Shown: positions 1 to 64,000 of the stretch, piece after piece
How the letters are laid out: every line of letters starts with the position of its first letter
Position numbering within the stretch: the stretch's first letter is position 1
DNA from: Streptomyces sp. 150FB
GTDB lineage: Bacteria > Actinomycetota > Actinomycetes > Streptomycetales > Streptomycetaceae
Length of the DNA stretch: 64,000 nt
Assembly (NCBI RefSeq): GCF_000818195.1
Contig: NZ_JTHL01000001.1
Span: 7,545,852-7,609,851, forward strand
Direction: 5' to 3'
Position numbers and translations under genes: made by a program
The notes under the pieces: model-generated
Told to the model about the DNA's origin: nothing
Databases searched by the model: none
Seen by the model: the letters and a program-made list of their open reading frames with translations, nothing else

Positions 1-273
1 CAACTGTTCAATTCCGAGGCCGGCAAGCAGCTTCACTTCGACGACAGCGACAACCTGACCGTTCGCCTCCACCACCAGGTCGGGGCGATCCGATGCCTTC
101 CGGCCCGGCGACTTCGAGACCTCCCGACGGATCTGGAGCGGGCCAACAGCGTCGATGCCGAGGACGGAGCGGGTGATCGCCTGGTCGGCATTCATGAGGG
201 TGGCGAGCAGATCGCTCCACGCGTTCTCGCTGTTGATCGAGAGCAGGAAGCGAAGGTCCGGAAGACTGCTCAC
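1..273 (-). CDS. PD-(D/E)XK nuclease-like protein, partial (3' end off the window)
   Basis: Only the first 91 residues are present; the gene continues past the left edge. It starts at a GTG whose bases overlap the stop of the GIY-YIG gene by four (GTGA), so the two are very probably one transcript with coupled translation. Near the visible end, PDLVVEANGQVVAVVEVKL has the D...ExK spacing of a PD-(D/E)XK nuclease core. The upstream part (SENAWSDLLATLMNADQAI) is helical and resembles the N-terminus of PD-(D/E)XK proteins from actinobacterial islands. The fold call rests on this one motif; the rest of the protein cannot be seen. Confidence 0.6.
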   Translation of the reverse strand, partial: MSSLPDLRFLLSINSENAWSDLLATLMNADQAITRSVLGIDAVGPLQIRREVSKSPGRKASDRPDLVVEANGQVVAVVEVKLLAGLGIEQL

Positions 274-1043
274 TCGCTGCCCTCTCCCAGCTCCGCGTCG
301 ATGTTGAGCACGCGGATCCTGGACTGCGACTGCGCGAGGAGCACCGCAGCGTTCTCGGCAAGGCGACGGGCGGACTTGAGCCGCAGGTCCAGCTCGACAT
401 CGTCACCCCAGCGGACTGACGTTGCGATGGCGAATGCGATCGAACCACCGGACTCCAAGTGGCCGACGATCTCCTTGTGGATGCGGCGGCTGGTGCGCTG
501 ACTAGAGCGATCCGTCTTGGCGTTGCGGTAGTTGCTGGCTCGCCTGGCCAGCTCCACGGACTCCCCGATGTAGAGCACGCGGATGCCGTCGTCGTCCACA
601 CCGAAATCGTAGCGGTAGAGCCCTGGCGCTCGCGGGAGTCCGGGAAACCTCGGCAGGCCGGCTTCGTCCAGCGTGATCGGGCCGGCGCTCAGCCACGAGA
701 ACGCAACGCGGACGTCGAGTGCCTCCAGTTCCTTGAGCTGGGACTCGTCGAAAGGCCCACGACGAGACGCGCCGGTCAGCAGCGGGATTGAGCCGCTCTC
801 GGTGGCCGAGGTTCCGGCACCGATCAAGAACCCGAGGTTCTGCAGCCACCGCCGAGAGGCATGCGACTGAAACCGGCTGCGTTTGGCACCTGTCGCAAGG
901 GAGATGACCTGCTTGACCGGCCAATGCACACCATCTACTTCGACCCAGTACTCGCGGATCTCCTCGGGCACGTGACCAGCGAGACGCCTACGAACAAGGG
1001 TGGGCGTCAGCTCGAAGGATTCGCCATCGAGGGTGAACTGCAT
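270..1043 (-). CDS. GIY-YIG domain protein
   Basis: A 257-residue protein. The middle holds GLYRYDFGVDDDGIRVLYIGES followed by an arginine-rich ELARRASNYRNAK segment, the layout of a GIY-YIG nuclease fold (GIY-like and YIG-like strands 10-20 residues apart, then a helix with Arg). The N-terminal 120 residues (FELTPTLVRRRLAGHVPEEI, ending GFLIGAG) look like a separate domain that I cannot name. The stop overlaps the start of the downstream nuclease-like gene. GIY-YIG proteins cut DNA in restriction, repair or homing; which role applies here is unknown. No clear Shine-Dalgarno precedes the ATG, and the IS remnant lies directly upstream, so the promoter may have been altered. Confidence 0.7.
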   Translation of the reverse strand: MQFTLDGESFELTPTLVRRRLAGHVPEEIREYWVEVDGVHWPVKQVISLATGAKRSRFQSHASRRWLQNLGFLIGAGTSATESGSIPLLTGASRRGPFDESQLKELEALDVRVAFSWLSAGPITLDEAGLPRFPGLPRAPGLYRYDFGVDDDGIRVLYIGESVELARRASNYRNAKTDRSSQRTSRRIHKEIVGHLESGGSIAFAIATSVRWGDDVELDLRLKSARRLAENAAVLLAQSQSRIRVLNIDAELGEGSE

Positions 1044-1069
1044 GGAACGGAGGTTAGCCTCAATCGTTC

Positions 1070-2040
1070 ATGAGTTCTCATCAGTTCGCTGACGGGGACG
1101 CTGTGCGTGTGGGGTGCGGCTTTCCGGGGGTGAGGCCGCTCCTCCCGGACGACCAGCCGCATCCCTCTGGGCCAGGTGCCCAGGTCGGGCATATCGGTGA
1201 TCTCCGCGGCCCAGGCGCCGGGCCGTTCGGTGCCGCCGGGGTATTAGGGCTGGCGTCCACGCCTTCTTAGGGATCTTCAGTACGGCCTGGTGGATGGCGT
1301 CGGTGATGGTCATTCCGACGGAATACGACAGCCACTGCCCATCAGGCGTGGATGCTGCCGCCGGAGTCGGTGCGGATCAGTGTCTGCCGTCCCAGCCGCA
1401 GAGCCTTGAGGAGTTGTGCCAGGGCGAGTCGGGCGGTTTCGATGTGGTCCGCGGCGGTGTTGAAGCCTGCGTTGCCGGGCCGCAGCAGGGAGGCCACCGG
1501 CTCCCCGGACCCGGCCTGGCCGTGGTCGACGAACGCGACGAGGGGGTGGTGGCCGAAGGTCTTCTTCAGGGTCGCGGTGGCGTCCTGTTTCTCGGAGTGC
1601 GCGAGGGTCAGCACTCCGCCGATGTCCACGATCACCTGGCCGTCGGTGGCCGGACTGTTCGCACCGGCCAGCTCCCAGACCCGCCCCGTGCTCGGGAACG
1701 TGCGCCCCGGATCGCCGCGTGGGCTTTCGGGCCGGATGCGGCGGGTCTGTCGATGACACGGGAGACTGTGGGATCGGAGGCCACCGGGCCGAACATCCGG
1801 CTCGGCCCGCAGCATGCCGTTGTCGGCCAGACAGCCCCCGCCGAGTGCGACGGCCAAGGCCACATCCAGCAGGATCTTCCCCGGATCGTGCACGGCCCGC
1901 GGCTTGCGCCACGGCGGGAGTGCCACCGATATCGCGGTGTTCAGACCGGACTTGCGGACCATCTCGGCCAGCAGCACCGCCCCGGCCTGTGAGTGGAGCC
2001 TTTCGCCATTGTTGAGGGCGAGCTCGGTGATGGCCAACAA
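1070..2040 (-). pseudogene. IS1380-family transposase remnant
   Basis: Pieces in three frames join into one IS1380-type transposase. The first frame has a SQAGAVLLAEM start and ALPPWRKPRAVHDPGKILL; the next has MFGPVASDPTVSRVIDRPA; the first frame then resumes with DGQVIVDIGGVLTLAHSEKQ and KTFGHHPLVAFVDHGQAGSG through TLIRTDSGG; then MTITDAIHQAVLKIPKKAWTP and PRGMRLVVREERPHP in other frames. At least four frame changes are needed, and the C-terminal third is missing. The order and wording match IS1380 transposases of Streptomyces. No clear terminal repeats remain. It cannot make an active enzyme and probably marks an old insertion between the GIY-YIG and PD-(D/E)XK genes. Confidence 0.85.
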
Positions 2041-2178
2041 AGTAGAGAAGCCGTATTCTTGCTGTTCAGAAGCGCGTCTCGCCTACGTGACCACCCGTCG
2101 GACAACTCGCTTCATGAAAGCGCGAGGTTAGCGGTCAAACTGCGGGGCGGCGCAGAACTGACCCAGAACGGAGACGCC

Positions 2179-2859
2179 GTGACGGACCTCCCCGAAGAGG
2201 GCCAGCCCATCGAGGCCGTATCGACGGTGTACAGCGGCACCACCTTCCGTTCTCGGCTCGAAGCCGACTGGGCCCGCACCCTCGACACCCAAAGCATCCT
2301 CTGGCAGTACGAGCCCGAGCAATTCACCTTGCCGTCAGGGGCGCATTACCTGCCGGACTTCTGGCTGCCCGAGATCGGGACATGGCTTGAGGTCAAGGGG
2401 CCAGCCACCCCCCGCAAGGAAAAGGCCGTCGAGCTGGGCAAGGCGCGCGCCTGCCGTTGCGACGGCCCCTGCGCCTGCGCGTGGCCCGGTGGCGAGATGG
2501 TCCTCCTTGGCTGGGTCGCGGAACGCGCCCACGGCGACATCAACGTGGCTCGTAGCCGGTCGGGCTACGCCAGTTGGGCTGCCGCTCACGGGCCCAGCGC
2601 GTACTTCGCGTTGTGCCCCTGGTGCGGGCTCAGACAGTGGATCACCCTGCGCCGTCCGTGGAAGTGCCGCGCCTGTCGCCGCAGTCTGGAAAGCGAGGAG
2701 CTGTACCAGCCCCACGACCGTGTGCTGCCTTTCGGGAGCGGCTCGGGGTGGTCTCCTGCGGACACGGTGGCCATCCGCAGGGAGATCGCCGAACAGATAG
2801 CTGAGGCAGAGGCCGCTGACTCGGAGGACTCTCGCTCGGAGGCCCCGTACGAAGCGTGA
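2179..2859 (+). CDS. PD-(D/E)XK nuclease-like protein with zinc ribbon
   Basis: Translation reads FRSRLEADWARTLD, then WQYEPEQFTLPSGAHYLPDF, then WLEVKGP, the signature of a phage-type PD-(D/E)XK nuclease (Asp in LPDF, Glu and Lys in EVKG). Two Cys pairs, LCPWCG and KCRACRR, follow as a zinc ribbon near residues 145-175, and the tail is acidic. I chose the GTG at 2179 (226 residues) because GGAG lies six bases upstream and the domain begins 20 residues later; the frame is open further upstream, but that part overlaps the IS1380 remnant and has no domain. Such proteins occur as stand-alone genes on actinobacterial phages and mobile elements. Confidence 0.7.
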   Translation: MTDLPEEGQPIEAVSTVYSGTTFRSRLEADWARTLDTQSILWQYEPEQFTLPSGAHYLPDFWLPEIGTWLEVKGPATPRKEKAVELGKARACRCDGPCACAWPGGEMVLLGWVAERAHGDINVARSRSGYASWAAAHGPSAYFALCPWCGLRQWITLRRPWKCRACRRSLESEELYQPHDRVLPFGSGSGWSPADTVAIRREIAEQIAEAEAADSEDSRSEAPYEA

Positions 2860-3138
2860 GGGCGCGGGCGCGTAATGCTCGCCCACTCGCGGGTGAAGGT
2901 CCACTCTCGCCCGGCATCGACTGGGCGCCGTGTTGCCGCCACGAGGCGGCGACACTTCGACGGCTCCCCAGGGACGGTCGGCTGGGGGCGCTGAACCCGG
3001 CAGGCCTGGAACAGATTCGCGCGCCCGGCGTTTTCAAATCATGGCGGCTCGAACACTACGGGCCGCCTCCGCCCCTCTCGCTGGCCTGCGTCGAACACAT
3101 GGGTAGGGTCGTGGTACCCGAGGTGGAGAGGTAGCCAC
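2860..3138. other. Intergenic region without recognisable gene
   Basis: About 280 bases between the nuclease-like gene and cutA. A 92-codon frame runs through it but has no recognisable domain and unusual composition, so I do not call it. No hairpin followed by a T-run was noticed. The bases before the cutA ATG include GAGGTGGAGAGG, a strong ribosome-binding site. Confidence 0.5.
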
Positions 3139-3465
3139 ATGGACCCCGAGATCGTGATCGCGCAGACGACGAGTGACGACGAGGAGCAGGCGAAGACCCT
3201 CGCCAGAGGCGCTGTTGAGAGCAAACTGGCGGCGGGCGTTCACATCGATGCGCCCATCACCGCCTTCTACTGGTGGCAGGGGAAGGTCGAAGCGGCTCAG
3301 GAGTGGCGGATCTCCTACATGACGTCGGCGGATCGCCTCCCCGCGCTTGAGGCATGGCTGCACGAGAGGCACCCGTACGACGTCCCCCAGTGGGTCACGC
3401 TGCCTGTGACCGGAGGGTCGGAGGCGTACTTGTCCTGGGTCGTCGACGAGACGCGTCCGCAGTAG
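3139..3465 (+). CDS. cutA: CutA1 family divalent-cation tolerance protein
   Basis: A 108-residue protein, the usual length of CutA1. It opens with IVIAQTTSDDEEQAKTLARG, carries KLAAGVHIDAPITAFYWWQG (the conserved CutA core, normally LAACVNI...YWW.G) and ends with VPQWVTLPVTGGSEAYLSWV (normally P.I..LP...G...YL.W). CutA1 forms very stable trimers linked to copper and other divalent-cation tolerance, though its biochemical role is unsettled. A strong GGAGAGG ribosome site lies about six bases before the ATG. It is a stand-alone gene, convergent with the regulator to its right and not obviously tied to the neighbouring pathway. Confidence 0.92.
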   Translation: MDPEIVIAQTTSDDEEQAKTLARGAVESKLAAGVHIDAPITAFYWWQGKVEAAQEWRISYMTSADRLPALEAWLHERHPYDVPQWVTLPVTGGSEAYLSWVVDETRPQ

Positions 3466-3516
3466 AGGTCACCACCGCAGCGCCTCGCTCTCACCGAGCC
3501 CGTGCGCTTGGACGCT

Positions 3517-4764
3517 TCACAGCGTCGCGAACGTCAGCAGGTGGCTGGCCAGAGCATGCTCGCTGTCGGGAAGCCCGGCAGCGATGGTCTGCGCCCGCTG
3601 ACGGCCCATGGTGTTGGGCTTCGACTCCGCCGCTGCTGCGAACTGGTGCGCGACGTGGGCCCCGCGGTCTACGTCGCCGCCGCGCAGAAGTGCGGACGCC
3701 AGGTCCCCCAGGACGACCACACCGGACTCGGGTAGTCCACCGCCGAGGCGCTCGACTGCGGAGTCGGCCGTGGCCGTCAGCTCCTGACGCTTGAGTTCGC
3801 CGTAGACCGAGAGGGTCAAGGAGTCCATCCGGTACGGCGTCACGAAGCGGACCCACGCCTGCTCGCTCGTATGGTCGGCGAAGTCATAGGCGAACCTGGC
3901 CTGGTCCAGCGCGCGAAGGGCGGCGGCGTCATCGCCCGACTGAGCGGCCTCCTCCGCGTACCGGCCCAGGGCCCATGCTGCGGCGGTTGCATTGCCACGT
4001 CCGCGTACGTCCTGAGCTGCCTGCGAGAGCATCTCCAGCGCCTTAGCAGGGCTGGGCGCACCGTAGCTCGCGTAGCCCAGAGCCAGGGCGCGCAGAGGGG
4101 GGTGCCCAGCCTTCTTCGCGCACTCCGAGGTCACTCCGTAATAGGAAGTGGCCTTGTCGTGCTCGCCGAGGTCCCAGGCAACCCATCCGGCAAGAGCAGC
4201 GGTCTCTCCCGCCGCGATGGTCAGCGCTCGCTCGTGGGTTCCGGCGCGGGGGAGGGCTGCGGTGATCGCGTCCAAGTGCGCCTCGACCCGAGACTGCAGG
4301 CTGAGCGCGCTCTCGTTCAGCTCGTCCACGTGCAACCGGGCCGCATGATCGATAAGCACCCCCGCGGACTCAGGGTCGATCTTGGAACCCTTGCTGAGTG
4401 CGTAGGCCAGCCGGCCCCACGGCTCGGCAGCCGCAGCCGCACCGATGACTGCGCCTCCCAGCAGTGTTCGGCGTTTCACGTCGTCCAGGTCCTCCGCCTC
4501 GGCCTTGTTCTTCTCTCGCCGCCTTGCGCGGGCGGCTTTCGCCTCGCGCAGCAGCGGCTCCAGCGGGACGCCACAGGCCAAAGCGATGTTCCCCAGGGTG
4601 TGGTCCGTCGGAACGTTGGCACCGTTCTCGTACCGGTTCACCTCTCGGCGGGTCATCGTTGCCCGGCCGGAAGCGGCGTTGATCGCACCGGCCTGCTCGT
4701 CCTGCGTCCGATTTGCGTTACGCCGCAGGTGACGGAGCAGCTCGGCAAATGGATCCACTGCCAT
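3517..4764 (-). CDS. XRE-family regulator with TPR-like C-terminal domain
   Basis: A 415-residue protein. Residues 3-60 form a helix-turn-helix of XRE type (FAELLRHLRRNANRTQDEQAG, then TMTRREVNRYENGANVPTDH). A basic linker (KAARARRREKNKAEAEDLDD) and a hydrophobic LLGGAVIGAAAAA segment follow, then about 300 residues of helical repeats resembling tetratricopeptide units (DLGEHDKATSYYGVTSECAK, SGDDAAALRALDQARFAYDF). Streptomyces has many such regulators of development and secondary metabolism. The ATG at 4764 is chosen because AGGGG lies about eight bases upstream and the HTH starts at once; the open frame extends further but contains no domain. It diverges from the HATPase gene across a repeat-rich promoter, so autoregulation is likely. 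Confidence 0.85.
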   Translation of the reverse strand: MAVDPFAELLRHLRRNANRTQDEQAGAINAASGRATMTRREVNRYENGANVPTDHTLGNIALACGVPLEPLLREAKAARARRREKNKAEAEDLDDVKRRTLLGGAVIGAAAAAEPWGRLAYALSKGSKIDPESAGVLIDHAARLHVDELNESALSLQSRVEAHLDAITAALPRAGTHERALTIAAGETAALAGWVAWDLGEHDKATSYYGVTSECAKKAGHPPLRALALGYASYGAPSPAKALEMLSQAAQDVRGRGNATAAAWALGRYAEEAAQSGDDAAALRALDQARFAYDFADHTSEQAWVRFVTPYRMDSLTLSVYGELKRQELTATADSAVERLGGGLPESGVVVLGDLASALLRGGDVDRGAHVAHQFAAAAESKPNTMGRQRAQTIAAGLPDSEHALASHLLTFATL

Positions 4765-4796
4765 GAGTCTGACCCCTATCCGTGGGAGAAAGCCAA

Positions 4797-4860
4797 TACT
4801 CCCCTCAACTCCCCCCTGATTTTCCCCCCTTGACAAAGATTTCCCCCCTCCGGTTTCCCC
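4797..4860. promoter_or_regulatory. Divergent promoter with repeated C-tract motifs
   Basis: Between the XRE-TPR gene and the HATPase gene lie two near-identical motifs, GATTTTCCCCCC (4818-4829) and GATTTCCCCCC (4838-4848), 20 bases apart, with weaker C-tract copies on each side (CTCCCC, CTCCCCCC, TTTCCCC). A consensus TTGACA (4830-4835) sits between the two best copies. The spacing of two helical turns fits a dimeric regulator bound on one DNA face, probably the XRE-TPR protein. I see no good -10 box 17 bases after the TTGACA. Confidence 0.5.
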
Positions 4861-4895
4861 TGTTCCGGATCGCGCAGCCACGGTGCGATGTGCGC

Positions 4896-5414
4896 ATGAC
4901 CACGCACCGGACAGCAACGCCACCCCGACCTGGGGGCGACGACGGTGGCGCCCACGCCGTCGGCGCCGCGACCGCTCGGTGTCCGCTGGCCTCTCACGTC
5001 TTCGAGATGGCCATGGAGCCGATGGATGTGCACGTCGCTCAAGCACGACGAACCACGGCCACCGTCCTGAAGCAGTGGTCGTTGCCGGAGGCGCCGGCAG
5101 AAGACGCCCGGCTCGTCGTCTCGGAGTTGGTATCCAACGCGATCATCCACGGTTCCGGGGATGTCCGACTGCGACTGCGACACGACGACCACGAGCTTCG
5201 AATCCGAGTCACCGACGACAGCACCGCACCGGCGAGGCGACGACGTGCAAGTGCCGCCAGCCTCGGTGGTCGAGGGCTGCACCTCGTCGCCTGCCTGTCG
5301 CTTCGGTGGGGCGTCGCGGACGGCGGCCGAACTACGTACGCGGTCATCCCCACTCTCACGGAGGCGCTCCCATGTCGCCGCACGACGCAGTCAAGCACGG
5401 ACCCGACGTGTTGA
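4896..5414 (+). CDS. ATP-binding protein, HATPase_c anti-sigma-like
   Basis: A 172-residue protein of the short GHKL ATPase class (RsbW/SpoIIAB-like), abundant in Streptomyces. EDARLVVSELVSNAIIHGSG is the N box and SLGGRGLHLVACLSLRWGV the G box, followed by the usual final strand TTYAVI. Such proteins bind ATP and act as serine kinases or anti-sigma factors without a sensor domain. The ATG at 4896 precedes MTTHRTATPP; a later ATG in MAMEPMDVHVAQARR would also leave an intact domain. Its last 43 bases overlap the next gene in another frame, so the two are probably coupled. No sigma factor or antagonist gene is adjacent. Confidence 0.82.
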   Translation: MTTHRTATPPRPGGDDGGAHAVGAATARCPLASHVFEMAMEPMDVHVAQARRTTATVLKQWSLPEAPAEDARLVVSELVSNAIIHGSGDVRLRLRHDDHELRIRVTDDSTAPARRRRASAASLGGRGLHLVACLSLRWGVADGGRTTYAVIPTLTEALPCRRTTQSSTDPTC

Positions 5415-5980
5415 GCCTCGTTGCCTTCGACCGGGGTCGTGGGAAGCACACGGGCGGTGGGTCGCCGATCGCTGGCGATGACCACCCGAGATGGCCACGC
5501 ACCCCTCTCCGGGTGGAGCGCGAGTCCCGAGCTGGCCAACTCCGAGGCGTCCGTGAGCACTTCCTCCGACAGGTCGTCGACACGCAGGACGATCAGCCGC
5601 TGCGAGTGCTGGCGTACAGCTTGGTACCGAGTCCGAGGGCCCGACCTGACGAGGACTGGGGGACGCTACAGGCTGAGGCCGACCAGCTCGGTTACGCGAT
5701 CGCCGCTCGGCTCCACGATGTGGCCGTCCCGGTGACCACTACGTACTTCCCGGCATCCAGTGTGAGTCAGGGCGTCTACACGCCGCCTTGGGATCGACCT
5801 GGTTGGCGGGAAGCCGAGCGGCAGCTCCGAGAGGGCTTGGCCGACGGCGTGATCGTCCTCGACCGGCACAACATCAGCTCCGATGACGACGAATACCACG
5901 CTGTGATCAAACATCTGGGCGAGCACTGCCGGGCGTTTCTCCACCTCGTGATCTCCGAGGAGCCTGTCGCGCCGACTTGA
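5372..5980 (+). CDS. Conserved-looking hypothetical protein, possibly resolvase-fold
   Basis: A 202-residue protein starting at ATG 5372 with GGAG eight bases upstream, inside the end of the HATPase gene. I do not recognise the family. The C-terminal 120 residues (LQAEADQLGYAIAARLHDVA, then RPGWREAERQLREGLADGVI, VLDRHNISSDDDEYHAVIKH) resemble the order of elements in the catalytic domain of serine resolvases (age, RPG, hydrophobic strand, LDR, S) but the catalytic N-terminal Ser motif is not evident. It may be a non-catalytic relative. Position next to a regulator and a HATPase suggests a regulatory accessory role; this is inference only. Confidence 0.6.
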   Translation: MSPHDAVKHGPDVLSLVAFDRGRGKHTGGGSPIAGDDHPRWPRTPLRVERESRAGQLRGVREHFLRQVVDTQDDQPLRVLAYSLVPSPRARPDEDWGTLQAEADQLGYAIAARLHDVAVPVTTTYFPASSVSQGVYTPPWDRPGWREAERQLREGLADGVIVLDRHNISSDDDEYHAVIKHLGEHCRAFLHLVISEEPVAPT

Positions 5981-5998
5981 AGGCGTCCACTGCGCTGG

Positions 5999-6097
5999 AT
6001 GGACGGGAAGGGCTGGGGCTGGCGGCAGATCAGCGCCCAAGCCCTCCTGATCGCCACCGTGAGCGTCGCGCTCGCCTTCACCTTCAAATACACCTGA
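5999..6097 (+). CDS. Possible 32-residue membrane peptide
   Basis: An ATG at 5999 opens MDGKGWGWRQISAQALLI followed by about 15 more residues ending FTFKYT. Residues 10-28 are hydrophobic enough for one membrane span. It begins 18 bases after the previous stop and lies on the same strand as all neighbours. The ribosome site is poor, and a reading frame this short can occur by chance, so this is a candidate only. Confidence 0.35.
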   Translation: MDGKGWGWRQISAQALLIATVSVALAFTFKYT

Positions 6098-6110
6098 CCG
6101 AGGGCTGACC

Positions 6111-6449
6111 ATGACTTTCGAGAGACACACCGATCGTGCGCCGCGCCTCCTGCCGCACCGCGAGCAGGGCGAAGCGCTCCTCGCCATCCGGGAGGCCGCC
6201 CCGACGGCGCCCAGCGAAGAGAGCATCGACCTCTTCGCCGTGCCCGCCGGTGAGGTTCAGGGGCGTGGCTTCGACCTATCGCGCTTTCACTGGCTCTCAC
6301 GCCTGCCGGCCGCGCCGAACGGATCGGTCTCGCCTTCGACTGACGGCCCGCCGGACGCGGCCCGATTGGCCCTGCCCAGCACCCCGAGTTGGAACTCGAA
6401 CCGGCCTCGGCCCTCTGAGGCGCATCGGCCACCCCTGACGAGAGGATGA
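6111..6449 (+). CDS. Hypothetical protein upstream of the HAD gene
   Basis: A 112-residue frame with ATG 6111 preceded by GAGGG. Its stop overlaps the alternative HAD start at 6446 and ends three bases before the preferred one, arguing for coupled translation. The first two thirds (RLLPHREQGEALLAIREAAP, SIDLFAVPAGEVQGRGFDLS) have normal Streptomyces codon bias. The last third is Pro/Ser-rich and less biased. No known domain. It may be a short partner protein of the operon or a decayed gene. Confidence 0.45.
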   Translation: MTFERHTDRAPRLLPHREQGEALLAIREAAPTAPSEESIDLFAVPAGEVQGRGFDLSRFHWLSRLPAAPNGSVSPSTDGPPDAARLALPSTPSWNSNRPRPSEAHRPPLTRG

Positions 6450-6451
6450 TC

Positions 6452-7144
6452 ATGACCGCTCCCACTCACGAATCGCCACCGGCTCCGGCCGCGCCGAACG
6501 ACCACAGGTCGCACGCTCTTCTCCTCGACCTCGACGGCGTCCTGCTCGACACGCGTCCCGTGATGCGGAAGGCGTGGCAGAGGGTCCAGGAGATCCATGG
6601 CGTCGCGCTCCCCTTCCGTGACTACGAGCGCCACCTGGGCCGGGAGTTCGGCGACATCATGCAGCGGCTGGGTGTGACCGATGCCGAGGCGGTTCGCCGG
6701 ACGTACGAGGCGGAGTCCGTGGCCACCGCGCACCTCGCGGAGGAGTTCGCCGGCATCGTCGAGACGCTCCACGCCTTCGTGGCCGCCGACTGGCGGCTGG
6801 GCGTCGTGACGTCCAAGCACGTCGACCGGGCGGCCCCGCTCCTCGCGCGCCTCGGGTGTCCCTTCGCGACCATCCGCACGCCCGCCGGAGCGGGCCGGAC
6901 GAAGCCGGCCCCGGACCCGCTCCTCCTGGCGCTGGTCGACCTGGGAGTCGACCCTGCCTCCGCCGTCTACGTGGGTGACATGGCGGTCGACCAGGAGTCG
7001 GCCGCACGCGCCGGCGTCCCCTATGTACACGCTGGATGGGGCTACGGGCAGCCGACGGCTCCCAACCCCGAGACGGCCGCGTCCCCCCAGGAACTGCTGA
7101 GCCTCCTCCCCACCAAGCAGCTCGTCGAGGGGAGCACGGTGTGA
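6452..7144 (+). CDS. HAD-superfamily phosphatase
   Basis: A 230-residue HAD hydrolase. Motif I is LLLDLDGVLLDT (nucleophile and acid/base Asp), motif II the TS of VVTSKHVD, motif III the Lys of RTKPAPDPLL, and motif IV VYVGDMAVDQESAARAG. Family members remove phosphate from small sugar or nucleotide phosphates; the substrate cannot be told from sequence. I prefer ATG 6452 over ATG 6446 because AGAGG then sits at a workable distance. It opens the long rightward operon and its TGA overlaps the GTG of the next gene. In the pathway it could dephosphorylate a sugar-acid phosphate before CMP activation by the KdsB-like enzyme. Confidence 0.85.
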   Translation: MTAPTHESPPAPAAPNDHRSHALLLDLDGVLLDTRPVMRKAWQRVQEIHGVALPFRDYERHLGREFGDIMQRLGVTDAEAVRRTYEAESVATAHLAEEFAGIVETLHAFVAADWRLGVVTSKHVDRAAPLLARLGCPFATIRTPAGAGRTKPAPDPLLLALVDLGVDPASAVYVGDMAVDQESAARAGVPYVHAGWGYGQPTAPNPETAASPQELLSLLPTKQLVEGSTV

Positions 7145-8988
7145 GTCCCCGCACGACTGGTGGCCTCGGCCTGGTCCGCTCCTCCAACGCCGGGAAGCCG
7201 ACGTGGACGCTCGTCGGAACCGGCGCCCTCGCGCACGCGCGAACCGACCACATCCACACCACGGACCTGGAAGCGACGACCGTCGACAAGCAGGTACTGC
7301 GCGCCGGCGTCGCAGACGTCATGGCCGCCCTCGACCACTACAGCGCCAAACTGGCCTCCACCCCGGGCGGAGCCGACTGGCTCCACGTCCAGCACGTCCC
7401 CGTGCGACGCTTCGTCGCCGAGATCGTGCGCAAGCTCCTGGCCCTGAACTCCTGGGCACCGTTCGCCTCCGCCCCAGGGCCCCTGACCCTGGCCCCGTAC
7501 GAAGGACTCGTGGGACTGCGTTCGAGCAGCTCGCGTGAGTACCTGGCCTACACCGTGACGTGGTCCGGCGTCGCGTACGTGCTCGGTGCTGCGGCACCGC
7601 ACAACCCGACCCGCTCCGCCCAGCTCCGCAACCGCGCCCGGACGACTACGGCGAACACGGAGCCGAGTCCGCTCCCCTCGGATCTCGGACGGCAGGACGT
7701 TCTGGCGCTGTCGTGGACCTCCCGCCACGCGGCCACGCTGACCCCGGTTCTCGCCGAACTGGCGCGCGGCGGGCAGAGGAGTCTCCTGCTCGATCTCGCC
7801 ACTGATGCCGCCGAGCGGTGCAGCGCGGGATCGGTCACGGGTATCGAGCTGCGCTCGGCCCCGAGCGACCTCTTCACCCTCTCCGGCACCGCCGAGGGCT
7901 TCCACCGTCCCGACGACGAGCACGTCGTCCAGGTGGAAGGCCACGGTGTCCAACTTGCCCGGCTCATAAGGCTTTTGTCGGTGCTCTTGGAGACCAGCGG
8001 GGGCTGCACGCAGCCGTCGTGGCGGACGGTCATGCGGGCGGAAAGCTGGCTCGACGACATCCTGTCGACCACCCGGCCGCACACCGTCCTGCTGAGCAAC
8101 GACACCAGCCCCCTGGGCGTGCTGGCCGCGCACGCCGCCGAGCGGCACGAGGCGAACTCGGTGAACGTCCAGCACGGGGCGTGGACGGCGGAATCGGTCG
8201 CCTGGCCGGCCCTGCACAGCCGCGACATCATCGTCATGGGCGAGAGGGACCTCGCCCTGGGCCGAGAGTGGGCGCGCCACCCCCAGGCCGAGGTGCATGT
8301 CCTCGGGCAGCCCCGCTTCGACGTCCTCGCCAGCCTGAGCCGCCAGGCACAGCGCCGATACCTGGAGAAGCTGCTTGCTCCGGGGGGCCGCCGCGCGCCC
8401 GCCCGGATCGCGGTGTGGGCCTGCCAGCCCTTCAACCCCGATCACCTCAACTCCCACGCGGACCTCCTCCTGGACGGGCTCGCCGAGGCGGACGGTGACT
8501 GGGGGCTCGTCATCGCTCCACACCCGGCGCAGGGAGCCGACGCCTTCAACGCTCTGGTGAAGCGGGCCGGCGGGACGACCCTCGCGGTGGCCGATCCCCG
8601 GGTCGGAGCACGAGGCTGCCTCGCCGGCGCTGACGCAGTAGCGAGCGCGTACTCGACGTGCGGGATCGAAGCCGCACTGCTCGGCATCCCGGTCTTCGAA
8701 ATCGGCCCGCCGGGCGAACGCACCTTGAGCCTGACCGGTCACGGACTGGCGACCCGGTGCGAGGCCACTGGTGACGTCTCCGAAGCGCTCTCCGGCGTGC
8801 GCGGGGGCCCTACGCCGATCCCGCGGGCGGCCCTGGACGCGGTCTGCCGGTGGCGCGGCGACAGCGCCGCTCGGATCGCCCGGCTCATCACCGACCGCGC
8901 CACCTCCGGCCCGAGGGCCGACGACTCCACCCACCACCACCCGGGCGCCGCTGCGTCGCCCCAGGACGAAGGAGCATCCGTCCGATGA
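7141..8988 (+). CDS. GT-B-like transferase of the capsule/CDP-glycerol type
   Basis: A 615-residue protein starting at GTG 7141 in a GTGA overlap with the HAD gene. The C-terminal half carries features of GT-B enzymes related to polysialyl-, Kdo- and CDP-glycerol transferases: SVNVQHGAWTAESVAWP, VHVLGQPRFDVLASL (the G.PRFD motif), VIAPHPAQGADAF, and AVASAYSTCGIEAALLGIPV (the S.ST..EA...G.P nucleotide-binding loop). The N-terminal 280 residues are not recognisable. With a CMP-ulosonate synthetase at the end of the operon, transfer of a CMP-linked sugar acid is an attractive but unproven role. No transmembrane segment is obvious. Confidence 0.65.
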   Translation: MSPRTTGGLGLVRSSNAGKPTWTLVGTGALAHARTDHIHTTDLEATTVDKQVLRAGVADVMAALDHYSAKLASTPGGADWLHVQHVPVRRFVAEIVRKLLALNSWAPFASAPGPLTLAPYEGLVGLRSSSSREYLAYTVTWSGVAYVLGAAAPHNPTRSAQLRNRARTTTANTEPSPLPSDLGRQDVLALSWTSRHAATLTPVLAELARGGQRSLLLDLATDAAERCSAGSVTGIELRSAPSDLFTLSGTAEGFHRPDDEHVVQVEGHGVQLARLIRLLSVLLETSGGCTQPSWRTVMRAESWLDDILSTTRPHTVLLSNDTSPLGVLAAHAAERHEANSVNVQHGAWTAESVAWPALHSRDIIVMGERDLALGREWARHPQAEVHVLGQPRFDVLASLSRQAQRRYLEKLLAPGGRRAPARIAVWACQPFNPDHLNSHADLLLDGLAEADGDWGLVIAPHPAQGADAFNALVKRAGGTTLAVADPRVGARGCLAGADAVASAYSTCGIEAALLGIPVFEIGPPGERTLSLTGHGLATRCEATGDVSEALSGVRGGPTPIPRAALDAVCRWRGDSAARIARLITDRATSGPRADDSTHHHPGAAASPQDEGASVR

Positions 8989-9935
8989 CATCCCTCACGG
9001 CCGACAGCATCGCCGAGCTGTTCTCCGGCGCCGTCACGCTGGCCAAATCCGGCGAGAAGATCAGCCCCCGGGGCATGGCCACCCACGAAGTCCGCGACGT
9101 GCACCTGCTGCTCACCCAGCCGCGCGCCCGCCTGCTCTACGCCCCGCCCGCCCGGATCGTGAATCCGGCCTTTGCCGTCGCCGAAACGGTCTGGCACCTG
9201 TCCGGATCCGACGCCCCGTGGATCTTCGACTACAACAACCGGCTGCGGCAATTCGCCGACGACGGCGTCCTCCTGGGGGCGTACGGACCGAGGATGCGGA
9301 ACTGGGGCGGCAAGGTCGACCAACTCGCCCGCGTTGTGGAGATCCTCCAAGCCGACCCCGACTCCCGGCGAGCCCTGATCCAGCTCTACGACCCGGCCCA
9401 GGACGCCGCAGGGCACAAGGACGTGCCCTGCACCCTCGGGTTCCGGTTCCACCTGCGCGCCGGCCGCCTGCACATGGCGACCATGATGCGCGGCCAGGAC
9501 GTATGGATCGGCATGCCGTACGACGTGTTCTTCTACACCGTGTTGCACGAGCTGGTCGCCGGATGGCTCGACGCGGAGCTCGGCGAGTTCCACCTGCACA
9601 TCGGCTCGCTGCACATCTACGACGAGCACATCGAGCAGGCCGACGCGCTGGCCTCGCTCTCGGCGAGCGAGGTCATGCCCGACCTGCGAACGCCCTGGAC
9701 GGGCTTCTCCGGTCTGCTCGACCAGGTCGAGGCCCGCGACGTGACCGGCCATCCCGGCTGGGACGCGATGGCCGAGACGCTGCGCAGTTACCGGTTATGG
9801 AAGGACGGCAAGCGCGAGCAGGCGTGGCGGGCGGCCGACGCGATCGACGGGCCCCTCGGCCAGGCCCTCACCGCCTGGTACGGAGAGCTGGAGCGTCGTT
9901 CGGCCAAGCGAGCCGTGACGGCCGGATCGAGGTGA
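8985..9935 (+). CDS. Thymidylate-synthase-superfamily enzyme
   Basis: A 316-residue protein. YGPRMRNWGGKVDQLARVVE, DPDSRRALIQLYDP, KDVPCTLGFRFHLRAGRLHM and MMRGQDVWIGMPYDVFFYTV are the ThyA core in order, including the catalytic Cys in VPCT, the Arg pair in SRRA, and GSLHIYDEHI near residue 205. The superfamily contains thymidylate synthase, dUMP/dCMP hydroxymethylases and the CMP/UMP-modifying enzymes of nucleoside antibiotics such as MilA and PolB. The usual Streptomyces thymidylate synthase is ThyX, so a pathway enzyme adding a one-carbon group to a pyrimidine nucleotide is more likely than housekeeping. It starts in an ATGA overlap with GGAG upstream. Confidence 0.85.
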   Translation: MTSLTADSIAELFSGAVTLAKSGEKISPRGMATHEVRDVHLLLTQPRARLLYAPPARIVNPAFAVAETVWHLSGSDAPWIFDYNNRLRQFADDGVLLGAYGPRMRNWGGKVDQLARVVEILQADPDSRRALIQLYDPAQDAAGHKDVPCTLGFRFHLRAGRLHMATMMRGQDVWIGMPYDVFFYTVLHELVAGWLDAELGEFHLHIGSLHIYDEHIEQADALASLSASEVMPDLRTPWTGFSGLLDQVEARDVTGHPGWDAMAETLRSYRLWKDGKREQAWRAADAIDGPLGQALTAWYGELERRSAKRAVTAGSR

Positions 9936-9943
9936 CCGCCGCT

Positions 9944-11662
9944 ATGAAGCGCACCCCCTCCGTCGTCCTCGGCCTGTGCTCGTACACCCATGACTCCTCG
10001 GCCGCCCTTCTCGTGGACGGCGAACTCGTCGGCTTCGTCGAGGAGGAACGCCTCTCCGAGCAGAAGCACACCAAGCTCTACCCGGCTCGCGCCGTGGGCT
10101 GGCTCCTCGACCAGGCCAAGCTGAGCGCCACCGACGTGGACGCCGTCGCCTACAACTTCCAGCCCGCCCGCTACCTCGCCGAGTCGCCCGCCGCCCTGCG
10201 CATGGCGCTCTCGCCGATGACACGCGACCGGAGCCTGGCCCGCGCCCACGGGTTCGCCAAGGTCGCCCTGCGGACCCGGCGGCGGCTGCGCGTCCTCGGC
10301 AGCCAGTTCCCTTCGGCCCGCGTCACACCGGTCCTGCACCACCGCGCCCATCAGCTCACGGCCTTCGCCTCCTCCGGCTGGGAGGAAGCCGCCGTACTCG
10401 TGGTCGACAGCCTTGGCGAGCGGCAGACCACCACCATCGCCCACGGCCACGGCGTTCAGCGCCCTCGCGTCCAGACCCTGGAAGCGATCAACGACCCGGA
10501 CTCCCTCGGGTACGTGTACGGCGCCGTCACCGAGCACCTGGGCTGGCGGCGGGGCGACGAGGAGGGCACCGTCATGGCGCTGGCTGCCCTCGGTGACCCC
10601 GCCCGGTTCCGCCACCTGTTCACCACGGCCGTCCGCACGACGGCCACGGGCTTCCGCATCCACCCCGGCTACTTCCCGACGCGCACCCTCACCTCGGGAT
10701 ACCCGAGGACATCCCGGCGGTTCATCGCCGAGACCTGCCCCGAGCGGCACCCGAGCGAACCGCTCACCGACGTCCACCGAGACCTGGCGGCTGCCCTCCA
10801 GGAGCGGACCGAGCAGGTGATGGTCCACCTCGCCCGCCGCGCTCGTGTGCTCACCGGCTCCCGGCGCCTGTGCGTGGGTGGCGGCGTCGCCACGAACTGC
10901 GTGAGCATCGGGAAGATCATCGAGGCTGGCATCTTCGACGAGGTGTTCGTCCCGCCGGCACCGGGGGACGCCGGAACCGCGATCGGGGCCGCCCTCGCCG
11001 TGCACGTCGACGCGCGTACGCCTCGCCCGGTCGCCGGCATCGCCCGCCGCTGTTACCTCGGCCCCTCCTACGAGGACCAGCCCCTCGACCTGACTCCCTG
11101 GCCCGGCCTCCACCAGAAGACCCTTGGCATCGAGACCGCCGAGTTCCTCGCCGACCAGCTCGCACACGGCGTGATCGCCGGACTCTTCCAGGGAGGGGTC
11201 GAAGCCGGGCCGCGCGCTCTGGGCAACCGCTCGATCCTCGCCTCCCCGCTGGAGCCCGGCGTCGTCGAGCGGCTGAACGCCACCGTGAAGTTCCGCGAGC
11301 CGTTCCGGCCCTTCGCCCCTATGGTCCCCGCCGAGCGCGCCGCCGAGTTCTTCACCCTCGGCCAGCCGGCGCCGTACATGTCGATGGCCTCCGGGGTGAC
11401 AGACCTGACGCGCGAGCGGGTGCCGGCCATCGTGCACGCCAACGGCACCTCCCGCCTGCAGACCGTCACCCGGTTGCAGAACCCGTTCATGCACGCGGTG
11501 CTGACCGCCTTCGGCCGCCGGACCGGCGTACCCGTGCTGATCAACACCTCCCTCAACGTCAAGGGCAAGCCGATCTGCGGGACGCCCGAGATGGCCCTGG
11601 ACTGCCTGGCCAGCTCCGGCCTCGACGCCCTGCTCCTCGAAGGGCGGTGGATCACCAAATGA
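9944..11662 (+). CDS. NodU/TobZ-family carbamoyltransferase
   Basis: A 572-residue enzyme of usual length. The N-terminal Kae1-like domain begins LGLCSYTHDSSAALLVDGEL and EEERLSEQKHTKLYP, then has HHRAHQLTAFASSGW (metal-binding His) and LVVDSLGE. The C-terminal YrdC-like domain shows CVGGGVATNCVSIGKI, GLFQGGVEAGPRALGNRSIL and FRPFAPMVPAE. These enzymes make carbamoyl-adenylate from carbamoyl phosphate and ATP and move it to a hydroxyl, as in tobramycin and nodulation factor. ATG 9944 is preferred because GAGGTG lies eight bases upstream; GTG 9932 would give a GTGA overlap. Next to a ThyA-fold enzyme, a carbamoylated hydroxymethyl group is one possible product. Confidence 0.9.
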   Translation: MKRTPSVVLGLCSYTHDSSAALLVDGELVGFVEEERLSEQKHTKLYPARAVGWLLDQAKLSATDVDAVAYNFQPARYLAESPAALRMALSPMTRDRSLARAHGFAKVALRTRRRLRVLGSQFPSARVTPVLHHRAHQLTAFASSGWEEAAVLVVDSLGERQTTTIAHGHGVQRPRVQTLEAINDPDSLGYVYGAVTEHLGWRRGDEEGTVMALAALGDPARFRHLFTTAVRTTATGFRIHPGYFPTRTLTSGYPRTSRRFIAETCPERHPSEPLTDVHRDLAAALQERTEQVMVHLARRARVLTGSRRLCVGGGVATNCVSIGKIIEAGIFDEVFVPPAPGDAGTAIGAALAVHVDARTPRPVAGIARRCYLGPSYEDQPLDLTPWPGLHQKTLGIETAEFLADQLAHGVIAGLFQGGVEAGPRALGNRSILASPLEPGVVERLNATVKFREPFRPFAPMVPAERAAEFFTLGQPAPYMSMASGVTDLTRERVPAIVHANGTSRLQTVTRLQNPFMHAVLTAFGRRTGVPVLINTSLNVKGKPICGTPEMALDCLASSGLDALLLEGRWITK

Positions 11663-12711
11663 AGATCGGGTACAGCTTCTGGGGCTTCCTCGGTAACGGC
11701 GTCACCGACACCCCCGACGGAGGCCGCAGCCACCGCCGCCCCTTCATTGACGCCCTCATTGCCCGCGGTCACGAGATCGTCTTCCTCCAGCCCGACCGCG
11801 ACCGCCTCGAAGCCGACGACGACCTCGGCGGCGCGTACACCTTCGACGACGGCCTGCCTGGCATCGACGCCCTGTTCCTGGAGTGGCGCTGGGCCATCCC
11901 CGGCCGCAACACCACCGTGTGCGGCAGCGAGGGGCACACCTGCGACCTCCACCGGCAGGCCCAGCTCATCAAGCACTACACGGCCCGGTCTCAGACGCCC
12001 ACCGTCATCTGGGACAAGGACCGCACCCTGCGCGCCGAGAGCGTGTGGCGCCGTACGGCCCACACCCGCGTCTGCGAGGCCGCGCTCGCCCCGACTCTCG
12101 GCGCGCACTCGCTGCTCTTCCCCGTCGCCGAGGACCTCCTCGCCCAGGCCGATCCCCTCATCCTGGCGGCGCGGCCTCGGGATCTCGCGCTCGGCTACGT
12201 GGGCAACCAGTACGACCGCGACGAGCCCTTCGACCGCTTCTTCGCCCCGGCCGCCGCCCGCGTCGAGCACCTGGTCGCCGGGAAGTGGACGAAGACCGGC
12301 CGCTGGCCGCACGTCCGCTTCGCGGGCCGGATCCCGTTCGAGGACGCTGCCGGCGTCTACGGCCGGTCCCTGGCCACGGTGCTCATGCTGCCCGAGCGGT
12401 ACGCCGCCGTCGGGCAGATGACCCAGCGCATCTTCGAGGCCGTGCTCGCCGGCTGCCTGCCGCTGGCCCCGGCGGACATCCGCTTCGCCGACCGGTTCGT
12501 CCCGAAGGAACTGGTCGTGCGCTCCGGCAGCGACGTGCTCGAACGCCTCTCCTACCTGCGCGAGATCGCCGGCACCGAGCAGCACGCCGCCCTGATCGCC
12601 GCGTGCGTCGACCGCCTGCGCCTGTTCGGCCTGTGCAAGCAGGTCAACACCCTGGAGTCCGTCCTGCACGGCCTCCTCCAGTCCACCGCGACCGAGCGGG
12701 GAACTGCCTGA
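11659..12711 (+). CDS. Glycosyltransferase-like protein, CgeB-type
   Basis: A 350-residue protein beginning MKIGYSFWGFLGNG in an ATGA overlap with the carbamoyltransferase. It has RGHEIVFLQPDRDRLE, TPTVIWDKD, LLFPVAEDLL, LGYVGNQYDRDEPFDRFFAP and, near the end, QRIFEAVLAGCLPLAPADIR. The last motif, with R.FE...G..P, and the DKD element fit the GT4/CgeB group of glycosyltransferases found in spore and exopolysaccharide loci. No acceptor or donor can be inferred. It ends the first tightly packed set of genes; about 96 bases follow before the next start. The family call rests on scattered motifs. Confidence 0.55.
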   Translation: MKIGYSFWGFLGNGVTDTPDGGRSHRRPFIDALIARGHEIVFLQPDRDRLEADDDLGGAYTFDDGLPGIDALFLEWRWAIPGRNTTVCGSEGHTCDLHRQAQLIKHYTARSQTPTVIWDKDRTLRAESVWRRTAHTRVCEAALAPTLGAHSLLFPVAEDLLAQADPLILAARPRDLALGYVGNQYDRDEPFDRFFAPAAARVEHLVAGKWTKTGRWPHVRFAGRIPFEDAAGVYGRSLATVLMLPERYAAVGQMTQRIFEAVLAGCLPLAPADIRFADRFVPKELVVRSGSDVLERLSYLREIAGTEQHAALIAACVDRLRLFGLCKQVNTLESVLHGLLQSTATERGTA

Positions 12712-12745
12712 TGCAGACCGCTCGATCGACCACGGCGCGCGGATT

Positions 12746-12764
12746 CTCCGGGCGCGTCCCGGAG
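12746..12764. promoter_or_regulatory. Inverted repeat between the two parts of the operon
   Basis: CTCCGGG and CCCGGAG form a perfect seven-base-pair hairpin with loop CGCGT, 35 bases after the glycosyltransferase stop. No T-run follows. It could be a weak terminator, a processing site or an operator. A TACGCT at 12794-12799 nine bases before the next ATG could be the -10 box of an internal promoter giving a very short leader. Confidence 0.4.
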
Positions 12765-12807
12765 GATGGGTCCGCCGGACACCCGAACCTCTCTACGCTG
12801 GAGCACC

Positions 12808-13317
12808 ATGAAGAAGGTCGCCATCGTCGGCTGCGGAGGCAGCGGCAAATCCCACGTGGCCCGCGAACTGGGCACGATCCTCGACGCCCCGGTGACGCAC
12901 CTGGACGCCGCGTTCTACGACGACGAGTGGAACGCGTTGCCCATGGACAAGTTCACCGACGTGCAGCGCGAGCTGGTCGCGCAGCCGCGGTGGGTGATCG
13001 ACGGCAACTACAACTCGACGCTGCAGGTACGGCTCGAAGCCTGCGACACGGTGGTTCTGATGGACGTGTCGACCGTGGCGGCGCTGTACGGGATCTTCTC
13101 CCGGCAGATCCGGCACGGGGCCGGGCACAAGGGCAACGGGGTGCACAACCGCATCCACTGGGGCGTGATCAAGTACGTCGCCACGTACCGGCGCAAGATG
13201 CGGCCCCGCGTGATGGCGAAGATCGAGGAGTTCGGCTCCGGCACCAACGTGGTGCTGCTGGCCAACCGGCGCCAGACGCGCCGCTGGCTGCGGAAGGTCG
13301 CCGCCGAGCAGTCCTGA
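12808..13317 (+). CDS. P-loop small-molecule kinase, adenylate-kinase/FlaR-like
   Basis: A 169-residue P-loop protein. VAIVGCGGSGKSHVARELG is the Walker A motif at residue 5. THLDAAFYDDEW and RWVIDGNYNSTLQVRLEACD are the conserved blocks of the FlaR/adenylate-kinase-like family, and LMDV is the Walker B-like strand. RQIRHGAGHKGNGVHNRIHW corresponds to the lid region. Relatives are annotated as topology-modulation proteins or kinases without proven substrates. Here it may phosphorylate a sugar or nucleoside intermediate. The ATG is preceded by GGAG at four bases. It starts the second packed part of the operon. Confidence 0.75.
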   Translation: MKKVAIVGCGGSGKSHVARELGTILDAPVTHLDAAFYDDEWNALPMDKFTDVQRELVAQPRWVIDGNYNSTLQVRLEACDTVVLMDVSTVAALYGIFSRQIRHGAGHKGNGVHNRIHWGVIKYVATYRRKMRPRVMAKIEEFGSGTNVVLLANRRQTRRWLRKVAAEQS

Positions 13318-13348
13318 CCGGTCCGCGCTCCCGGTCAGGGGGTGCGGC

Positions 13349-14200
13349 ATGAACGAGCCCAACCCGTTCCTGGACCCCGCCCGGCAGTCGGAGCTGTACG
13401 GACACGCCTCGCGGCTGGCCGGGCGGACAAGCGCCCTGATGCGCGCCAAGACCGCCGGACACCCGGTGCCCGAGACGATCGTCAGCCTGGTGCAGACCCA
13501 CCATGCCCGGCCCGACCGGCTCGGCGTGGTGCTCGACATCGGCTGCGGTCGCGGCACGAGCAGCCTCGTCATCGCCGAGCAGCTCCGGCCCATGCGCGTC
13601 GTGGGCCTGGACGCCGCCCCCTCCCTGCTCGCCCAAGCCCGCGAGCGCGTTAAGGACCTGCCCGACAGCACGGTGGAGTTCGTCGAAGGCGACTTCCACG
13701 ACCTCCCTCTGCCCGACGGGTCGAGCGACGTCGTCGTCGCGGCGTTCTGCCTCTACCACTCGCCGCGCCCCGAGGACGTCGTCGGGCAGATCGCCAGGGT
13801 CCTCGCCCCCGGTGGTGTGGCCGTGCTCGTCACCAAAGGCCTCGACAGCTACCGGGAGATGGACCAGCTGGTCGCCTCCGCCGGTCTCGATCCGCGTGCC
13901 GCCCAGCACGAGAGCCTCTACACCGCAGCCCACAGCGGCAACCTCGCCGTGGTGGCCGCCTCCTCGCTCGACGTGATCGCCGTCCTGGACGAGAAGCACG
14001 TCTTCACCTTCGACGGCCACGACCACACGGCGCAGTACCTGGCCACCAATCCCAAGTACGACCTGGCGCCCGGCTTGTACGGCAACCCCGGGGCCTTGGC
14101 GGCGACCCTGCACGAGTTCCTTCCCGACCAGCCGCTGACCACCCGGTCCCGGATCACCTTCGTCGTCGCCCAGCCGAAGGAAGGAGGTGAGCCGGCATGA
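13349..14200 (+). CDS. Class I SAM-dependent methyltransferase
   Basis: A 283-residue methyltransferase. Motif I is VVLDIGCGRGTSSLVIAEQL near residue 60, acidic post-I is RVVGLDAAPSLLAQARERV, FVEGDFHDLPLPDGSSDVVV is the motif II/III region and VAAFCLYHSPRPEDVVGQIA with VLAPGGVAVLVT completes the Rossmann fold. The C-terminal part, ending FDGHDHTAQYLATNPKYDLA and TTRSRITFVVAQPK, is typical of small-molecule O-, N- or C-methyltransferases. Substrate unknown. The ATG lies 32 bases after the kinase, and the stop overlaps the next start (ATGA). Confidence 0.85.
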   Translation: MNEPNPFLDPARQSELYGHASRLAGRTSALMRAKTAGHPVPETIVSLVQTHHARPDRLGVVLDIGCGRGTSSLVIAEQLRPMRVVGLDAAPSLLAQARERVKDLPDSTVEFVEGDFHDLPLPDGSSDVVVAAFCLYHSPRPEDVVGQIARVLAPGGVAVLVTKGLDSYREMDQLVASAGLDPRAAQHESLYTAAHSGNLAVVAASSLDVIAVLDEKHVFTFDGHDHTAQYLATNPKYDLAPGLYGNPGALAATLHEFLPDQPLTTRSRITFVVAQPKEGGEPA

Positions 14201-14958
14201 GCCCCGCCTCGTTCACCAAGCGCTACGCGGAACCGGAGCGCGCGGCGGGGGCGGTGCGCCACTACCGGTGGCTCACCGCGTACGCCAAGCCGCTGCGGCA
14301 GCCGGCCCTCCACACTGCCGGACCGCAGTCCCTGACGTTCGAACGGATCGAGGGCCGCCCCGTACGTCCCGAGGACCTCCCGCGTGTGGCGGAACTGCTC
14401 GGCCACGCCCACGGTGCCGCCTGGGCCAGCGACCTGCACTCCGCGTCGCTGGACACCCCGCACCACTTCGAGGACGGCACGCAGTTCGACGACTACCTCG
14501 GTCCCCGGAGGGTCGCTCTGCGGCGACGCCACGAGCAGGGCTACCTGCCGAACAAGACGGCACTACACGCGATGCTCGGCCTGCTGCAAGCGACCGCCGA
14601 GGGACCGTGCGCCTTCTACAAGGACAGCAACCCGCGGAACTTCATCATCACCAGCACGCAGGACATCGTCGCCGTCGACACCGACGACCTGTCCCTCGCC
14701 CCGCTGGGCTACGACCTCGCCAAGCTCGTCGCGACGCTCCACCTGACCTACGGGCCGCTCACGGACCAAGCCGTCACCACCGCCCTGCTCGCCTACAACG
14801 CGGCAGCCCGACGCCACGACGCCCGGCTGGGCACCACGGACCGGGGTCAGCTCGACAGCTTCCTCGGCCTGCACGCCGTGCTCACCGCCCCGTACGTCGG
14901 CCGCAACGGCTACCACTACAGCCTGCCCCTCCGTTTCAGCCACCGAGGAGCCTCATGA
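14197..14958 (+). CDS. APH-like phosphotransferase
   Basis: A 253-residue protein of the aminoglycoside/choline kinase fold. LTFERIEGRPVRPEDLPRV and LLGHAHGAAW resemble the mid-region of the family; FYKDSNPRNFIIT is the catalytic loop with Asp and Asn kept but the usual preceding His replaced by Tyr; IVAVDTDDLSLAPLGYDLAK is the metal-binding block. The N-terminal ATP-binding lobe is short. It lies between the methyltransferase and the histidine phosphatase with four-base overlaps on both sides. It may phosphorylate a pathway intermediate or act in self-protection; nothing in the sequence decides this. Confidence 0.7.
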   Translation: MSPASFTKRYAEPERAAGAVRHYRWLTAYAKPLRQPALHTAGPQSLTFERIEGRPVRPEDLPRVAELLGHAHGAAWASDLHSASLDTPHHFEDGTQFDDYLGPRRVALRRRHEQGYLPNKTALHAMLGLLQATAEGPCAFYKDSNPRNFIITSTQDIVAVDTDDLSLAPLGYDLAKLVATLHLTYGPLTDQAVTTALLAYNAAARRHDARLGTTDRGQLDSFLGLHAVLTAPYVGRNGYHYSLPLRFSHRGAS

Positions 14959-15611
14959 TCACCACCGAACTCGTCTTCGTCCGGCACGGCCAGGCCCAGT
15001 GCAACGCCGACGGCCTCGTCGGGGGCCCGCGCACCTGCACCGGCCTGACCAACCTCGGGTACGCCCAAGCCGAACAGGCCGCACGCCGCCTGGCCACCGA
15101 GCACCTGAAGAAGCCCTTCGACGTCATCTACACCGGCCCGCGGATCCGCCTCGTCCAGACCGGCGAGATCATCGCCCAGACGCTCCAGATCCCCGTGCAC
15201 CACGACGACCGACTCGACGGCCCGGTCCACGGCGACGCCGACGGCCGGCCCTGGGACGCGGTGAAGACGGCCGCCGACGGCGGCCCGCACGCCCACCCCG
15301 ACACACCCTGGGCCAACGGCTCCGACACCTGGAACGGGTTCCTGGAGCGCGCCAGCAGGAACCTGAGCCAGCTCATCGAGGAGAACCACGGCAAGCGCGT
15401 CGTCTTCGCCGCCCACGGGGAGACGGTGATCACCGCACACACCCTGCTGCTCGGCATCCCGATCGGCTCGCCCGCCGGGTTCACCCACAACCACGCCTCC
15501 ATCACCCGCTGGCAGCACCACCGCAACCGCCTGGGCCAGACCCGCTGGATGCTCGACCGGCACAACGACACCGAGCACCTCAGTCTCCTCACGCCGGAGC
15601 CGACCCCGTGA
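14955..15611 (+). CDS. Histidine phosphatase family protein
   Basis: A 218-residue protein of the phosphoglycerate-mutase-like family. The nucleophile motif is LVFVRHGQAQCNADG at residue 6. The Arg of YTGPRIRLVQTGEIIAQ is the second phosphate ligand, and FAAHGETVITAH carries the second catalytic His followed by Glu. Insertions between these (DDRLDGPVHGDADGRPWDAV) are longer than in the smallest members. The family removes phosphate from diverse small molecules. Flanked by two APH-like kinases through ATGA and GTGA overlaps, it suggests a phosphate put on as handle or protection and later removed. Confidence 0.85.
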   Translation: MITTELVFVRHGQAQCNADGLVGGPRTCTGLTNLGYAQAEQAARRLATEHLKKPFDVIYTGPRIRLVQTGEIIAQTLQIPVHHDDRLDGPVHGDADGRPWDAVKTAADGGPHAHPDTPWANGSDTWNGFLERASRNLSQLIEENHGKRVVFAAHGETVITAHTLLLGIPIGSPAGFTHNHASITRWQHHRNRLGQTRWMLDRHNDTEHLSLLTPEPTP

Positions 15612-16444
15612 TCGCGACCTCGCGCGACCCCCGGATACAACTGGCGCACCTTCTCCTCGGCGCAGTCGACATCGCAGCGGACCCCGCTCTCCCGCCCCGC
15701 GTCGTACGCCTAGTGGCCGGCGACGGGCGTCAGTTCATCGCGAAGCAGCACGCGGAGCGAGACCGGTACACCGGAGAACTCCACGCCTACGGGGCGTGGG
15801 GCACCCATCTGACCGGTCATGCGCCGGAGTTGGTCGGCCGGGATGACGCCACCCGCACCCTGCTGCTCACCGCACTCGCAGGCGACCGCGCTGACACCTT
15901 CGCTCCGGGCTCGCCCGAGGAGGAGCTGGCCCACCACGAGGCCGGGCACGTGTTGGGCAAGCTGCACCGGGCCACGGCCATGCCCCAGGGCGGTGCCGTC
16001 GGCGCCTCGCTCGCCGAGCGGTTCCAGGGGTGGATCGACCGGGCCATCCACGCCGACCTGCTCGACGCGGCCGAGGAGAACCTGCTGAAGCACCACGCGG
16101 TGATCCTGGGCGCCAGCCACATGGACAGCGCGATCTGCCACCTCGACTATCAGCCGCGCAACTGGCTGCTCGGCGACACCTTCGGCATCTACGACTTCGA
16201 GCACATGCGACGCGACGCCCGGGTCCGCGACTTCGCCCGGCTCGAATTCCGACGCTGGCAGGCCGCACCCCACCTCCGCACCGCCTTCTTCGACGGATAC
16301 GGACGCTCGCCCAACGACACCGAACGCCGCCTCCTGGAGTCCTTCGGCGCCATCGAGGCGGCCACATCCCTGGTCAAGGGCCACCAGGAGAACGACACCG
16401 CCCTCAGCGCGCACGGCAGAACCGTCCTGTCCCGGCTCACCTGA
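15608..16444 (+). CDS. APH-like phosphotransferase, second copy
   Basis: A 278-residue kinase of the aminoglycoside-phosphotransferase fold, starting at GTG 15608 within the TGA of the phosphatase. GDGRQFIAKQHAERDRYTGE holds the ATP-lobe Lys, EAGHVLGKLHRATAM is the hinge helix, ICHLDYQPRNWLLG is a canonical HxDxxxxN catalytic loop and FGIYDFEHMRRD the metal-binding motif. Unlike the copy upstream it keeps all standard catalytic residues. The two are only distantly alike, so they are not a recent duplication. Likely substrate is a hydroxyl on a pathway intermediate or product. Confidence 0.8.
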   Translation: MIATSRDPRIQLAHLLLGAVDIAADPALPPRVVRLVAGDGRQFIAKQHAERDRYTGELHAYGAWGTHLTGHAPELVGRDDATRTLLLTALAGDRADTFAPGSPEEELAHHEAGHVLGKLHRATAMPQGGAVGASLAERFQGWIDRAIHADLLDAAEENLLKHHAVILGASHMDSAICHLDYQPRNWLLGDTFGIYDFEHMRRDARVRDFARLEFRRWQAAPHLRTAFFDGYGRSPNDTERRLLESFGAIEAATSLVKGHQENDTALSAHGRTVLSRLT

Positions 16445-16479
16445 CCAGCCCCTTAGACGACACCTCTCTGGAGATCCCC

Positions 16480-17478
16480 GTGCCACAGCACGAGCAGCCC
16501 TCGACCAACGCTTACCCCCGACGGGCCGTGGTGACCGGCTCCGCCGGATTCATCGGCTCCCACCTCGCCCACGCCCTCGTCCAGGCCGGCACCACCGTGA
16601 TCGGCGTGGACCGCCGAGACCCCTCCACCGACCCGACGGCCGCCGCCAACCTCGCCGCGCTGCGGGGCCGCCAGGGATACCACCACGTCACGGCCGACCT
16701 CCTCCACTGCGCGATCGACCCGCTCCTGATCGACGCCGACGCGGTCTTCCACCTTGCCGGCATCCCCGGCGTGCGGCCCTCCTGGGGACCGCAGTTCGGC
16801 GACTACCTCGCGTCCAACGTGCTGGCCACCCACCGCGTCCTCGAAGCCTCCACCCGGACCGGCGTCCCCCGACTGGTCGTCGCCTCCTCCTCCAGCGTCT
16901 ACGGTCCGACCGACGGCGACGCGAGCCTCGAGACCGACCGCCCCAATCCCGCCTCCCCGTACGCCGTGACCAAGCTGGCCGAGGAGCAGCTCTGCCTCGC
17001 CTACGCCGAGCGTCCCGGCGGCCCCAGCGTCGTCGCCCTGCGGTACTTCACCGTCTACGGCCCCCGGCAGCGCGCCGACATGTTCACCCACCGCGCCCTG
17101 TACGCCGCCCTGACCGGACAGCCCCTGCGCCTGTACGGAGACGGCCACCAGCGCCGCGACTTCACCTACATCGACGACGTGGTCGCCGCCACGATCGCCG
17201 CCAGCGTCGTCCCGAACGCTCACGGCCCCATCAACGTCGGCGGCGGCTCGAACGCATCGCTGCTGGACGTGGTCAACATCGCCAACAGCCTCACCGGCCG
17301 CGAGATCCAGCTCCACCAGGACCACGTGCGCAACGGGGACGTTCTCGTCACGCGTGCCGACCCCAGCCGTGCGGGAGAGGTCCTCGGCTGGCAGCCGCGC
17401 GTCGACCTCCACAGCGGACTGCGCGCGCACATGCAGGCTCTGGCCGCCCCGGTGCCGGACTACAGCCGGGCCGCGTAG
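16480..17478 (+). CDS. NAD-dependent sugar epimerase/dehydratase
   Basis: A 332-residue extended SDR. AVVTGSAGFIGSHLAHALVQ is the NAD-binding GxxGxxG, VFHLAGIPGVRPSW the middle block, VASSSSVYG and SPYAVTKLAEEQL give the Ser and YxxxK catalytic residues, and ALRYFTVYGPRQRADMFTH, RRDFTYIDDVV and INVGGGSNASLLDVV are the nucleotide-sugar side. This wording is that of GalE/UDP-glucuronate 4-epimerase-like enzymes. It probably acts on an NDP-sugar. GTG 16480 is preferred: GGAG lies seven bases upstream. It begins 35 bases after the kinase stop. Confidence 0.88.
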   Translation: MPQHEQPSTNAYPRRAVVTGSAGFIGSHLAHALVQAGTTVIGVDRRDPSTDPTAAANLAALRGRQGYHHVTADLLHCAIDPLLIDADAVFHLAGIPGVRPSWGPQFGDYLASNVLATHRVLEASTRTGVPRLVVASSSSVYGPTDGDASLETDRPNPASPYAVTKLAEEQLCLAYAERPGGPSVVALRYFTVYGPRQRADMFTHRALYAALTGQPLRLYGDGHQRRDFTYIDDVVAATIAASVVPNAHGPINVGGGSNASLLDVVNIANSLTGREIQLHQDHVRNGDVLVTRADPSRAGEVLGWQPRVDLHSGLRAHMQALAAPVPDYSRAA

Positions 17479-17509
17479 CCCTACGCCTCGGAACCCGAGA
17501 GGAGTGCCC

Positions 17510-18631
17510 ATGGAAACCCCCGAGCGAGCACGGCTGGACGCCTTCTTCCGGAGGATCACCGCACAGTTCCCCGCCGGGCAGGCGATCACGACGCTGGTCA
17601 TCACCCACCTGCTCCCGGAACGACCGGCGTTCTTGCACGCCATGACCGCGGTGTCCACGATCGGCGCCGTCCTCCCCAAGCCCCGGTCGATCCACCAGCC
17701 GACCCTCGACACCGTCCGCCGCACCCTGCCGGTCCACGACCTGAGCCGGGAGCGGTTCACCGACGAGACCCAGGCCCTGCACTACCTGGAGGACACGGCC
17801 GGCGGCCAGGACGTCGTCCTGGTCGACATCGGCGGGTACTTCGCGGCCAGCCTCGACACCCTCGTGAACAAGTTCTCTGGGCGCATCCTCGGCGTCGTCG
17901 AGGACACCGAGAACGGACACCAGCGGTACGCCGCTCTCGGCTCGCTGCCGTGCCCGGTCGTGTCCGTGGCCCGCTCACCGCTCAAGGACTGCGAGGACCA
18001 CCTCGTCGGCCGGTCCATCGTGTTCTCCACCGACGCCCTCGTCCGCGCCCGCGGGGACATCCTCACGAGCCGCAGCGCCTGTGTCATCGGCTTCGGCAAG
18101 ATCGGCCGCTCGATTGCGCAGACCCTGCGCGCCCAGGACCTGCGCGTCACCGTGTACGACAACGACGCGGTCAAGCGGGTACAGGCGCACGCCCTCGGCT
18201 TCCGCACCAGCTCGTCCACCACCGAGGCCGTCCACGACGCGGAACTCGTCCTGTGCGCCACTGGCAATCTCGCCCTCCGGCACGAGGATTTCGCCGCCCT
18301 GCGCAACGGCGCCTACCTCGGATCGGTGACCTCTTCCGAGGACGAACTCGAACTCAGCAGCCTTGATGACCTCTACGAACGCCAGCCCGTCGAATCGCAG
18401 TTGACTCGATACGAGGTCACTGGCCACTACTTCTACGTCCTCGCCGACGGGGGTGCCGTCAACTTCGTGCATGGCGCCGCCGTCGGCACCTACATCCACC
18501 TCGTCCAGGCCGAGATACTCGCCGCCACCGCCGCACTCAGCCACGCGCGATTCCAGCCCGGACTGCACGAGATGCCGGCGGCCGACCGCGACACCATCGC
18601 CAGAACCTGGCTCCGCCACTTCGAAAGGTGA
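17510..18631 (+). CDS. S-adenosylhomocysteine-hydrolase-like NAD enzyme
   Basis: A 373-residue protein, shorter than SAH hydrolase (430-480). VVEDTENGHQRYAALGSLPC matches the EETTTGVHRL region, ACVIGFGKIGRSIAQTLRAQ is the NAD-binding Rossmann motif, and AELVLCATGNLALRHEDFAA with LRNGAYLGSVTSSEDELEL follows the SAH-hydrolase order. VHGAAVGTYIHLVQAEI matches the C-terminal block. The region that in SAH hydrolase holds the active-site Lys and Asp (NVNDSVTKSKFDN) is replaced by SVARSPLKDCEDH, so ordinary SAH cleavage is doubtful. NAD-linked 3'-oxidation of a nucleoside is the shared chemistry. GGAG precedes ATG 17510. Confidence 0.78.
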   Translation: METPERARLDAFFRRITAQFPAGQAITTLVITHLLPERPAFLHAMTAVSTIGAVLPKPRSIHQPTLDTVRRTLPVHDLSRERFTDETQALHYLEDTAGGQDVVLVDIGGYFAASLDTLVNKFSGRILGVVEDTENGHQRYAALGSLPCPVVSVARSPLKDCEDHLVGRSIVFSTDALVRARGDILTSRSACVIGFGKIGRSIAQTLRAQDLRVTVYDNDAVKRVQAHALGFRTSSSTTEAVHDAELVLCATGNLALRHEDFAALRNGAYLGSVTSSEDELELSSLDDLYERQPVESQLTRYEVTGHYFYVLADGGAVNFVHGAAVGTYIHLVQAEILAATAALSHARFQPGLHEMPAADRDTIARTWLRHFER

Positions 18632-19188
18632 CCTCGTTGCCTCCCTCCACCGAACACGTCCGCGCCGTCACGGAGGCGTACCTCGCCCGCCACCCGGACG
18701 AGCGCGCTTCCCTGACGATGCTGTTCGCCGTGCTCGCTGGCGCGGACGATCCCACCAGCCGCAAGACCTTCCCCGCCCACGTGACCTGCAGCGCCATCCT
18801 CATCAACGGTGAACGGCACGTGCTCCACATCCTGCACAAGGCGTCCGGGAAGCTGCTGGCGCCCGGCGGGCACAACGAACCGTCCGACCAGCTCCTGCGC
18901 GACGCAGCCCTGCGCGAGCTGCACGAGGAGGCCGGCATCCCGCCCAGCGCCGTCGTCGCCCTCGCCGGCCACGAGGACATCCCCCTCGACATCGACGTGC
19001 ACGCGATCGACGCGAACCCGTCGAAGAACGAGCCGGCCCATCACCACGTGGACTTCCGCTGGGCCTTCCACCTCGGGGCCGATCACGCGGTGACGCTGCA
19101 GGAGGAGGAGGTCGACGGCTACCAGTGGCGGCCGTTCGCGACTACCGCCTCACCCACCGTCCGCGCCAAGCTCGCCCAGCTCACCTGA
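18628..19188 (+). CDS. Nudix hydrolase
   Basis: A 186-residue protein. LLAPGGHNEPSDQLL followed by RDAALRELHEEAGI is a Nudix box with the REL.EEAG metal-binding core intact. The N-terminal half adds about 55 residues before the fold (HVTCSAILINGERHVLHILH). C-terminal HHVDFRWAFHLG and EEVDGYQWRPF are standard. Nudix enzymes cleave nucleoside diphosphates linked to another group; here a CMP, CDP-sugar or modified nucleotide is plausible. GTG 18628 overlaps the preceding stop (GTGA). Confidence 0.88.
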   Translation: MTSLPPSTEHVRAVTEAYLARHPDERASLTMLFAVLAGADDPTSRKTFPAHVTCSAILINGERHVLHILHKASGKLLAPGGHNEPSDQLLRDAALRELHEEAGIPPSAVVALAGHEDIPLDIDVHAIDANPSKNEPAHHHVDFRWAFHLGADHAVTLQEEEVDGYQWRPFATTASPTVRAKLAQLT

Positions 19189-19220
19189 AGCCCCCCGAAC
19201 CCGACCACCAGGAGGACGCC

Positions 19221-20090
19221 GTGGCCGCCACCACAGCCCGACCGACCGACGCCGAACGGCGCCGGCACATCGCCGTCATACCCTGCCGCTGGGGTGCCTC
19301 CCGCTTCCCCGGCAAACCACTGGCCCTCCTCGGCGGCAAGCCGCTGCTCTGGCACGTCCACCAGCGCTGCCTGGAGGCCCAACGCCTCGCAGGGGCCGTC
19401 GTCGCAACGGACGACGAACGCATCGAAGCAGCGTGCCGCGAACTCGGCATCGACAGCATCCGTACCGGGGAGCACCTCACCGGCACCGACCGCGTCGCGG
19501 AGGTCGCCGAACGTCTGCCAGCCGACGGATACATCAACGTCCAGGGCGACGAGCCGTTCATCTCGCCGACCGCCATCGACGTCGTCTCCGAAGCCCTGGA
19601 ATTCACTCCGCCCGGCACCTTCGCCGTGAACGCCTACACCGAGCTGGTCGACGTCGGCGCCGTCCTGGACCACAACGTCGTCAAGGTCGTAGTGACGGCC
19701 CGCAGCGAGGCCCTCATGTTCTCGCGCCAGCCCATCCCGTACCCAAGGGGCGACCGGCCGAAGTACCTGCGTCAACTGGGCCTCTACGGCTTCACAGGCA
19801 AGGCTCTCCAACACTTCCGTCAGCTCCAGCAAGGGCCCCTGGAGCGTGCCGAAGGAGTAGAGATGCTGCGTTTCGTCGAACACGGCCACGCCGTACAGAT
19901 GGTCCCTGTCCTGGACGACGGTGTAGCGGTAGACACCCCTGAGGATCTGACGCGAGCCGAGCGCTTCCTCGATCAGCTCGACGGAGCGGTTCATAGGCGT
20001 GGGACCGCACGGCCTTCTGCACGGTGGGACGGAATCACCTCATCCGCGACTCGTGTCCGATCTTCGGAAAGCCCCCGCTCTCACTCCTAG
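19221..20090 (+). CDS. KdsB-like CMP-ulosonate cytidylyltransferase
   Basis: A 289-residue protein of the 3-deoxy-manno-octulosonate cytidylyltransferase family. IAVIPCRWGASRFPGKPLAL is the CTP-binding loop, TGTDRVAEVAERL, YINVQGDEPFISP and HNVVKVV follow in KdsB order, then FSRQPIPYPRGD, LRQLGLYGF, PLERAEGVEMLRF and GVAVDTPEDL. E. coli KdsB is about 248 residues; the last 30 residues here are an unmatched Ser/Arg-rich tail. The enzyme couples CTP to a 2-keto-3-deoxy sugar acid. Streptomyces has no lipopolysaccharide, so the substrate is a Kdn/Kdo-like acid for a wall polymer or a secondary metabolite. GTG 19221 has AGGAGG upstream. Confidence 0.88.
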   Translation: MAATTARPTDAERRRHIAVIPCRWGASRFPGKPLALLGGKPLLWHVHQRCLEAQRLAGAVVATDDERIEAACRELGIDSIRTGEHLTGTDRVAEVAERLPADGYINVQGDEPFISPTAIDVVSEALEFTPPGTFAVNAYTELVDVGAVLDHNVVKVVVTARSEALMFSRQPIPYPRGDRPKYLRQLGLYGFTGKALQHFRQLQQGPLERAEGVEMLRFVEHGHAVQMVPVLDDGVAVDTPEDLTRAERFLDQLDGAVHRRGTARPSARWDGITSSATRVRSSESPRSHS

Positions 20091-20156
20091 CGAACAGCAG
20101 CTCCGGGGCCTGCCTACTCGCCCCCAGAGCGGCTCACTCGCTAAGCGACCCTCGGG

Positions 20157-21335
20157 CTAATTAAGGACGGGAAGCGAGGTCAGACCGCGTACAAGACGGG
20201 CGTGCCGCCACTGAAGCTGGTCGGGCGGTGCGGCGAGCCGCAGGCCTGGGAACCGTGCCAGTACCGCGCGCAGCGCGATTTCGGCCTCGGCCTTGGCCAG
20301 CGGAGCGCCGACGCAGCGGTGGATGCCGTGCCCGAAGGCGAGGTGGCCGGCAGCGCCCCGGTCCGCATCGAGTTGGTCCGGTGACGGGAACCGTTCCGGG
20401 TCGCGGTTGGCGGCTCCGAGGACGACCAAGACCGGTGCGCCTGTTGGGATGTCAGTGCCGCCGAGTGTGACGGCCTCGGTGGTGTACCGGAAGGTGGCCG
20501 TGCTGACGGGGGAGTCGAATCGAAGCAGTTCGTCCAGCACCGCAGGGATGTCGTCCGGGTTCTGGCGGAGGCGGTCGAGTTCGGCCGGGTGCTGGAGCAG
20601 GGACAGGGTTGCGTTGCCGAGGAAGTTGGTGGTGGTCTCGTGGCCGGCCACGAGCAGGAGCACCGCGAGAGAGACCAGTTCCTCCTCACTGAGCCGGTCG
20701 TCGCCGTCGCGAACCGAGATGAGGCGGTCGAGGAGCGAGCTGCCGTGGTGTCGGCGCTTGACGGCGATGAGGTCTGTCATGTAGTCGGCCAGGGAGTGCG
20801 AGGCCGCGTCGATGACGCCCGGCTGTCCCGCCGCGAACAGTTCGCCGGACCAGCGCCGGATGTCGGGCCGGTCTTCCTCCGGTACTCCGAGCAGTTCGCA
20901 GATCACGATGACGGGTAGCGGGACGGCCAAGCCGGTCACGAAGTCGAAGGGCTCACCGACAGGCCACTTGTCCAGCAGGTCGTCGGTGACCCTGGCGATG
21001 AACGGGCGCAGTTCCGCGACCGCCCCGGTCGTGAACGCCCTGGTGACCAGCTTGCGCAGCCGGGTGTGCCTGGGCGGGTCGCTCGACAGCATGTTGTGCG
21101 CCACCGCGGGGTGGAGGCGCCGCTTTGATTCCTTGCCCGCGAAGAACGCGGCGGTGTCCTTCGAGAGCCGGGCGTCGGCGAGCGCTTCCCTGGCTTCGGC
21201 GTATCCGGTGACCAGGTAGCTGAGGCGCCCACCGGACCCGCTGGGTACGGCCTGTACGGGGCATGCCGAGCGCATGGCCGCGTAAGTGGGGTAGGGATCT
21301 TGGAGAAAGCGGGGGTCCTGAGTCGGGTCGGTCAT
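20157..21335 (-). CDS. Cytochrome P450
   Basis: A 392-residue bacterial class I P450. The I-helix motif is LLVAGHETTTNFLGN, the K-helix ELLRF followed by R in FRYTTEAV, and the haem loop is LAFGHGIHRCVGAPLAKAE with the Cys ligand. SSDPPRHTRLRKLVTRAFT is the C-helix. Overall it looks like the CYP105/CYP107 type, soluble, needing ferredoxin and reductase that are not encoded nearby. I start at ATG 21335 (MTDPTQDPRFLQDPYPTYAA), four bases after the upstream gene; ATG 21380 would overlap that gene by 41. It is the last gene of a three-gene leftward operon and converges on the KdsB gene. Confidence 0.92.
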   Translation of the reverse strand: MTDPTQDPRFLQDPYPTYAAMRSACPVQAVPSGSGGRLSYLVTGYAEAREALADARLSKDTAAFFAGKESKRRLHPAVAHNMLSSDPPRHTRLRKLVTRAFTTGAVAELRPFIARVTDDLLDKWPVGEPFDFVTGLAVPLPVIVICELLGVPEEDRPDIRRWSGELFAAGQPGVIDAASHSLADYMTDLIAVKRRHHGSSLLDRLISVRDGDDRLSEEELVSLAVLLLVAGHETTTNFLGNATLSLLQHPAELDRLRQNPDDIPAVLDELLRFDSPVSTATFRYTTEAVTLGGTDIPTGAPVLVVLGAANRDPERFPSPDQLDADRGAAGHLAFGHGIHRCVGAPLAKAEAEIALRAVLARFPGLRLAAPPDQLQWRHARLVRGLTSLPVLN

Positions 21336-21339
21336 GTCT

Positions 21340-22521
21340 TCAGGTTCCAATCGTTCGTGGCCGGCCGTCGACGCCGACACGCCCGACGTGGGCGTAGGCG
21401 TCGGCCACCAGGAGGAGCCACTGTGTGTCGGCCCGAAGATCCTCGCGGGCGGCGGCGTCTACCGACGGAGGTGCGACTTCGTCCGCGTACCGGCCAGCCT
21501 TCGAGTCTGCCAGTGCAGCTCGAACCACAGCCGCCTCCACAGCGGCGGCGCCCTGCTCGGTAGCGGTGTGGAAGTTCGACGCCGCGCTCTCCTGCACCCT
21601 GCGCGACCGGTACGGCCGGAGGGCGAGGATGCCGTCGCTGATCTCGATGACGCGCCGCTGCAGTCGGAAGTCGGAGTCGTCGGAGATGCCTTCGATGTCC
21701 TCGGCCGGCGACAGGACGATCTGCGGCATCGCGGTTGACAGGTCCTGCCAGAGGGGGCGGAGCGTCTCGAAGGACCGGGTTTCCCAGCGACGACGGCGGG
21801 CTTGGTTGATCGGGTAGAGGACAGCAGGCCACGTGAGGCCGAGACAGATCAGCAGGACGGCGAGCGCCGGCGAGGTGACGCTGAAGGCGCACGTCGAGGT
21901 CACGAGCGATGAGCACTGCGCGTGCGTTTCGTCGCCCAGCCCCAGACCGAGGCCTACGGTGCGCGTCAGCTTGTAGACGACGTAGACGAGAGCGAACACG
22001 CAGCCTGCCGCTGCCATCCGCAATCCGACCCGGATGCTGTCGCGCCGAGTCGCCTTCGACTGGCGTACGGCTTGCCTCAGGAAGTCGACCACGGAGAACC
22101 CGAGGAAGGAGGTGTAGGGGAGTAGGTAGAGCGCGTAGACCTGCGGAGAACGAGCTGTCAGCTGCTCGTAGGCGAACAGCGCGGTCATGGTGACGACCGA
22201 CGCGGTGAGCAGGGCGAGACGGACCCTGATGCGTTGCCGCGCCTCGTAGGGTTCGAGGTTGAGCTGGAAGGAAACGGCCAGGACCGCTGTGGCGGCACCC
22301 AGAGAAGCGCAGTTACTCAGCAGTCGGCCGATGTGCGGCACGATCGCCTCCGCGACGTTCCTGAACAGCGGCGCATAGGAGGCGAAGGCCATGGCGAAGG
22401 AGCCGAGAAGCGCGCCCATGGCCGACGTACCGGTCGGCCGGGGCGTTCCGCGTCCGAGCACCCAGTAGCTGGCTATGGACGCGAGCAGCAACGCCATCCC
22501 GAGGAAGACAGCATTCGTCAT
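21340..22521 (-). CDS. MAB_1171c-type multi-pass membrane protein
   Basis: A 393-residue protein. Residues 1-230 contain about seven hydrophobic spans (AVFLGMALLLASIASYWVLG, AIVPHIGRLLSNCASLGAAT, LALLTASVVTMTALFAYEQL, MAAAGCVFALVYVVYKLTRT and VTSPALAVLLICLGLTWPAV among them). A cytoplasmic domain starts RRRRWETRSFETLRPLWQDL and contains DFRLQRRVIEISDGILAL. This is the architecture of the MAB_1171c family of putative transporters, which in actinobacteria sits beside ImmA/IrrE and XRE genes. Its transport role is not shown. The ATG overlaps the end of the peptidase gene (ATGA). Confidence 0.8.
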   Translation of the reverse strand: MTNAVFLGMALLLASIASYWVLGRGTPRPTGTSAMGALLGSFAMAFASYAPLFRNVAEAIVPHIGRLLSNCASLGAATAVLAVSFQLNLEPYEARQRIRVRLALLTASVVTMTALFAYEQLTARSPQVYALYLLPYTSFLGFSVVDFLRQAVRQSKATRRDSIRVGLRMAAAGCVFALVYVVYKLTRTVGLGLGLGDETHAQCSSLVTSTCAFSVTSPALAVLLICLGLTWPAVLYPINQARRRRWETRSFETLRPLWQDLSTAMPQIVLSPAEDIEGISDDSDFRLQRRVIEISDGILALRPYRSRRVQESAASNFHTATEQGAAAVEAAVVRAALADSKAGRYADEVAPPSVDAAAREDLRADTQWLLLVADAYAHVGRVGVDGRPRTIGT

Positions 22522-23060
22522 GCGCGGAGGCGACCTCTCCTGATGGGCTGGGCGAAGAGAGCTTCCCAGCTGTCCGGGCCCCTCTCGGGGCGGTGCGGAG
22601 GGGCCTCACGTTCGCGGTAGATGCGTTGGCGGACGACCGTCGCCATCATCTCCGCCTCACGCTCGTCAGCAGTCGAGTAACTCGTCCGCCCGGACATACG
22701 CATCACCAGCGTCGGGTTGACCCCCAGGGAGCGGGCCGTGTCCGCGTTGACCTCCAGGCTTCCCGGATGGTCGCAGTACACGTGGCACAGCTCGTGCGTG
22801 AGGATGTGCCGCTGGTGGTGGACGGACGTGCCCTCCTCGTAGAAGAGGAGATCGGCGTCCGGGGTCTCGATTCTCATTCCGCACGGCGCTTCGACAGCGC
22901 CGAGCGTGCTCAGCGGCTGCAGGACGATGGGCTTCCCGCGAAGCTCGGCTATGGCCTCGCTCAACTGGCGGGTGGTGAATCGGTGCGGCAGACGTAGGAG
23001 GTCGATCTGCTCTTCGCACGATGCGCGCAGTCGACGCGTGTCGACTTCTGGCAAGGACAC
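22518..23060 (-). CDS. ImmA/IrrE-type metallopeptidase
   Basis: A 180-residue protein with the zinc motif HELCHVYCDH (HExxH) near residue 90 and a downstream Glu in ADEREAEMMATVV. The preceding FYEEGTSVHHQRHILTHEL is typical of ImmA/IrrE domains in actinobacterial regulatory modules. Related peptidases cut a repressor in response to a signal, as ImmA does for ImmR. A likely partner is the EspR-like XRE protein or the MmyB-type regulator nearby. It is the first gene of the leftward operon with the membrane protein and the P450. Confidence 0.85.
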   Translation of the reverse strand: MSLPEVDTRRLRASCEEQIDLLRLPHRFTTRQLSEAIAELRGKPIVLQPLSTLGAVEAPCGMRIETPDADLLFYEEGTSVHHQRHILTHELCHVYCDHPGSLEVNADTARSLGVNPTLVMRMSGRTSYSTADEREAEMMATVVRQRIYREREAPPHRPERGPDSWEALFAQPIRRGRLRA

Positions 23061-23403
23061 GGTGCTCCCCTTCGGCCTCGGCGGTGCGTCAACTTGTGGG
23101 TGGACGGAAGCCCCGAGGATGCCAAGAGAAGGCAGGAACTCACTCTTCCTGGAAGTGGCGGTTCCGATTACGCATGGTGATTGACGGAGGGGGTGAGCCT
23201 TCCCGGTCGCACCTCCTCACCGTTTGCCGGAAACGCAAGGGGCCGGTGATTTGGGCGCGAGGCGGTTCGCACTCTGAGTAGTTGACTACTTGATTATCCG
23301 TTATGTCTGACTACGCTGAATGACTGAACCATGATCGACCGGATGGGAGGTTGGACTCCCTATGGCGCATGTCACCCGGTGAGCGCATCCTAGGCTCGCC
23401 CTT
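23061..23403. promoter_or_regulatory. Divergent promoter region with palindrome AGTAGTTGACTACT
   Basis: This 343-base gap separates the peptidase operon from the MmyB-type regulator gene. At 23277-23290 a perfect palindrome AGTAGT-TG-ACTACT occurs, and a half-site GACTAC recurs 20 bases on. The palindrome contains TTGACT, which could be a -35 box. TAGGCT at 23391-23396 lies only eight bases before the regulator ATG, so that transcript may be nearly leaderless. The local sequence around the palindrome is AT-richer than the surroundings. Confidence 0.45.
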
Positions 23404-24246
23404 ATGGACGTGCGGGGCGGGCGGGTCGCGGGTGGCGAAGGTGGCGGCGAGTCGCTGCCTGAGCTGCTGCGATCGTGGCGGCGGCGGGTGAATCCCGATG
23501 AGATCCCCGGGTTGGCCTCTCCGGGCCGTAGGGCGAAGGGTCTGACGCAGCGTGACGTGGCTCGGCTGACCGGGGTGAGTGAACGCTGGTACGGGGCGCT
23601 GGAGCGGGGCATGGACGCCAAGTACTCCGCTGACTTTCTCGATCGACTCTCGTCGGTGCTGGGGCTGAGTCGCGCTGAGCGCGATGCCCTGTACCTGATG
23701 GCGGTGGGCCATCCGCCGGTGGTCGCCGCAGTTCCGGAGGTCGATGCGGCGGCGGAGATGGACGAGCTGCTGCAGCGGTTTCTGGACGGCCAGGCCCCCG
23801 ATCCCGCCTTCGTCACGGACCTCGCCTGGAACGTGATCGGTTACAACGAGCCGCTGCTGGACTGGTTTCCGTGGGCGGCTCACCAGGCGAATCAGATGCG
23901 ATGGGCCTTTCTCAGTCCGGAGGCTCGCGAGCAGCTTGTGAACTGGGAGCAGGACTGGGCTCGCTCCTACCTGGGGCAGATCCGCTACGAGCGCGCCCGC
24001 CATCCGGACCACGAAGCGCTGCGACAGCTGGAGCGCGACATCCTCACGAGTTCCCCGGCCGCACGGCAGATGTGGGACCGCCGCGAGGTGGTCGAACACG
24101 CCGACGGAGACCTGCGCAGGCTTCGACTTCCCCACCATCGGGGCCGAGAAGTCGGCGTGCGGATCATGGCCCTGCGGCCCATGCGCAGCGACCTTCTCCG
24201 GGTGATCGTGCTGATGGAAACCGACTCTGAACCTGTCGAGACGTGA
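23404..24246 (+). CDS. XRE regulator with MmyB-like ligand-binding domain
   Basis: A 280-residue protein. Residues 25-95 form an XRE HTH (GRRAKGLTQRDVARLTGVSE, RWYGALERG, FLDRLSSVLGLSRAERDALY). From about residue 120 a MmyB-like domain follows: FVTDLAWNVIGYNEPLLDWF, then NWEQDWARSYLGQIRYERAR, HHRGREVGVRIMALRPM. In this family the C-terminal domain is PAS-like and binds fatty-acid-type ligands, and the genes often regulate a divergent oxidoreductase. Here the divergent operon carries the P450. There is no clear ribosome site, in line with a short leader. Confidence 0.88.
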   Translation: MDVRGGRVAGGEGGGESLPELLRSWRRRVNPDEIPGLASPGRRAKGLTQRDVARLTGVSERWYGALERGMDAKYSADFLDRLSSVLGLSRAERDALYLMAVGHPPVVAAVPEVDAAAEMDELLQRFLDGQAPDPAFVTDLAWNVIGYNEPLLDWFPWAAHQANQMRWAFLSPEAREQLVNWEQDWARSYLGQIRYERARHPDHEALRQLERDILTSSPAARQMWDRREVVEHADGDLRRLRLPHHRGREVGVRIMALRPMRSDLLRVIVLMETDSEPVET

Positions 24247-24286
24247 TCGACGGGAGCGGTACGCACCTCTGTGTGCGGCCAAGCCC

Positions 24287-24733
24287 TTACTCGTCGTCGA
24301 GCAGTCCCGACGCTTCCGACTCGTCGGGCATTCCTTCCAGTCTTCGGGCCTGGTCGATCACGGTGTTCACCATGTTCAGGCTCGAAGCGCTGAGGCCGTT
24401 CGCGCGCAGAGCGACCCGGCGCACCCCCTGGTCGCGCATGGCGGCGACCAACTGGATCTCGGCACGCTGGCGCTCCGCCTCCTCCTCGTCGAAGAAATAG
24501 CCCGGGCTCACGCCGAAGAAACCGGCCAACGCGCGGATGGTCTGCATCTTCGGGTTCGAGTTGGTGCCGGTGCGGAGCTGCTGGATGGCGCTTGCGGAGA
24601 TGGTGACGCCGGAGGTGTCACGGATGCCCTGCGAGACCTCCGCGTAGGTGTAAGGGCCGCGGCCCTTCGGGTGCACCTCTCGGAACAGGTAGTCGAGCAA
24701 CTCCGAGAAGGTGCGCTCGCGCGATTCGGTCAT
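24287..24733 (-). CDS. EspR-like XRE regulator
   Basis: A 148-residue protein. FSELLDYLFREVHPKGRGPY, TYAEVSQGIRDTSGVTISAS, AIQQLRTGTNSNPKMQTIRA and LAGFFGVSPGYFFDEEEAER match the order of mycobacterial EspR (PPGRGPHTSAEV, LSQLRSGNRTNPS, LANFFRI). The tail MRDQGVRRVALRANGLSASS also matches EspR. EspR is a nucleoid-associated regulator that binds spaced sites as dimers. The protein diverges from the first gene of the conjugative element across a long inverted repeat, so it could be the repressor of that promoter, of its own gene, or the target of the ImmA/IrrE peptidase upstream. Confidence 0.82.
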   Translation of the reverse strand: MTESRERTFSELLDYLFREVHPKGRGPYTYAEVSQGIRDTSGVTISASAIQQLRTGTNSNPKMQTIRALAGFFGVSPGYFFDEEEAERQRAEIQLVAAMRDQGVRRVALRANGLSASSLNMVNTVIDQARRLEGMPDESEASGLLDDE

Positions 24734-24807
24734 CTCCAGATCTCCGTCATGGCGGCCATCATATCCACCTCAGTGGTGATCATGGTTACCCAGGTCCAGT
24801 GTCTCGC

Positions 24808-24871
24808 CATTGCAGTTGACGGCATGGCGTAACTGCAATGTACGTTGTGCATCGAAAGTATCCATTGCAGT
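24808..24871. promoter_or_regulatory. Operator candidate: three CATTGCAGT sites
   Basis: CATTGCAGTT (24808-24817) and AACTGCAATG (24831-24840) are perfect inverted arms separated by 13 bases. A third copy, CATTGCAGT, lies at 24863-24871. The sites fall between the EspR-like gene (leftward) and the first gene of the element (25174, rightward), in an AT-richer stretch than the surroundings. Three sites of one sequence in a divergent promoter strongly suggest binding by a dimeric repressor, most simply the adjacent EspR-like protein. Confidence 0.6.
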
Positions 24872-25173
24872 GTTTCGCTGCTGGTGGGGGCTGGTTCATG
24901 GAAGCTGGACTTGGACCGAGGGTCGCCCTATGGTCCTGGTGCCCACAGGCGGAGATCACTGGCCGACGGAACAGCCGGGAGGGGAAGGAGACGAGCACGC
25001 GCGGGTCATGACGACCGCGGGGTGCACAGGGGTGCATGAGACCGGCGCCCGGGAGCTACCAACTCCCGAGCACCGGGCCGACACCCCGAGGGGTACCGAT
25101 CCACATCTCGCGGGCGGCGGGGCTTTTGCACGAGAACCGCCGCACCGCGTTCCTACGAACAACGGAGTATCAC

Positions 25174-25500
25174 ATGCTCGCCACGCCGAGCGTCAACCCA
25201 GCCTGCCCGGATACCCGACGACAGCACCGTCTCGCTGCTCAGCTCGCAGAGATGATCCCGGGCGCGGCCACGATCCGAGTCAGCCTCACCGACCCGAGCC
25301 GGGCGTGGCCCCACCCGAGCGCCGCTATCCGGGACGAGGGCGGGAAGGCCCTGGAGGTGAGCCGGACGACGGCGACGGTCGCCGCCCGCTGGATCCTGCG
25401 GGTCTGGCCGGAGGCGGACTGGACCCGGCCGCACACCTTCGACATCCAGCGCGCCGCCCTCACTTGCAGCGACCTTGTCGCCGCCGGTCGGAGCCGCTGA
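25174..25500 (+). CDS. Small hypothetical protein of the element's replication region
   Basis: A 108-residue protein from ATG 25174 with GGAG eight bases upstream. It contains IPGAATIRVSLTDPSRAWPH and ALEVSRTTATVAARWILRVW and ends with TFDIQRAALTCSDLVAAGR. I do not recognise the family. It lies one base before the next start, so the two are likely coupled. The longer upstream frame has atypical composition and no ribosome site. Position as first gene after the three-site operator suggests a role in controlling or starting replication of the element. Confidence 0.65.
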   Translation: MLATPSVNPACPDTRRQHRLAAQLAEMIPGAATIRVSLTDPSRAWPHPSAAIRDEGGKALEVSRTTATVAARWILRVWPEADWTRPHTFDIQRAALTCSDLVAAGRSR

Positions 25501-25501
25501 C

Positions 25502-26521
25502 ATGGCCCGGATACGCACCATCAAGCCGGAGGCGTTCTTCTCCGAGTCGCTCGCCGAAGTGAGCGTCGAGGCCGAGCGGACCTTCTTCGGCCTCCTCACG
25601 CAGGCCGACGACCACGGACGGCACCGCGACAACGCCGCGATCATCGCTGGGCTCCTGTGGCCCCTGCGCGCCGAGCACACCTCGGTCCACGTCGAGGACG
25701 ATCTCCACCAGCTCGCGAGCGCCGGCCTGATCTGCCGGTACACCGGCTGCGACGGCCGCCGCTACCTCCACATCGTGACCTGGTCCGAGCACCAGAAGAT
25801 CGACAAACCGAGCCAGTCCCGCCTGCCATCGTGCCCGCAGCACCAGGCTGGCGGCCGGTGCGGCCCCTGCAAGGGCAACTGCACCAAGCAGACCGAGGGC
25901 TCGCCCACCACTCCCGGAGGACTCGCCGAGACCTCGCCGAACGCTCCCCGACCCCTCGATCTGCCCGCCCAGGCCACCTCGACGTCTCCCGGGCACGCGA
26001 TTGTGTCCCCGGCCGACCGGCAGGCAGCCACCGATCACCTGGTCGACGTCCCTGGCGGCTCCCGATCGGAAACCCCAGGTCAGGAGGCATTCCCCGAGGA
26101 CTCCTCGAACCTTCCCCGAAGCCTGCCCGAAGGCTCGGCGCCTGGATCTAGGATCTTGGATCCTGGATCTCTTGTCCCTACGGGGCGCACAGCGCCCGCA
26201 GCCGGCATCTCCGCCAAGGACCTCGTCGGGGAGTACGTCGCCGGGTGCGACCAGCGCCCCCCGAGCGACGTGATCGGGCACCTCGGTCGGATCATCAAGA
26301 AGCTCCTGGACGAGGGCATCGCTCCGGTGCACATCCGAGCCGGGCTGGCGAATTTCACGGCGAACCCGAAGCACCCGAGCGTGCTGACCAGCATGGTCAA
26401 CGAGGCGATGAACGCTCGCTCCGGCGGTTTGGCGCGGCCGGGAATGCGGCCTAACGTGCCCGCCCACCAGGCGTGGACCAACCCGGTCAACGCTTCCGCC
26501 GCCTACGCCGAGGAGCTGTGA
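25502..26521 (+). CDS. DnaD/replication-initiator-like protein
   Basis: A 339-residue protein. The N-terminal MARIRTIKPEAFFSESLAEV followed by ERTFFGLLTQADDHGRHRDN and YLHIVTWSEHQKIDKPSQSR is the winged-helix layout seen in phage and plasmid replication initiators. The middle 110 residues are Pro/Ser-rich and probably disordered. The C-terminal ISAKDLVGEYVAGC and VIGHLGRIIKKLLDEGIAPV resemble a DnaD-type helical domain. The stop overlaps the DnaC-like gene by one base (TGATG), and the pair looks like an initiator with its helicase loader. Confidence 0.6.
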   Translation: MARIRTIKPEAFFSESLAEVSVEAERTFFGLLTQADDHGRHRDNAAIIAGLLWPLRAEHTSVHVEDDLHQLASAGLICRYTGCDGRRYLHIVTWSEHQKIDKPSQSRLPSCPQHQAGGRCGPCKGNCTKQTEGSPTTPGGLAETSPNAPRPLDLPAQATSTSPGHAIVSPADRQAATDHLVDVPGGSRSETPGQEAFPEDSSNLPRSLPEGSAPGSRILDPGSLVPTGRTAPAAGISAKDLVGEYVAGCDQRPPSDVIGHLGRIIKKLLDEGIAPVHIRAGLANFTANPKHPSVLTSMVNEAMNARSGGLARPGMRPNVPAHQAWTNPVNASAAYAEEL

Positions 26522-27225
26522 TGCACACCCGTCACCGCGAACCGCAGCTCCTCGGCAGCGAAGCCACCCTGGAGCGCGTGGCCAGGATCCTGGCCGCCCG
26601 CAACATCGACCCGGCCTCCGCCACGCTCGCCGACGACGCCGAGTCCTTCTCCCCGCTGGACGCCCTGTTGGCCGGGATGCCCCCGCGCTACCAGGCGGCT
26701 GTCGCCGACCACCCCACGGTCCTGGACTGGGTCCGGAAGGTCACCGAGGCAGCCGTCGCCCCCAGCCGAGGAGCCCGTCGACAGGTCACCACCGGACCTA
26801 GCCTGCTGATGGCCGGAGTCGTCGGCGCGGGCAAGACACACCAGGCGTACGGCGCAGTCCGAGCGCTGGTGCAGAGCGGCGTCGGTGTTCGCTGGCGCGC
26901 GACCACCGCTGCCGACCTCTACGCCGATCTCCGCCCCCGGCCCGGGGTCGACAGCGAGCGGGAACTGGCGGCGGTCAGCCGCTGCCCGCTGCTGATCATC
27001 GACGACCTCGGCGCGGCCAAAGCCAGCGAGTGGGTCGAGGAAGTTACGTACCGGCTGATCAACCGGCGGTACAACTACGAACTCCCCACGCTGATCACCA
27101 CCAACCTGGCGATCAAGGACCTCCGCTCCTACCTCGGGGACCGCGTCGCCAGCAGGCTCGCGCAGATGACCAACCGAGTCGAGTTCGAGGCCGTCGACCG
27201 CAGACGCCACAGCGCCGCCGCCTGA
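26521..27225 (+). CDS. DnaC/IstB-like AAA+ ATPase
   Basis: A 234-residue ATPase. LLMAGVVGAGKTHQAYGAVR is Walker A and PLLIIDDLGAAKASEWVEEV Walker B. YRLINRRYNYELPTLITTNL is sensor 1 with the typical DnaC wording, and DRVASRLAQMTNRVEF carries the arginine finger. DnaC-type proteins load replicative helicase onto DNA. With the preceding winged-helix protein it probably forms the element's own primosome. The N-terminal 85 residues, which would contact the partner, are not recognisable. Confidence 0.85.
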   Translation: MHTRHREPQLLGSEATLERVARILAARNIDPASATLADDAESFSPLDALLAGMPPRYQAAVADHPTVLDWVRKVTEAAVAPSRGARRQVTTGPSLLMAGVVGAGKTHQAYGAVRALVQSGVGVRWRATTAADLYADLRPRPGVDSERELAAVSRCPLLIIDDLGAAKASEWVEEVTYRLINRRYNYELPTLITTNLAIKDLRSYLGDRVASRLAQMTNRVEFEAVDRRRHSAAA

Positions 27226-27340
27226 CCCTCCACAGGCCACCCCGCCGGACCGCGCCCCCGCCGCGCCGCCCCGGGCACCTGCCGCCAGCGCACCTCTCCG
27301 CCGACGCCCCTGCGCGCGGAGAGCGATCGGAGCACCCCGC

Positions 27341-27907
27341 ATGACAAGCACGATGAACAGCCCTGCCCGCCACCGCCAGCTCGGCGACCACACCTGGCAG
27401 GCCGACGCCGTCTGCCAGAGCACGGAGTACAACCCGGTGGACCCCGAAGCCTTCTTCCCCGAGCCCGACGAGACCGCCAAGATCGCCACGGCCAAGGCCC
27501 TGTGCGGCCAGTGCCCGGTGCGCCGCACCTGCCTGGATGCCGCCCTGGAGAGCGGCACCACCGACGGTATCCGTGGCGGACTCACCGAGGAGGAGCGGCG
27601 GCCACTGCACGAGAAGATCGCGCACCGCCTCGACTACAGCCGCGTCAACGACACCATCGGCGGACGCGACATCCACCTCACCAAGGCCGAGCGCCGCGCA
27701 GTCGTCTACGCCGCCTTCCGCCACGGGGTAAGCGAGCAGCGCCTGGCCTGGCTTCTGAAGATCACCGAAGAGCACGCCCAGAAGCTCTACCGCGAGACCC
27801 GCCGGGCCTTGCGCAACCGAGACCTGAACCAGACAGCGAAGACCGCTTCGCCACCCGACGACAGCGGCGAGCACCTGAACCGTGACGACTTCGGGACGGC
27901 GGCATGA
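27341..27907 (+). CDS. WhiB-family iron-sulphur regulator
   Basis: A 188-residue protein with the four WhiB cysteines: one in QADAVCQSTEYN, three in ALCGQCPVRRTCLDAAL. DGIRGGLTEEER is the G[IVL]RGG turn that meets the sigma factor. After residue 95 a second helical region (HLTKAERRAVVYAAFRHGVS, LAWLLKITEEHAQKLYRE) looks like a helix-turn-helix and is longer than in chromosomal WhiB proteins. Wbl proteins bind a redox- or nitric-oxide-sensitive 4Fe-4S cluster and act with the primary sigma factor. Copies on plasmids and phages may alter host development or the element's transfer. Confidence 0.88.
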   Translation: MTSTMNSPARHRQLGDHTWQADAVCQSTEYNPVDPEAFFPEPDETAKIATAKALCGQCPVRRTCLDAALESGTTDGIRGGLTEEERRPLHEKIAHRLDYSRVNDTIGGRDIHLTKAERRAVVYAAFRHGVSEQRLAWLLKITEEHAQKLYRETRRALRNRDLNQTAKTASPPDDSGEHLNRDDFGTAA

Positions 27908-28971
27908 ACACCAGGAGGCTGGCGAAGCCAGCGCACGTATCCGGCTGGGATCGCGCGGCCGTCGTTGCCCTCGGGGGCGCGGGATGCGCGCTGTCGTACG
28001 ACGCCCTACAGCAGATGGCCGTCGCCATCCACATCCGGGGCTTCCTCACCTTCGCCTTTCCCCTGGTGATCGACGGGTTCATCGCCTACGGCATCCGAGC
28101 CCTCCTGGTCCTGCGCGACGCACCGCTGCGCGCTCGGCTCTACGTCTGGACGCTCTTCGGTACGGCCACCGCCGCCAGCATCTGGGCCAACGCACTCCAC
28201 GCGGTTCGCATCAACCAGGACACGGTCGCCGGCACCGGCCTCCGGCTCGGTAACGCGGTGGTCGCGGTGCTCTCCACCATCGCCCCGCTCGCACTGGCCG
28301 GAGCGGTCCACCTCTACATCCTCATTGCCCGGGGCCCGGTCAAGGACACTGACCGGCAGAACCTCGGTCAGCCCGGTCACCTCGGTCAGACCGATCGGGG
28401 CGACGCCATCGAGGTCACCCGGACCGACCGAGCCGGTCAGCAGCGGTCAGCGGCCGGTCAGGTCAAGTCCGGTCAGTCGGTCACCGCTCTGACCGACCGG
28501 CTGCCGCTGTCCCCGACCGACGAGGACACCGCCACCCGGTCAGCGACCGGAGACTCGGCCCCGGCCACCAGCGGCCAGTCGGTCACCGACCACCGCAACC
28601 GGAGCCACGGTGCCCCTGACCTGCCGGGACAGGCGGACAAGGGGCGGACGGTCGCTGACCGCCCCGACAGTGCGGCCCCGGTCGGTGATGGCCAGGGCAG
28701 CCCGGCGGCGGTCAGTGCCCCGCCGGTCACCTCGCCGCCGGTCACTGACCGGGCCGCTCGGCCGACTGGTGACCGGCGTCCTGACCCAGACACCGAGGAG
28801 CTGCTGAAGATCGCCCGGTCGGCGGTCAGGGCCGAGGACAAACTGACCCGCAAGGTGGTCGCCCAGGCGATCCGAGGTCAGCAGATCCCGCTGTCCAGCG
28901 ACACCCTGACCGCGCTGATGGCCCAGCTGCGCGAGCAGCACCGCCAGCCGGTCACCTCCTCCCGGCCCTGA
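27904..28971 (+). CDS. DUF2637 membrane protein with repetitive tail
   Basis: A 355-residue protein. Four hydrophobic segments (VAIHIRGFLTFAFPLVIDGF, IRALLVLRD, LYVWTLFGTATAASIWANAL, AVVAVLSTIAPLALAGAVHL) form the DUF2637 domain typical of Streptomyces plasmids and integrated elements, where such proteins accompany spread genes. Residues 145-300 are low-complexity, with GQSVTD and TDR units that come from an underlying DNA repeat. The last 60 residues (DTEELLKIARSAVRAEDKLT, RKVVAQAIRGQQIPLSSDTL) form a compact helical domain. The ATG overlaps the whiB stop. Confidence 0.8.
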   Translation: MNTRRLAKPAHVSGWDRAAVVALGGAGCALSYDALQQMAVAIHIRGFLTFAFPLVIDGFIAYGIRALLVLRDAPLRARLYVWTLFGTATAASIWANALHAVRINQDTVAGTGLRLGNAVVAVLSTIAPLALAGAVHLYILIARGPVKDTDRQNLGQPGHLGQTDRGDAIEVTRTDRAGQQRSAAGQVKSGQSVTALTDRLPLSPTDEDTATRSATGDSAPATSGQSVTDHRNRSHGAPDLPGQADKGRTVADRPDSAAPVGDGQGSPAAVSAPPVTSPPVTDRAARPTGDRRPDPDTEELLKIARSAVRAEDKLTRKVVAQAIRGQQIPLSSDTLTALMAQLREQHRQPVTSSRP

Positions 28972-29031
28972 CCGAACCTCCACGGAGTGGGTGACCAAGC
29001 CGGTCACCCCGGCCGGTCACCCGCTCCGCAT
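28340..29031 (+). repeat. Dispersed CCGGTCA/TGACCGG repeat array
   Basis: Across about 690 bases the heptamer CCGGTCA and close variants (CGGTCAG, CGGTCAC) or their complements appear at very short intervals, well beyond what surrounding coding sequence shows. Examples start at 28365, 28371, 28382, 28432, 28441 and 28468, and others continue into the gap after the gene. They lie mostly inside the DUF2637 gene and shape its low-complexity tail. Arrays of short direct repeats in this position recall the TraB recognition sequences at clt of Streptomyces plasmids, but this element uses a relaxase, so the parallel is only suggestive. Confidence 0.55.
28989..29009. promoter_or_regulatory. Inverted repeat after the DUF2637 gene
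   Basis: GGGTGACC and GGTCACCC are perfect eight-base arms around AAGCC, 18 bases after the DUF2637 stop. There is no T-run. The arms match the CCGGTCA repeat theme and could be a protein-binding palindrome or a weak terminator. Confidence 0.4.
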
Positions 29032-29073
29032 GTCTCCGAGACACCCCGCCACAGCAGAAGCGGAGAGCACCCG

Positions 29074-29298
29074 ATGCGCACTCACCCGGCCACGCCCGCC
29101 GAAGTCGACTCCTGGCTGACCGTCCTGCACCAGCACGGACACCTCCACCGCGCCCAGTCCGGCCCCGACACCACCTGGATCGTGCAACGCGAGCAGCACG
29201 ACCGGCCCTGGACCCTGCACCACCCCGTCCTGGCCATGGACTGGATCGAGGAACTCGTCCGCGAAATCCAGCAGCAGGACCCGGAGACGAGCCGGTGA
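29074..29298 (+). CDS. Small hypothetical protein before mobC
   Basis: A 74-residue protein from ATG 29074 with GGAG nine bases upstream. ATPAEVDSWLTVLHQHGHLH, WIVQREQHDRPWTLHHPVLA and MDWIEELVREIQQ have normal codon bias and read as a compact alpha/beta protein without a known domain. The TGA overlaps a GTG that begins the mobC frame. Similar short proteins stand between DUF2637 and mobilisation genes in related elements, which is from general recollection rather than a search. Confidence 0.6.
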   Translation: MRTHPATPAEVDSWLTVLHQHGHLHRAQSGPDTTWIVQREQHDRPWTLHHPVLAMDWIEELVREIQQQDPETSR

Positions 29299-29960
29299 AC
29301 ACCAACGACCCGGTGGCCACCCCCGCTGGACAGCAGCGTGACCCCACCACGGCTCCTGGCGGAGCAAGCTATCGCGTACGACGGTCCTACGGCCCGTCGT
29401 ACGCACTTGCCCCCGCCCAGGAGGGCGGGGGAAGCCCGGCTGGTCCCCGAGCGAGGGCGCACGGGGACCAGCCGGGCAACCGGCACCAGGGGGCGCCGGT
29501 CACCGGGGGAGAAGCAGATGACCCTGCCGACCGCGAGCAGCCGAGCCCGAGCACGCCCGCCTTCCCCGACCGCACCCCGCGCCGCCGTAGCCGCAACCCG
29601 AGCGAGCGCGCCCGCAAGACGACCACCCGCCTCTCCGACACCGAGAAAGCCGAGATCACCGACGCCGCCACCCAGCGCGGCGTCACCGTCGCCCGCTTCC
29701 TCGCCACCGCCGGCCTGAGCGCCGCCCGCGGACGCGCCGCCGTGCACAGCAACGACCAGCTCGACACCGCCATCGACGAACTCGCCGCTCTACGCACCGC
29801 GCTGGCCCGGATCGGCAACAACATCAACCAGATCGCCTTCGTCCTCAACAGCGGTGGCCAGCCGCGCGCCGGTGAACTCGAACACGCGCTGGGCACGCTG
29901 ACCGGACTTCTCGCCCGCGTCGATGACGCGGCGAACGACCTGGTGACCCGGCGGCTGTGA
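29295..29960 (+). CDS. MobC-like relaxosome accessory protein
   Basis: The C-terminal half is clear MobC: RARKTTTRLSDTEKAEITDA, TQRGVTVARFLATAGLSAAR and RIGNNINQIAFVLNSGGQPR, the hallmark of the family that helps the relaxase open oriT. The frame gives 221 residues from GTG 29295, but the first 75 residues are low-complexity and their DNA holds three hairpins. An ATG at 29518 with GGGGGAG at the proper distance is in the next frame; if one base has been lost just after it, the natural protein would start there and the hairpins would be intergenic. The stop overlaps the relaxase start. Confidence 0.82.
   Translation: MNTNDPVATPAGQQRDPTTAPGGASYRVRRSYGPSYALAPAQEGGGSPAGPRARAHGDQPGNRHQGAPVTGGEADDPADREQPSPSTPAFPDRTPRRRSRNPSERARKTTTRLSDTEKAEITDAATQRGVTVARFLATAGLSAARGRAAVHSNDQLDTAIDELAALRTALARIGNNINQIAFVLNSGGQPRAGELEHALGTLTGLLARVDDAANDLVTRRL
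29374..29477. other. Candidate origin of transfer: three adjacent hairpins
   Basis: Three perfect inverted repeats lie side by side: GCGTACGACG/CGTCGTACGC (29374-29383, 29395-29404), CCCCCGCCC/GGGCGGGGG with a four-base loop (29410-29418, 29423-29431), and a 16-base pair of arms GCCCGGCTGGTCCCCG / CGGGGACCAGCCGGGC (29434-29449, 29462-29477). They sit immediately upstream of the conserved part of mobC and the relaxase, where oriT is expected in MobC/relaxase systems. No nic consensus could be assigned by eye. The middle hairpin alone might act as a terminator. Confidence 0.5.
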
Positions 29961-31732
29961 TGGTTCCCGACATCGGACGCGGCTCCCGCACCCACGGCCT
30001 CCTCGTCTACCTGTACGGCCCCGGACGGCGCGAGGAGCACACCGACGCGCACCTCGTCGGCTCCTGGGACGGCTTCGCCCCCGACCCCGGCCGCGACACC
30101 GGCCTCGACCCCGACCCGAAGGTCACCCTCGCCCGGCTCACCGCCGCCCTGGACCTGCGGGTCAAGCAGGCCGGCGACCGCGCGCCCGCCAAGCACGTCT
30201 GGCACTGTTCGGTCCGTACCGCCCCCGGGGACCGGCGGCTGGACGACGAGGAGTGGAACGCCGTCGCCCAGCGCATCGTCCACGCCACCGGCATCTCCCC
30301 GGCCGGAGACCCCGACGGTTGCCGGTGGATCGCCGTCCGCCACGCGGAGGACCACATCCACATCGTCGCCACCCTCGTACGCGGCGACCTGCGCAACCCG
30401 CGCCTGAACTACGACTTCAACAAGGCCCAGGCCGAATGCCGCCGCATCGAGAAGGAGATGGGCCTGCGGCGCCTGAACGCCGGCGACGGAACCGCAGCGA
30501 AGAATCCCAGCAGCGCCGAGAAGTTCAAGGCCGAGCGCACCGGCCGCCCGGAGAGCTCGCGCGAGACGCTCCGTGAGGCCGTTCGTCGAGCCGTGGCGGG
30601 AGCGGATTCGGAAGAGGAGTTCTTCACGCGGCTCCGAGAGGCGGGGGTGCGGGTGAAGCTGCGGCACGCTCCGTCCGGTGACGCGCTCGGCTACAACGTG
30701 GCCCTGCCCGGCGACCGCAACCGCGACGGAGACCCGGTCTGGTACCCCGGCTCCAAACTGGCCCCCGACCTCTCCCTTCCGAAGATCCGCCTACGCCTCA
30801 CCGACGGGGCCGCCGAGCCGAGCGCGCCCGCGGTCGGCGCTGACCGGACGAACTGGTCACCGCCCGCCCGTCAACGACGCAACGCAGTCGTCATCGCCGA
30901 GCGCTCGGCCACGCTTCTGGAACGCGACGACGGCGGCGAGGCCGCCGCCCAGCTCGTCGGCGTCGGAGAACTCCTCGACGCGGTGGCCCAGACCTCACCG
31001 GCCCCCACCCGCGCCGAGCTGGCCGCCGCAGCTCGCGCCTTCGAGCGGGCGACCCGCAGTCATGTCCGCGCAGAACGCGCCGACACCAGGGCTCTCCGCT
31101 CAGCCGCCCGGGGCATTGTCCAGGCCGGCGGAGCGCTCGGCCGAGGCGAGGACGGCGGCACCACCGCCATGCTCGTCTCCACCCTCGTCCTGGTCACCCT
31201 CGCCGCCGCCCGCTGGCACTCCGCGCGTGGACACGCCCAGCAGGCCCACGCCTCCCGACAAGCAGCCGCGCACCTGCGCACCGCCTACCGGCAGGCCGCT
31301 GCCACCCCTATGCGAGTGCTGCACGACCAAGGCCGGGCCCTTCCAGAAGCCCAGCGCCGCACGCACGAAGCCACCCTTCGCGCCGTCCTGCCGGAGAAGG
31401 TCGTGCAGGCAGAGGGCATGGAAGCGAGGACCGACGCCTTGATCGCCACCCTCGCCCAAGCCGAGCGGGCAGGCCACGACTCCGAAGCCCTCCTGCGCCA
31501 GGCCATCGACATGCGCGAACTCGACAGCGCCGATGAGGTGAACGACGTCCTGGTCTGGCGCCTGCGGCGCATCGCCCAGCTCCCGGCACACCCGGGCGAA
31601 GGTGCCCGTCGGTCGCAGGCCGCCACCCGCCAGGCCACCACGCCGAGCAGCCGCACCAGCGAACGGAACGCGACGGCAGCCGCACCGCTCGGGACTGTTC
31701 AAGACCCCAACCGCCGCTCGCCACGTCGCTGA
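29957..31732 (+). CDS. MOBP-type relaxase
   Basis: A 591-residue relaxase/mobilisation nuclease. The N-terminal domain has KHVWHCSVRTAPGDR and the metal-binding motif AVRHAEDHIHIVATLVRGD (HxDxxHxHxV-like), followed by NYDFNKAQAECRRIEKEMGL. The catalytic Tyr is likely in the first 30 residues (LLVYLYGPG). After residue 330 the protein is helical and Ala-rich with a hydrophobic span (TAMLVSTLVLVTLAAARW). The enzyme nicks one oriT strand and guides it to the coupling protein. The start GTG 29957 or ATG 29960 overlaps the MobC stop. Relaxases are unusual for Streptomyces plasmids that use TraB. Confidence 0.88.
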   Translation: MMVPDIGRGSRTHGLLVYLYGPGRREEHTDAHLVGSWDGFAPDPGRDTGLDPDPKVTLARLTAALDLRVKQAGDRAPAKHVWHCSVRTAPGDRRLDDEEWNAVAQRIVHATGISPAGDPDGCRWIAVRHAEDHIHIVATLVRGDLRNPRLNYDFNKAQAECRRIEKEMGLRRLNAGDGTAAKNPSSAEKFKAERTGRPESSRETLREAVRRAVAGADSEEEFFTRLREAGVRVKLRHAPSGDALGYNVALPGDRNRDGDPVWYPGSKLAPDLSLPKIRLRLTDGAAEPSAPAVGADRTNWSPPARQRRNAVVIAERSATLLERDDGGEAAAQLVGVGELLDAVAQTSPAPTRAELAAAARAFERATRSHVRAERADTRALRSAARGIVQAGGALGRGEDGGTTAMLVSTLVLVTLAAARWHSARGHAQQAHASRQAAAHLRTAYRQAAATPMRVLHDQGRALPEAQRRTHEATLRAVLPEKVVQAEGMEARTDALIATLAQAERAGHDSEALLRQAIDMRELDSADEVNDVLVWRLRRIAQLPAHPGEGARRSQAATRQATTPSSRTSERNATAAAPLGTVQDPNRRSPRR

Positions 31733-31838
31733 CCAGGTCGAACCGGTAGTCGACCATCGACCGAGCGGACGCCGCGAAATGTATGGACAGCCGGTTCCAC
31801 CGGCTGTTACGGATGAAGACAGGACCCACAACCGGGAG

Positions 31839-32243
31839 ATGACGCTCGTGCTCAGAACCACCACCCGCACCACGGAGCCGGCACCTGCGCTGCCCGTCCT
31901 CCCCACTGGTACCAACCCGCTGCTGCAGCTCCAGGCCGAGACGCGGCCCGCCGACGGACCCGGGGCGATTCGCTGCGTCGGCCACTCACGCGAACTCGCT
32001 CTCGGGGGCATCCCCGTGATGTGCTCCGCCTGCTGTGCCCGACGCGACTGGCTGCTCATCAACCACGGGCGCAACGTCTGGGTCCGCTGCCGGTGCGGCA
32101 ACCAGTGGCTCGAGCCCGAGATCGGCCGCGCCGACTTCGACGCCCTGGTCGGCGGCCCGCACGGGACGACCTACCCGAGTGTCGAGGTGGGCCTGGCCGC
32201 GCTCGGGTTCGACGGCGTATTCGCCGGCATCTATATGGAGTAG
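31839..32243 (+). CDS. Hypothetical zinc-ribbon-like protein
   Basis: A 134-residue protein. GIPVMCSACCARRDWLL and NVWVRCRCGNQWLEP hold two Cys clusters (CxxC and CxC) about 20 residues apart, which would make a zinc ribbon. The C-terminal ADFDALVGGPHGTTYPSVEV has no known domain. ATG 31839 is given; GTG 31848 is equally good because GGGAG then lies nine bases upstream. It is the last rightward gene of the mobilisation group, about 106 bases after the relaxase, and faces the CBASS genes tail to tail. Confidence 0.6.
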   Translation: MTLVLRTTTRTTEPAPALPVLPTGTNPLLQLQAETRPADGPGAIRCVGHSRELALGGIPVMCSACCARRDWLLINHGRNVWVRCRCGNQWLEPEIGRADFDALVGGPHGTTYPSVEVGLAALGFDGVFAGIYME

Positions 32244-32307
32244 GCGAGCACCGGAACGAATAAGCGGAGGCTGGGGCACCAGCCCCCTGGTTCGCCGCTT
32301 CTGATCT

Positions 32308-32946
32308 TCAGCTGCTGGCGGGCGCCGGGTCGGCAGCTTGAGCCTCTGCGAAGGTGCCGTAGTCGGTCGATCGGTCTAGCAGGCTGAAGTCCATGTCACC
32401 GGCGGTGAACCGGCTGGTGTAGTAGTGCCCGGTCGCAGTCTTGGGGTGGAGACCGGTGACCGCTATTCGACAGGCCCCTTCGTGCCGCGGGCTTCGATGC
32501 TGGTGCTCCACGCGGGGCGTGTTGTCGTACAGGAATCCGATCTCGGCAGTTCCCGAGTTCTCGGGGGCGCCGATGGTGGCGTTGCTCGACCGCGAGGTGC
32601 TTTCCTTCGTGCGGAGCGTGGCGTGCAGGCTCCAGAAGGTCTGCTCGATCGTCATGTACGTAATGATCGGACCACGGTTCCCTCCCTCCGGGATGTGGCT
32701 CTCCGAGCTCGGGACAAGCACTACCCGCCAGGTGCCCGTGACCCAGGCACGGCCGGTGAAGCGGTGGATGACGGGCCAGCGCCAGGCCCACTTGTCGAAG
32801 ACGACGGTGCCGTAGCCCACGAGGGCCGGGATGTACGCGAAGAGGTACCGGAACTCGGACGGGTACAGGCCCAGGACGACCAGGACGACCGTGTAGAGGG
32901 TGGCGGCGATGGTGGCGCCGACGCGGATGGTGGTCGCGGTGTTCAT
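32308..32946 (-). CDS. Cap15-like CBASS effector (two TM segments plus beta domain)
   Basis: A 212-residue protein directly after the CD-NTase (two-base gap). TIRVGATIAATLYTVVLVVL and FRYLFAYIPALVGYGTVVFD are two membrane segments. The rest is beta-rich: AWVTGTWRVVLVPSSESH, GPIITYMTIEQTFWSLHATL, SNATIGAPENSGTAEIGFLY and ATGHYYTSRFTAGDMDF. This layout is that of Cap15/S-2TMBeta effectors, whose beta-barrel binds a cyclic dinucleotide and whose membrane part then disrupts the inner membrane, killing the infected cell. The family name is from layout; sequence similarity was not tested. Confidence 0.75.
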   Translation of the reverse strand: MNTATTIRVGATIAATLYTVVLVVLGLYPSEFRYLFAYIPALVGYGTVVFDKWAWRWPVIHRFTGRAWVTGTWRVVLVPSSESHIPEGGNRGPIITYMTIEQTFWSLHATLRTKESTSRSSNATIGAPENSGTAEIGFLYDNTPRVEHQHRSPRHEGACRIAVTGLHPKTATGHYYTSRFTAGDMDFSLLDRSTDYGTFAEAQAADPAPASS

Positions 32947-32948
32947 CG

Positions 32949-33860
32949 TCAGCTCTCGTAGTTTAGGTAGCGCCACGCGCGCTCGATCAGCTCGCGCGCG
33001 TCCTTCTCCGTCCACTTCTGGCCCTCGCCGAACACCTTCTTGATCCCGTTCGGCTCCACCATGCGCAGATAGCTGAACCAGGCCCCCGTGAGTTGCTGAT
33101 AGACCTCTCGCAGGCTCTCACGGACCACAGCGTCTAGGCTGCCATCGAGGAGCAAGACGTTGTCCGGGACGTTGTAGATCAGGCACTCGGAGAAGTAGGA
33201 CGGAAGGGCTTTGATCACGCCCTCGGCGGCGAGGTCGTTCTCGACGTTCTTCAGCACCCGCACCACGATCTTGTACCGGTACTTGGTGTTGGTGTTCTTC
33301 GTGCGGCCGTTGACCAGCTGGAGCTCGGGCCAGTTGATGACACGCTTGCCGTTGCGCCCGTAGACGACGCTGCCCACGTACTCGCCGCCGGGAGCCGTGG
33401 TGTCGTAGGCCACCCACTTGAAGCACGGCACCACGTCGATGCTGGGACGGCTGCCCACAACCTCCGGAACGTACACGGCGAGGTTGTGGTCCGTGTCCAC
33501 CCAACCGAAGTGGTTGGTGAGCGCGTCCTCGACCTCCTGACGGAGCCTCTGCCGGGTCCACGGCCCCGCGTACCTGGCTGGCTGTCCAAACCACCAAGCC
33601 GCCAGCCCCTCCGTATGGATGGGGTCGTTTAGCTTCACCATGATGTCGACGTCGCTGTCACCGCGGACGTTGGTGTTGTTGGGGTACGAGCCCTTCGACG
33701 CCACCGTTATGTCGAGCCCCTGGAACGGTTCGTGCCGGAGTACTGCCTGTTTCACCATCCGCTCGGCGCGCTCCAGCCTGAGCTGTTCGGAAGCACCCGG
33801 AGGGTTCTTCCATTTGTTAATCAAAGCGATCCGCTGCTCATACGTCAACTGCCGTGCCAC
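32949..33860 (-). CDS. CD-NTase (cGAS/DncV-like nucleotidyltransferase)
   Basis: A 303-residue nucleotidyltransferase. SKGSYPNNTNVRGDSDVDIM holds the GS motif (57-58) and the metal-binding Asp pair (D70, D72), and PSIDVVPCFKWV the third Asp (D142). ALPSYFSECLIYNVPDNVL and GQKWTEKDARELIERAWRYL are typical of the SMODS helical half. In CBASS the enzyme senses phage infection and makes a cyclic oligonucleotide that triggers the effector. It is the first gene of a two-gene operon with the Cap15-like gene; without Cap2/Cap3 or HORMA/TRIP13 genes this is a type I CBASS. Confidence 0.9.
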   Translation of the reverse strand: MARQLTYEQRIALINKWKNPPGASEQLRLERAERMVKQAVLRHEPFQGLDITVASKGSYPNNTNVRGDSDVDIMVKLNDPIHTEGLAAWWFGQPARYAGPWTRQRLRQEVEDALTNHFGWVDTDHNLAVYVPEVVGSRPSIDVVPCFKWVAYDTTAPGGEYVGSVVYGRNGKRVINWPELQLVNGRTKNTNTKYRYKIVVRVLKNVENDLAAEGVIKALPSYFSECLIYNVPDNVLLLDGSLDAVVRESLREVYQQLTGAWFSYLRMVEPNGIKKVFGEGQKWTEKDARELIERAWRYLNYES

Positions 33861-34173
33861 GAACGCCTCCAGGCTCCGGCGCGCCCTGCGCCGTCCACAG
33901 CGTACGAGCGGGCACTGACAGCGACGCCGCGGCCGGCGTCAGAGATGGCTCACCAACCAGACGTCTGGGTCTCTAGCCGGGGGCGACAGCGCCAGACGCC
34001 CCCGAGAACTGACGCGCCACCGTTCAGCACGCCACGGGCTCTGGGGAAATCAGCTCATCGCATCCCCGCGGCACGGCTTCTTGGAGTCGCCCCTCACATC
34101 GACCTGATGTCCGCAGTGATAGGAGACCGTGGTCAGGGGGAACACGGTCGGAGAACTCCGGTAGATCTGAGGT
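33861..34173. other. Divergent intergenic region upstream of CBASS
   Basis: About 310 bases between the CD-NTase (leftward) and the 34174 gene (rightward), presumably with promoters for both. I see no convincing -35/-10 pair, repeat or small gene. Frames crossing it lack domains. The bases TCTGAGGT just before ATG 34174 serve as its ribosome site. Confidence 0.4.
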
Positions 34174-34683
34174 ATGAACCTCAACGACCTCAGCTCGCTT
34201 ATGGATCGTCGTCAGGACGGCGGCCTCAGCTTCGAACGCTTCCGATCCGAGCCGGCATTGACCGCACTGCGGTGGCCGGACGACGTGCTGAAGGACTTCC
34301 TGTTCGACCATGGCGACAACGGCCTCTTCGTAGACGACTACGGAGCGCTCGACCTGACCGCGATCACCTGGACGCTGGAGACGATTCCGTCCGCGAGCTT
34401 CCACAAAATGCCGACCGGTGAGAGCGAAGTCGGACTGATCGAACACTTCGCCAAAGACCCGCTGCACTGGGTCGCAGTGCGAGCCCCGGAAGTCGGCAGG
34501 CACTGGGAAGATCACGGGACGTGGTTGCGCCCGCCGCTCCTCATCGACCGGGGTCTCTTGGCCCCGGCGAGCAACGGGCTGCAGGTCCTGGAGGGCCGAA
34601 CTCGTGTCGGTGTCTTGCGTGGCCGCATCCGCGAGCAGCTGCACGTCGCCCCCGAACACCAGGCGTGGGTGGGGCGCTCGTGA
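34174..34683 (+). CDS. Hypothetical protein, possibly ParB-nuclease-like
   Basis: A 169-residue protein. The C-terminal third, TWLRPPLLIDRGLLAPASNG followed by LQVLEGRTRVGVLRGRI, resembles the start of ParB/sulfiredoxin-type domains (P.L.I...L...G..V.EGR.RV..L). The N-terminal part (PALTALRWPDDVLKDFLFDH, FVDDYGALDLTAITWTLETI) is unknown. Codon bias is normal for the window. It stands alone, divergent from the CBASS pair and followed by 330 bases with no clear gene. It may be an accessory gene of the defence island or unrelated cargo. Confidence 0.55.
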   Translation: MNLNDLSSLMDRRQDGGLSFERFRSEPALTALRWPDDVLKDFLFDHGDNGLFVDDYGALDLTAITWTLETIPSASFHKMPTGESEVGLIEHFAKDPLHWVAVRAPEVGRHWEDHGTWLRPPLLIDRGLLAPASNGLQVLEGRTRVGVLRGRIREQLHVAPEHQAWVGRS

Positions 34684-35017
34684 GGACTTACCGCGTCTGG
34701 CTGCGTGCGCTGCGAACACCGAGTGCCTCTCGTAGAGATGCGGATGAATGAGTACGCGTCTGTACCCGGCCCGCGCCGGGACCTGGCGAGGTACAAGGAC
34801 CGGTGGCCCTCGGGTTGGGAGCATGTCCTGCCCTGCCAGGTTTCCCGTTGACCATGCTGATCGGGACCTAGAGCCAGCAGGACTTCACCGGCTCCCTGGA
34901 TGACCCGGCGCGCGAGACCTTGACGGGCACGAGCACTGGGACATGCTCGGTGGCGATTTCGACGGCCAAGCAAAGCCGCCCCCCGCCTGAACGGCTTGGG
35001 TGGCCTGCGGCTCTCGA
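34684..35017. other. Gene-poor gap with short fragments
   Basis: A 334-base gap. A 37-codon frame at 34738-34851 (MRMNEYASVPGPRRDLARYK, then DRWPSGWEHVLP) and a start-less fragment ending at 34990 (HEHWDMLGGDFDGQAKPPPA) read like protein pieces rather than noise. The second recalls the C-terminal end of some polymorphic toxins. Neither is complete, and they may be decayed cargo. No hairpin or promoter stands out. Confidence 0.3.
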
Positions 35018-35347
35018 TCAGACTTCGGCTAGTCGGTTAGAGAGGTCGAGGGCGTCGGTCGCGAAAGAGAGGGCGGCGCACAGGCCGGTCACCTCGTACA
35101 GGGTCGGACGGACTAGGCGCGGCCAGTCGTCCGGGGCGGCGGGCCAGGAACCGAGAAGCACCTCGACCTTGGTCAGCCCCAGGTACGTCGTGACGTCCCA
35201 GCCGCTGCGCGAGGCGGGCTCCCAGCGCAGTCGGATGCGCCCGAGGGGAAGTTGAAGGGTTTCGGCAGCGAGCCAGGTGATGTCGAGGGGGCCGTCGGGG
35301 CGGGTGGAGATGCGCTGGAGAAGCGCGCTGTGCACGCCGTGCGGCAT
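35018..35347 (-). CDS. Hypothetical protein of the DUF317 cluster
   Basis: A 109-residue frame from ATG 35347. HGVHSALLQRISTRPDGPLD, LQLPLGRIRLRWEPASRSGW and TLYEVTGLCAALSFATDALD are well-formed, with normal codon bias. It has no domain I recognise. The open frame extends upstream, but that part overlaps the next gene in another frame and is Arg/Pro-rich as expected for a shadow. It is the last of a leftward set of small genes around two DUF317 proteins. Confidence 0.5.
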   Translation of the reverse strand: MPHGVHSALLQRISTRPDGPLDITWLAAETLQLPLGRIRLRWEPASRSGWDVTTYLGLTKVEVLLGSWPAAPDDWPRLVRPTLYEVTGLCAALSFATDALDLSNRLAEV

Positions 35348-35436
35348 GGGGCGGGCCGCGACAGTGTGCAGCGCGAGGCGGGGCTCGGGGCGCGAGAGTG
35401 ACGAGATCGGAAGCCTCCGTGGTGGTAGGGAAGCGA

Positions 35437-35649
35437 TCAGGCCCAGGTGAGGGCGTCGCGCGCCCCCACCGGGAGGTAGTCCTCCTGGCCGTCGTCGGCG
35501 ATGTACGCCTTGCCGTCGCGGACAACGACCTCGGCCCCCACGAAGTGGGCGAAGGGGAAATCGGGGTTGATGGCGAGACGGACCGGCAGATTGGGGTCGA
35601 TTTCCTGGAGCTGGCGGAGCAGGTGGCCGACGGTCAGGTACTGGGGCAA
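35437..35649 (-). CDS. Small hypothetical protein with TTG start
   Basis: A 70-residue protein starting at TTG 35649 with CGGAGA eight bases upstream, which decides the start. LTVGHLLRQLQEIDPNLPVR, LAINPDFPFAHFVGAEVVVR and GKAYIADDGQEDYLPVGARD read as a compact alpha/beta protein. Similar small proteins recur in Streptomyces plasmids and integrated elements, but I cannot name a family. Reading upstream of the TTG quickly becomes Ser/Pro/Thr-rich and out of step with the DUF317 gene that really occupies that DNA. Confidence 0.55.
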   Translation of the reverse strand: MPQYLTVGHLLRQLQEIDPNLPVRLAINPDFPFAHFVGAEVVVRDGKAYIADDGQEDYLPVGARDALTWA

Positions 35650-35749
35650 GGGAGTCTCCGTGAACGCTGGACATTGACGGGGCTGGTCGGCCCGACGACG
35701 GGGAGTCGTCGAGCCGTCGGTGGATGTATGAGCGGAGCCTGATCGGCGG

Positions 35750-36097
35750 TCAGCACGAGGAGTTGGTGACCAGGGCGGCGAGGAATCTGGCAACGGCCTC
35801 GGAGGGGGTGTGGAGACCGAACTCCTGGACCCATGCGTCGCCATCGGCGGGCTGCACCCAGACGTGCCAAACGATGTTGCGCTGCCAGGCCGACGGGTCT
35901 TCGGGGAGCCAGCCGACGTAGACACAGCCGTCGGGGCTGGTCGCGTGGACGTTGGCCTCAGGGGTGCCGACGATCGCCCACCCAAGTGCGTCCAGGAGAT
36001 CGAGCACCGGGCCCGCACCGTGGTCGGCGGAGAGCCAGTGGAGAGCGTCCGCCGTGGGACGGACAACGGCCGGAAGGAGGGTGGCAGAGGTGCTCAC
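35750..36097 (-). CDS. DUF317-like protein, short form
   Basis: A 115-residue protein from GTG 36097. VRPTADALHWLSADHGAGPV, LLDALGWAIVGTPEANVHAT, SPDGCVYVGWLPEDPSAW, IVWHVWVQPADGDAWVQEFG and LHTPSEAVARFLAALV match one DUF317 unit: a W/D-rich beta structure with a TP..I..F helix at the end. The family is restricted to streptomycetes and relatives, often on mobile elements, with unknown role. The longer two-unit DUF317 protein lies 1 kb upstream. No close promoter signal was seen. Confidence 0.75.
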   Translation of the reverse strand: MSTSATLLPAVVRPTADALHWLSADHGAGPVLDLLDALGWAIVGTPEANVHATSPDGCVYVGWLPEDPSAWQRNIVWHVWVQPADGDAWVQEFGLHTPSEAVARFLAALVTNSSC

Positions 36098-36313
36098 GGT
36101 TAGATGGATCCCTTCGTTGACCTGCGGTTTTCCCGACACCCGTACGTTGGCATGTGGCATGCCGAAGTGCGTAGTCGTTTCCCAGCGAGGACGTCTGCCG
36201 TGGGCGAACTCGGGTCGTCGGCAGGTGACGGGAGACCGGGGAATGGACAGGCCAACGCGGTTGTCCTACATGGGTTGCGGTGACGGGCCGCAGGCGAGCG
36301 AAGGGGGACAGCG

Positions 36314-36577
36314 ATGGCCGAGACGAGCAGACACTGGGACGGCGCTGGGTTGGAGCGCAAGATCCGCGCGGCCGGGCGGCCGTGGACCGTGGGCGACATC
36401 GCGATGGTCGCCGACGGCCAGTGGGGAGTTGGCGCACAGCCCGACCAGTGGCCGGACGAGGAGACGGTGGAGCGCCGGGTCGCCGAAGGCCGGCGAGTGG
36501 AGCTGACGATGGAGGAGCTGGCCCGCGCGGTGGGCCCCCGGGCCGAAGAGGGCCACCGCGACGAGAATCGGAGCTAA
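36314..36577 (+). CDS. Small hypothetical protein
   Basis: An 87-residue protein from ATG 36314 with GGGGGA seven bases upstream. GAGLERKIRAAGRPWTVGDI, AMVADGQWGVGAQPDQWPDE and TVERRVAEGRRVELTMEELA have strong codon bias and look like a short helical, possibly DNA-binding protein. It is the only rightward gene in this stretch and converges on the leftward 160-residue gene with a four-base gap. Family unknown. Confidence 0.55.
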   Translation: MAETSRHWDGAGLERKIRAAGRPWTVGDIAMVADGQWGVGAQPDQWPDEETVERRVAEGRRVELTMEELARAVGPRAEEGHRDENRS

Positions 36578-36581
36578 GCGT

Positions 36582-37064
36582 TCAACGTCGGGGCCCCGTT
36601 GTGGGCGATGGCCCGACGACAGCCGCCGGAGAGGACGGTTCGGGCACGGCCCCCGGGGCGTGCCGCGTCTGCCCGGAGCGGGCGACAGCAGCCTGTGCCA
36701 GCCGAACCGCCGGTGCCTCAACCTCGGGTGCGGCGGCCTCTCGAGCCTCCACCACGCGCCGGATCGCCTGGAGGTACGCACGGCTCTCCGCGTGGGCGAC
36801 GCGGAGGCTGACCGCCGTTTCGGTGATCCGGTCGAGTTTGTAGAAGTCAGGCACGTACCCATGCCGGGACAGGGCGTGAAGACGGTCCTGGTGAACGGTT
36901 ACCGCGTTGTCCGTGATGGCCAGGGCCGTTCGGGTGTGCATGGCGCAGCGCAGGAGCGGGTCGTCGCTGGGGCGGCGGACCCCGAGGACCTCAAGAGCTT
37001 CGATGGGCTGGCCCCAGGCGTTCTCGATCATGGCCGTGGCCTGGTCGAGCATGGTGGTGGGCAT
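36582..37064 (-). CDS. Hypothetical helical protein
   Basis: A 160-residue protein from ATG 37064 with CAGGAG seven bases upstream. MIENAWGQPIEALEVLGVRR, PLLRCAMHTRTALAITDNAV and AVSLRVAHAESRAYLQAIRR form a helical core; the last 50 residues are Ala/Pro-rich and disordered. I do not know the family. It lies between two DUF317 genes on the same strand and probably shares their transcript. Confidence 0.6.
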   Translation of the reverse strand: MPTTMLDQATAMIENAWGQPIEALEVLGVRRPSDDPLLRCAMHTRTALAITDNAVTVHQDRLHALSRHGYVPDFYKLDRITETAVSLRVAHAESRAYLQAIRRVVEAREAAAPEVEAPAVRLAQAAVARSGQTRHAPGAVPEPSSPAAVVGPSPTTGPRR

Positions 37065-37121
37065 GGTGGAACTCCTGTTGGGCAGGGACGGTCGCGCGTG
37101 GAGTGCGGCTTGGGGTGGGAG

Positions 37122-38069
37122 TCATCGTCCGCGCCGGGGCGCCGGCGAGCTGGCCGGCAGCCGGGCAGAGGTCGCGGGCGCGGGGTGTCCCGTCCGTTTC
37201 TGCGCCGCCCCCGTGGAGCGGCTCTGGGCGGCCATCACTCGGAGGTCGGCTGCTGTGCGCGGTGCCCGCGCGGCACGGTGTACGGCCTGGGTGACCGCGG
37301 TGCGGCGTACGTCCAGCGGAGTCGGAGCGCGCGAGACCTGAGCCTCGGCGATCGACGTGGCCGAAGCGACAGGGGTCGTAGTGACCAGGTGCTGCATACG
37401 CCGGTCGACTTGGTGGCGTTCGCGGACCACCGGGGTCGACTTCGCCATCACAGCGGCGGTTGCGGTGATCAAATGGGACGGTGTGCGGGCAGTGAAGGTC
37501 GCTTCGGCACGAGTGCCCCAGCCCGGCGGGCCGGCCCACAGCTCGACGGTCCTGCGGTCGGAACCGTAGCCGCGCCGATCGATAAGGATGCCCGCTTGGT
37601 CGTCAGGAGCGATGATTTCGACGGTGCCGAGTTCAGCTCCGTCAAGGTTCCAGCCGGCATCGGTCAGCGGCCGGACGGTGTCCCTCCAAGGGGCGGTTGG
37701 CCCTGTCAAGAAGCGGCCGAGGGTGTCGGAAGCGAGGGCTTCGTCGTAGTCCTGGACCAGTGCGGCGGTGAGGCCGGCGACCATCTCGGCCGGGGTGACG
37801 TGGTTGAACGTCGCCGTCCAGCGAGGCGCCGAGAAGGCGTCCTCGGCTGCGCTGATCTTCCACAGTTCGAAGTCGTCGCCAAACCAGCCGATCCGAATCC
37901 GTTGGTCGGGAGAGGTTACGAGGAGCTGGCAGGGACCCTCATCGAGGTACTGATGAGGCCAGTGGGCGACGGGCGCGAAGCCAGCCTCGCCGGTCCCGTT
38001 GGAACCAGCCAGATACATAGGGCTGACCAGTACCTCTTGGTACCGGGTCGGGTCATCAGGGGCGTACAT
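37122..38069 (-). CDS. DUF317 protein with two repeats
   Basis: A 315-residue protein from ATG 38069 with GGAG nine bases upstream. Repeat one is VSPMYLAGSNGTGEAGFAPV, LLVTSPDQRIRIGWFGDDFE and HVTPAEMVAGLTAALVQDYD. Repeat two is LTDAGWNLDGAELGTVEIIA, PDDQAGILIDRRGYGSDRRT and ARTPSHLITATAAVMAKS. This two-unit form is standard for DUF317 of Streptomyces. The last 90 residues are basic and Ala-rich. Function unknown. The IS5-type element is inserted about 100 bases upstream of its start and may affect its transcription. Confidence 0.8.
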   Translation of the reverse strand: MYAPDDPTRYQEVLVSPMYLAGSNGTGEAGFAPVAHWPHQYLDEGPCQLLVTSPDQRIRIGWFGDDFELWKISAAEDAFSAPRWTATFNHVTPAEMVAGLTAALVQDYDEALASDTLGRFLTGPTAPWRDTVRPLTDAGWNLDGAELGTVEIIAPDDQAGILIDRRGYGSDRRTVELWAGPPGWGTRAEATFTARTPSHLITATAAVMAKSTPVVRERHQVDRRMQHLVTTTPVASATSIAEAQVSRAPTPLDVRRTAVTQAVHRAARAPRTAADLRVMAAQSRSTGAAQKRTGHPAPATSARLPASSPAPRRGR

Positions 38070-38211
38070 GGTCGAGTCTCCGGAAGCGAAGGAGGAGAAC
38101 GGATCCGCGTGAGCAGCGGTGGGAGCCGCCGGTGCGCACGCGGATGCCGTGGCGGCGGCAGGTGGCCTCTAGGGACTGTCTCTCAGATCCGTCTGTGGGA
38201 TCGTCGTGCTC

Positions 38212-38577
38212 ATGATCGAGTCGTGGGTTGTCGATGACGGCAGCGCTGTGCAGGTGGTGCTGGAGACCCTCCGGGCGAAAATCGGCGAGGGACAGCTTGA
38301 GACCTGGCTGGCCAGTTCATCCGGCCGCAAGTTGGCCTTCGTGACCAACGCCGAGCGCGCGCTGGTGGTGTTGATGGATGGTGAGGATGATGCTGGCGAG
38401 CACGCCGTCGACCCTGGAGCTGAGGGATCGAGCGGCGGTTTCGTTCTGTCCAATGGGCAGTACGACGAATACCCGGACGTGGACACCGTGCCGCTTGAAG
38501 AAGCGTTCAGGATCGTCGACCACATCGTCAGCAGGGGGACTTGGCCCGCAGACGCGCGCCGGGCGGTCGACCGTTGA
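38212..38577 (+). CDS. Imm1-family immunity protein
   Basis: A 121-residue protein. The C-terminal half, GGFVLSNGQYDEYPDVDTVP followed by LEEAFRIVDHIVSRGTWPAD, is typical of Imm1 immunity proteins, which neutralise secreted deaminase-type polymorphic toxins. The N-terminal half is AVQVVLETLRAKIGEGQLET, RKLAFVTNAERALVVLMDGE. ATG 38212 is chosen over GTG 38206. No toxin gene is next to it. It appears to sit between the ends of the IS5-type element, facing the transposase, and would then travel as a passenger. Confidence 0.75.
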   Translation: MIESWVVDDGSAVQVVLETLRAKIGEGQLETWLASSSGRKLAFVTNAERALVVLMDGEDDAGEHAVDPGAEGSSGGFVLSNGQYDEYPDVDTVPLEEAFRIVDHIVSRGTWPADARRAVDR

Positions 38578-38586
38578 TCGAGCCAG

Positions 38587-39446
38587 CTACTGCCGAATCC
38601 AGATGAGGATGGCGGCAAAGTGGAGTGCGGCCTGATAGGCAATGGCGAGCTTGTCCGTTCGCATCGCCAGGCCGCGCCACTGCTTCAGCCGGTTGATGCA
38701 TCGCTCGACAGCATTGCGCTGCTTGTACGTCTCAGCATCGAAACCAGGCGGGCGTCCTCCTGCGCTGCCTCGCCGTAGGCGGTGTCTTACCTGGTCGGCG
38801 GGCTGCGGAATGACGGCACGGATGCCGCGACGCCGGAGGTGCCTGCGGATCGCGCGGGAAGAGTACGCGCGATCCGCGAGGACAGTCTCTGGTCGAGTCC
38901 TCGGTCTCCCGACTGTGCTCCGGGGCACCCGGATCCTCGCCATGACAGCCTCGAAGGTCTGTGCGTCTCCGGCCTGGCCCGCGGTGACATGGAAGCCCAA
39001 CGGTCGCGCCTGGCCGTCACTGGCAAGGTGAACTTTCGTGCTCAAGCCACCACGTGAGCGTCCGAGTGCATGATCGTCGGGTTCGGCCCGATCGGGATCC
39101 CCTTTTTCCTGGCTCCGGCGGCGTGCTGGTGAGCCCGACAGACTGTTGAGTCCACGGACACCGTCCAGCCCAACTCGTCGCCAGCGTCCGCAGCGGTCAG
39201 GACGGCCGTGAGGATCCGTTCCCAGGTGCCGTCAACGGCCCACCTGATCAGGCGCTTGTGTGCAGTCTGGAACGAGCCGAGTTCGGCAGGCAGGTCCCGC
39301 CAGGGCGAGCAGGTTCGGTACATCCACGCGATGGCCTCAAGGGTTCGACGGTGGTCGGCCCACCGTCGCCCACGGACCGGGTCGGCCGGCATCAACGGCT
39401 CGATCCGGGCCCACATCAAATCAGTGATCACCAACCGGACAGACAC
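38587..39446 (-). CDS. IS5-family transposase, two frames joined by -1 frameshift
   Basis: Frame A (39042-39446, 134 codons) has WARIEPLMPADPVRGRRWAD, MYRTCSPWRDLPAELGSFQT and the first catalytic Asp in WTVSVDSTVCRAHQHAAGA. Frame B (38587-39045 and upstream) continues DDHALGRSRGGLSTKVHLAS, VLADRAYSSRAIRRHLRRR (second Asp) and KQRNAVERCINRLKQWRGLA (Glu). A -1 slip at the A-run of GAAAAAG (39103-39108 on the plus strand) joins both frames into one about 280-residue IS427-type DDE transposase, as in many IS5 relatives. All three catalytic residues are present, so the element may be active. Confidence 0.85.
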
Positions 39447-39531
39447 ATCCGATCAACTGACCAACCCACCAAAGAGACACGCTCTAGTTCTCACTCCCAT
39501 CACCGGCCCCGGCCCGGTGCCGACCGAGCGG

Positions 39532-40350
39532 TCACGGCCGCCAGCACCCGCGGTTGCGGCTGTGGCGCGTGGCTGAACATGACGTTGGACGTGGCGGTGC
39601 TACGCCGTAGGGCCGCCGCGGTCCGGGCGCTGTCGGCTCCCGCCCCAGCGGAATGCCGACGTGGGTGCGCGTGGCTGCCGCTGTCGGACGCGGTGCCGCT
39701 GTTCCACTTCGCAGCGCGAAGGGCTGGCTCCAGTGCTCGACACTCGCGTAGACGGCCCCCAACGCCTGGCCGGCATCGGTGAGCACGTAAGGGTCTCCGT
39801 GCCGGGAGCCCGTCCGCGTGACCAGGCCATCGGCCTGAAGCCGGACAAGTCGCTGCCGTGCGAGGCCGCAGTCCAGACCGGCCGCCTCGGCGATGTGAAC
39901 GAACCGCATCTGGCCGTCAGCCGGGTCGAGGGCCTGAATCACGGCAGTTGAGTGCCGAAGATGCAAGCGGCGCAGCGCGTCCTCGACACGCTCGGCTTCG
40001 GCCATCGGTTCCTGTGTCAGGTGGGTGCGGGACCAGTCCGACACCGTGCGGAGGACGGGGGCCAGAGACGTGCCGAGCGTGCTGAGCCGGTACGGCGCGC
40101 CCCGCCGGTCGTCTTCGCGGATCACCAGTCCGTCAGCGTGCATCGTGGCCAGCCGTTTGCCGACGAACTGCTCACTGACGAAGGGGAGCTGCGCAGCAAC
40201 GTCGCGGACGCGCACGGGGCCGTTCACCTGGGCCAGGGTCATCGCGGTCCAGGTGGTCCACTTGGGCCCGATCCGGGCGAGAGCCTCCTCGACGCGCTGG
40301 GCGTCGATGGAAGCGATGGAGAGGGTGGGAGGCAGGCCGGGGGTAGCCAT
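39532..40350 (-). CDS. Double HxlR-like winged-helix regulator
   Basis: A 272-residue protein with two winged-helix units. Unit one: RVEEALARIGPKWTTWTAMT, VRVRDVAAQLPFVSEQFVGK, RLATMHADGLVIREDDRRGA, PYRLSTLGTSLAPVL. Unit two: AVIQALDPADGQMRFVHIAE, AGLDCGLARQRLVRLQADGL, GDPYVLTDAGQALGAV. Both resemble the HxlR family; two in tandem is less common. The last 50 residues are disordered. It is the end of the long leftward transfer operon and the IS lies just after it. It may regulate the operon or the DUF317 genes. Confidence 0.72.
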   Translation of the reverse strand: MATPGLPPTLSIASIDAQRVEEALARIGPKWTTWTAMTLAQVNGPVRVRDVAAQLPFVSEQFVGKRLATMHADGLVIREDDRRGAPYRLSTLGTSLAPVLRTVSDWSRTHLTQEPMAEAERVEDALRRLHLRHSTAVIQALDPADGQMRFVHIAEAAGLDCGLARQRLVRLQADGLVTRTGSRHGDPYVLTDAGQALGAVYASVEHWSQPFALRSGTAAPRPTAAATRTHVGIPLGREPTAPGPRRPYGVAPPRPTSCSATRHSRNRGCWRP

Positions 40351-40374
40351 GGTGGGGTCCTTATCGGGATGAGG

Positions 40375-41202
40375 TCAGCGTGAGCGGGGGGTCGCGAGGG
40401 AGGTCCTGGCGACGGGCGTGGCGGCCGAGTCGGAGAGCGCGCCTGACGTGGTCCGCGTGGTGGTGCGGCCGAGGGCGGCGGACACCCGGGAGGTCGTCGC
40501 GCGACCATCACGCAGGGCGGCTTCCCCCTGCGCAGTGAGGGAGAGGAGCTGGCCGGGCCGGTACACGTTCTCGGTGATGTCCTGATGCAGTAGCCCGTCG
40601 GCGACCAGCCGCTGCACGGTCTGCGGGAAGACCGCCGGGTCCTGCCACTGGGCCTTCTCCCGCGAGATGTACGGGTCCTCGCCGATCGCGTTGCGGCGAA
40701 AGCGAACACTCCCGGCCGCAACCGTTTCGAGGGCTACCAGCCCGCGCTCCCCGGCGACGGCCCAGTCGTCGTCCCGGTGGGGCCTCGTCTTCTGGCCCGG
40801 CCCGTGGCTCTTGTTGCTCGCGTGTTGAGCAGGCTCGGGCGAGGAAAGAAGCCGGCGGTAGGCGGACAGGGACTCGACGAGCTGGCTGTATGCCCGGTCC
40901 TGCTGGGCCAGGCCGTCTCCGAGGTCCGGGAGAGCTGTGCGCAGCAGCGCGTACGAGACCTGGGCTCGGCCGACTTCACCCCGACCAGTGCCTTCGAGCA
41001 GCCGCTGAGCGCGCTGGACCGCGTTGAGCACGCTCTCGTGTCGCTCGTCCAGCGCCGCTGCGGCTTCGATGACGCGTGTAGCGGCCTGGTGCAGCGGCTC
41101 CTCCGGACCATGTGCGAGAGCGTGCACGCTGACATCCCCGACACCGAGCACTTCGACGACGAGATAAGGCCCAGGGTGTGTGTCTGCGTCGGACGGGTTC
41201 AC
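40375..41202 (-). CDS. Hypothetical protein with winged-helix-like C-terminal part
   Basis: A 275-residue protein. HQAATRVIEAAAALDERHES, VLNAVQRAQRLLEGTGRGEV and AYSQLVESLSAYRRLL form a helical N-terminal half. After a polar linker, DPAVFPQTVQRLVADGLLHQ and LLSLTAQGEAALRDGR look like a winged helix similar to the one in the next gene. Function unknown. The ATG overlaps the stop of the 221-residue gene upstream (ATGA). It lies 24 bases before the HxlR-like gene. Confidence 0.6.
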   Translation of the reverse strand: MNPSDADTHPGPYLVVEVLGVGDVSVHALAHGPEEPLHQAATRVIEAAAALDERHESVLNAVQRAQRLLEGTGRGEVGRAQVSYALLRTALPDLGDGLAQQDRAYSQLVESLSAYRRLLSSPEPAQHASNKSHGPGQKTRPHRDDDWAVAGERGLVALETVAAGSVRFRRNAIGEDPYISREKAQWQDPAVFPQTVQRLVADGLLHQDITENVYRPGQLLSLTAQGEAALRDGRATTSRVSAALGRTTTRTTSGALSDSAATPVARTSLATPRSR

Positions 41203-41864
41203 TCCGTCGTCTCCATCCGGGCGAGCAGGGAGCGAACCAGAGCGGGCAGGCTCCCGGGATCGTTGTCGAGCCGAGGGCGGTCGCTCACTTCGCTGAGGAG
41301 ATCGGCGTCATCGAGCAGGCCGCTGGAGATCTCCATGCAGGCGTCGGTGATCCGGGCGGCGGCGAGCAGCGACTGGGAGAGAACCTCGACGTAGTCGTCC
41401 GGCGCGAGGCCGGCGGCCTCGGCTGCGCTGCGGACCGCCTCCAACTCAAGTGCGTTGAAGGCGAAGTCGAACTCGTCGTCCCGCTCAGTACCACCGGGCG
41501 CGGCGACGATCGGGGCGCGTGGCTCCGTGGGTATGCCCACGCGGGTACAGATCTCATCGACCGAGGAGGTCAGCTCGGCGAACGACTCGGTGAGCCACCC
41601 CAGCGCGGAGGCATAGGAGGCCAGAGCGAACAGGCCCGCCGAACCAGCAGGGCGTGGCTCGGTGGCCACGAAGCCCTCGAACCGGTCGTTCAGCTCGGTG
41701 ATCACGCGGGGCCCAGCGGCCAGCGGACCCAAGACGGGATGCAGGTAGGAGCGGGCGGCGGCCGTCGGGTACTCGGCGGCAGGGATGCCGCCGACGTTCT
41801 GAGCGGCCTCGGTGAGGAGATCCGCCAGCTCTGAACGGGTGAGCGCAGTACGGTCGTTGGTCAT
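41199..41864 (-). CDS. Hypothetical helical protein
   Basis: A 221-residue protein. LTRSELADLLTEAAQNVGGI, RVITELNDRFEGFVATEPRP, GLFALASYASALGWLTESFA and DYVEVLSQSLLAAARITDAC indicate an all-helical fold. I do not recognise it. It overlaps the RelE-fold gene upstream (ATGA) and the 275-residue gene downstream, so it belongs to the operon. If the RelE-fold protein is a toxin, this neighbour and the 252-residue one on the other side are the only coupled partners. Confidence 0.55.
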   Translation of the reverse strand: MTNDRTALTRSELADLLTEAAQNVGGIPAAEYPTAAARSYLHPVLGPLAAGPRVITELNDRFEGFVATEPRPAGSAGLFALASYASALGWLTESFAELTSSVDEICTRVGIPTEPRAPIVAAPGGTERDDEFDFAFNALELEAVRSAAEAAGLAPDDYVEVLSQSLLAAARITDACMEISSGLLDDADLLSEVSDRPRLDNDPGSLPALVRSLLARMETTE

Positions 41865-42337
41865 CGCTGGGCAACCTTTCGAGAAGCAGTGGCCGAGGGC
41901 GGCGCTGGTGACGGGGCAGCCGCGCGGCCCGTTGTCGGCCGTTCGGTGGTGAGCGTCGAGCGAGACCGGGCGGCCTGCACGCGGGCCTCCGTGGCGGAGT
42001 CCGGGCCGACCCCTTGCTGGGGCTCGGTCCGGAGGTGGGCCGCGCGGTAGACCGCGTAGTCCTTCCGGCTGCCAGCCGCCACGAGGTAGATCTCGCGCTT
42101 GTGGGTCGAGGTCGGTGGCGCTTGGCGGAACTGGATGACCAGCCGGTAAGAGACCTCCGGGTCGACGTACACCTTGTGGAAGCCGGCGAGGCGGCCCTTC
42201 AACGGCAAGCAGTCGTCGCTTCCGTGGACCAGGTTCTGCAGCTCCAGCAAGGCCAAATCGCGCATCTCAGAGGGGAGTTCCCGCAGGTCGGCGATGGCGT
42301 CAGGGTGCGCGGCGAAGGCGAAGCGGGCGCGGCTCAC
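41861..42337 (-). CDS. RelE/ParE-fold protein with disordered tail
   Basis: A 158-residue protein from GTG 42337. Residues 1-100 read as a RelE-type toxin: FAFAAHPDAIADLRELPSEM, LALLELQNLVHGSDDCLPLK, GRLAGFHKVYVDPEVSYRLV and KREIYLVAAGSRKDYAVYRA. The order (helix pair, L.G..G..K......YR, basic C-terminal strand) is that of RelE/ParE. The last 55 residues are Ala/Pro/Ser-rich and disordered, which is unusual. No typical small antitoxin gene is adjacent. It overlaps both neighbours by four bases. Confidence 0.7.
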   Translation of the reverse strand: MSRARFAFAAHPDAIADLRELPSEMRDLALLELQNLVHGSDDCLPLKGRLAGFHKVYVDPEVSYRLVIQFRQAPPTSTHKREIYLVAAGSRKDYAVYRAAHLRTEPQQGVGPDSATEARVQAARSRSTLTTERPTTGRAAAPSPAPPSATASRKVAQR

Positions 42338-43092
42338 AGCAGCCTCCCTTGGACCGCGCGCTGGACCGGTACCGCCGCTGACGCGCGGGGCGCGTCGAGC
42401 CCGGTCTGCGGTGTCGGAGAGGTGCCGGCGGACCGGGAAAGGGCGATGCGGGCGATGCGGGCCCGGACGACAGCACCGTTGTGGTCGCTGTACTCCGGAG
42501 GCTCGGGCAGCGGTTCACTGCGCTCGTCCAGCCAGGTCTGGGCGACGCCGACGTCGGGGAAGGCGCCTTCGCGCATCGTGTACGTGCCGGCACCGTGGTT
42601 CCACTCCTCGTAGAAGAGGCGAACCGGTGCCTGGGTGGCCTGGGAGTCGTTGACGAGTGTCCACGCCTCGCTGGGGTTGTTGTCAGAGGTGTAGGTGTCG
42701 AGGACCTGGATCTGCTGTTCCACCTGGAGGGTGAGGTCGTCGGCGGGCTCGATGTAGTCGCTACCGCGCAGTGCGATCCGTTCGAGCGGGCAGCCGCGTT
42801 CTGCCAGCCAGTTCTGTGCGAAGGACGCCGTGGCGTGGTGACTCGTCTCGAACGTGAACGTGGACTGCCGCAGATCCCGAGCGACCGCGATCGCAACGAG
42901 CTGTGGCTCGCCGGGTATCCCCCAGGTGACTGATCGGTCGTGGGCGAGGACGAAGCTGTGCGAACCGTTGGGCGTGGTGTGGTGTTGGGACAGCACCGTC
43001 AAGTCGCCAGCCCAGAGAGCCTCCATCGCTTCCTCGGAGTCGTCGTCGACCGGCGAGAGATCGTCGAGGTCGGAGTCGAGGATGTCGTTCAC
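42334..43092 (-). CDS. Hypothetical protein of the transfer operon
   Basis: A 252-residue protein from GTG 43092, which overlaps the DUF4913 stop (GTGA); the longer frame upstream has shadow-like composition. It is acidic at the start (VNDILDSDLDDLSPVDDDSE). HSFVLAHDRSVTWGIPGEPQ, LRQSTFTFETSHHATASFAQ and QNWLAERGCPLERIALRGSD suggest a repeated beta/helix unit, echoed by VNDSQATQAPVRLFYEEWNH and VGVAQTWLDERSEPLPEP. It may hold two copies of one domain. Family unknown. Confidence 0.6.
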   Translation of the reverse strand: MNDILDSDLDDLSPVDDDSEEAMEALWAGDLTVLSQHHTTPNGSHSFVLAHDRSVTWGIPGEPQLVAIAVARDLRQSTFTFETSHHATASFAQNWLAERGCPLERIALRGSDYIEPADDLTLQVEQQIQVLDTYTSDNNPSEAWTLVNDSQATQAPVRLFYEEWNHGAGTYTMREGAFPDVGVAQTWLDERSEPLPEPPEYSDHNGAVVRARIARIALSRSAGTSPTPQTGLDAPRASAAVPVQRAVQGRLL

Positions 43093-43688
43093 GCCGCCAC
43101 CCCCGCCTGCTCGGGCGCCGGGGTGGCCAGCACCCGGTGGTTGGGGCGAGTTGCGCTGGTCGTGCAGGCCGCGAAGGGTCCGTCGGGTGCACGCAGGTGC
43201 GCCAGGGTCTGGTCCAGGTGGTCGCGGTGCCAGGTCGAGGGGCCGGACAGGCCGGCCTCCGTGTCGGTGAACTGCTGCCAGGCGAGCCAGAGTGCGTGGA
43301 GCCGGGCGACGGCCTCGGGGTGTTCGTGCCAGTGCGCGCACCAGGGACGGCTCGTGCTGATCTCCCGGCCGTACACCGGCAGGAAGAGGTAGTTCACCCA
43401 GTCGCTGAGGGCAGCGAGTTCGACGGCGTATTCCTTGCCGCCCAGGGCGAGGATGGACACCGAGGCGGGGCCGTCGGGCTTCTTGCCGTCAGCCGCCTCG
43501 GCTTCCGGAGTGCCGTCCGGCGGCTGGATGGCGCCGGATTCGGGCTCGGAGCCGAGGCGGTCGAGGATGACGCCGTGCTGCCTGACCTCGGCCATGGTCT
43601 TGGCGAGGGTGCTGGCGAGGTCGTCGAGGTCTGCGTCGGGGACGCGGTACGGCTCGGGGCCTAGGGAGGTCGGGCTGGTGTCGGCCAT
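43089..43688 (-). CDS. DUF4913 family protein
   Basis: A 199-residue protein. The C-terminal half, LSDWVNYLFLPVYGREISTS, RPWCAHWHEHPEAVARLHAL, WLAWQQFTDTEAGLSGPSTW and HRDHLDQTLAHLRAPDGPFA, is the DUF4913 signature found on conjugative elements of Streptomyces. Residues 1-80 are disordered. I use ATG 43688 because GGAG lies nine bases upstream; ATG 43703 is also open. The stop overlaps the next start. Function unknown, but its fixed place within transfer regions suggests a link to DNA processing or coupling. Confidence 0.8.
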   Translation of the reverse strand: MADTSPTSLGPEPYRVPDADLDDLASTLAKTMAEVRQHGVILDRLGSEPESGAIQPPDGTPEAEAADGKKPDGPASVSILALGGKEYAVELAALSDWVNYLFLPVYGREISTSRPWCAHWHEHPEAVARLHALWLAWQQFTDTEAGLSGPSTWHRDHLDQTLAHLRAPDGPFAACTTSATRPNHRVLATPAPEQAGVAA

Positions 43689-43781
43689 GGGGCTGTGCTC
43701 CATCTGTGAGACGGCGACATGCCCGAGAGGATCCGGAGAATCTGCGGTTTGGCCCGGCCGGAAGAACGCGGTAGTGGAGCG

Positions 43782-45066
43782 CTATCGGTCGGCGCAGCGA
43801 GGACAGCGGGGGAAGGGTGGTGCCAGCAACTGCAGGGCGCGCGCGGCCTGTTGTGGGACGACGCCGTTGCCGAGCGCGGTGAGCTGCGCTGGACGGCCGA
43901 GCCCCGGAGTCGCGGTGACCCAGCCGGCGTCGAGGCCCTGCATCCACTCCACGAAGTCCGCGCGGAGCCGACCGGCCGCGTCGGTGGGAGCCGGGGCAGG
44001 ACGGGTGAGGCTCTCCCATAGGGTGATGGCGGATCCGTACGCTCCCCATCGCCGGTCCGCGCCCCCGCCTCCGGCGTCTCCTCCGCCCAGAGGGGCAGGA
44101 TCACCGCCGACAAGGGAGGCCGCCATCCCTTCCCGGGGCGGCGGCCCGGGGTGCCCGTGTCGCTGGCCCTCGGCGTCGGCAACAGAGACGCAGCCGCACT
44201 GGGCAGGGTCATGTCGCCATTGCCGTGCCGCTGGTTCGGCGAACCCTTGATTCCGTCCGACGCCTTCGGGGTCGGCAGCAGCAGCCACTCGACCTCGTCG
44301 GCCAGGTTCGGACCGTGCCCCCCGCTCTTCCGCTTCGATGGATGCTGGCTGCCGCCGTTCTTCCCGATGTTGCTGGTCGGCGTCTTCAGCAGGGTGCCCG
44401 GCGGGCCATGCGGCGAGGAAGGTCCGCTCGCGGCGGTGCGGGGCCCCGACGTCAGAGGCGCGAAGCACGAGCCACTTCGCGTCGTACCCGAGGTCGGCCA
44501 GGGATCCGAGTACGGCACCGAGTGCCCGCAGAGCAGGCTGACCTGCGGTGTCTCCCAGACACCACGGGCAGGGTTCCACGTCGCCAGGGGAACCGGCGGG
44601 GGAGGTGAGGAGGCCGCGCACATTCTCGATCACAACCAGGCAGGGTCGGAGGGCTGCGACCGCACGGACGACGTGCAGCCAGAGCCCGGAGCGGGTCTGG
44701 GCGTTGAGTCCGGCCCGGCGGCCGGCGACCGAGACGTCTTTGACAGGGGAAGCCGGCCGTCAGGACGCACACCCGGGGGACGGTGGACCAGCCGACGGCG
44801 GTGATATCGCCCAGGTTCGGGACGCCGGGCCAGTGGCGGGCCAGGATGCGTGAGGCGTTCGGGTCGACCTCGGCATGCCAGGCGAGCGTGCCGCCGAGCG
44901 CGGACTGCACACCCAGGTCGAGGCCGCCGTACCCCGAGCAGAGAGACCCGATCAACGGGGTGGCGAGGCTCGGGGCCGTGACGCGTAGGTCCGGCGCGGC
45001 TGCGGAGACGGGGTAGATCAAGGCGAGTTCCAGGGGCAGAAGAGGCTGGTGGGGAGGGGGCCTCAC
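43782..45066 (-). pseudogene. C5-cytosine DNA methyltransferase, frameshifted at the catalytic loop
   Basis: From GTG 45066 the first frame reads IGSLCSGYGGLDLGVQSALG (motif I), AWHAEVDPNASRILARHWPG and VCVLTAGFPCQ, the catalytic motif IV. Directly after PCQ the frame is lost. One base too many in the A-run at 44739-44741 explains it: removing it gives DVSVAGRRAGLNAQTRSGLW and then the second frame with IENVRGLLTSPAGS (ENV motif VI), RERTFLAAWPAG (motif VIII) and LTALGNGVVPQQAARALQLL (motifs IX-X). So the gene is otherwise complete, about 427 residues. The break is either a real mutation or a sequencing error. The start overlaps the DnaB-N gene stop. Confidence 0.85.
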
Positions 45067-46235
45067 GGGTGGCCGCGCGAGGGTGGTCGGGCTGCTGACA
45101 GCGTGGGGAGACGGCTGGCCGGGGCTGGGGGTGACGCGCCTGGGCGGGGTGTGCTGCGGGCGCGGGCGGCCTTCACTCGGTCGGGCGGCGGCTCGGCCGC
45201 CGACGGAGCGGATGCCGTGGTCTTCGGAGCCGGACTGCTGTTTGCGGTGGCCCAGCGGGCACGTACCTCGTCGAGCGGACTGAGTTCGTGCAGGGCGTGG
45301 TTGATCAGCCGGCCGGGCCCCAGAACCTCGTCCTGGGCCAGGGTCCGGATGGCTCGCGCGGAGGCGGCGGCGGTGCGGGTGACGGAGGAGCGCATCACCC
45401 GCTGTCCGAACCAGTCAGCGCTTCCGGGGACCATGCCTTCGCAGACGGCTGTCAGCTGCTCGCTCGACACAGTGCCGTCGGCCAGCAGACCGCGTCGCTG
45501 GGCCTCCCAGAGCAGGGTGATCCGGTCGATGGGTTCGCCTCGGTGGTGCAGCGCGCCCAGGCACCGGTAGAGCTGCCCGTGGGTCGGGTCGGCGAAGTCT
45601 CCCGGCCGCAGCCAGGCCACCACCTCGCCCATGGCCCCCGGCTGTTCGGCGAGGACGGCCAGGAGGAACCGCTCGTCCTCGGCGACTTGGCCGCTCTGCG
45701 CCGGAGGCGGGATGTCCGTGGCGGCGGAGGGCCCAGCGGTGGGTGGGACCAGTCGAGGGTCGGTTCCCCAGCGTCGTGCAAGGTCGGTGAGTACGCCGGT
45801 CAGGACGTCCGCCGTGCGCAAGGCTCCCTCGACCTCGCCCTGGACGGCGTCGGCCCGAGCCGCCTGGTGGAGACGAATCGCGTGCTGGGCGACGGTGCGG
45901 TGGATCGCCCCCTCCAGCACCATGCGTCCGTACACCGGGGCGTGCTCTGTTCGGGGACACGCCTGGATCAGGGTGTGGGCGTACGCCGCGGTCAGCCCGC
46001 GCACGTGCTGTCCGGCCTCCTCGACCGCGTCGGTCACCCACGACAGCGGCAACGGACCATCGGCCGAGAGCGCGGGATGCCCGTCGTTGCGCAGCTTGCG
46101 GAGGGCGTCGAACAGCGCCTGGTGGATAGGCCGATAGAAGTGGTCGGCAGCGAGCCACTCCAGGTGCGTGAGCTGCTCGGGGTCGAGGAGTGCGGCGCCG
46201 AGGACCGCCTGCTCGGCGCTCATCAGCGGGTTCAC
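45063..46235 (-). CDS. DnaB N-terminal-domain protein
   Basis: A 390-residue protein. MSAEQAVLGAALLDPEQLTH, LEWLAADHFYRPIHQALFDA is the N-terminal domain of DnaB helicase, which binds primase and loader. A second copy follows: EDERFLLAVLAEQPGAMGEV, WLRPGDFADPTHGQLYRCLG, ALHHRGEPIDRITLLWEAQR. No RecA-like helicase domain is present, and the C-terminal 70 residues are Pro/Ala-rich. Such helicase-less DnaB-N proteins are common on Streptomyces elements and may recruit host replication proteins. GTG 46235 overlaps the small gene upstream. Confidence 0.82.
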   Translation of the reverse strand: MNPLMSAEQAVLGAALLDPEQLTHLEWLAADHFYRPIHQALFDALRKLRNDGHPALSADGPLPLSWVTDAVEEAGQHVRGLTAAYAHTLIQACPRTEHAPVYGRMVLEGAIHRTVAQHAIRLHQAARADAVQGEVEGALRTADVLTGVLTDLARRWGTDPRLVPPTAGPSAATDIPPPAQSGQVAEDERFLLAVLAEQPGAMGEVVAWLRPGDFADPTHGQLYRCLGALHHRGEPIDRITLLWEAQRRGLLADGTVSSEQLTAVCEGMVPGSADWFGQRVMRSSVTRTAAASARAIRTLAQDEVLGPGRLINHALHELSPLDEVRARWATANSSPAPKTTASAPSAAEPPPDRVKAARARSTPRPGASPPAPASRLPTLSAARPPSRGHP

Positions 46236-46462
46236 CGCCGGCCTCCGGGATCAACGGAGGACGCCTCGTCCTGCCGGATGAGGAGGTTGGCGACTGACCG
46301 GTCGGCAGCGGCCATTGACAGGGAGAAGTCGTCCAGGGCAGCGGTGAAGGCGGGATCGGAGGCGGGGATCGAGTCGGCCCCGCCGTCAAGCCACCACCGG
46401 CCACCGCGCAGGACGACCGGAGCGTGGGCCAACCGCCCCTGCTGTGGTGTGGGCGCGCTCAT
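46232..46462 (-). CDS. Small hypothetical protein of the transfer operon
   Basis: A 76-residue protein: QGRLAHAPVVLRGGRWWLDG, AFTAALDDFSLSMAAADRSV. The start ATG overlaps the VirD4-like stop and the end overlaps the DnaB-N start, both by four bases, which supports its reality. No family is recognised. A short acidic/hydrophobic protein coupled to the VirD4-like and DnaB-N genes may be a small adaptor. Confidence 0.6.
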   Translation of the reverse strand: MSAPTPQQGRLAHAPVVLRGGRWWLDGGADSIPASDPAFTAALDDFSLSMAAADRSVANLLIRQDEASSVDPGGRR

Positions 46463-48247
46463 GCCGACAGTCCAAGATCGTCCTGGTCGATGCTCTTCGC
46501 GAGGGCGCGCTCGGTGATGGCCTTCGTGGCGCGAGCGGAAGCCGGGCCGACGACCTTGGCGGAGGGCTCCTTGTACCAGGGCTTGAGGTTGAGCATGGCG
46601 ACCCGGATGCCGGTGGCCAGCAGCAGCACCTTGCCCTTGGGCAGGGCGCGGATGGCGTCCGGCGGAAGGATCCGCTCGGTGCGCATGCTCACCGAGGTGG
46701 ACTTGCCGCCCTCGCTGGTCGACACCGAGGTGGTCTGGACGTCGTGATCGCCGACCTGGCGGCTGAGCCGGTCGGCGAAGTCCGCGTCATCGATGCCAGA
46801 CCCGATGATCTTGATGGTGGCGGCGGAGTACAGGGCGTCCATACCGGCCTCGCCCCAGCACCGCTGGCCCTGACGGTAGGACTGCAGGATCGTCATCGGG
46901 ATGACGCCTCGGCTGCCCAGGTGGCTGTAGAGATCAGGGAGGTCCGAGATGCGGCAGACATTCGCCGCCTCGTCGAGGACGCAAAGGGCGGGCGGGTCGA
47001 GTCGCCCGCCGGAGCGCTCGGCGACGATCACGGCCGCGCGCATCACGGCGTCGGCCGCCGCCGCGATGATCGCGGACGCACTGCCGCCGCCGTCCTTGCT
47101 CAGCAGATACAGGGTGTCGCGGGAGGTGGCGAAGGCGAACGGCTGGAACTCGGGGAGGTCCTCGTTCGGGGTGACCCAGGCGGCGACGTCCGGGTCGAGC
47201 AGGCAGCTCGCGTACTGCCTCGCCGTCTCATAGATGCCGTCGCGCGTTTCGGTCGCGCCGGAGACGGTGCCCTGGAGCTGGGCGGCGACGGCATGGTGGC
47301 CGGCGTCGGTGAGCAGGTCCACCGGGGTGCGGTCGGCCGGCATCGCGAGCCAGGCCAGGACGTCGGTGATCGGCCGCCGGTGGGACGCGGCGGCGAGGAA
47401 GAGGGCACCGAGGGTGTTGCTCGCGGCGGTGGACCAGAAGTCGGAGCCGCTGGACTCGTCCACGCTCGCGGTCACGAAGTGCCCCGCCAACCTCTTCGCC
47501 CCGGCGAGATCGCGGGCGTCAGCGAGGATGTCCCACCACATCTCGCGCGGGTGGTGGGCGATCTGCTGCGGATCGAGGATCCAGATCGTGCCGACCTCGG
47601 CACGGGCGTCCACGGTTGTGGTGAAGGCGTCGTTCGCGGCTTTGTTGCTGGTGAGTAGGACCGGGCCCGGTGCTGAGAGGATCGCGGGGATCGCCAGCCC
47701 GGACGTCTTGCCGGAACGCGGGGCCATGATCGCGACGATCACGTCCTCCCAAGACGCGCGGACCTCCGCACGACCGGAATCGAGGGTGCCGAGCAGGATG
47801 CCGCGGTCAGCGGGCAGGACCTCTTTTACTCTCCCGGCCGCCCAGGCTCGGGCGCAGGCTCTTCGCCTTGGCGACGATCTCCTTGTCCAGCAGCGGTGCC
47901 AGGTCCGCCTTGCGGGCGAGGCCGGACTTGGACCCGGCACGCCAGCGCATCCACAGCACCGCAGCGGTGACGACCAGGGCAACGGTGAGCAAGCCGGGGA
48001 CGACGCGGGCACCGACCACCAGCATGCTGGTGCTCAAGGCCGGCCACACCACTTCCGGATGCAGCAGTGCGTCCGTGACGCGGAAGGGGGCCCATATCCC
48101 GCTCCCGACAAACGTATTGGTGAGATTCCCGGTCAGCCAGGCCAGGGAGCCGAAAGCCATGACGGCGCCGAGGACGCCGAACAGCAGGTAGAGGAGCGCG
48201 TCCGACCCGGTGGTGGTCGAGGGCGCGCTGGTGCGCGGGGAAGGCAC
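46459..48247 (-). pseudogene. VirD4/TraG-type coupling protein, frameshifted after the membrane part
   Basis: The frame from GTG 48247 (AAGGA upstream) gives membrane segments DALLYLLFGVLGAVMAFGSL and VPGLLTVALVVTAAVLWMRW, then DLAPLLDKEIVAKAKSLRPS. Near 47824-47834 the frame breaks; with one base removed it continues VKEVLPADRGILLGTLDSG into the second frame: VIVAIMAPRSGKTSGLAIPA (Walker A), ALCVLDEAANVCRISDLPDL (Walker B), IPMTILQSYRQGQRCWGEAG, IKIIGSGIDDADFADRLSRQ. This is the conjugative coupling ATPase that feeds the relaxase-DNA complex to the channel, about 595 residues if repaired. The ATPase half alone would lack its membrane anchor. Confidence 0.88.
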
Positions 48248-48342
48248 GGCGGTTCCTTGGGTGTGCGAGCGGGCAGGGGCGGGGCGCGCTCGGCTCTCGT
48301 GCAGCTCATGGGGGTATTCCTGGACGTCTGAGGCGGAACGTT

Positions 48343-49008
48343 TCAGCGGGGTCGGCCGGCAGAACGAGGCGCGGGCGGAGGTGCTGCGGTGGCCGGCGGA
48401 CTGCCGGTCGACGGCGATGTTCCGGCGCGCGGCGAGGAGGAGCGGGCCGCCCGCTGCCGGTCTGAATCGAAGTTCCGGGCAGAGGACGGCACAGGAGCAG
48501 CCTCGGTACCGAGGACGTCGTCGAGCAACTCCCGGCTGCGCAGGACGTTGACCATCTGGTGGTGCCGGGGGTCCGTGCGCTCTGCGGGACAGGCAGCGAG
48601 ACCGTCCTCGGCGACTTCCAACTGCTCACGGGCGTCCTGGAGCATTCCGTACGCGGCTGCCAGCCGCGTCCACGTCTCGAAAGTCGGATGGTGATGCGGG
48701 TCGTCGAAGTCGAGACGGGCGCGAGTCCAATCGGCGGCAGAGGCGACGAGTTCGGTCAGCTCGGGCAGAGCCCCGACCAGTGCGCCGTTGACCTCCTCGA
48801 TGATGCCCGCCACCTCATCGGGCGAGGCGTCCTCGTGGAGGCGAGAAATCATCCCGCGGACCGAGTACGGATCGGCGGAAGCGCTAGACAGGCGCCTGAC
48901 CTGCAGCGGCTTGTCAGAGCCCGGTGCCGCGCTGCGGTGGGCGAGCCGGATGTTGTGCTGCATGGCCGCACCGACGGCCTCGCCGATGCTGGAGTAGTAC
49001 TCGGGCAC
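48343..49008 (-). CDS. Hypothetical protein of the transfer operon
   Basis: A 221-residue protein from GTG 49008 with GAAGAGG eight bases upstream. YYSSIGEAVGAAMQHNIRLA, VRGMISRLHEDASPDEVAGI, IEEVNGALVGALPELTELVA and TFETWTRLAAAYGMLQDARE make a helical protein; the C-terminal 50 residues are Pro/Ser/Arg-rich. The long frame upstream of the GTG is Arg/Ser-rich and shadows the next gene. Family unknown. It precedes the coupling protein by 95 bases. Confidence 0.6.
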   Translation of the reverse strand: MPEYYSSIGEAVGAAMQHNIRLAHRSAAPGSDKPLQVRRLSSASADPYSVRGMISRLHEDASPDEVAGIIEEVNGALVGALPELTELVASAADWTRARLDFDDPHHHPTFETWTRLAAAYGMLQDAREQLEVAEDGLAACPAERTDPRHHQMVNVLRSRELLDDVLGTEAAPVPSSARNFDSDRQRAARSSSPRAGTSPSTGSPPATAAPPPAPRSAGRPR

Positions 49009-49099
49009 GCTTGCCTCTTCGGGTGAGTGGTCCTTGACGGGTGAGTCGAGCGGTGGCGCGCGACGTACTGGTGGCCGACGGCGAAGAGAGCGGCCGGAA

Positions 49100-49825
49100 T
49101 CACCGTCGGGGGGTTGCGGCGCGCGGCGGGTGACCCGTCGGAGTGAGCGGCGCCGTCTGAGAACCGGACGCCGACGAGACCTTGGCCTGATTCGCCGCAG
49201 GAGAAGTGGCCAGAGCGGCACCTCGGTGATCACGGACGGTCCGTGCTGCCGAGTAACTCGTCGAAGCGGCGCCGACTCGGCGTAGCTCGGCCTCGGAATC
49301 GACGAGTTCAGACTGGGCCGAGCTGACGAACTCCGAGGCGAAGCCGAACCGGTCGGCGAGCGCATACGCGTCGTCGTCCAAGTCGTTGACCTGTTCTCCC
49401 GCTGCTTCCAGCGCCTCCCAGACACGCTCCAGCGCACCGTGCTCGGGGTGAAGGAGGTGGTCAACTGCCCGCTGAAGGCTGGCCCCGTCTTCGGCCGCAC
49501 GGATCTGGTCCGTGATGCTGAGAAGTTCGGCTCCGGCGGCGTAGGGCCCCAGCGCATGCACCGGAGGGCTCATCCGCGCCGTGTCGAGGGACGGCGGAAG
49601 GGTGACGTCATAGCGAGCGGCTCGAAGCATCTCGGCCGCATGGCTGGCGATGGCGACCTGCTCGGCGAGCGGAGTGGTGGTGGGAAGGCGATGGCGTCGG
49701 CCGTGCCAGTCGTCAATCTGCTTGAAACCGGCGTGACGGAGGAGCTGCGCGGAGAGGCCATCGGTAGCGCCCTTGGCAACGACGCTGCCGCTGAACTCGG
49801 ACGTGATGGTGATCGAGGTAGGCAC
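49100..49825 (-). CDS. Hypothetical protein of the transfer operon
   Basis: A 241-residue protein from GTG 49825 with CGGAGA eight bases upstream. SITITSEFSGSVVAKGATDG, LSAQLLRHAGFKQIDDWHGR, LAEQVAIASHAAEMLRAARY look like a small alpha/beta domain, followed by a helical coiled region (SITDQIRAAEDGASLQRAVD, ALERVWEALEAAGEQVNDLD) and a disordered tail. Proteins of this layout accompany transfer genes of Streptomyces elements. I cannot name the family. Confidence 0.6.
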   Translation of the reverse strand: MPTSITITSEFSGSVVAKGATDGLSAQLLRHAGFKQIDDWHGRRHRLPTTTPLAEQVAIASHAAEMLRAARYDVTLPPSLDTARMSPPVHALGPYAAGAELLSITDQIRAAEDGASLQRAVDHLLHPEHGALERVWEALEAAGEQVNDLDDDAYALADRFGFASEFVSSAQSELVDSEAELRRVGAASTSYSAARTVRDHRGAALATSPAANQAKVSSASGSQTAPLTPTGHPPRAATPRR

Positions 49826-49983
49826 GGAAGTCTCCGGGGCAGAGGGAGCGAAGGACCCGTCGGAAGTGGGCCAGTGGGCAGAGCGTCCGGCAAATCCGGG
49901 GTTTGGTCCGGCCGAGAATCGCTGGTAGAGGCCGCACGGCGGCGGTCAGCCGGGCGCCCCGCCGCAGCAGGGCACCCGGTCGG

Positions 49984-50501
49984 TCAGAAGAAGGGATTCT
50001 CTGTCGGCCGGTCGGCCCCGGTGGCGGCCATGAGCAGTTCGGCGAGGTCCTCGGGCTCGGACGACCTCTGGTCTATCCACCACCCGGCGCGGGTCACCGT
50101 ACGAGCGTTCTCCTCGATCTCCGCCCAGTCCGCTTCGCTGGTCGTGCCTTCAGTGACCAGTGCGGTGTAGGCGTTGGTCAGGATCTGGTGACGACAGCGC
50201 ACGCCCCAGGGAACGGCCCGCTCGGTCCCCTCCAGGGGAGGCATCCGGTACTGCTCGGACCAGACTTCGGACGCGGTCTGCTCCTCGGCGCATTTCGCCC
50301 TGAGACGGGCGGAGTTGTGCTGCTCGTCGACCTTGTTCGAGGCGCGCCAGCAGTCGATGTACTCCTGCCTGGCAAGCCATTCGGCGAAGGCTGCGCGGCG
50401 GTCGGCCGGTCGGAAAAGTCGTGGTCGGCATGGTGACCGCAGGCGTGTTCTCCGCGAATCTCCCGTCTCGGGAGCCAGTAAGGTGCGGCCGTCGGCGTCA
50501 C
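49984..50501 (-). pseudogene. Hypothetical protein, frameshifted
   Basis: Two frames join into one protein. From GTG 50501: APYWLPRREIRGEHACGHHA and DHDFSDRP. Near 50393-50412 the frame is lost and the other continues with RRAAFAEWLARQEYIDCWRA, SNKVDEQHNSARLRAKCAEE, RMPPLEGTERAVPWGVRCRH, GWWIDQRSSEPEDLAELLMA. The sequence on both sides is of protein quality, and joining needs one base gained or two lost. The protein would be about 172 residues. A shorter product from ATG 50244 (86 residues) could still be made. Family unknown; Cys and His near the start might bind metal. Confidence 0.6.
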
Positions 50502-50538
50502 CGAATCGGCTGATCCGACGGCTGCATCCTCTGAGTGG

Positions 50539-51297
50539 TCAGGACGGCTTGGTCTCGTGATCTAGGGCATCGATAATCGACAGGATCGTTGCCAGATCTG
50601 CTTCGACCTCGTCGACGGTGATCGTCGCGCGCCCGCGTCCGCTGCGGTCGCCGGTGTGGGCGATCAGGTTGCGGCGAGCCACAATCCGGTCCAGCTCTGT
50701 GGTGGACTCGTTGATAGCGACCTTGCGCCGCTTGTCGACGCGGGTCATGAGCTTCTTCTCGCCCACGAGACTGAACAGCTGACCGATCTGGGCAGGCGCG
50801 GGGCTGGCCCGCATCCGGATCTCCAGTTCGACGACTTGTCGAAGTCCCCAGCCTCGCTTCTCGTACTTCTCCTGGATCGCGAGGTAGTCCCCCACTGTCA
50901 TAGACAGCTCAAGCAAACCCCCTGGAGGTGGGGTGGAGGCAATGGCAGTGCTGTAGCGCTCCATGACTCTGTCTGCGCAGAAGGTCTCTATGGCCGCGCA
51001 GGCGGCCACGAGAGCCTGCCTGAGGAGAGGCCTGAGGTTAGGTTCCTGGAGCTTCTCTCGCAGCGTGGCATGGCCTGGCTTGAAGGTCACGAAAACCCGG
51101 TCGTTCTCCAGGCACTCCAGCTCATCCCAGTACTTCTGCGGCAGAGAGAGAGCGTCGCCGAGTCGTTCCCGCTTCTCACGTCGCATCCTGCGCTGCCGGT
51201 TGTTGACGAGGGTCTTGGCAAGGTCTACCAGGATCTCAGCGTCTTCGAGATTGAGGTCGAACGCTTCACGTGCCGTCAACTTCGGGGGCGCGCCCAT
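50539..51297 (-). CDS. HEPN-like protein
   Basis: A 252-residue helical protein. DRIVARRNLIAHTGDRSGRG contains R-N-L-I-A-H, the Rx4-6H motif of HEPN ribonucleases, followed by TITVDEVEADLATILSIIDA as the last helix. Earlier helices are LEDAEILVDLAKTLVNNRQR, PLLRQALVAACAAIETFCAD and LELSMTVGDYLAIQEKYEKR, consistent with a RiboL-PSP/MAE_28990-type HEPN protein. Many such proteins act in abortive infection or toxin-antitoxin pairs; no partner is coupled to it. The start ATG 51297 is preceded by AGAGCAC only. Confidence 0.7.
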   Translation of the reverse strand: MGAPPKLTAREAFDLNLEDAEILVDLAKTLVNNRQRRMRREKRERLGDALSLPQKYWDELECLENDRVFVTFKPGHATLREKLQEPNLRPLLRQALVAACAAIETFCADRVMERYSTAIASTPPPGGLLELSMTVGDYLAIQEKYEKRGWGLRQVVELEIRMRASPAPAQIGQLFSLVGEKKLMTRVDKRRKVAINESTTELDRIVARRNLIAHTGDRSGRGRATITVDEVEADLATILSIIDALDHETKPS

Positions 51298-51963
51298 GTG
51301 TGCTCTCCGGGGTCTCAGTTGTGATGTTGATCAGAGTGCCCCTCGGCATGCTGAGCGTCCACGTGTTTCCCGGAACCCACCACGTGGAGTGTTTCGCCAT
51401 CCTCAAACCGGCCGCGAAGGGTCCGTGACCTGCGGTTTTGTCCGCGCGCATTATGTGCAGTGTGGGCGTTACGGGCGATATCCTGATGCTGAAATGACGC
51501 CCGTGACGCTCATTTGGGGTGCGTGGTGGACAGGATGCTGGTGGACAGGTGGCGCATGAGGGGCTTGCAAGGTCCTTCGCTTATTCCCGACGTCTGCTGT
51601 CCCGGAGGTGGGGCAGCAGACGTCGGTACTCTTCCTGGAGAATCCGGCACCTGACGTAGGGGGGGCGATGAGGGTGAAAGACGACAAGGCGTACGGGTTC
51701 GCTGGTGACCGGTACCGGACAGTGGGCATCGTGAAGGGTGATGACGCGTGCGGTTTCTCGCAGAGGTGAGGTGGTCATGCCGTCCCTTCGCGTCTACCTG
51801 CTGCGCTGCCGGGGATCCACTGCAGCAGCCCGGACAAGGCCGAGCAGGCTCGCAACCGCCACCATCATGTTCTGTTCGGACTGCCTGATCCGACGTTCGG
51901 CCCCACCGGGCAGGCCGTGCTACGTAGCCTGATCAGCACCCTGTACTTCCGGCCAGAGGACTG
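51298..51963. other. Gene-poor region with long inverted repeat and degenerate frames
   Basis: About 665 bases between the HEPN and GIY-YIG genes. A hairpin with perfect 13-base arms CCGACGTCTGCTG / CAGCAGACGTCGG (51587-51599, 51614-51626) and a 14-base loop stands out. A short frame MRVKDDKAYGFAGDRYRTVG (51668-51769) and then MPSLRVYLLRC (ATG 51778, good GAGGTG site) could be real; the latter would join, after a frame change, to QARNRHHHVLFGLPDPTFG and end at 51963. These look like a small decayed or frameshifted gene. Confidence 0.4.
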
Positions 51964-52758
51964 ATGATGCACCGTGAGCCGATGGGCTACGACCTGTTCG
52001 GCGACCCGTACTTCGAGGACGACGTTGCTGTGCCGGAGCCCGAGCAACTGCGCGAGTTCACCCCTCAGACGCTACCCAAGTGCTTTCGGACGTGGCAGCA
52101 GATCCGAGACGTTGGTCTGGAGTCGGTAGGTCCGCCTGTTGGGCTCCTGTCCTGGACGCCGTCGGGTGCCTGCGCTCCGAAGACCGCCAAGGTCTACGAC
52201 ATCTCCAAGGCCAGGAAGGCCGGCCCCCGGGAACCCGACCTATTTGAGCTCTTCGAGGAAGCCGAAGAGCAGGAACCGTTGGCCGCAGCTGGCGGAGTCG
52301 GACGAGTGCATCCGGTGATCAGTCAGGGTGTCCTGGCCTTGGCTGCGTGGTCGGAGTGGGTGCCGTTGATCGGCGCTGAGGTACCGCGGTTGCCGGGCGT
52401 CTACCTCGCCAGGCGGGGCCAGAGCGGCCCGATTGTCTACGTGGGCATGTCGGGTGAGCGCCAGGGCGAGGGGCTGCGGGGCCGGATACGGCGGTACACC
52501 AGTGGAAAGGCATTGGCCTCTGGGCTCGGCGAGGCGGTCTTCGACCGGGCGCTGGCCGACTTGGACTGGGTGCGCGAGCGCCTTGCGGAAGTCGAGAGCG
52601 GTCAGCCGATGCGGGCGACCGGGTGGGGCAAGGCTGCCTTAACGTGGGCCGACCTGCATGTCTGCTGGGCTATCACCGCAGATGGCGAGGCCGCCCGTGT
52701 CCTGGAGGAGCAGGTCCTATCGTTGGAGAGCGTCGACTGGTGGAATCGCGCCCGCTGA
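51964..52758 (+). CDS. GIY-YIG domain protein, second
   Basis: A 264-residue protein. LPGVYLARRGQSGPIVYVGM followed by SGERQGEGLRGRIRRYTSGK is a GIY-YIG core (GVY, YVG, then an Arg-rich helix), and AVFDRALADLDWVRERLAEV plus AARVLEEQVLSLESVDWWN close the fold. The N-terminal 120 residues (REFTPQTLPKCFRTWQQIRD, AKVYDISKARKAGPREPDLF) are not known. It is unlike the GIY-YIG protein at the left edge outside the core. AGAGGA lies seven bases before ATG 51967. It runs against the transfer operon and may be separate cargo, for example a restriction-like function. Confidence 0.75.
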   Translation: MMHREPMGYDLFGDPYFEDDVAVPEPEQLREFTPQTLPKCFRTWQQIRDVGLESVGPPVGLLSWTPSGACAPKTAKVYDISKARKAGPREPDLFELFEEAEEQEPLAAAGGVGRVHPVISQGVLALAAWSEWVPLIGAEVPRLPGVYLARRGQSGPIVYVGMSGERQGEGLRGRIRRYTSGKALASGLGEAVFDRALADLDWVRERLAEVESGQPMRATGWGKAALTWADLHVCWAITADGEAARVLEEQVLSLESVDWWNRAR

Positions 52759-52945
52759 CTGTCCGGACCAACAAGCAGTCAGGAGCACGCACCTCATCCC
52801 TAGCGGCCGCGGTGTGTACGTTCATCTGGGACGGGCAGCGGGAGATCCCGTACCGGGCCGGCTTGGCGCGGGAGATGGCTGTCTTCCTCGCTGTGCAGGG
52901 AGGGACCTTACCGCTGGCTGCCCCGGCTGAGCGGGGAACTGGCTG

Positions 52946-53419
52946 TCAGGCGGCCGCTGCTTCGCTGAGTCGCCGTTGGACCTCCTCGATGAAGAACAGA
53001 GGCGCGGTCGCGCCTCGGTAGGGATGGGAGTAGTGGCAGTGGCCTGTCTCCTCATCAAACTGGAAGTACGCCGTCCACATTCCCCTACCGGAGTTGGATC
53101 GGATCTTTGCTTCCACGGTGAAGCCGCTCGTGGAGACGTTCATGATCTTCCCCACGCTTTCTGCGGCAGCGCGCACGATGGCGGCGAACTCAAGCTCCGC
53201 GGGTGTTGGAACCCTGGCATCGAGTGACTCGTCGGTCTCGACGTCCTCGGTGGCGTAGTTCTTCTGGGCGAGCTTGATGAGCAGGCCGCCGACTGCGACG
53301 ACGGCCACGGCGCCGATGCCAAGGACGAGGAGGATCTTCTTCTTCTTGGACAGGGGCTTGGCGGTTTCGACGGAGGCGGTGTTTTCGCCGTCCTCGTCGG
53401 GGGTGCTCGAGTCGGGCAC
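52946..53419 (-). CDS. Single-span membrane protein, hypothetical
   Basis: A 157-residue protein from GTG 53419. An acidic start (DSSTPDEDGENTASVE) leads to KPLSKKKKILLVLGIGAVAV and VAVGGLLIKLAQ, one membrane span with the basic cytoplasmic side first. The outside domain has AELEFAAIVRAAAESVGKIM, GMWTAYFQFDEETGHCHYSH and APLFFIEEVQRRLSEA. Such small anchored proteins occur in transfer and defence loci. I know no family name. It sits between the GIY-YIG gene and an 800-base gap. Confidence 0.6.
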   Translation of the reverse strand: MPDSSTPDEDGENTASVETAKPLSKKKKILLVLGIGAVAVVAVGGLLIKLAQKNYATEDVETDESLDARVPTPAELEFAAIVRAAAESVGKIMNVSTSGFTVEAKIRSNSGRGMWTAYFQFDEETGHCHYSHPYRGATAPLFFIEEVQRRLSEAAAA

Positions 53420-54236
53420 GGCGGCCTGCCTTTCCGGTTCAGAAGATCTGCCGCCAGACTAGTTGGCTCGGTTCTCGTATAGCTACGGCCAGGTGTCGTC
53501 TGCGGGTATCCAACGTCCTGGTCAGGGGCCAGGGCGTCCGTCGCGGCAAATGCCGGATTTACTGCGGCAGGGCCACTGCTGTGCTCATCGCGATCTGCGC
53601 GGGCTCTCCGGCCGCCGTAGCGAGGCGTACACATTTGCTGCGGCAGGACCGGAAGGACGGGGCAGACGTGACGATCGAACCGGTGACCGAGCTCGGGACT
53701 GGGGCGCGCTCCGCTTGCCGCGCGCCCGGGTGATGCCGCTGTCCGCTCTGCTGCGTCCGTCGGCCCGGCGGACTCGGCCGCCCGCGTGAGGGCTCTGCGA
53801 GCAGGTCGCGGTGGCATCCCGTTCTCAGGAATCGGGCTGCCACTCTCCATGAGCAGCCGACTGATCGGGTCCGGTGTGGTCCGCCACGGATATCCGCACT
53901 GAACGACGAGGTCCCGGCGGCGGCTGTTGAGCCGCTGTCGGGGCCTCTCGTCATGTCGTAGCCGTCCCCTGGCCGCTGCACGGACTGGGGCGAAGCGTCT
54001 CCGTTACGGAATGCTCGACCGAAGATATGGGTCGGGCGTCGATCAGGTCGCTGCTGGCTTCGGCGGCCTGCCCCGTCAACAGCTGCGGCGGGCACTCACC
54101 TTCGACATCGCGTTGGGAAGAATCGGGGCCGATCGGTTCATCGCAGGCACCAAGATCAGCCCGTTCCTCTACCCCCGTGAGACTGCACGGTGCGCACCGA
54201 CAGCTGGTCCAAGGGCCTGAGATGGAAGGAGTTGGA
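53420..54236. other. Gene-poor region
   Basis: Around 815 bases. Frames on both strands exist but are Arg/Pro/Ser-rich without domains. One piece on the plus strand (GGLPRQQLRRALTFDIALGR, ending near 54220) resembles the start of an AraC-type helix-turn-helix (GGL...QLRRAL.YI) and could be a remnant. No repeat or hairpin of note. It may be a decayed cargo site. Confidence 0.35.
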
Positions 54237-55001
54237 TCAGCGGTCGCGGGAGTACGCGATGCGGGGGTCAACCGGCCGCACCGCCGGTGTGGTGACGGCG
54301 GCGGCGGGGACCGGCGCCCTGCCCGGGATACCGGCACGGGCCGGGCTGGCGGCGAGCGCGGCGGCGCTCAACGGAGACGCGCGAGCGGGACCATGGCCGC
54401 GCTCACGGCCGACGGCCGGCGTGGCAGCAGGGCGGGGCCGAGCCGTCACCTCTTGAGCGAGGCGGGGCTGCACTGCGACCTGGAGCCCCGAACGGTGCAG
54501 GGCCACCGTGGCGTCGGCGACTTTCCCCAGCGCCTCGACGCGATCGGTGGTCGCGGGGAGCGTGTAGATGTCCAGGCTCGAGTTGTGCCGCCAGCCGTCC
54601 TCCACCAGCGCGAGCCCGCTGAGGCCGGAGACACGGTCGTCGAGGGCTGCGACGATGCCGAGCTGCGGGTGATCGGCGAAGGCGACGTCTGGTTCACCGA
54701 GCGGACCGCGGTCGCGTACCTGTGCCGTGTCGGGCGCCAGGGCAGGGTCAAGTGCGACGTCCACATCGACCTGGTAGCCGGCCTTGCGCAGCAGCTCGAT
54801 GGCCCGGCTCGTACGGCCGTGTCCGTCACGGTTCTGGTCGGCCAGCGCGTACAACGTCGGCTGGTCGGGGACGGGATGGAAGTCGAATCCCTTGAGCATC
54901 CAGGTGCTGGCCGCGAGGTTCTTCGGGTTCGCGGCGACGATGCCGTGGACGGGGTGGTGGCCGAAGGCCAGGTCGGGCAGCACGTCGTAGTGGCTGGGCA
55001 T
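54237..55001 (-). CDS. Hypothetical protein of the transfer operon
   Basis: A 254-residue protein from ATG 55001. Two similar units seem present: DLAFGHHPVHGIVAANPKNL with ALADQNRDGHGRTSRAIELL, RKAGYQVDVDVALDP; then DVAFADHPQLGIVAALDDRV, VEALGKVADATVALHRSGLQ, VAVQPRL. Each pairs an H..LGIVAA strand with a helix and a V.V.P/ALDP strand, so it is likely an internal duplication. The C-terminal 70 residues are Ala/Pro-rich. Related proteins accompany Streptomyces conjugation genes; I have no name for them. Confidence 0.6.
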   Translation of the reverse strand: MPSHYDVLPDLAFGHHPVHGIVAANPKNLAASTWMLKGFDFHPVPDQPTLYALADQNRDGHGRTSRAIELLRKAGYQVDVDVALDPALAPDTAQVRDRGPLGEPDVAFADHPQLGIVAALDDRVSGLSGLALVEDGWRHNSSLDIYTLPATTDRVEALGKVADATVALHRSGLQVAVQPRLAQEVTARPRPAATPAVGRERGHGPARASPLSAAALAASPARAGIPGRAPVPAAAVTTPAVRPVDPRIAYSRDR

Positions 55002-55098
55002 GGCAGATCCATCCGAGGCGGGTGCGGTTACAGGTGCGGGCGACGGGCGGATCAGTTCTGAGGGTGCCGTGCACGGAGGACTCCTGGATCGCGGTCGG

Positions 55099-55663
55099 TT
55101 AGAGCCGGGGGGCGGATGAGGAACTGGCCGACGGCGGCGCGGCCCGCGCGGAAGACTCCGGCGGCGGACCAGTCGGGAGCACGCGCTGGCCGACCGACGG
55201 CGAAGAGGCGAGAGCGACACTCGCCCGGGATGGAGCGGAGTCGGGCGGGAGCACGGTGGCGGCGCGCGCCTTGCTGGCACGTTCCTGCTCCTGGCGTGGT
55301 GGTACGCCAAGCTGGTCCAGGCGGGCGTCGACAGCGGAGAGGAGATCCGGCACGCTGCCGCCGTGGCGCGCATGCGGACCGTCCGGCTCGGAGTCGTAGA
55401 TCACCTCGTAGACGGCAGGCTCGGCGGACCGGTGGCGGGTGACCATCCAGCTTTCCGGGGACTCGGGGGTGCTCGGAGGGCAGCTCCTGCGGCGGCGAGA
55501 TGATCAGCGAACTGCCGTCGGGAAGCTCGGCATGGACGATGTAGTCGCTGAGGCCGTACTCGACGGTGCCCTCCAGGCCGCGCTGCCCGAGCGCGGAACA
55601 GAGGGCGGCCTGAAGACGACGCGGATCGGACGCGGCGGTCGAGGGCGGGGTTTCGTGGTGCAT
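55099..55663 (-). pseudogene. Hypothetical protein, frameshifted in a homopolymer
   Basis: From ATG 55663 (CGGAGA six bases upstream) the frame reads RRLQAALCSALGQRGLEGTV, EYGLSDYIVHAELPDGSSLI and ISPPQELPSEHP. It then breaks in a run of five G on the plus strand (55465-55469). With one base removed it continues PESPESWMVTRHRSAEPAVY, EVIYDSEPDGPHARHGGSVP and DLLSAVDARLDQLGVPPRQE, then a low-complexity tail, about 187 residues in all. A short second product from GTG 55446 is possible. The total length (565) is one base over a multiple of three, as expected. Confidence 0.65.
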
Positions 55664-55792
55664 GGAGTTCTCCGTTGCGAACGCCCCGCCGCACGGCGGG
55701 AGCCGACGTGGCGTGGGGCTTGAAGGAGTGCGGTGGTCCATGAGGATCCGGTGATCGGGCAGTTTGGCGCTGCCGTGACTGAGTGCTAGGGA

Positions 55793-56491
55793 TCACCGCG
55801 AGCGACCGGGAGCCGGCGGATGCGATGCCGGCGGGACCTGGGGCGAAGCAGGTGATACCCCAGGGGTGTTGTGCGTCGAGCGGGTCAGGGCGACGCGAGC
55901 CCGCTCGGTCTGCGCCGGCCGTTCGGTGTCCGCTCGGTGAGCTAGATATTCACCGACGCGCACCAACGCCGGTCCCTTGGAACCGAGTTCGTGTGAGCAG
56001 TGCCAGCCTTCGGTGTTGCGGTGCTCCTCGGCACGCTCCTGGTAGAGGTGGAGCACGCTCGGCTGCGAACCGTCCATAAGCGCCATGACGTCGGCCCATT
56101 CGTGCCGCAGCTCCTTCGCCCGGAACAGGATGGCGTCGATCCCGCGTATCCGACGGAGGTCGTCACTGATCGGCCCCTCGACGTAGTCGGGGCCGTCGGC
56201 GGCGGCGCGGACCCCGGCCAGCACCTCGGGTCCGTGGTCGAGGAACACCTCGGCGTGCTTCCAGGCTTCGGCGTCTCGCTTGACCTTCCCGTCCCCGTAG
56301 ACCTTGTCGTCCAGCGGCCAGCCGTCTGCGTCGCAGAGGGAGTCCGAGACCGCGTCCCAGGCGTCGCACGCCTCGTTGATGCTCGCGGCGGCCGTGGCCA
56401 GTGCGGGGAGGTGTCGTCGCCACGCCAAGGGGTCGGTGGCCTGCGGCAACTGGTTATCACCGGAGGAAGGAGGAGTGGAAGAAGCGGACAT
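55793..56491 (-). CDS. Hypothetical protein of the transfer operon
   Basis: A 232-residue protein from ATG 56491. LATAAASINEACDAWDAVSD, AWKHAEVFLDHGPEVLAGVR, AIRFRAKELRHEW-like helices (GIDAILFRAKELRHEWADVM) and LHLYQERAEEHRNTEGWHCS make a helical protein; the last 45 residues are Pro/Ala-rich. It lies 32 bases after the VirB4-type gene. I know of no named family. Codon bias is normal. Confidence 0.6.
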   Translation of the reverse strand: MSASSTPPSSGDNQLPQATDPLAWRRHLPALATAAASINEACDAWDAVSDSLCDADGWPLDDKVYGDGKVKRDAEAWKHAEVFLDHGPEVLAGVRAAADGPDYVEGPISDDLRRIRGIDAILFRAKELRHEWADVMALMDGSQPSVLHLYQERAEEHRNTEGWHCSHELGSKGPALVRVGEYLAHRADTERPAQTERARVALTRSTHNTPGVSPASPQVPPASHPPAPGRSR

Positions 56492-56523
56492 GATCGATCC
56501 CTTTTGCTGTGCCGGTCGTTGGG

Positions 56524-58029
56524 CTAGGCCGCCATGCGGGCGTCTGTGTCGAACAGCTCCCGCTCGGCCGGGTGGAGGATGTGCTGGGTGATGAAGGAGC
56601 GGCCGGCGACCTTCCACAGACCTCGGCCCTTGGTCAGGGCGGAGACCGCCTGGGTCTCGACGCCGGTCAGGCCGAGCAGAGATGCAGCGGCGGCGAGCTG
56701 GTCGGGCTCCTGGCGGTAGATGATCCGGGTGGAGCAGTCGGCCAGCAGGCCCTCGGCCAGAACTCGGCCGCGCGAGCCGGCATCGCCCGCCGAGAGCAAA
56801 TCGCTCAGGCGGTGGATCACCATCAGGTTCGCGATGCCCAGCCCTCGGGAGAGCTTCCACTGGCTCTGCATCCGCTCCAGCAGCCCGACGTGCCGCATCA
56901 GCCGCCACGCCTCGTCGTAGATCACCCAGCGCCGACCGCCATCGGGATCACTGAGGGCTGATTCCATCCAGGCGCTCGCGCACGTCATCGCGAGCACCAG
57001 TGCCGTGTCGTCACCGGAGCCGCCGAGACGGGAGAGGTCGATGGACAGCATCGGTGTGGTCGGGTCGAACGACACGGTGCTCGGCGCGTCGAACATGCCG
57101 CTCAAATCGCCGTGCACGAGGCGTCGCAGGGCGTGGGCGAGGTCCTGGGCGGCTGAACCGAGGTGCCCCGCCTGGTGGCCGAGGGCCTGGTCGAGGCGTT
57201 CGGGGGAGCCGAGTACGTGGGCGATCTCGCCGAGCAGCGGCACCGTGCCCCGGGCGGCGGCGTCAGCGACGACCAGATCCAGGGCCAGGTCGAGGGCGGT
57301 GTGCTCCATCGGCAGCAGGTCGCGCTTCAGCACGGTGCGGGCGAGGCTGGCCAGCAGCAGCAGACGGCGCTTGCGAACCTCCGTAAACCAGTCCTCCTCG
57401 CTCACGGAGGCGGGGCGGGCCGGGGCGTCCAGCGGGTTCAACCGTCCAGGGAGCCCCGGGCCCAGGGCGATGCTGTAGCCGCCGAGGGCCTGCGAGACAC
57501 CGGTCCACTCCCCCTTGGGATCGCAGGGGACGTAGATCCGGTAGCCGTGGGCGATTGACCGGGTGGCGATCGACTTCGCCAGCGCTGACTTGCCCATGCC
57601 GATGATCCCGGCCAGGACCGCGTTGGGGTTGGTGAAGCCCTCCACCCTGCCGCTGTTGTAGAGCGAGAACGGGTCGAAGCAGAAGGCCGCCTCCGCGTGC
57701 ACATCGCGGCCGATGAACACGCCTTCGGCGCCCAGGCCGCCCTCGGCCACGAACGGGTACGCGCCGCTGGCTGTGGCGGTGGTCATCCGGTGGGCGGGCA
57801 GGGCGAGCTTGCTGCCGCGGGCGGAGGCCGGACCGGGGCGACCGGCGAGCGGGTAGGTGGGCCGCAGATCCGGGTCGAGGGTCTGCTCGGCGCGGAGCTT
57901 GGGCGGGGCTCCGGCGAGGCGTGCCTGGCGGCGGGCTTCGGTGAAACCGGCTCGGGCGGCCCGCTGCTCGGCGCATGTCGTCTTACGGGGCACGAACAGA
58001 GGGGAGGCGCTGGCGCGGGTACGGGGCAT
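56524..58029 (-). CDS. VirB4-type conjugation ATPase
   Basis: A 501-residue ATPase. VEGFTNPNAVLAGIIGMGKS carries Walker A (GIIGMGKSA), CDPKGEWTGVSQALGGYSIA and LPGRLNPLDAP follow, TTPMLSIDLSRLGGSGDDTA and GGRRWVIYDEAWRLMRHVGL is Walker B with DEAW, LSRGLGIANLMVIHRLSDLL the sensor helix. This is the C-terminal ATPase half of VirB4/TraC, which powers type IV secretion; the N-terminal half seems to be supplied by the SCO6880-type protein encoded upstream. The start GTG/ATG region is basic (MPRTRASASPLFVPRKTTCA). Confidence 0.9.
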   Translation of the reverse strand: MPRTRASASPLFVPRKTTCAEQRAARAGFTEARRQARLAGAPPKLRAEQTLDPDLRPTYPLAGRPGPASARGSKLALPAHRMTTATASGAYPFVAEGGLGAEGVFIGRDVHAEAAFCFDPFSLYNSGRVEGFTNPNAVLAGIIGMGKSALAKSIATRSIAHGYRIYVPCDPKGEWTGVSQALGGYSIALGPGLPGRLNPLDAPARPASVSEEDWFTEVRKRRLLLLASLARTVLKRDLLPMEHTALDLALDLVVADAAARGTVPLLGEIAHVLGSPERLDQALGHQAGHLGSAAQDLAHALRRLVHGDLSGMFDAPSTVSFDPTTPMLSIDLSRLGGSGDDTALVLAMTCASAWMESALSDPDGGRRWVIYDEAWRLMRHVGLLERMQSQWKLSRGLGIANLMVIHRLSDLLSAGDAGSRGRVLAEGLLADCSTRIIYRQEPDQLAAAASLLGLTGVETQAVSALTKGRGLWKVAGRSFITQHILHPAERELFDTDARMAA

Positions 58030-58054
58030 GACGTTTCTCCAGGTGAGGGGTGAA

Positions 58055-58507
58055 TCAGCGGCGGACGAGGCCGGTGAACGGGGCGTGCAGGTCGGCCGGG
58101 GTAGTGCGCCGCCGCACGAGATGCGCGGTGCGCTGGTGGCGCTGGCAGATGGTCAGGCCCGGCGCTCCCTCCGGAAGGCCGGCCTGGCACACCTCCGGTG
58201 CGGGGATCTCGCCGGAGTCCGGCCGGGGCGCCGCGTGGTAGGCGGCGTGGAGGTGCTCGGCGGCCTGCCAGATGCGGGTGCGGGCGGTACGGAGCTGGTC
58301 GCCCTCGACCGCGACGAGCTGCCCGGTGCGACCGGCGTGGGCGTCGAGCAGCCCGTACAGCGAGACGAGGTGGGCGTGCAGGGCGTCCAGCTCGGCCCGG
58401 GTGGTGACCAGCGGGCCGCCCGGGATGTTGAGTGCCCGGTGGAAGTCGAGCGCGGCGGTGGCGAAGGGCACGAAGTCCTGCGCGGTCGGGCTGGCGGTGC
58501 GGGACAT
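58055..58507 (-). CDS. Hypothetical protein between SCO6880 and VirB4 genes
   Basis: A 150-residue protein from ATG 58507. TAQDFVPFATAALDFHRALN, VTTRAELDALHAHLVSLYGL, RTARTRIWQAAEHLHAAYHA form three long helices, then EVCQAGLPEGAPGLTICQRH with two Cys and a basic end. It is encoded between two type IV secretion ATPase-like genes, so it is likely a structural or assembly part of the machine. No family recognised. Confidence 0.6.
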   Translation of the reverse strand: MSRTASPTAQDFVPFATAALDFHRALNIPGGPLVTTRAELDALHAHLVSLYGLLDAHAGRTGQLVAVEGDQLRTARTRIWQAAEHLHAAYHAAPRPDSGEIPAPEVCQAGLPEGAPGLTICQRHQRTAHLVRRRTTPADLHAPFTGLVRR

Positions 58508-58532
58508 GAGGGTGCTCTTTCGAAGGGAAGGG

Positions 58533-59999
58533 TCAGGCAGCAAGCGCGAGCGGCAGGGCGGCGGCGGTGAACGCCTCGGCCTGCTGCCAGGTCAGCGGCC
58601 GGAGATCGAGCTGGGCGCCGACAGCGGCGGTCTCCACGACGGCGCAGGCGGTGCGCAGCTCGTCCTCGGTGTCGGCCGAGACGGTCAGCAGACCGGTCAG
58701 GGCGACGTCGGCGTGCCCGGCGATGAGCTGGCGTTCGCGGGACTTGATGTCCTGGTACTCGATCGAGTCCGCCTCGGAGTCGACCTGACCGCGCCGGGCC
58801 CGTTCGGCGGCGTCGGCGATCACGCTGGACTTCTTGCGCTGCACGTCGCGCAGGGCGGCGTCGAGGTTCTTCGGCTCGTAGGAGAGCGACAGCGTGCGCC
58901 GGACGCCGCCGGTGAACAGGAGCTGGTGCAGGAAGCCGGCGCTGGTCTCGGTGCGCGGCCAGTTCTCCACCCAGTAGGTGGCGTGCACGGCGGAGTCGGT
59001 GGCGATGTGGTCCGCCTTCTCGACGACCACGACGGGGCCGGCGGCGGCGGGCTCGGCCTCGGGGCGACCGGCCGTGGACCAGCGGTCGAGTGTCGCCAGC
59101 GCCTTCGGGTCGTAGGAGGTGCGCACCACGGCGGCGATCTCGCGGGCGGTGAGCCAGCCCGTCGGGGTGAGACCGGCGGTCCGCGCCGCCTGGTCGAACG
59201 TGGAGGTGAGCTGGGCGAGGACGCTGAAGGCACCGGTGAGACCGCCGCCGGCCTGGTTGATCAGCCGACGGGCCGCCTTGGTGTCCAGGCACACCGCGAC
59301 GTACGCCTCGTGCGGGGCGGCTGCGGGGCCGGCGCTCTGGATCAGCTCGTTGTAGATCGCCCCGGCCATCGGGGTGTCGGGTCGGCCGTGCTCTTCCCAG
59401 TAGCGGCGCAGCGCGTCGCCGGAGTCGGGGATGGTGCGCTCGATCACCTGGATGCGGGCGATCTGCCCGGTGCGGGCGAGGGCTGCCAGCGCGCGTCCCC
59501 AGCCGCCGACGTTGGCCTGCTGGGTGCCGGGGTCGAGCAGGGCGTAGGCGCGGGAGGAGACCTTGACCACCGCGGTCAGCGTCCCGGTGTGCGGGTTGTG
59601 GACGGCGCCGTACTTGCCGTCGGGAGCAGTGGTCACGCGCAGGCTGGCAGCGGTGCCGGGAAGGTGGAGCAGTCCCTCGCGGGTCGGCCGGCGGGAGGGC
59701 CGGGTGAGCCAGACGAGCTGGCCTCGCATGCGGCGCAGCGCGTACCGGACGACGATCGGGGTCCAGTCCGCCAGAGCACGGCCTCGGTGGCGGACGAAGA
59801 CGAGCAGGGCGATCACGGCCCACAGCGGTATGAGCTGGAGGGCGCCGACCACACCGCGGGCGAGGATCACGGCGAGAAGGAGAAGGCCGGTGAGCCCGGC
59901 GACGACCAACTGCGGGACGGACAGGCCGAGCAGGACGCCGCGCCTGCTGCGGTGCGGGAACTTCACGGTGGGCGTGGAGGACTGGTGCTTGCCGGACAT
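58533..59999 (-). CDS. SCO6880-family type IV secretion protein
   Basis: A 488-residue protein. After VKFPHRSRRGVLLGLSVPQL come two membrane segments (VVAGLTGLLLLAVILARGVV, ALQLIPLWAVIALLVFVRHR), a PrgI-like start. The cytoplasmic part has LRVTTAPDGKYGAVHNPHTG, TLTAVVKVSSRAYALLDP, EAYVAVCLDTKAARRLINQA, LHQLLFTGGVRRTLSLSYEP and DVALTGLLTVSADTEDELRT, matching SCO6880-type proteins and the N-terminal domain of VirB4. It has no Walker motifs. It and the 501-residue ATPase probably make up one split VirB4/PrgI system. Confidence 0.85.
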   Translation of the reverse strand: MSGKHQSSTPTVKFPHRSRRGVLLGLSVPQLVVAGLTGLLLLAVILARGVVGALQLIPLWAVIALLVFVRHRGRALADWTPIVVRYALRRMRGQLVWLTRPSRRPTREGLLHLPGTAASLRVTTAPDGKYGAVHNPHTGTLTAVVKVSSRAYALLDPGTQQANVGGWGRALAALARTGQIARIQVIERTIPDSGDALRRYWEEHGRPDTPMAGAIYNELIQSAGPAAAPHEAYVAVCLDTKAARRLINQAGGGLTGAFSVLAQLTSTFDQAARTAGLTPTGWLTAREIAAVVRTSYDPKALATLDRWSTAGRPEAEPAAAGPVVVVEKADHIATDSAVHATYWVENWPRTETSAGFLHQLLFTGGVRRTLSLSYEPKNLDAALRDVQRKKSSVIADAAERARRGQVDSEADSIEYQDIKSRERQLIAGHADVALTGLLTVSADTEDELRTACAVVETAAVGAQLDLRPLTWQQAEAFTAAALPLALAA

Positions 60000-60089
60000 G
60001 GTGGTTCCAGACGGTGGGAGCGGGCGGAGGACGGGGCGCGCGGCGCTCTTCTGGACGTCATGGCGAGACCTTCCTGCTGGTGGGGGGGC

Positions 60090-60120
60090 GGGGGCGGGCC
60101 GTGGAGTGCGGCCCGCCCCC
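60090..60120. terminator. GC hairpin between the SCO6881- and SCO6880-type genes
   Basis: GGGGGCGGGCC and GGCCCGCCCCC are perfect 11-base arms around a nine-base loop, in the 130-base gap of the leftward operon. It lacks a T-run in either direction. It may attenuate transcription or protect mRNA ends rather than stop it fully. Confidence 0.45.
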
Positions 60121-60132
60121 GGGGGATGTGGG

Positions 60133-61542
60133 TCAGGAACCCGACGGCGGCTGGGTGGGATACACCCAGTTCGTCGGCGTCGCGGAGCCGGTGGCCGATG
60201 GCCCGGACGCGGACGCCGGAGTGCCCGAGGTCGAAGGTCCGGGGTCGGCTGGCGGCATGGAGGTCATGTCGCCGCCCGGAGCCGATGCGCCTGCTAGGTG
60301 ACCGGAGCCGCCCGCCACGCCTTGGACAGCCGAATCGGACCCTTCCGGTTCGTCCTCGCCAGGACGTGTGATCAGTGGCGGGATCCCGGGGCGCTGGATC
60401 AGAGCCCGGCCCTTGTCGCCGCTCGCGTCCGGGTCTTCGCCGTACCGGAAGCGGGTCTGCTGCTTGGGCGGCCCGGCGTCGATGCCCTCCTTGCTGAGGT
60501 TGCCGCCGGAGGGGTTGATGCCGGAGGCGACGCCATCGGTCCCCGCACCGGGGACCTGGTTCGGACCCTGCGGAGCGGGGGTGCCGGTGCTGGCCCGCAT
60601 CGCGAGGCTGCCCGCGGTCTTCGCTGCTCCAGCAGCGACTGCCATACCGGCGACGCCGGTACGGTGCATGTCGTCGTGGCCGCCGCCGTCGCTGGCCCAG
60701 TGGACGAACTTGTACGTCGCGTAGGGGCAGAGCAACACCAGGACCATCACGACGATGCCGGCCATCGCGTCGGACAGGGCCGCCATTCCGTCGCTGGCGT
60801 CGGTCTTGCCCATGGCGGAGACGCCGATCAGGAAGACCACGGTCATCAACAGCTTGGAGACGATGAGGGTGCCGGTGGCCTCGATCCAGCCGCGCCGCCA
60901 CCGTTTGGCGACTTCCCAGCCGCCGCCCGCCCCGGCGAACACCGCGAGCGCGACCATGATCAGGACGCCGACCTTGCGGGCCACCATCACGCCCCAGTAG
61001 AGGAAGGCACCGATCGCGCACCCGAAGGCCACCAGCGCGGGCACACCCCAGCCGAGGCCGTACATGGCCCCCATCTGATCGACCTTGATCACACGGCGGA
61101 TCGCGTCGTCGATCGAGGTGTTGGCGGCTTTGAAGAGGCCGTCGGACAGCGCGTTGACCACAGTGATGGCGACGGTGGTGAAGGCGATGGCGGAGAAGCT
61201 GAACAGAACTCCGGTCATGGTGCCGAACGCCGCTTTGGCGAGTGCGCGTTCGTCTCGGCGCCAGGCCGCGGTCATGAGCTGGATGCAGAAGATGCCGACG
61301 GTCAGAGCGAGGCCGATGGGCAGCAGCAGCTCGTAGTTGTCACGGAACCATCCGGCGTTGAGGTCGATGGCCGTTGTCTTGTTGACGGCCTTGGCGGCCA
61401 GGTCGGCCGCGCTGGACGCCAGCTCGCCCGCCGACTTCGCGATCCACGCGCCGAGGCCGTCCGTGACGGTGCCAGCGGGGTTGGTGGCGAAGTCGACAGC
61501 GCCGCACACCTTGTCCATCAGCGGGAAGTCGCAGACTCCCAT
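60133..61542 (-). CDS. VirB6/TrbL-like polytopic channel protein (SCO6881-type)
   Basis: A 469-residue protein. Residues 60-300 hold about six membrane segments: NYELLLPIGLALTVGIFCIQ, FGTMTGVLFSFSAIAFTTVA, MYGLGWGVPALVAFGCAIGA, MVARKVGVLIMVALAVFAGA, LIVSKLLMTVVFLIGVSAMG and AMAGIVVMVLVLLCPYATYK. Residues 300-469 are Gly/Pro/Ser-rich and disordered. This is the VirB6/TrbL plan, a core of the inner-membrane channel of conjugation. The order next to SCO6880 matches the actinobacterial type IV secretion cluster. Confidence 0.85.
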   Translation of the reverse strand: MGVCDFPLMDKVCGAVDFATNPAGTVTDGLGAWIAKSAGELASSAADLAAKAVNKTTAIDLNAGWFRDNYELLLPIGLALTVGIFCIQLMTAAWRRDERALAKAAFGTMTGVLFSFSAIAFTTVAITVVNALSDGLFKAANTSIDDAIRRVIKVDQMGAMYGLGWGVPALVAFGCAIGAFLYWGVMVARKVGVLIMVALAVFAGAGGGWEVAKRWRRGWIEATGTLIVSKLLMTVVFLIGVSAMGKTDASDGMAALSDAMAGIVVMVLVLLCPYATYKFVHWASDGGGHDDMHRTGVAGMAVAAGAAKTAGSLAMRASTGTPAPQGPNQVPGAGTDGVASGINPSGGNLSKEGIDAGPPKQQTRFRYGEDPDASGDKGRALIQRPGIPPLITRPGEDEPEGSDSAVQGVAGGSGHLAGASAPGGDMTSMPPADPGPSTSGTPASASGPSATGSATPTNWVYPTQPPSGS

Positions 61543-61570
61543 GGGTCGTACCTCCGTTCTGGGGCGAGGG

Positions 61571-62251
61571 TCAGGGCGCGACGGACGGCATGACGCCGAC
61601 CAGGGCGCAGGGGTGGTTGGGCCGGCACTGGACCGCGAGGGTGGCGGAACGGCTCTCCGCGCCGCCGGCGGACGCGCCCTTCCAGCGAATCGACTGCTTG
61701 CCGGAGACCGTGACGGCGTAGACGTACGCCTGGGTGATCGCCCCGGGGTCGTCCTGGAGGGCCTGGGTGAAGGCGTGCGGGAAGTGCCCCTCGTTGACCT
61801 TGGCGGTGGCGACCTGCTTGTTGGCCGCCATCTCCTTCCACAGCACGGCCGAGGGGACCACCTGGTCGACGGAGGCCGGATCCGCGTACTTCGACTCCGT
61901 GGTCACCCAGCCACGCAGCGCCTTGCGCAGCTCGGGCTGCGAGTACGCGCGGGTGTCGTACGACCACAGCGCTGCGGCGGCGGCCTTCCCGTACGTGATC
62001 GGGTCGTGGGTTTTCGGTGGAACAGGCAGAGCGCGGGGCCGGGTATGAGGCCCGGACGGTGGCGCAGACGACGTGGACGCCGTGGGCGAACTCGGCGGTG
62101 GCGCCGCAGTATCGGAGGGGCTTCGGCCCTCGCGGGTGAGGTAGGCGGCCAGGCCGGCGAGGGCGACGAGCACCGCCAGGACGGCAGTGCCGAGCAGCGC
62201 CGGGCGGCGCACGCGAGATGCGCCGCCGGGGTGGGTGGAGTGCTGAGCCAT
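61571..62251 (-). CDS. VirB8-like transfer protein
   Basis: A 226-residue protein from ATG 62251. SRVRRPALLGTAVLAVLVAL plus AGLAAYL is one membrane span near the start, then a Pro/Ser/Thr linker of about 50 residues and an extracytoplasmic domain: YGKAAAAALWSYDTRAYSQP, RGWVTTESKYADPASVDQVV, NEGHFPHAFTQALQDDPGAI and TQAYVYAVTVSGKQSIRW. A single span and a small alpha/beta outer domain in this position fits VirB8/TcpC, a scaffold of the channel. Sequence identity to known VirB8 is too low to confirm by eye. Confidence 0.65.
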   Translation of the reverse strand: MAQHSTHPGGASRVRRPALLGTAVLAVLVALAGLAAYLTREGRSPSDTAAPPPSSPTASTSSAPPSGPHTRPRALPVPPKTHDPITYGKAAAAALWSYDTRAYSQPELRKALRGWVTTESKYADPASVDQVVPSAVLWKEMAANKQVATAKVNEGHFPHAFTQALQDDPGAITQAYVYAVTVSGKQSIRWKGASAGGAESRSATLAVQCRPNHPCALVGVMPSVAP

Positions 62252-62559
62252 CAGTGGACCTGCGTCCCGAGCGTCGAGAAGAACGCCACCACGCCGTTGG
62301 CCGCACCGAGAAGAAGGGCCGCGCCCGCGCTGACCAGCACGCCCTTCTTCCCGTTCGCTTCGGCCTGGTGACCACCGGAGTGGTGGCCCCAGGCCCACAC
62401 GCCCGCACTGACGGCGAGGGCTCCGACCACGGCGATGAGCCCGAAGAGGTTGATCGAGCCCATCACCTGCTTGAGGACGTTGAGGCCAGGGAGCCCGCCC
62501 TCGTTCGGCTTGATTCCGGGGTCGTAGGCGAGCTGTATGACCTGGTCAGCGAGATACAT
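62251..62559 (-). CDS. DUF6112 family small membrane protein
   Basis: A 102-residue protein from ATG 62559. YDPGIKPNEGGLPGLNVLKQ, VMGSINLFGLIAVVGALAVS and KGVLVSAGAALLLGAANGVV give two membrane spans and a P(N)..GLPG start. This is the layout of DUF6112 proteins near type IV secretion genes in Streptomyces; size and spans also recall VirB2-type pilin subunits. The stop shares one base with the next start (TGATG). Confidence 0.78.
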   Translation of the reverse strand: MYLADQVIQLAYDPGIKPNEGGLPGLNVLKQVMGSINLFGLIAVVGALAVSAGVWAWGHHSGGHQAEANGKKGVLVSAGAALLLGAANGVVAFFSTLGTQVH

Positions 62560-62647
62560 GGGAACTCCAGTTCGAGTGAGCGCACGCCAGGGCCCGGCGG
62601 GGTGAACCAGCGGTGTGAGGGGAGGTGGGGAGGGGGAGGAGCGCCGG

Positions 62648-63793
62648 TCAGACGACTCGGCGGGCCGCGAGAATCCGCGATTTCCAGGACGCGACGGTGG
62701 TGATCCGTACGACGTCACCGGTGTGCGGGGCGTGGACGATCAGGCCCTGCCCGATCGCCATCCCGACGTGCTCCGGTACGGCGGCCGTTCCCTCGGTGAA
62801 GAGGAGGTCGCCCGGCTTGAGGGCATCGACCGAGACGGCCTTGCCGTCCTTGACCTGCGTGTACGTGGTCCGCGTCAGGGTGACCCCGGCGGCTTTGTAC
62901 GCGCCCTGCATCAGGGAGGAGCAGTCGCAGCGGCCCATCGGGTTCTTGCCGTGGGAGTCGGTGCACGTGCCGCCCCACTGATACGGCGTGCCGAGCTGGC
63001 CGAGCGCCCACCGGATGGCCGTCTGCACCTTCGGCGGCGCGGAGGCTGGAATCTTGTACTCGTCCGGCAACGCGCCCGCCAGGATAGTGCCGAAGTCCGT
63101 CCCGTCACCGTCCGCCGAACAACCCCCCGCGGAATCGGGAGAGGGGCTGCCGGCATCGGCAGAACCGGACGGCGACGGGCTCGGCGATGCACCGCCGGCC
63201 TCCCGCAGCAGGGGCTCGATGGCCTTCTGCAGGGCGGTGGCCAGCGGCTCCCACTTGGCGTACGCCTCCGGGAAGCCCGACTTCTGCACCGCCTGGGCGG
63301 CCTGGGTGACAGACAGGGACTGCCAGCCGGAGACCTTCTTGAGGCCCTCGTAGAACTTCGTCGAGGCGTGCACCGGGTCGAGGATCTGGCTGGCCGTGCC
63401 CCAGCCCATCGACGGCCGCTGCTGGAAGAGACCCAGCGAATCGCGGTCGCCGTAGGTCAGGTTGCGCAGGCCGCTCTCCTGCAGCGCGGTCGCCAGGGCG
63501 ACGACCTGCCCTCGGGCGGGGATGTTCATCGCGACGCCCGTGGCCTGGATCGTCTTGGCGTTGGGCACCTGGTCGGCAGGCGCGTCCAGGCCCGGCACGG
63601 AGACCGAGCCCTTATCGCCGCCGTCCAGAATGGCCTTCACCTGTTTGGCGACGGCGGAGGTGTCCACACCCTGTGCACCGCCGGTCGAGCACGAGGCCGA
63701 GGCGGTCCCGGCACCGATGCCGAGGATCGGCAGTGCCAGCAGGAGTGGTCCGGTGGCGCACAGACCGACGAGCGCTCCTGTCGTCTTCTTCAC
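62648..63793 (-). CDS. Secreted lysozyme-like and NlpC/P60 cell-wall hydrolase
   Basis: A 381-residue protein with a signal peptide (MKKTTGALVGLCATGPLLLA, LPILGIGAGTASA). The first domain, VVALATALQESGLRNLTYGD, RDSLGLFQQRPSMGWGTASQ, is transglycosylase-like with Glu in LQESG. After a Ser/Pro linker the NlpC/P60 domain has WALGQLGTPYQWGG, RCDCSSLMQGAYKAAGVTLT (catalytic Cys), VDALKPGDLLF, PEHVGMAIG (His) and HAPHTGDVVRI. Such two-domain hydrolases open the peptidoglycan for conjugation machines, the VirB1 role. It is the first transfer gene before the right edge. Confidence 0.9.
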   Translation of the reverse strand: MKKTTGALVGLCATGPLLLALPILGIGAGTASASCSTGGAQGVDTSAVAKQVKAILDGGDKGSVSVPGLDAPADQVPNAKTIQATGVAMNIPARGQVVALATALQESGLRNLTYGDRDSLGLFQQRPSMGWGTASQILDPVHASTKFYEGLKKVSGWQSLSVTQAAQAVQKSGFPEAYAKWEPLATALQKAIEPLLREAGGASPSPSPSGSADAGSPSPDSAGGCSADGDGTDFGTILAGALPDEYKIPASAPPKVQTAIRWALGQLGTPYQWGGTCTDSHGKNPMGRCDCSSLMQGAYKAAGVTLTRTTYTQVKDGKAVSVDALKPGDLLFTEGTAAVPEHVGMAIGQGLIVHAPHTGDVVRITTVASWKSRILAARRVV

Positions 63794-64000
63794 GGCCGCC
63801 GCCGTTCAGCGCGACGGCGATGCGGACCAGGCGACGGAGGTGGGTCGGGGCGCGGGTGTGTCAGGGCATGCTGCATCGCAGCGGCTCCTCGGTGTTCGTA
63901 GGAGGCGCGGTGCTGACTTCTCGTGCAAAGCCGTCGGCACCGCGCCGATGTGCATCCGCCTCTCGGCGGGCCCGGGTCAGAGGAGTTGGTAGCTCCAGGA
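63794..64000. other. Right edge, no gene called
   Basis: The last 207 bases lie upstream of the NlpC/P60 gene. Open frames here are shadows of low quality. The operon promoter may be here or further right. Nothing else is supported. Confidence 0.4.

What the first reader, a model, noticed from the sequence alone, without database searches (positions are those of the whole stretch)
38173..39483. IS5-type element that appears to carry an Imm1 immunity gene
Both proposed ends contain TGTCTCT at the same offset and are flanked by CTAG. The Imm1 stop is nine bases from the transposase stop, so no IS end can fit between them. An IS that spreads an immunity gene would give hosts protection against polymorphic toxins, an uncommon passenger.
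Basis: partly seen in the sequence, partly recalled or inferred. Interest (0 to 1): 0.7.

Follow-up and report, generated by a model that had tools for sequence, protein, structure and literature searches.

The report
Jumping gene with swappable passenger
A small Streptomyces jumping gene really does carry a possible toxin-immunity gene inside its own ends, and it is one of a family whose members each carry one of at least 17 different passenger genes that have been exchanged over time.

Summary
The Imm1-like gene (38206-38577, +) and a two-frame IS5-type transposase (38587-39446, -) form one 1313-bp element (38172-39484) between matching ends at CTAG sites. Nine loci in eight Streptomyces genomes have this pair (three truncated); six keep both ends, in unrelated flanks. 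Plasmids lacking the insert read straight across the window's site, at about 73% identity.

It is one case of something larger. I found 53 'loaded' elements with 17 passenger types, including Imm1-like, barstar, SUKH/SMI1, DUF6221, GNAT, LysE, an L7/L12-like protein and unknowns. All 49 that could be placed on a transposase tree fall in one clade; nearly all bare ~914-bp relatives fall outside it. Passenger types are interspersed, so passengers have been exchanged. Three of 13 elements tested have empty sites at 91-100% identity, two of them base-exact. One element was found 99.8% identical in unrelated flanks. Passenger genes show dN/dS medians of 0.14-0.30.

Weak points: Imm1 identity rests on sub-threshold Pfam hits that the window protein lacks; immunity function is inferred; how passengers are acquired and swapped is unproven, and two breakpoint tests were negative. 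It is a new variant of the known 'transporter IS' kind; ten paper searches found no description.

The parts
38172..39484 (.). whole mobile element, 1313 bp, if the target duplication is TA
   Evidence: repeated with both ends at 6 sites with unrelated flanks (window included)
38170..38171 (.). left copy of the TA target duplication within CTAG
39485..39486 (.). right copy of the TA target duplication within CTAG
38169..38187 (+). left end (CTAGGGACTGTCTCTCAGA), 19-mer scored; 3 mismatches to the consensus
39469..39487 (-). right end (CTAGAGCGTGTCTCTTTGG read inward), 1 mismatch to the consensus
38188..38205 (+). short leader between left end and passenger gene; similarity to free-standing relatives L122 and L123 extends into it
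38206..38577 (+). passenger gene, 123 aa, distant Imm1-like protein
39042..39446 (-). transposase frame A (PF13340, DUF4096)
38587..39045 (-). transposase frame B (PF01609, DDE_Tnp_1), overlapping frame A; probable frameshift fusion of 860 nt
   Evidence: single 860-nt 'IS5 family transposase' CDS in relatives

Best explanation
The element belongs to a Streptomyces lineage of IS5-family (IS427-group-like) insertion sequences in which the left end lies beyond a passenger gene, so transposase and passenger move together into CTAG (more broadly YTAR-like) sites. SHOWN by sequence: the two-gene unit has matched ends, recurs at unrelated sites, and empty sites exist; passengers differ between elements, look selected for function, and have been exchanged between transposase lineages. 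INFERRED: the passengers pay their way by helping the host, several of them (Imm1-like, barstar, SUKH) as immunity or antitoxin proteins against other bacteria's toxins. INFERRED: the loaded form arose from a bare ~914-bp IS when a gene came to lie between its transposase and a new left end resembling the right end, and passengers were later swapped by recombination within the shared element body.
For: Same ends: 81 of 91 loci against 0 of 60 control flanks at <=4 mismatches. 53 loaded elements of 17 passenger types; 46 keep both ends (16 types) and 41 of those 46 have TA on both sides. L009/L092 (barstar) 99.8% identical over 1272 bp with no similarity in 600-bp flanks; the six full Imm1-type copies likewise lack flank similarity, except one 17-bp hit. 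Empty sites: window joined flanks match in one piece in 3 plasmid records, two of them from one strain; of 13 other elements queried, L010, L011 and L096 have one-piece matches (98.8%, 100%, 91%; 60 of 129 records were listed), L010 exact across the junction. All 49 accepted loaded rows on the transposase tree lie in one clade, SH-aLRT 99. Same-passenger transposases are rejected as one clade for GNAT (p 0.0096), c8 (0.0004), Imm1-like (8.6e-20). dN/dS medians 0.14-0.30 in ten families, seven of them resting on a single pair. Loaded left ends match the right-end consensus at 216 of 255 positions, the bare left end at 173. A decayed bare-type left end remains beside the transposase in 2 of the 53 (L027, L112). 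L033 keeps an Imm1-type left end and first codons in front of another passenger.
Against: No transposition assay. Breakpoint tests for recombination were negative. SUKH transposases are not rejected as one clade (p 0.43). The clade tests used groups named after the tree was seen. The window's Imm1-like protein has no Imm1 hit itself, and its predicted fold was too poor to search (mean pLDDT 49). Many passengers (DUF6221, GNAT, LysE, L12-like, unknowns) have no evident immunity role, and none of 10 tested matched PADLOC. Types c4 and c6 gave no clean passenger ORF shared by all copies. The window genome has one full copy only. No empty site was found in the 61 genomes, and the empty site of the window shows no CTAG at the junction. 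5 of 46 two-ended elements lack TA on one or both sides.
Confidence: 0.85

Rival explanations
1. The IS simply landed next to a resident Imm1-like gene; the left 'end' is a chance match.
For: Imm1-like relatives with no match to this IS in 2.5-kb flanks exist on three plasmids, and bare IS forms exist.
Against: Six full copies with both ends in unrelated flanks; the window's empty site lacks both genes; left end in 0 of 60 controls.
Confidence: 0.02
2. Passengers are transposition helpers or regulators of the transposase, not host-benefit genes.
For: They lie adjacent to the transposase, are small, and show purifying selection; accessory genes are known in IS (PMC3129680 passages).
Against: At least seven unrelated protein families occupy the same slot; a bare IS recurs identically at two places of one genome (L039/L045), so no passenger is needed to move in that clade.
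Confidence: 0.08
3. Passengers are random hitchhikers captured with adjacent DNA and carried neutrally.
For: Diverse and partly unremarkable functions; some copies are broken (L072) and 2 of 11 DUF6221 copies gave no ORF meeting the script's criteria.
Against: dN/dS medians 0.14-0.30 in ten families; barstar and SUKH-1 together are only 139 matches in 21 genomes yet are 2 of 17 passenger types, a post hoc comparison that ignores gene size.
Confidence: 0.1

Closest known systems
IS427 group of the IS5 family
   Same: DUF4096 + DDE_Tnp_1 transposase in two overlapping frames; 2-bp duplication; bare form about 0.9 kb. IS427 members of 832-865 bp, nearly all with 2-bp repeats and some with two overlapping frames: PMC3281130, passages seen.
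   Different: The loaded form is 1.2-2.4 kb with a passenger gene between transposase and left end.
Transporter IS (IS with passenger genes unrelated to transposition)
   Same: One IS transposase, one pair of ends, a passenger inside (term in PMC3129680, passages seen).
   Different: Here one lineage carries at least 17 exchanged passenger types, several of immunity or antitoxin families.
Tn7-like transposon cargo
   Same: Variable cargo enriched in defence and toxin-antitoxin genes (PMC8649781, abstract and outline seen).
   Different: A different kind of transposon (recalled: larger, multi-gene machinery); here a small IS with room for about one gene.
Imm1 (PF14430) immunity proteins
   Same: 9 of 11 aligned members match weakly, best E 4e-4; L017 aligns over profile positions 46-124 of 125.
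   Different: L017 scores 18.0 bits against a cut-off of 22.4, and the window member has no hit; its window neighbours are a DUF317 and an HxlR gene, not an evident toxin.

Membership tests
IS5 family, IS427 group | DDE transposase of IS5 type (DUF4096 + DDE_Tnp_1) | tested here: met
   relatives annotated 'IS5 family transposase'
IS5 family, IS427 group | two overlapping frames joined by frameshifting (seen in some members) | tested here: inconclusive
   two overlapping frames seen; fusion not assayed
IS5 family, IS427 group | terminal inverted repeats and a 2-bp target duplication | tested here: met
   41 of 46 two-ended loaded elements have TA on both sides; L012, L036 and L102 (non-CTAG targets) fit 2 bp; not resolvable at CTAG targets
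Transporter IS | passenger gene inside the IS ends, moved with it | tested here: met
Transporter IS | active transposition by its own transposase | not testable with these tools
   needs an assay
Imm1 (PF14430) | profile score above the curated cut-off | tested here: not met
   window no hit; L017 18.0 of 22.4 bits; hence 'Imm1-like', not a member
Imm1 (PF14430) | fold of Imm1 | tested here: inconclusive
   model mean pLDDT 49.4, not searched
Imm1 (PF14430) | neutralises a cognate toxin | not testable with these tools
   needs an assay

The most novel reading that the evidence does not exclude
A single IS lineage works as a one-gene cassette platform for Streptomyces: any small gene that comes to lie between the transposase and a right-end-like sequence becomes mobile, and the passenger slot is repeatedly re-filled and swapped, mainly spreading single immunity and antitoxin genes that protect hosts from neighbours' toxins or plasmid addiction.
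Probability: 0.35. Interest if true: 0.85.

Novelty: new variant of a known kind. Interest (0 to 1): 0.72.

Why it matters
It would show a 1.2-2.4 kb element doing what large transposons or integrons are usually credited with: moving single adaptive genes, with an exchangeable slot. It offers a simple explanation for how lone immunity and antitoxin genes spread among Streptomyces chromosomes and plasmids. In the plasmid records examined the passengers are annotated as ordinary neighbours, so such elements may be overlooked elsewhere. The set gives ready sequences for testing cargo capture by a DDE transposase and for testing whether mobile orphan immunity genes protect in soil competition.

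Tried and rejected
Rejected: chance left end and a neighbouring resident Imm1-like gene. Dropped from the loaded count of 59: L065 (tandem IS copies) and L068 (IS fragments in both orientations round a lectin gene); L059 and L073 (weak left end, no accepted right end; both in the bare clade; the L073 gene is a clear SMI1/KNR4); and two repeated places (L013, L108), leaving 53. Not classed: L029, L048, L050, L079 and L111 had no left end. L024, L071 and L087 have only 6-mismatch sequences at or near the bare position and count as unknown in the tree. Loci whose transposase match did not reach the passenger side were not scored.

Negative tests: splitting the transposase into thirds or halves gave 24-26 passenger changes each, so no breakpoint was located. 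The excess identity next to the passenger is not specific to same-passenger pairs (3.3 observed, 6.2 in shuffles). No PDB chain by profile for the Imm1-like protein. PADLOC: no hit for 10 passengers. NCBIfam: weak acetyltransferase hits for one of 10 passengers, none for nine. The AlphaFold model was poor, so no fold search was run. A search of 394 genomes of the class found close transposases in 4, all in the window's genus (1 of 137 genera); weaker matches in other genera among the plasmids were not examined.

Literature: ten searches listed no paper that I recognised as describing these elements. Passages were seen in PMC3129680, PMC7371123, PMC3281130 and PMC9208149, and the abstract and outline of PMC8649781; no paper was read whole. 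ISfinder could not be consulted.

Full report
WHAT IS THERE. The window holds a 1313-bp element at 38172-39484. Two CTAG sites (38169-38172 and 39484-39487) border inverted ends in which TGTCTCT sits at the same offset. Inside lie a 123-aa gene (38206-38577, +) and, converging on it with nine bases between stops, a transposase in two overlapping frames (38587-39045 and 39042-39446, -). Pfam names the frames DDE_Tnp_1 and DUF4096. The genome holds one full copy and three partial matches.

IS IT ONE UNIT? A search with the transposase alone (38599-39487) gave 69 places in 58 of 295 Streptomyces genomes; a second, overlapping draw gave matches in 53 of 392 at a stricter cut. A plasmid search gave 239 records, of which I fetched 24. 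Beside the transposase these had different small genes: barstar, DUF6221, GNAT, SMI1/KNR4, LysE, hypotheticals. In 18 of the 24 a left end like the window's lies beyond that gene; the other 6 are bare. Over all loci scored, 81 of 91 (window, bare and loaded forms together) have an end within 4 mismatches on that side, against 0 of 60 right-hand flanks. The consensus was drawn from such ends, and the control flanks are shorter (1000-1500 against up to 2600 bp).

TWO FORMS. Bare elements (24 loci; 18 of the 21 with a right end are 904-915 bp) have a left end near CTAGGTTCTGTCTCTTTGG, 32 bp from the end of the transposase match. Loaded elements (53 after exclusions, 1207-2388 bp in the 46 with both ends) have a left end near CTAGRGCSTGTCTCYTTGA, 325-1506 bp away. 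Loaded elements fall into 17 passenger types, 12 of them seen in two or more elements. The largest are DUF6221 (11 loci), the window's Imm1-like type (9) and barstar (8). On the transposase tree all 49 loaded rows that could be used lie in one clade (SH-aLRT 99, quick tree, midpoint root). That clade also holds one bare-type row (L109) and four unclassified rows; the other 23 bare rows lie outside it.

MOBILITY. Within passenger types, elements align end to end while flanks mostly do not; the main exceptions are two repeated places and L031/L094, which share their left flank. L009 and L092 (barstar) are 99.8% identical over 1272 bp with no similarity in 600-bp flanks. Six two-ended Imm1-type copies (L015 = window, L017, L025, L026, L035, L084) are 78-92% identical over their whole length; the only flank similarity is one 17-bp hit between L026 and L084. 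Genome G093 holds two Imm1-type copies, L025 and the truncated L082. The window's joined flanks match uninterrupted sequence in three plasmid records (two of one strain) at about 73% identity, without either gene; no CTAG is left at the diverged junction. Of 13 other elements whose joined flanks were searched together, three have uninterrupted sites in other plasmids: L010 (98.8%), L011 (100%) and L096 (91%); 60 of 129 records were listed. L010's site matches exactly across the junction, with a single CTAG, in another plasmid of the same species. No empty site turned up in the 61 genomes searched round the window's own. In 41 of 46 two-ended loaded elements TA stands on both sides, and 38 of the 46 fit a CTAG target. 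Targets GTAC (L012) and TTAG (L036, L102) fit a 2-bp duplication; L023, L031, L033, L091 and L097 do not show TA on both sides.

PASSENGERS. Pfam: barstar 1.5e-8 (L009), DUF6221 4e-13 (L020), GNAT 1.1e-9 (L032), SMI1_KNR4 2.6e-5 for L040, just under its cut-off (L097 is annotated SMI1/KNR4), LysE 3e-36 (L102), ribosomal L12 C-terminal 2.1e-11 (L028), M35 peptidase 5.1e-34 on an ORF of L007. Of the types scanned, L010, L011, L022 and L033 and L095/L096 had no hit. The Imm1 label: the window protein has no Imm1 hit, L017 scores 18.0 bits against a cut-off of 22.4, and 9 of 11 aligned members hit Imm1, best E 4e-4. I read it as a distant Imm1-like protein. Ten passenger families have median dN/dS of 0.14-0.30 by a simple Nei-Gojobori count; seven of these rest on one pair, and single DUF6221 pairs reach 0.675 (the frameshifted L072 is included in the Imm1-like set). 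Types c4 and c6 were not tested for lack of clean ORFs. Background: barstar 33 and SUKH-1 106 matches in 21 genomes, so both among 17 types is unlikely to be chance, though the comparison is post hoc and ignores gene size.

ORIGIN AND EXCHANGE. Passenger labels on the tree (23 groups, bare and unknown included) need 35 changes where 22 is the minimum and shuffled labels need 56.9 on average, so passengers are partly inherited and partly exchanged. Holding transposases with the same passenger together is rejected for GNAT (p 0.0096), c8 (0.0004) and Imm1-like (8.6e-20), not for SUKH (0.43); the groups were chosen after seeing the tree. L033 starts with an Imm1-type left end and first codons and continues into another passenger. 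Two of the 53 keep a decayed bare-type left end beside the transposase (L027, 3 mismatches; L112, 6); control positions never scored below 7. The other 51 show none within 6 mismatches. New left ends match the right-end consensus better than the bare left end (216 against 173 of 255 positions). Free-standing Imm1-like genes with no match to this IS (L122, L123, L124) are possible sources; L006, the one hit in genome contigs, is a decayed copy still joined to the first few dozen bases of the transposase's 3' end. How the swap happens is not shown: two breakpoint tests were negative.

COMPARISON. The transposase anatomy fits the IS427 group of the IS5 family (2-bp repeats and two-frame ORFs, PMC3281130 passages). 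IS with passengers are a recognised kind, 'transporter IS' (PMC3129680 passages). What differs here is one IS lineage with many exchanged passengers, several from immunity families. Ten literature searches listed no report that I recognised as describing it. At E <= 1e-100, matches among 394 genomes of the class were in the window's genus only; weaker plasmid matches in other genera were not examined.

VERDICT. My confidence that the two genes move as one element is about 0.95, that passengers benefit the host about 0.7, and that the window's passenger is a toxin-immunity protein about 0.5 (inference).

Noticed in passing
L068 (G253), left end at 1318, tnp 2536-3311 (oriented locus): IS fragments in both orientations flank a ricin-type lectin gene, a composite-like arrangement that could be a snapshot of passenger capture.
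   Followed up: partly
L109 (G362), left end 2429 (oriented locus): A bare-type left end on a transposase that groups inside the loaded clade, a possible passenger loss or recombinant.
   Followed up: no
L085 and L092 flanks: L085 sits in the palindrome TTGCAGTACTAGTACTGCAA, and L092 has the same left half-site, a possible hot spot.
   Followed up: no
window 38845-38877: A perfect 12-nt inverted repeat with a 9-nt loop inside transposase frame B; a similar sequence is visible in L009.
   Followed up: no
L011 3084-4772 and L010 3126-4896: A polymorphic-toxin HINT gene and a DUF4157 gene lie right next to two loaded elements.
   Followed up: no
window 37122-38069 and 39532-40350: The element sits between a DUF317/SPDY gene and an HxlR-type regulator; the same kind of gene pair without the element is on Streptomyces angustmyceticus plasmids.
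   Followed up: partly
L033 left end: A leader segment of about 20 bp appears twice in front of a replaced passenger.
   Followed up: no
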